NCBI GenBank assembly: GCA_002395865.1
Contig: DGVE01000124.1
Coordinates: 1 to 13,380 of the forward strand
Reading direction: 5' to 3'
Length of the DNA stretch: 13,380 bases
From: Lachnospiraceae bacterium UBA4292
GTDB taxonomy: Bacteria; Bacillota; Clostridia; Lachnospirales; Lachnospiraceae
Each line of letters begins with the position of its first letter. Position 1 is the stretch's first letter. Positions 1 to 13,380 of this stretch are shown here, piece by piece. The position numbers and the translations under genes are program-made. The notes beneath the pieces were generated by a model, which saw only the letters and a program-made list of their open reading frames with translations, was not told where the DNA came from and did not search any database.

Positions 1-759
1 GCTCTCGAGATCTCCATGGCATTCGACTATGAGGAGTTCCCTTACTTCGACAGAGGTCCGAAGCTTAACTGCTTCTATACCGGTATGCTCGAGTATGACG
101 GAGACCTCCACATTCCGAGACATTATCTGGTAAATCCTCCGGAGATCAAGAACACTCTGTCTGAGCTTCTCGTATCCGCAGGCCTTTCACAGTACGCTGT
201 ATCCGAGACACAGAAATACGGCCATGTGACCTACTTCTGGAACGGCAACAGAAGCTCGAAGTTCTCTGAGACCCTTGAGACATTCAAGGAGATCCCTTCC
301 GACAAGGTATCGTTCGATGAGCGTCCATGGATGAAGTCCGCTGAGATCACCGATGATGTGATCGAGGCCATCAAGTCGGAGAAGTACGATTTCATAAGAT
401 GCAACTTCCCGAACGGCGATATGGTCGGCCACACAGGCAATTTCGATGCAACCATTATGGGCGTTGAGTCTGTAGATCTCGGCCTCGCAAGGATCATCAA
501 GGTATGTGACGAGTACAATGTAACTCTTCTCATCACCGCCGACCACGGCAACTCCGACCAGATGCTCGAGAAGAACAAGAAGGGCGAGCTTCAGGTGCGC
601 ACAGCACACTCGCTCAACCCGGTTCCTTTCATTATCTACGACAAGAAGAACTCCTTCACCATCAAGGAGGGCAACTACGGCCTTGCGAATGTGGCGCCCA
701 CAGTCGCATCCATACTCGGCTTAAAGCCCTACGAGTGCTGGGAGAAGTCGATGATCTGA
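1..759 (+). CDS. gpmI: 2,3-bisphosphoglycerate-independent phosphoglycerate mutase, C-terminal part (5' truncated by window)
   Basis: This cytoplasmic glycolytic enzyme interconverts 3- and 2-phosphoglycerate using two metal ions (usually Mn2+). The reading frame is open from base 1, so the gene starts upstream; 252 residues are visible, and family members run to about 510-550. The alkaline-phosphatase-superfamily metal site is clear: TADHGNSDQM near positions 535-564 gives the Asp-His pair, and RTAHSLNPVPFI near 598-633 holds the further metal-binding His. NFPNGDMVGHTG near 403-438 is the conserved N-F-x-N-x-D-x-V-G-H-T-G motif. The inserted FWNGNRSSKF segment and the longer spacing suggest the longer form of the enzyme found in many anaerobes. 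Isoleucine is mostly ATC (12 of 17, with 2 ATA), typical of a highly expressed gene. It ends before a hairpin terminator, so it is probably the last gene of its transcript. Identity is secure. Confidence 0.95.
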   Translation, partial: ALEISMAFDYEEFPYFDRGPKLNCFYTGMLEYDGDLHIPRHYLVNPPEIKNTLSELLVSAGLSQYAVSETQKYGHVTYFWNGNRSSKFSETLETFKEIPSDKVSFDERPWMKSAEITDDVIEAIKSEKYDFIRCNFPNGDMVGHTGNFDATIMGVESVDLGLARIIKVCDEYNVTLLITADHGNSDQMLEKNKKGELQVRTAHSLNPVPFIIYDKKNSFTIKEGNYGLANVAPTVASILGLKPYECWEKSMI

Positions 760-795
760 TCTATAAGGTCCGGTTAAGAATTAGATAAGAAACGC

Positions 796-832
796 AGAAG
801 AGACAGGTTAAGACTTGTCTCTTCTTTTGTTG
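796..832 (+). terminator. Rho-independent terminator after gpmI
   Basis: AGAAGAGACA (796-805) pairs perfectly with TGTCTCTTCT (816-825) around a 10-base loop and is followed by TTTGTTGT. The stem is A/T-richer than a strong terminator, but the position 36 bases after the gpmI stop and the T-rich tail support it. Confidence 0.75.
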
Positions 833-873
833 TATACTGGCATCGTCGAAAGAGAAAAACGACAGGAACTGTC
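810..873 (+). promoter_or_regulatory. Probable promoter and dyad ahead of the ABC transporter operon
   Basis: TATACT at 833-838 is a good -10 box placed directly after the terminator tail. The hexamer 17 bases upstream (AAGACT, 810-815) is a poor -35, which would fit activator-dependent expression. Downstream, GACAGGAACTGTC (861-873) is a perfect 5-bp inverted repeat with a 3-base centre, in the expected 5' leader or operator position. The same half-sites occur in the terminator stem (GACAGG at 802-807, TGTCTC at 816-821). The ribosome binding site AAGGAG (886-891) lies 6 bases before ATG 898. The -10 box and dyad are seen directly; the regulatory role is inferred. Confidence 0.45.
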
Positions 874-897
874 TCACATGGTGATAAGGAGTGCGAA

Positions 898-1707
898 ATG
901 AGTAAAAAAGTTATACTGGAAGCAAAGGATCTGTCAAAGACATTTTCAAATGAGTCGGTGCAGCAGCACGTGCTGAAAAACCTGGATCTGAAGATATATC
1001 AGGGTGATTTCACGGTGGTCATGGGCAACTCGGGGTCGGGCAAGAGCACGCTCCTGTACGCGCTGTCGGGTATGGACAGGCCGTCGATCGGAAGCATAAG
1101 ATATTATGTGGACACAGAGGAGGGCACGGATATATCGGGCTATTCGAACGATAAGCTGGCGCGCTTCAGAAGGGATCACGTGGGCTTCGTGTTCCAGCAG
1201 AACTATCTGAACGACTCCATGAGCGCCATGGACAATGTGATGATATGCGGTCTCTTAAAGCACAGTGACAGAAAGGCTCTGGCCGAAAGAACAAAGGAGC
1301 TCCTTCATAAGGTGGAGATAAGCGAGCAGGACGGCAGGAAGTTCCCGGGACAGCTCTCGGGAGGACAGCAGCAGAGAGTGGCGGTCATAAGGGGAGTCAT
1401 AAATGAACCGAAGATACTATTCGCGGATGAGCCGACCGGAGCCCTGAACTCACAGAACACGAAGAACGTGCTCGGAATACTTACCGATCTGAACAGCGAA
1501 GGGCAGAGCATAGTGATGGTCACACACACAGTGATGGCGGCGGAACGCGGTAACAGAGTCATCTATCTCTCGGACGGAGTGATATCCGATGAGTGCGATC
1601 TGGGACCATATCTGGGCGACTACAAGGATGAAAAGAACCCGAGGCGTGATGAGGCGCTTGCAAGGCACAGAAAACTCAAGGATTTCCTCGCGGGCATGGG
1701 CTGGTAA
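898..1707 (+). CDS. ABC transporter ATP-binding protein (LolD/MacB/SalX type) paired with FtsX-type permease
   Basis: This 269-residue cytoplasmic ATPase drives the permease encoded 11 bases downstream. Motifs are complete: Walker A GNSGSGKST (43-51), Q-loop glutamine at about 100-101, signature LSGGQ (153-157), Walker B ILFADE (173-178) followed by PTGALN, and H-loop His210. The ADEPTGALN signature and the partner permease place it in the MacB/LolD/SalX group, which energises lipoprotein or antimicrobial-peptide handling by mechanotransmission rather than classical transport. The tail after residue 225, ending KDFLAGMGW, resembles that of ATPases linked to two-component systems in Firmicutes, from memory. 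The start is set by AAGGAG 6 bases upstream. Isoleucine is ATA in 12 of 14 codons, the reverse of gpmI. Substrate is unknown; peptide antibiotic sensing or resistance is an inference from the TCS neighbours. Confidence 0.9.
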   Translation: MSKKVILEAKDLSKTFSNESVQQHVLKNLDLKIYQGDFTVVMGNSGSGKSTLLYALSGMDRPSIGSIRYYVDTEEGTDISGYSNDKLARFRRDHVGFVFQQNYLNDSMSAMDNVMICGLLKHSDRKALAERTKELLHKVEISEQDGRKFPGQLSGGQQQRVAVIRGVINEPKILFADEPTGALNSQNTKNVLGILTDLNSEGQSIVMVTHTVMAAERGNRVIYLSDGVISDECDLGPYLGDYKDEKNPRRDEALARHRKLKDFLAGMGW

Positions 1708-1718
1708 AAGGAGAGGCA

Positions 1719-4118
1719 ATGTACAGATTATTCGTTATAGCAAAGAACAATATAAAAAAGCAGCGCGGTGATATGATCACATTCGGACTGCTGACAGCGA
1801 TAACCGCTTTTCTTATCTTTATCGTAGCTACTTCCTTTGTCGGTATCAATAATGTCTACCGTGACCGCTTTGAGGAGGTGAACGGGGCGCATATCCTTTT
1901 TTCGGTGCCGGAGAACGATAAGGCGGCCGATATTATGGAGGCGGCGCTTAAAAAGAACGCAATAGACGATTACGAGCGATCTGTCATACTCCAGATGTCG
2001 GTAGATTACAGGAATAAAAAGAACAGTGAGTACATGAGTTACTCTTTCATAGCCGAGAGCTTCTCCGATCAGCCCTCGGTAATGAAGGTGGTAGACGAAG
2101 GCAGGAAGTACGGCAGGGATGATGTACTGATACCGCTTTTTATGAAGAGTGAATTCTCTGTTGGAGACACACTTCAGATAAAAGCCGGAGACCGTGTGTA
2201 CGATCTGAATGTGGCCGGTTATGCACAGAACCCGTTCTTCTGCTCGTCGGTATCCGTCAACATCGATTATATCTATCTGTCACAGGATATGATGGATATC
2301 ATGATAAGTGAGAACGCTCCGGGAGAGGAGCTTATAGTCGGCAATTATCTGTATAAGTGCAGAACGTCCATGGAAGGTACCGAGGACATGGATAAGATGG
2401 GCAAGCTCGAAGAGAGCATCGTGAATGACTATAACAGTATCGCCCAGGAAAACAGCTCATCAGGAGCGGGAATGGACCTTGAGATAGGACTTACTATAAA
2501 CTGGGCGCTTATTCTGTGGGGCAATAAGATGCTTCCTCAGATCGTAATGTCCATAATACTGGTATTTGCGGTGATCATAATGGTCATAGCGTTGATAGTC
2601 GTGTCATTCTCCGTGGGCAATTTTATCCGCAGGAACCTGAAGAATACCGGTATACTTGAGGCGAGCGGCTATACGGTGAGCGAGCTCAAGAACGCGCTGA
2701 CCTTACAGATAATGTTTATCGGTCTTCTGGGAACCGTCGCAGGTGTTGGACTCGGCCTTATCACGACGCCTGTGATCAATACGGCGCTGAATGCTCTTCT
2801 GGGCATCAGCTGGAGCGCCGGTGTGGATATTATTATGGCAGGCCTTGTGGCGCTTGGAATGCTGCTTGTGCAGTTAGTGACCGTAAGGATATTGTCACGC
2901 AAATTCAACCGCATAAGTGTGCTTGACGCGTTAAGGGGCGGTATAAACGATCACAACTACCGCAGGAACCTGTTTCCTTTTGAAACGACACATCTTCCCG
3001 TTTCTCTGGTACTTTCGCTGAAGGAAGCTTTCGGAGATATCCGCAGAAATATCATACTTCTGCTCATCACGGCGGTGCTTACGATGAGTACTCTGCTTGG
3101 CTTCGGGCTTGCGGATAATTTCGCGGGCGATCCCGAGGGAACCATTGCCATCATGGGAATGGAATTCGGAGACGCAATGGTCACAGGTAAAAGCGGCTGT
3201 GAGGAGGACCTGCGGCATCTGGAAGGAGTTAAGAATGTCCTCTGCGAGCTGAACTTTGACACGATACTGGAGTATAACGGCGAGTCCGGCAAATTCTCTA
3301 CCATCGTAAATGATGACGGCGCCTATGCCGCAAACAAGGTCATGATAGAGGGACGTTTCCCTGAGAGGAAAAATGAGATCATGCTTACGGCAATAATTGC
3401 GGATAAGTATGAAATAAAGGTCGGTGACGTGGTCACGGTCTCATACGGCAACAATAAAAAAGAGTTTATTGTCTGCGGAATAAATCAGAGGCTGCAGAAC
3501 GCGGGTCAGACGCTCACGCTACTTTTCGAGGGTGCCGAGAGGCTCGGTGTAAGCTCCGACACCATAAACTATTATGTTACACTTAATGAGGGTGTGACAT
3601 ACGATGGATTCGTGGATACACTGAAGGACTATGAGAAGGAGAGCGGCCTGAGCTTTGTGTGCACCAATAGCAATGATTTCATAGGCGGTACCATCAACGG
3701 CGTGACATCGGCGATGAGCATGGTCAGCGTGATATTTTCGGTGCTTACAGTATTGGTGGTGGTATTTGTAGAATCTCTTCTGATAAGAGCGAAGATAAGC
3801 CGAGAGTGGAGGGATATGGGTGTCAGCAAGGCGCTCGGAATGAGCTCCGGCGAGCTGATGATACAGATAGCTTTCTCCAATCTGCCCGTGGTATTCATGG
3901 GTACGGTCCTTGGCGCGCTCATCTCGGGTGAGGCGGGCAAAAACGTCATCAGAATGGCTTTCTACTACATGGGTATCAAGAAGATAGAGTTCAATATATC
4001 TTTCGTCTGGATCGTAGTGGTATCCACAGGCATATGCGCCGTGGCATTTCTTACATCTGCTCTTGCGGGCAGGCGCACAAAAAGGATAATCCCTGTGGAA
4101 ATGATAACAGAGGAATAA
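1719..4118 (+). CDS. FtsX-family ABC transporter permease, duplicated 8-TM form
   Basis: This 799-residue membrane subunit is the partner of the preceding ATPase. Hydrophobic segments at about 20-43, 272-302, 328-358, 366-392, 443-464, 665-689, 713-738 and 758-783 give a 1+3+1+3 topology, that is, two FtsX modules each with a large extracytoplasmic domain (about residues 44-271 and 465-664). The cytoplasmic linker between helices 2 and 3 of each module carries the usual coupling sequence (NLKNTGILEASGYTVSELK; WRDMGVSKALGMSSGELM). The layout differs from BceB, which has ten helices and one large loop, so this is closer to the SalY/MacB-like permeases. AAAGGAG precedes ATG 1719, and the ATPase stop lies 11 bases upstream, so the two are co-transcribed. 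Probable role is sensing or extrusion of an envelope-active compound; the substrate cannot be read from sequence. Confidence 0.88.
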   Translation: MYRLFVIAKNNIKKQRGDMITFGLLTAITAFLIFIVATSFVGINNVYRDRFEEVNGAHILFSVPENDKAADIMEAALKKNAIDDYERSVILQMSVDYRNKKNSEYMSYSFIAESFSDQPSVMKVVDEGRKYGRDDVLIPLFMKSEFSVGDTLQIKAGDRVYDLNVAGYAQNPFFCSSVSVNIDYIYLSQDMMDIMISENAPGEELIVGNYLYKCRTSMEGTEDMDKMGKLEESIVNDYNSIAQENSSSGAGMDLEIGLTINWALILWGNKMLPQIVMSIILVFAVIIMVIALIVVSFSVGNFIRRNLKNTGILEASGYTVSELKNALTLQIMFIGLLGTVAGVGLGLITTPVINTALNALLGISWSAGVDIIMAGLVALGMLLVQLVTVRILSRKFNRISVLDALRGGINDHNYRRNLFPFETTHLPVSLVLSLKEAFGDIRRNIILLLITAVLTMSTLLGFGLADNFAGDPEGTIAIMGMEFGDAMVTGKSGCEEDLRHLEGVKNVLCELNFDTILEYNGESGKFSTIVNDDGAYAANKVMIEGRFPERKNEIMLTAIIADKYEIKVGDVVTVSYGNNKKEFIVCGINQRLQNAGQTLTLLFEGAERLGVSSDTINYYVTLNEGVTYDGFVDTLKDYEKESGLSFVCTNSNDFIGGTINGVTSAMSMVSVIFSVLTVLVVVFVESLLIRAKISREWRDMGVSKALGMSSGELMIQIAFSNLPVVFMGTVLGALISGEAGKNVIRMAFYYMGIKKIEFNISFVWIVVVSTGICAVAFLTSALAGRRTKRIIPVEMITEE

Positions 4119-4141
4119 TGCAGAGATTTATCGGGGGATTA

Positions 4142-4170
4142 TTGAAGAAATATGCTTTGTATGCTATACT
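4142..4170 (+). promoter_or_regulatory. Sigma-A-type promoter for the two-component system genes
   Basis: TTGAAG (4142-4147), a 17-base spacer and TATACT (4165-4170) match the vegetative consensus well. TGC directly before the -10 box makes it an extended -10. Transcription would begin near 4177, giving a leader of about 47 bases before the response regulator start. The same TATACT box is used in front of the ABC operon. This suggests the regulator and kinase can be made independently of the transporter. Confidence 0.7.
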
Positions 4171-4200
4171 GCCTCGCAGAGAGTTTCTGCGGGGCAGTAT
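4166..4200 (+). repeat. 15-bp inverted repeat overlapping the TCS promoter
   Basis: ATACTGCCTCGCAGA (4166-4180) and TCTGCGGGGCAGTAT (4186-4200) are complementary over 15 positions with one G-U pair and a 5-base centre. The left arm starts within the -10 box and covers the start site, so at DNA level it could be an operator. In RNA reading through from the permease gene it would form a strong hairpin. No T-tract follows, so it is not an ordinary terminator; it may be a processing or stability element. Confidence 0.6.
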
Positions 4201-4223
4201 TGCCAGGGATCGGGGAGAATATC

Positions 4224-4931
4224 ATGCATTATGATTGCCTTATAGTTGATGATGAGATCGCCTTATCGAAAATGACGGCGGAGTATTTTGAAATGTTTGA
4301 TGTCAGGACGCAGCATGTGGACAGTGCTGCGTCTTGCTATGACTTTTTGAAGGAGAATACGGCGGATGTCATCCTGCTCGACATCAATCTGGGCGACGGG
4401 CTGGGATTTGAGGTCTGCAAGGTGATACGAGAGAAATACCAGATACCGATACTGTTCATCAGCGCGAGACAGAGCGATGACGACGTGCTGATAGCACTCA
4501 GTGTCGGCGGTGATGACTATGTGAAGAAGCCGTACAGCCTTTCGGTACTTCTGGCTAAGGTAAAGGTCAACTTAAAGAGGGTGAGCCAGCTCAGAGCTCT
4601 CGAGGCGGGACAAACCACGCAGGAGCACAGTGAAGCAGGGGCAGCCAAGCTCGATATAGTTCTGGACGATGCGACTATGTCGGCCATACAAAAAGGCAAC
4701 AGGATAAGCTTAAAAGCCAAGGAATACGCGCTCCTTAAGTGCCTCTACGAACACAGGAATACGATCGTCAGCAAGAACAGGCTTTTTGACGAGGTCTGGG
4801 GTGACGCTTTCTATTCGGATGGTACACTGAATGTTCACATAAGAAAGCTCCGCGAGAAGCTCGAGGAGGATCCGAATGAGCCGAAATACATAAAGACTGT
4901 GTGGGGCACGGGTTATATCCTGGAACTGTAA
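4224..4931 (+). CDS. OmpR/PhoB-family response regulator
   Basis: This 235-residue cytoplasmic transcription factor is the phosphorylation partner of the kinase encoded 1 base downstream. The receiver domain (about 1-120) has the acidic pair Asp9-Asp10, phospho-acceptor Asp53 in LLDINL, Ser80 at the switch position and Lys102 in YVKKP. The C-terminal winged helix (about 140-235) shows the family pattern LKAKEYALLKCL, then VSKNRLFDEVWG, then TLNVHIRKLREKLE and a GTGYIL end. ATG 4224 is chosen because GGGGAG (4212-4217) lies 6 bases upstream and the sequence MHYDCLIVDDE begins exactly as receivers do. An in-frame ATG at 4152 lies inside the promoter and has no ribosome binding site. It probably controls the ABC transporter operon and perhaps its own promoter. 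Confidence 0.92.
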   Translation: MHYDCLIVDDEIALSKMTAEYFEMFDVRTQHVDSAASCYDFLKENTADVILLDINLGDGLGFEVCKVIREKYQIPILFISARQSDDDVLIALSVGGDDYVKKPYSLSVLLAKVKVNLKRVSQLRALEAGQTTQEHSEAGAAKLDIVLDDATMSAIQKGNRISLKAKEYALLKCLYEHRNTIVSKNRLFDEVWGDAFYSDGTLNVHIRKLREKLEEDPNEPKYIKTVWGTGYILEL

Positions 4932-4932
4932 A

Positions 4933-6102
4933 ATGAAGAGATCTGGAAAATTAGCGGTACTGTATATCATTATAATGATCGTGTGCCTCGTCTTCGCGCT
5001 CCGGTATATTTCGGGGCTGAGAGTCGTACCCCGGGGCAGTGATGCCTACGAAGAGGCGGAACTGGAGACATATAAGAAGGTCCATGAAAGCATGGAGGAG
5101 GGGATAGAAAACTACAGGCGCAGTCTGAATATTTGCGTGGTGGTCACATGGTCGGTAGCCCTCGTCGGAGGACTGGCGGTCATAGCCGTGATATACAGAA
5201 GAGAAGTGCGCCCGGTGGAGCAGATGCAGGACTTCGCGAAGGAGATCGCAAAGGGAAACCTGGATGTGCCCCTGCCCATACACAAGGGAGCACACTACGG
5301 TGGCTTCACAGAGAGCTTCGACCTTATGAGGGAGGAACTGAAAGCCTCAAGACAGAGGGAGCTCGAGGCGGATCAAGCCAAAAGAGAGCTGGCCGCGGAA
5401 CTGAGCCACGACTTAAAGACTCCGGTCGCGACGATGAGAGCCACATGCGATGTTCTTGAGCTCTCTTTGAAGAGAAAACTCGCCCAGTCGGGAGGGTCTG
5501 AGACCGGACAGGTCGGTTTTTCTGCTGCTGAGATAGAAGGCCTTAGCGAGAAGATATCCATACTAAGCGATCGGATAAATACCGTGAGCGGGCTGGTGGA
5601 TGACGTTTTCCACGCGAATCTGGACGACATGAAGGAGGTACAGGTATCTCCCGAGGAGACGGAAAGCAGGTGGATCGAGGAGTGCTTCCTTAAGCTGAAG
5701 GATTACGGGAGGATCATTCTGGATGACCACATTCCGGAGTGTCTGGTGTATCTGGACAAACTGCGCATGGAGCAGGTCATCGACAATGTGGTGGGCAATT
5801 CATACAAGTACGCAGGTACGGATATCCACGTCTCATTTTCGGAGGCAGAGGCGGCGAAAGCCGCGGGCGGCAGACCTTCGAGATTTATCAGGATAACGGT
5901 GAGGGATTCCGGCCCGGGTGTGCCCGAGGATGAGCTGCCTCTGGTCATAGAGAAGTATTACCGCGGAAAGAAGGAGAGGGGCAAGCCCGGCTACGGCCTC
6001 GGAATGTACCTCGTAGACCGCTACATGGAGCTTCAGGGAGGCGGTCTGCAGTATCACAATGACGGAGGCTTCGTGGTGGAGCTATTCGTCGCAAGAGTTT
6101 AA
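4933..6102 (+). CDS. Membrane sensor histidine kinase (HAMP-HisKA-HATPase)
   Basis: This 389-residue kinase should phosphorylate the preceding regulator. Two membrane helices (about 7-26 and 67-88) flank an extracytoplasmic loop of roughly 40 residues, larger than in intramembrane-sensing BceS-type kinases but too small for a known sensor domain. A HAMP-like segment follows (about 89-140). The HisKA box AELSHDLKTP places the phospho-acceptor at His159. The ATP-binding domain has an N-box DNVVGNSYKYAG (284-295), G1 DSGPGV (325-330) and G2 GYGLGMYL (353-360). The HisKA helices are separated by a Ser/Gly-rich stretch (about 184-198), slightly longer than usual. The start follows the regulator stop by one base with no good ribosome binding site, so translation is probably coupled. 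With the transporter upstream, sensing of an antimicrobial or envelope stress is likely but unproven. Confidence 0.92.
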   Translation: MKRSGKLAVLYIIIMIVCLVFALRYISGLRVVPRGSDAYEEAELETYKKVHESMEEGIENYRRSLNICVVVTWSVALVGGLAVIAVIYRREVRPVEQMQDFAKEIAKGNLDVPLPIHKGAHYGGFTESFDLMREELKASRQRELEADQAKRELAAELSHDLKTPVATMRATCDVLELSLKRKLAQSGGSETGQVGFSAAEIEGLSEKISILSDRINTVSGLVDDVFHANLDDMKEVQVSPEETESRWIEECFLKLKDYGRIILDDHIPECLVYLDKLRMEQVIDNVVGNSYKYAGTDIHVSFSEAEAAKAAGGRPSRFIRITVRDSGPGVPEDELPLVIEKYYRGKKERGKPGYGLGMYLVDRYMELQGGGLQYHNDGGFVVELFVARV

Positions 6103-6129
6103 TAATATATAAAAATCCGGAGTAATTAT

Positions 6130-7692
6130 ATGAGTATATTGAGTGTTGAGCATCTGACCCATGGCTTCGGGGACAGGGCAATATTTGACGATGTATCCTT
6201 CAGGCTTCTGGCAGGGGAGCACATAGGACTGGTCGGCGCCAACGGAGAGGGAAAATCGACCTTCATGAACATAATCACCGGAAGGCTGCTGCCGGACGAG
6301 GGAAACATAGAGTGGGCCAAAAACGTGAAGGTGGGCTATCTGGATCAGCATGCAGTGCTTCGCGAGGGCATGACGATAAGGGATGTGCTCGCGGACGCGT
6401 TTTCGGGGCTGTACGCCCTTGAAGCGCGGATGAATGAGCTCTATCTGAAGATGGGTGAGGCTTCTCCTGAGGAGATGGACGAGCTGATGGAGGAGACCGG
6501 AACCATACAGGACCTTCTGACGAACCACGATTTTTATATGATAGACGCGAAGATCGAGGAGGTTGCGAGGGCACTGGGGCTTATTGATTTAGGCCTTGAA
6601 AGGGATGTTACGGAGCTTTCGGGCGGACAGAGGACGAAGATACTGCTGGGCAAGCTGCTTCTCGAAAAGCCCGACATACTGCTTCTTGACGAGCCGACTA
6701 ACTATCTTGACGAGGAGCACATATCGTGGCTTAAGACCTATCTTCAGAACTATGAAAACGCGTTCATACTGATCTCGCATGATATACCATTCCTGAATAG
6801 TGTGGTCAATATAATCTATCACATGGACGGAAGCAACCACAGTCTGGACAGATACGTGGGCGACTATGATAAGTTCCTCGAGGTCTACGAGATGAAGAAA
6901 TCGCAGCGTGAGGCTGCGTACAACAGACAGCAGCAGGAGATCGCGCAGCTGAAGGATTTCGTGGCAAGAAACAAAGCGCGTGTGGCCACGAGAAACATGG
7001 CCATGTCGCGCCAGAAGAAGCTCGATTCCATGGATATCATAGAGAAGGTCCAGGAAAAGCCGAAGCCTGAGTTCAATTTCAAGGTCGCCCGTACCCCGGG
7101 ACGTATTCTTTTTGAGACGAAGGAGCTGATAATTGGCTACGACGAGCCCCTGTCGTCACCTCTTAATATAACCATGGAGAGAGGAGAGAAGATAGTTCTC
7201 ACCGGTGCGAACGGCATAGGAAAGACCACACTTTTAAAAAGTATTCTTGGTCTCATTCCTGCGTTAGGCGGCAGCGTGGAGGAGGGTGAGAATCTGGAGA
7301 TAGGGTATTTTGAGCAGGAGATGCCCGCGGATATCGATACGACCTGCCTTCAGGAGATATGGAACGAATTTCCCGCGTTCACTCAGTATGAGGTAAGGTC
7401 TGCGCTGGCCAAGTGCGGACTGACTACGAAGCACATAGAGAGCAAGTGCAGGGTGCTGTCGGGCGGAGAGCAGGCGAAGGTGAGACTGTGTAAGCTCATT
7501 AACCGCGAGTCCAATCTTCTGGTGCTGGATGAGCCGACGAATCATCTGGATGTGGACGCTAAGAGTGAGCTGCTTCGTGCTCTGAAGGACTACAGGGGTA
7601 GCATACTGATGGTGTGCCATGAGCCTGAGTTCTATTCGGAGCTTGCAACGAGGGTCATCGACTGCACTAAATGGACGACGAAGGTGGTATAA
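6130..7692 (+). CDS. ABC-F family ATPase (ribosome-associated, two ABC domains, no membrane segment)
   Basis: This 520-residue soluble protein has two ABC domains and no transmembrane segment. Domain 1: Walker A GANGEGKST (36-44), LSGGQ (163-167), Walker B ILLLDE (183-188). Domain 2: GANGIGKTT (359-367), LSGGE (443-447), LLVLDE (463-468), His497 in the H-loop (VCHEPEF where SHDREF is common). The charged, partly helical linker (about 240-325) is the P-site-tRNA-interaction region of ABC-F proteins, which bind the ribosomal E site. Members act as translation factors or protect ribosomes from antibiotics. Size and the DEPTNYLD / DEPTNHLD signatures are typical of YbiT/YkpA-like or unassigned Clostridial members, and resistance cannot be claimed from sequence alone. 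CGGAG (6118-6122) lies 7 bases before the ATG. No terminator separates it from the kinase gene 27 bases upstream, so it may be co-transcribed with the TCS. Confidence 0.9.
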   Translation: MSILSVEHLTHGFGDRAIFDDVSFRLLAGEHIGLVGANGEGKSTFMNIITGRLLPDEGNIEWAKNVKVGYLDQHAVLREGMTIRDVLADAFSGLYALEARMNELYLKMGEASPEEMDELMEETGTIQDLLTNHDFYMIDAKIEEVARALGLIDLGLERDVTELSGGQRTKILLGKLLLEKPDILLLDEPTNYLDEEHISWLKTYLQNYENAFILISHDIPFLNSVVNIIYHMDGSNHSLDRYVGDYDKFLEVYEMKKSQREAAYNRQQQEIAQLKDFVARNKARVATRNMAMSRQKKLDSMDIIEKVQEKPKPEFNFKVARTPGRILFETKELIIGYDEPLSSPLNITMERGEKIVLTGANGIGKTTLLKSILGLIPALGGSVEEGENLEIGYFEQEMPADIDTTCLQEIWNEFPAFTQYEVRSALAKCGLTTKHIESKCRVLSGGEQAKVRLCKLINRESNLLVLDEPTNHLDVDAKSELLRALKDYRGSILMVCHEPEFYSELATRVIDCTKWTTKVV

Positions 7693-7693
7693 T

Positions 7694-9130
7694 ATGGCGC
7701 GTCTTGTTTCAAAGACCGAGGCCAGACAGGTCATGGAAAGGCATGAAGCCCTCATGTGGGCCGTCAGGACGATCATAAACGGCAGGAACGAACTGAAAAA
7801 CACCATATCCGAAGACATACGTCTCGTACTGAGGGAGCAGATGCTGGAGCAGCTTCGCGGGATACCTGTGGAAAAACTCGACTTTAGCAAGACCAGCCAG
7901 AGAGTCGGAACTCTGAAGCGGCACGGGTTGGCCACACTTGAGGACGTTTATCTTATGCCGCAGTCGCAGCCTGAGTCGTTCGGGATCGGGCGATACGATG
8001 CATCGGAGATAATGAGTACCGTGGCTTCTGTTGCCGAGGATATCCTTAAGGAACAGAGACTCGACATGGCTTCGGCCTGTAGAACTGAGGCGTTTGAGAA
8101 GCTCATAAATGATCTCTATGTGTATGCAGGCATCAGGGACATGGCGGCTTCGTGTGAGTACATAGTGCGCAGATACTCGGGCTCGATCGAACTGTACATA
8201 GATTGCCTGCAGCCTGCAGTCTCGGATACGAAATGGCTCCTTACATCCGAGAGGGGGAGGCAGGATGCGCTCAGGGCTTATGACAAGCTTAACGAGCTGT
8301 TCACCTCCGATTCATACGGGGCGGCGCTGGACGGCTTTGCGGGACAACTCGATGCCCTGAGAAATGTCAGCACAGACGAGGCGTGGAGGGAGTATTCCGA
8401 CAACAGATCGTTTTTTGCTGATATCGCGCGGTCGATAGCGCCCGAAAAGATACTGAGTGATGACACATTCGGTATAGCGGAAGACCTGATAGAGACTGTG
8501 AGAATGCGGGAGATATTTGCCGAAGAGTTGAAATGTGACCTCACAGAGACACAGAAGTGGGGAGTAAGGTATATCGTCGACCGAGGAAATGCGTTTCTTG
8601 CCGACTGTGACCGATCCTCGAGGATGCTTCAGACCATAGCGGCGATGGCCTCCCTTCGGCATAGCGGAGGCAGGCATTTCATTATTCTCTGTGATGAGAT
8701 GGCAGTAAGCGGCTGGTGTGAAGGCGTGGAGCGCTTCAGCACGCTAAAAGCATACGGCTTGACGGGCGCTTCCTCGGATGCGGCGACAAATAAATGGCTT
8801 CATGACGGAGGTGTGGCCGTGGCCTGCATGGACGGCGCAGCTGATATAGCGCTGCCTTTTGGCTTCAGGGTGTGCATGATGGCGGTGGATGACGCTCAGC
8901 TTTTGTATACATCCGAGAGACGCGGCTCGGACGTAAGAAGGCTCGGCTTTTGCGCCGACAGACTTTTGTTTCTGTCGGGTACTGTCACGGAAAATGACAG
9001 TGAACAGCTGCTGCCGCTGATAGCGATGCTGCGCGCGGACGTTGCGGGAGAGCTTGAAAATCTTACCGCGCTCAAAAAGAGGTCGGAGTTTAAGAAGACA
9101 TTGTCACAGGTGTTTTTAAGAAGAGCGTAA
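7694..9130 (+). CDS. Degenerate, C-terminally short SNF2-like protein (pseudo-ATPase)
   Basis: This 478-residue protein has no exact functional match known to me. Residues 1-270 are mostly helical; about 62-113 (LKRHGLATLEDV, then FGIGRYDASEI) resembles a helix-hairpin-helix DNA-binding motif. From 283 on the sequence follows the first RecA domain of SNF2 ATPases: LTETQKWGVRYI (Q motif), FLAD then CDRSSRM where DEMGLGKT is expected, LQTIAAMASL, a motif Ia region (LCDEM for CPxS), GGVAVA, VDDAQ (399-402 for DEAH) and LSGTVTEN (427-434, motif III). The Walker lysine and glycines and the DEAH glutamate are gone, and the protein stops at VFLRRA where the second RecA domain should begin. ATP hydrolysis and DNA translocation are therefore unlikely; a binding or scaffold role is inferred. 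ATG 7694 follows AAGGTGG (7681-7687) and lies one base after the ABC-F stop, so translation is probably coupled. No frameshift or RecA2 remnant is seen downstream. Confidence 0.75.
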   Translation: MARLVSKTEARQVMERHEALMWAVRTIINGRNELKNTISEDIRLVLREQMLEQLRGIPVEKLDFSKTSQRVGTLKRHGLATLEDVYLMPQSQPESFGIGRYDASEIMSTVASVAEDILKEQRLDMASACRTEAFEKLINDLYVYAGIRDMAASCEYIVRRYSGSIELYIDCLQPAVSDTKWLLTSERGRQDALRAYDKLNELFTSDSYGAALDGFAGQLDALRNVSTDEAWREYSDNRSFFADIARSIAPEKILSDDTFGIAEDLIETVRMREIFAEELKCDLTETQKWGVRYIVDRGNAFLADCDRSSRMLQTIAAMASLRHSGGRHFIILCDEMAVSGWCEGVERFSTLKAYGLTGASSDAATNKWLHDGGVAVACMDGAADIALPFGFRVCMMAVDDAQLLYTSERRGSDVRRLGFCADRLLFLSGTVTENDSEQLLPLIAMLRADVAGELENLTALKKRSEFKKTLSQVFLRRA

Positions 9131-9160
9131 GTAAGATATAATAGTTTTGAAGGGAGAAGT

Positions 9161-9376
9161 ATGGCCAAAAAGGAAGAAAGATTCATCGTCGTCCACAAGG
9201 AGGGCACAGAATATGATGATCTGGGCAAGCGTATGGTGATGCTCGATCAGGCCACCGGAGTGTACTATCTGGTGCTTGCCGGGGCCAACGGCGCATCGGC
9301 CCTGACACCGCTGCTTGATGAAAACGGGAAGCCGATGCTTTACGATCCGGACTGGTGGAATCGTACGGATGGCTGA
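9161..9376 (+). CDS. Small conserved protein, DUF6440-like
   Basis: This 71-residue protein has no signal peptide or membrane helix. From memory its core, a TGVYYL strand followed by ALTPLLDENGKPM (about 47-59), fits the small Firmicutes family DUF6440, in which a D-x-x-TGV-x-YL strand is followed by GGLTPLLD-x-GKP. Function is unknown. The C-terminal tail YDPDWWNRTDG is short and acidic/aromatic. AGGGAG (9151-9156) lies 4 bases before ATG 9161. A perfect TATAAT (9137-9142) sits in the 30-base gap after the SNF2-like gene, but no matching -35 box is seen, so independent transcription is uncertain. It is the last gene before a terminator. Confidence 0.7.
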   Translation: MAKKEERFIVVHKEGTEYDDLGKRMVMLDQATGVYYLVLAGANGASALTPLLDENGKPMLYDPDWWNRTDG

Positions 9377-9399
9377 TCTCGTCATGTACAGATAAGTCT

Positions 9400-9439
9400 A
9401 AACAGGCTGAGGAGGATAATTCCGCAGCCTGTTTTTATT
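9400..9439 (+). terminator. Rho-independent terminator ending the ABC-F / SNF2-like / DUF6440 transcript
   Basis: AAACAGGCTG (9400-9409) pairs with CAGCCTGTTT (9425-9434). A short inner GGA/TCC pairing lies beyond one mismatch, and the tail reads TTTTTATTT. It is a strong hairpin, 23 bases after the stop codon at 9376. Confidence 0.9.
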
Positions 9440-9450
9440 TATAAAACAGT

Positions 9451-9468
9451 TTGTGAAAAATTTAACGG
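9451..9468 (+). promoter_or_regulatory. Possible Rex operator, site A
   Basis: TTGTGAAAAATTTAACGG matches the published-type Rex consensus TTGTTAANNNNTTAACAA at 11 of 14 fixed positions (mismatches at positions 5, 17 and 18). Rex is an NADH/NAD+-responsive repressor of fermentation genes in Gram-positive bacteria. The region is AT-rich, which raises the chance of a random partial match. Confidence 0.35.
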
Positions 9469-9491
9469 AATTTGAAATAAAAGCACTTGAA

Positions 9492-9509
9492 TAGTTAAAA
9501 AAATAACAA
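9492..9509 (-). promoter_or_regulatory. Probable Rex operator, site B
   Basis: Read on the minus strand this is TTGTTATTTTTTTAACTA, matching 12 of 14 fixed positions of TTGTTAANNNNTTAACAA (mismatches at positions 7 and 17). Centre-to-centre distance to site A is 41 bases, about four helical turns, so both sites lie on the same DNA face. An adjoining small palindrome AACAAGTTGTT (9505-9515) repeats the half-site sequence. Pyruvate metabolism genes are plausible Rex targets. The sites lie 43 or more bases upstream of the visible -10 box, farther than a simple steric repressor would need. Confidence 0.5.
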
Positions 9510-9528
9510 GTTGTTTGTGATTTAGAAC

Positions 9529-9581
9529 TTTTATTCTCACTGTAATCAATATATAATGATAAACAGAAATCATGTCCATGA
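9529..9581 (+). promoter_or_regulatory. Promoter region of the polyferredoxin-PFOR operon
   Basis: TATAAT at 9552-9557 is a perfect -10 box, with the weak -35 candidate TTTTAT (9529-9534) at 17-base spacing. Transcription would start near 9564, giving a leader of about 67 bases. TCATGTCCATGA (9570-9581), a 5-bp inverted repeat just after the start site, might be an operator. Apart from this, the terminator and the Rex-like sites, I see nothing else in the 254-base gap 9377-9630. Confidence 0.6.
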
Positions 9582-9630
9582 CAAGTAGACTGGTTACAAA
9601 TATCGATCTGAAGAAAAAAGGAGGTTGGTC

Positions 9631-10722
9631 ATGGGTAATTCGGATAATAATCCCGGCTGTGATCTGGTGGCGTTTATCGCCTGTTCAGGATGCGCGGCCG
9701 GTAAGGAACGATTTGCAGGAAAGTTTGCGACCTGTGCGGAGGCGGTCGATTCCGGCTTTGTGAGAGGCGAGTGCAGGGACGGCTGCGTGGGAGTTGGCTC
9801 CTGTGTGAGTGTCTGCAAACAGGGCGCCATGCGCCTTGAGGACGGAAAGGTAGTGATCGACAGAGAAAAATGTAACGGCTGCGGTGACTGCGTGGGCGCG
9901 TGCCCTCAGGGGCTCATACGCATGATACCCGCAGACGCGACGAACTTCATCCCCTGCTCGAACACAGATGATGACGAGGAGTCGGTGAGAAAGACCTGCG
10001 GCTACGGTTGTATCGCGTGCGGGGAGTGCGAGAGATCCTGCCCTCAGGGAGCTGTATCCATAGTGAACAACCATGCGGTGATCGACTATGACAAGTGTGT
10101 GGGCTGCAGCGCCTGCACCGTAAGATGCAAGAAGAAGATCATTGTGGACACTCTCCATGATCTGAGAAAGCTTAAGGAAAAGGTTGCATTCGTCAGATGC
10201 AGCGGCGGAGCCAAGATACAGGAGAAGTGCATGGAAAAGGGCATATATACCTGTGAGGAGGCCGCTAAGATAGATGCGAAGGCAGAAGGGGTCTGCACGA
10301 CCGGCTGCTGCGGCTTTCCAAGCTGCGTGCTGGCCTGCCGATATGACGCCATCTCCGTCGTGAACGGAACGGCTGTGGTGGATCCCGACAAGTGTGTGGG
10401 CTGCCGCGATTGTACGTTTGCATGTCCGAAGAAGCTCATCACCATGGTGCCCTATAAGGGCATGAAGCTCGTTCCCTGCATGAGCACCGACGACTACGCG
10501 GATAAGGCCGCTGTGTGCGACTCGGCTTGCATTGCCTGCGAGGACTGTGTGAGAAACTGCCCGAACGGAGCCATTTACATGGAGGACAGGCATGCGGTCA
10601 TCGATCCCTGCCTTTGCGAGGACTGCAATATGTGCCAGTATGTTTGCCGCAGGAATATCATAAAAGCGCAGCAGGTGCCTGAATACATCTACGATCAGCA
10701 CGAAGCACTTAAGGACGAATAG
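9631..10722 (+). CDS. Soluble polyferredoxin with two tandem RnfB-like modules (about eight [4Fe-4S] clusters)
   Basis: This 363-residue protein has about 45 cysteines, no signal peptide and no membrane helix. It is an internal duplication: residues 13-171 and 185-344 align with an offset of 172-174. Each half begins VAF(I/V)xCSG and carries four cluster motifs: CX3CX5CX3C (48-62 / 222-236), CX2CX2CX3C (81-91 / 255-265), CX3CX2CX2CX3C (123-137 / 296-310) and CX2CX2CX3C (156-166 / 329-339), plus a lone PCS/PCM cysteine (109 / 283). This order matches the polyferredoxin part of RnfB, from memory of that family, but without its N-terminal membrane anchor. The likely role is multi-electron transfer to or from the PFOR encoded 12 bases downstream. 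ATG 9631 is preferred over TTG 9625 because AAGGAGG (9618-9624) lies 6 bases before the ATG and touches the TTG. The partner of its second module is unknown. Confidence 0.85.
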   Translation: MGNSDNNPGCDLVAFIACSGCAAGKERFAGKFATCAEAVDSGFVRGECRDGCVGVGSCVSVCKQGAMRLEDGKVVIDREKCNGCGDCVGACPQGLIRMIPADATNFIPCSNTDDDEESVRKTCGYGCIACGECERSCPQGAVSIVNNHAVIDYDKCVGCSACTVRCKKKIIVDTLHDLRKLKEKVAFVRCSGGAKIQEKCMEKGIYTCEEAAKIDAKAEGVCTTGCCGFPSCVLACRYDAISVVNGTAVVDPDKCVGCRDCTFACPKKLITMVPYKGMKLVPCMSTDDYADKAAVCDSACIACEDCVRNCPNGAIYMEDRHAVIDPCLCEDCNMCQYVCRRNIIKAQQVPEYIYDQHEALKDE

Positions 10723-10734
10723 GAGGACGCAGAC

Positions 10735-13380
10735 ATGAGAAAGCTTAAAACAATGGATGGAAATACTGCAGCCGCTCATGTAGCCTACGCGTTTTCCGAG
10801 GTATCAGCCATATATCCCATCACACCCTCATCACCCATGGCGGAGAGCATGGATGAGTGGGAGTCCATGGGCAGAAAGAATATATTCGGTGAGCAGGTCA
10901 AGATCATCGAAATGGAATCCGAGGGCGGCGCAGCGGGTGCCGTTCACGGAGCGATAACGGCGGGTGCGTATACCACCACATTTACCGCGTCGCAGGGACT
11001 CCTGCTGATGATACCGAATATGTATAAACTGGCCGGAGAGCAGACCCCCACGGTATTTCATGTGGCGGCGCGTGCTCTGGCTTCGCACGCGCTCTCGATC
11101 TTCGGCGATCACTCGGATGTAATGAGCTGCCGCCAGACCGGATTTGCGATGCTGTGCTCAAACAATGTCCAGCAGGTAATGGATCTGGCTGCAGTGGCGC
11201 ATCTGTCGACTATTGACGGGCATCTTCCCATGATGCATTTCTTCGACGGCTTCAGGACATCGCACGAGTATCAGAAGATAGAGACATGGGATTACGATGA
11301 ACTGAAGGAGATGGTGAACTGGGATGCGGTGAAGGCTTTCAGAAAGAACGCTCTCAACCCGAACCACCCCCACCTTCTCGGAAGCGCCGAGCAGCCGGAG
11401 ACCTTCTTCCAGCACAGGGAGGCTTCCAACCCCGCGTACAACGCGACACCCGATATCGTGGCTAAGTACATGGATATGGTGAATTCGCGCATAGGCACGG
11501 ATTACAAGCCTTTCAACTACTACGGTGCTGAGGACGCAACAGAGATACTGGTTGCCATGGGTTCAGTGTGCGATGCGGCTGAGGAGGTCATCGACTACTT
11601 AAACGCACAGGGCAGGAAGGTCGGTATCATAGAGGTGCACCTGTACAGGCCGTTCTCTGTTAAGTATCTGACCGCTGTCATCCCGGACACAGTTAAAAAG
11701 ATAGCTGTGCTTGACCGCACGAAGGAGCCCGGCAGCATAGGTGAGCCGCTGTTCCTCGACATATGTTCCGCACTCCGCGGCACGAAGTGGGAGAGCTGCC
11801 TCATCGTCGGCGGACGCTACGGACTGGGCTCAAAGGACGTTCAGCCGGGCGATATACTGGCTGCGTACGAGAACCTCTGGAGTGAGAATCCCAAGAGGGA
11901 GTTCACTCTGTCCATCAATGACGATGTGACATTCCTCTCTCTTCCCGTATCCCAGAATCCAGATGTCGCCCCCGCAGGTACAAGCGCGTGCAAGTTCTGG
12001 GGACTCGGTGCAGACGGTACGGTCGGCGCGAATAAAAACTCGGTCAAGATCATCGGCGACCACACGGACAAGTTCGTGCAGGCTTATTTCCAGTACGATT
12101 CGAAGAAATCCGGCGGCGTGACCATATCGCATCTGCGCTTCGGAGACCATCCCATAAAGTCCTCCTATTATGTAAAACAGGCGGATTTCGTGGCCTGCCA
12201 CAACAGCGCATATCTGACGAAGTACGATATGGTGGAGGATGTAAAGCCCGGCGGCTACTTCCTGCTGAACTGCGTCTGGTCGGATGAGGAGCTCGAGGAG
12301 CATCTTCCCGGCAAGGTAAAGAGATATATAGCAAACAATGACATTCAGTTCTACACCTGCGATGCCGTGGATCTGGCGAAGAAAGTCGGACTCGGCGCAA
12401 GGCGTACGAACTCCGTACTTCAGGCGGCTTTCTTCAAACTGGCCAACATCATCCCCATAGACGATGCTGTCGGATATATGAAGGACGCCATCGTCCACAC
12501 CTATTCCAAGAAGGGGCAGAACATAGTGGATATGAACTGCGCAGCTGTGGATGCCGGTGTTCAGAGCGTTCACAGGGTGGTTGTTCCGGAGCATTGGAAG
12601 AATGCCGTCGATGATCCCGCTCCCGCAAAGCTCGTGGGCAGGGATAAGTTCCACACCGATTATCTGAATGATATTCTTGTACCGACCAATACTCTTTCGG
12701 GAGACAACTGTCCGGTATCCGTATTCGTAGAGACGGCAAACGGTATGCTTCCCTCAGGTACCGCAGCCTATGAGAAGAGAGGTATCGCGGCCGATCTGCC
12801 GCACTGGTGCTCCGGCAACTGCATGGAGTGCAATATGTGCGCTCTGGTCTGCCCTCACGGCGTGATACGACCTTTTGTTCTGACTGCAGAGGAGGCGAAG
12901 GAATATCCTGATGCCAAGCCCATGAAGGGTATGAAGGACAAGTATTTCGTGCTGGGCTTTTCCGCAAAGGATTGTACGGGCTGCGGCTCCTGCGCGCAGG
13001 TATGTCCCGCAAGGAAGAAGGCCATCGAGATGGCTGCAACGGACACCGATTTCATGGAGAAGGAGCAGGCCAAGTTCGATAAGCTGTTCGCGACTGTGCA
13101 TAATGAGGACAGAAATGTTCCCTTCGACAAGACTACAGTCAAGGGCTCACAGTTCGTTCAGCCGCTCATGGAGTTCTCGGGCGCATGCCCCGGCTGCGGT
13201 GAGTCGCCCTACGCGAAGCTCGTCACACAGCTCTTCGGTGACAGGATGTTCGTGGCCAACGCAACAGGCTGCTCCATGATCTGGGGCTGCTCGGCGCCTT
13301 CCACGCCCTACACCGTGAACAAGGAGGGAAAGGGTCCCGCGTGGGCAAACTCGCTCTTCGAGGACAACGCGGAGTTCGGC
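10735..13380 (+). CDS. nifJ: Pyruvate:ferredoxin (flavodoxin) oxidoreductase, N-terminal 882 residues (3' truncated by window)
   Basis: This cytoplasmic enzyme of anaerobes converts pyruvate and CoA to acetyl-CoA and CO2, passing two electrons to ferredoxin. The frame is open to the window end; 882 of roughly 1,170-1,180 residues are visible. The pyruvate-binding N-terminal domain is typical: YPITPSSPMAE with Thr30, MESEGGAAG with Glu63, and Arg113, equivalent to Thr31, Glu64 and Arg114 of the Desulfovibrio africanus enzyme. The inserted two-cluster ferredoxin domain has CX2CX2CX3CP at 696-706 and 747-757. Cys818, Cys821 and Cys846 (CPGC, ATGCSMIWGC) are the first three ligands of the proximal cluster; the fourth and most of the thiamine-diphosphate site lie beyond the window. 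AGGAGG (10721-10726) overlaps the polyferredoxin stop codon and lies 8 bases before the ATG, so the two genes form one operon. Expression may respond to NADH through the upstream Rex-like sites. Confidence 0.97.
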   Translation, partial: MRKLKTMDGNTAAAHVAYAFSEVSAIYPITPSSPMAESMDEWESMGRKNIFGEQVKIIEMESEGGAAGAVHGAITAGAYTTTFTASQGLLLMIPNMYKLAGEQTPTVFHVAARALASHALSIFGDHSDVMSCRQTGFAMLCSNNVQQVMDLAAVAHLSTIDGHLPMMHFFDGFRTSHEYQKIETWDYDELKEMVNWDAVKAFRKNALNPNHPHLLGSAEQPETFFQHREASNPAYNATPDIVAKYMDMVNSRIGTDYKPFNYYGAEDATEILVAMGSVCDAAEEVIDYLNAQGRKVGIIEVHLYRPFSVKYLTAVIPDTVKKIAVLDRTKEPGSIGEPLFLDICSALRGTKWESCLIVGGRYGLGSKDVQPGDILAAYENLWSENPKREFTLSINDDVTFLSLPVSQNPDVAPAGTSACKFWGLGADGTVGANKNSVKIIGDHTDKFVQAYFQYDSKKSGGVTISHLRFGDHPIKSSYYVKQADFVACHNSAYLTKYDMVEDVKPGGYFLLNCVWSDEELEEHLPGKVKRYIANNDIQFYTCDAVDLAKKVGLGARRTNSVLQAAFFKLANIIPIDDAVGYMKDAIVHTYSKKGQNIVDMNCAAVDAGVQSVHRVVVPEHWKNAVDDPAPAKLVGRDKFHTDYLNDILVPTNTLSGDNCPVSVFVETANGMLPSGTAAYEKRGIAADLPHWCSGNCMECNMCALVCPHGVIRPFVLTAEEAKEYPDAKPMKGMKDKYFVLGFSAKDCTGCGSCAQVCPARKKAIEMAATDTDFMEKEQAKFDKLFATVHNEDRNVPFDKTTVKGSQFVQPLMEFSGACPGCGESPYAKLVTQLFGDRMFVANATGCSMIWGCSAPSTPYTVNKEGKGPAWANSLFEDNAEFG

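What the first reader, a model, noticed from the sequence alone, without database searches (positions are those of the whole stretch)
7694..9130. Pseudo-SNF2 protein: first RecA domain kept, Walker A and DEAH box eroded, second RecA domain absent
The C-terminal half lines up motif by motif with the first RecA domain of SNF2 ATPases (Q motif 283-294, a LLAD-like strand 301-304, GGVAVA, VDDAQ, LSGTVTEN). DEMGLGKT is replaced by DCDRSSRM and DEAH by DDAQ, and the protein ends where the second RecA domain should start. The rest is uninterrupted, with a good ribosome binding site, so it looks maintained rather than decayed. A catalytically dead SNF2 N-domain with a helix-hairpin-helix-like region could be a DNA- or RNA-binding regulator or an inhibitor of an intact paralogue.
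Basis: partly seen in the sequence, partly recalled or inferred. Interest (0 to 1): 0.75.

Follow-up and report, generated by a model that had tools for sequence, protein, structure and literature searches.

The report
Maintained motor-dead SNF2 helicase paralogue
An uncultured bacterium carries, beside an intact DNA-motor gene, a second copy that has lost the engine but kept the rest of its shape and reading frame, which points to a retained non-motor job rather than junk DNA.

Summary

The same assembly holds the intact paralogue (731 aa, 36% identical). Walker A is kept in 37 of 37 strong N-domain loci checked and in 80 of 80 loci of a second collection. The one other motor-less case is a sister-species gene (P0003) that stops before RecA1, one base from its contig end. 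P0003 and the window copy form a clade (98/96) next to the intact copy, so the dead lineage apparently predates the two species.

Simple decay is unlikely. Fourfold sites are randomised while second codon positions stay 66% identical; 0 of 300 neutral simulations stay stop-free; 52 of 58 hydrophobic core positions stay hydrophobic. The gene abuts an ABC-F gene and is followed by a DUF6440 gene and terminator; this ~1.75-kb block is absent at the sister species' locus.

Best reading: a non-motor pseudo-translocase acting on the intact paralogue or its substrate. That role is inferred; selection after truncation is untested.

The parts
7694..9130 (+). Pseudo-SNF2 gene (P0001, 478 aa plus stop)
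   Evidence: alignment to ten relatives
7694..8521 (+). N-terminal helical domain, residues 1-276
   Evidence: AF2 of residues 1-280 alone pLDDT 89.8, pTM 0.80; 19 of 30 strongly conserved columns kept
7859..8053 (+). Helix-hairpin-helix (RAD51 N-lobe-like) part, about residues 56-120
8522..9127 (+). RecA1 domain without catalytic motifs, residues 277-478
8603..8626 (+). Lost Walker A: DCDRSSRM in place of DEMGLGKT
8888..8899 (+). Lost motif II: DDAQ in place of DEAH
8972..8995 (+). Motif III remnant LSGTVTEN
7681..7687 (+). Possible ribosome-binding site AAGGTGG, inside the end of the ABC-F gene
   Evidence: direct reading
6130..7692 (+). Upstream ABC-F gene; its stop is 1 nt from the P0001 start
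   Evidence: 92% identical match over residues 123-520 in G201
9161..9376 (+). Downstream small DUF6440 gene, same strand
   Evidence: PF20037 3.7e-13
9400..9440 (+). Terminator-like hairpin and U run closing the block
   Evidence: -25.1 kcal/mol, z -6.66; the pattern scan did not list it
7693..9450 (+). Block (P0001, DUF6440, terminator) absent at the orthologous site of G201; there about 110 nt

Best explanation
SHOWN by comparison: P0001 is a paralogue of a solitary HhH-SNF2 protein (P0002 in the same assembly), apparently duplicated within this lineage. It lost ATP-binding and hydrolysis motifs and the whole second motor domain, but kept its reading frame, the hydrophobic core of RecA1 and the N-terminal HhH/helical module. 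It sits as a compact block behind an ABC-F gene. INFERRED: the protein is made and folds; it cannot hydrolyse ATP or translocate. The most likely way it works is as a non-motor competitor or adaptor: the N-terminal module still docks on what the intact enzyme docks on (DNA ends, a structure or a protein partner), or it pairs with P0002, and so tunes P0002's activity or marks its substrate. Confidence: dead, folded, maintained pseudo-translocase about 0.8; acting through P0002 or its substrate about 0.4.
For: Intact paralogue P0002 with DEMGLGKT, DEAH and RecA2 in G000. Walker A keeps 1 of 9 and motif II 2 of 8 conserved columns, while the N-domain keeps 19 of 30. Clade P0001+P0003 98/96, sister to P0002 100/100, in an N-domain-only tree of 29, and 98/97 in a tree of 44. 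N-domain P0001-P0003: second positions 66.1% identical (chance 26.4%), fourfold sites 10 of 43; RecA1 P0001-P0002: 66.2% versus 9 of 35. Neutral simulations: 0 of 300 without a stop in each of three settings and in each of two more. Core hydrophobic positions 52 of 58, versus 44.7 +/- 3.2 (max 52) when decay starts from a 63%-identical homologue and 38.3 +/- 3.4 (max 47) from P0002. AF2 pLDDT 87.5. Codon adaptation 0.667 in frame, 0.528 and 0.513 in the two other frames.
Against: No orthologue with the same truncation and motif losses was found, so selection after truncation is not measured. Pfam finds no HHH_5 in P0001. Its N-domain is acidic (net -11, against -1 in P0002; but intact P0005 and P0006 are -10). 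RecA1 constraint is clearly relaxed: 36% to P0002, where P0002 shares 57-63% with its five nearest intact relatives and 47-54% with three remote ones. Codon adaptation is a little below that of the six neighbouring genes (0.68-0.80). Patchy: G200 has one intact copy, G202 none. P0001 and P0002 lie on different contigs of a 72%-complete assembly, so shared origin is assumed. No expression data.
Confidence: 0.5

Rival explanations
1. Recently dead pseudogene: the copy was a working, diverged helicase until recently, then lost RecA2 and motifs and has simply not yet gathered stops.
For: Relatives outside the genus are intact where checked (37 loci in all, two of them in the genus; 80 of 80 with Walker A and 78 of 80 with DEAH). 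RecA1 shows relaxed constraint. No RecA2 remnant, so one deletion may have truncated it.
Against: Motif losses are many and scattered (8 of 9 Walker A columns). The excess RecA1 divergence would give about 7 to 10 stops under neutrality (0 of 300 runs stop-free), and core hydrophobicity is kept. The sister gene P0003 also has an open N-domain and no motor before its contig ends.
Confidence: 0.27
2. Neofunctionalised protein unrelated to P0002: an HhH/helical scaffold serving the ABC-F and DUF6440 gene group, for example in ribosome or stress response.
For: Tight gene order: ABC-F stop 1 nt before the start, DUF6440 30 nt after, one terminator-like hairpin behind. In G089 the mid-helical domain matches twice in a protein without SNF2 core.
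Against: The linkage is not conserved: G201's ABC-F locus lacks the block and P0003 follows an alcohol dehydrogenase gene (name recalled). DUF6440 matched none of the loci fetched other than the window's own.
Confidence: 0.2
3. Assembly or binning artefact: the truncation or the two-copy state is created by the metagenome assembly.
For: G000 is a 231-contig, 72%-complete assembly with 2% contamination.
Against: The ORF is internal to a 13-kb contig with ordinary genes and a terminator after it. The divergence is spread over the whole length, and codon use is close to the neighbours'.
Confidence: 0.03

Closest known systems
Deinococcus radiodurans PriA pseudohelicase (PMC4504706, passages seen)
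   Same: Bacterial helicase descendant with ruined Walker A and B motifs (catalytic Lys to Arg, as at P0001 residue 310); DNA binding and a physical interaction with a partner helicase are reported there
   Different: PriA is tested in the laboratory and, as recalled, keeps its full length as the single copy; P0001 lacks RecA2, is a second copy, and is untested
Arabidopsis MOM1 (PMC3276543, passages seen)
   Same: Derived from CHD3 chromatin remodellers, with an incomplete, highly degenerate helicase domain
   Different: Eukaryotic, 2001 aa; the helicase part is dispensable for silencing and a small coiled-coil domain suffices
Trypanosomatid deoxyhypusine synthase with a dead paralogue (PMC3663545, abstract seen)
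   Same: Dead paralogue kept beside a live copy; there it activates the live one
   Different: Unrelated enzyme; direct complex shown there, only proposed here
DISARM DrmD (PADLOC PDLC02627)
   Same: Best-scoring PADLOC profile for P0001, spanning N-domain and RecA1
   Different: No PF09369 (DrmB-type) match in 8 of 9 genomes searched; no recurring neighbours in 80 loci of the family

Membership tests
SNF2 ATPases (SF2) | RecA1 fold of SNF2 type | tested here: met
SNF2 ATPases (SF2) | Walker A GKT | tested here: not met
   DCDRSSRM, 1 of 9 conserved columns kept
SNF2 ATPases (SF2) | DEAH-type motif II | tested here: not met
   DDAQ
SNF2 ATPases (SF2) | RecA2 / Helicase_C domain | tested here: not met
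   Absent in protein; only a chance-level match downstream, E 1.1
Pseudohelicase | Descent from a helicase with catalytic motifs lost | tested here: met
Pseudohelicase | Kept by selection after loss of catalysis | tested here: inconclusive
   Indirect signals positive; no same-state orthologue to measure
Pseudohelicase | No ATPase activity in assay | not testable with these tools
   needs purified protein
DISARM DrmD | Profile similarity | tested here: met
   PDLC02627 2e-23
DISARM DrmD | Encoded with DrmA/DrmB and methylase | tested here: inconclusive
   PF09369 not found in 8 of 9 genomes including G000, found in G086 (control rang in 8 of 14); G000 is 72% complete; largest neighbour cluster in 80 loci covers 13
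Pseudogene | Stops or frameshifts | tested here: not met
   open over 478 codons; truncation itself aside
HhH DNA-binding domain | HhH fold | tested here: met
HhH DNA-binding domain | DNA binding | not testable with these tools
   needs an assay

The most novel reading that the evidence does not exclude
One bacterial genus keeps a lineage of motor-less SNF2 paralogues: the window copy lost catalysis and RecA2, its sister in G201 lost the whole motor. They persist as natural dominant-negative or adaptor versions of an intact HhH-SNF2 translocase and move between loci as a small cassette.
Probability: 0.3. Interest if true: 0.62.

Novelty: new variant of a known kind. Interest (0 to 1): 0.46.

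Why it matters
If right, it is a naturally made motor-dead half of a bacterial SNF2 enzyme kept beside its live copy. That would show which parts of these little-studied solitary SNF2 proteins act without ATP, and give a ready separation-of-function tool. I found no such case described in the listings of the searches; that library leaves out most subscription papers.

Tried and rejected
Recent pseudogene by simple decay: rejected as the main reading by codon-position, simulation and core-hydrophobicity tests, but kept as a rival because selection after truncation cannot be measured.

DISARM component: a profile hit only; no PF09369 match in 8 of 9 genomes and no shared neighbours. That PF09369 is the DUF1998 domain of DrmB is recalled.

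Phage or plasmid gene: of 50,697 phage records one unannotated, unverified 7.7-kb record matches P0001 (28.8% identity) and its gene is intact (723 codons, DEMGLGKT, DEAH, TGTALEN). Six of 72,556 plasmid records match at 22-32%. One viral contig encodes a relative, of 32 pattern matches. Mobility is not supported beyond the cassette-like site.

Other apparently short relatives: G378 is an otherwise intact gene with a frame change in RecA1, G566 and L135 run off contigs, and L117 keeps Walker A and DEAH but continues into other sequence. None shares the window's state. Motif II does vary elsewhere: L126 reads DKAH with Walker A intact.

P0003 as proof of a second motor-less gene: held back, because its stop is one base from the contig end. 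AU tests of the alternative groupings are moderate (p 0.036 and 0.080), and long-branch warnings attach to the larger tree.

A first scan of genome contigs with P0001 alone found 57 pattern matches and no relative. DUF6440 has no match in G200, G201 or G202, but that search had no positive control. A search for the alcohol dehydrogenase beside P0003 gave only a 52% match in G000, uninformative. The aldo-keto reductase before P0002 has one match in the three other genus genomes, 52% in G202, with no SNF2 gene next to it. The enzyme names are recalled from sequence.

Literature searches for bacterial SNF2 and inactive helicases returned little.

Full report
Observation. The ORF at 7694-9130 is real and open. 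Its start aligns with the starts of its relatives. Pfam alone sees SNF2 only weakly (E 0.0037) and NCBIfam not at all, but a DrmD SNF2 profile reaches 2e-23 over residues 52-477.

Paralogue. The window's own assembly (G000, 231 contigs, 72% complete) has a second match at C85: a 731-aa protein (P0002), 36% identical over the length of P0001, with DEMGLGKT, DEAH, SGTPLEN and a RecA2. Of the three other genomes held for the genus, G200 has one intact copy, G202 none of the family, and G201 one gene (P0003, 36% identical in the alignment) whose frame closes with TAG just after ...GLKCELKK, one base before the contig ends.

Distribution. P0001 alone as query had matches in 12 of 200 family genomes, the weakest to generic SNF2 frames. 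An N-domain profile matched (E <= 0.001) in 22 of 397 genomes of the family and 29 of 295 of the order, and at E <= 1e-10 in 7 of 391 of the class (the sets overlap, and the weakest hits are probably chance HhH matches). I checked the 37 loci with E <= 1e-10, one per genome, P0002 included, P0001 and P0003 left out. All 37 carry Walker A and DEAH: 35 were found by script and two needed a recheck (one DDMGLGKT variant, one locus cut unevenly). A weaker hit, G089 (1.2e-9), is a 429-aa protein with two matches to the mid-helical domain and no SNF2 core. A scan of genome contigs kept 80 of 165 loci; 80 of 80 have Walker A, 78 of 80 DEAH (one DKAH, one cut by the contig end), and 78 of 80 open frames are at least 714 codons. 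That scan favours intact Q motifs by its patterns. P0001 is thus alone in its state among what was searched, with P0003 as a possible second motor-less gene.

Tree. In an N-domain-only tree of 29 rows (23 of the 80 scan loci and six others) P0001 and P0003 form a clade (98/96) with P0002 as sister (100/100). Forcing P0001 with P0002 is weakly rejected (AU 0.036), P0003 with P0002 not quite (0.080). A 44-row tree (33 of the 80 and eleven others) agrees (98/97 and 100/98) but carries long-branch warnings. The dead lineage therefore seems to predate the split of G000 and G201, whose ABC-F proteins are 92% identical over the 398 residues held.

Selection. Between P0001 and P0003 (N-domain), fourfold sites are at chance (10 of 43) while second positions are 66.1% identical (chance 26.4%); between P0001 and P0002 in RecA1 the figures are 9 of 35 and 66.2%. 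Neutral mutation of P0002 to the observed identity gives 13.5 stops on average; mutation only for the excess loss in RecA1 gives 7.5; the N-domain alone 7.8; 0 of 300 runs were stop-free in each. Starting from a homologue already only 63% identical to P0002 still gives 10.4 stops (0 of 300 stop-free), and hydrophobic core positions fall to 44.7 +/- 3.2 (maximum 52, so the best run equals the 52 of 58 observed); from P0002 they fall to 38.3 +/- 3.4 (maximum 47). Against my reading: RecA1 identity to P0002 is 36%, where P0002 shares 57-63% with its five nearest intact relatives and 47-54% with three remote ones, so constraint there is relaxed, and none of these tests isolates the time after truncation.

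Surroundings. P0001 starts 1 nt after the ABC-F stop. A DUF6440 gene follows 30 nt downstream and a strong hairpin with a U run closes the block. In G201 the ABC-F gene is followed by the polyferredoxin gene; homology stops at the ABC-F end and resumes at window 9451, so the block replaces about 110 nt. Whether it was gained in G000 or lost in G201 is undecided, since the stretches of G200 and G202 that I fetched match only the ABC-F gene. P0002 starts directly after an aldo-keto reductase gene and P0003 ten bases after an alcohol dehydrogenase gene (names recalled), so these three copies are tail-end passengers of unrelated genes. Across 80 loci the largest neighbour cluster covers 13 (ABC-transporter-like, label recalled), and DUF6440 matched none.

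Mechanism. ATP use is excluded as far as sequence can exclude it. Motifs Ia and Ib are also largely lost (2 of 8 and 3 of 7 conserved columns kept), so RecA1 is more likely a folded scaffold than a DNA clamp. The remaining binding module is the HhH/helical N-domain. I therefore favour a non-motor competitor or adaptor for P0002 or its substrate. The acidic shift of the N-domain (net -11; P0003 -13; P0002 -1; intact P0005 and P0006 -10) leaves open that it binds protein rather than DNA.

Comparison. D. radiodurans PriA (PMC4504706, passages) shows that a bacterial helicase can lose Walker motifs and stay useful; MOM1 (PMC3276543, passages) is a CHD3-derived protein with a degenerate helicase; a dead paralogue that activates its live partner is known in trypanosomatids (PMC3663545, abstract); Utp25 is another pseudohelicase (PMC9539457, search listing only). 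DISARM passages were seen in PMC9142583. The window case differs in losing RecA2 altogether while an intact copy sits in the same assembly.

Noticed in passing
L077:3007-4296 (G089:C93): A 429-aa protein with two matches to this family's mid-helical domain and no SNF2 core, two genes upstream of an SbcD-like nuclease gene (label recalled): the N-terminal module may occur without the motor.
   Followed up: partly
L076:5515-7730 (G378): In a one-contig genome the family gene is split by a frame change in RecA1, with both halves otherwise open; a true break or a sequencing error.
   Followed up: no
L173: The only viral-contig match is an intact member beside McrB- and McrC-like genes, so some members may sit in defence islands (labels recalled from sequence).
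   Followed up: no
window 898-6102: ABC transporter, FtsX-like permease, response regulator and histidine kinase in a row, before the ABC-F gene: an arrangement like antimicrobial-peptide sensing modules (labels partly recalled).
   Followed up: no
window 6130-7692: The ABC-F protein just passes NCBIfam's ribosomal-protection-like cut-off (386.1 against 380 bits).
   Followed up: no
L117:4956-6326: A family gene from a pig metagenome with Walker A and DEAH runs into other sequence at motif III: chimera or true truncation.
   Followed up: partly
L126: A family member with intact Walker A reads DKAH in motif II: a single-site change or an inactive enzyme.
   Followed up: no
L033 and L047 (G380), L052 (G486), L177 and L180 (G703): Some members (910-963 codons) give a second match to the mid-helical part of the N-domain, as if it were duplicated.
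   Followed up: no
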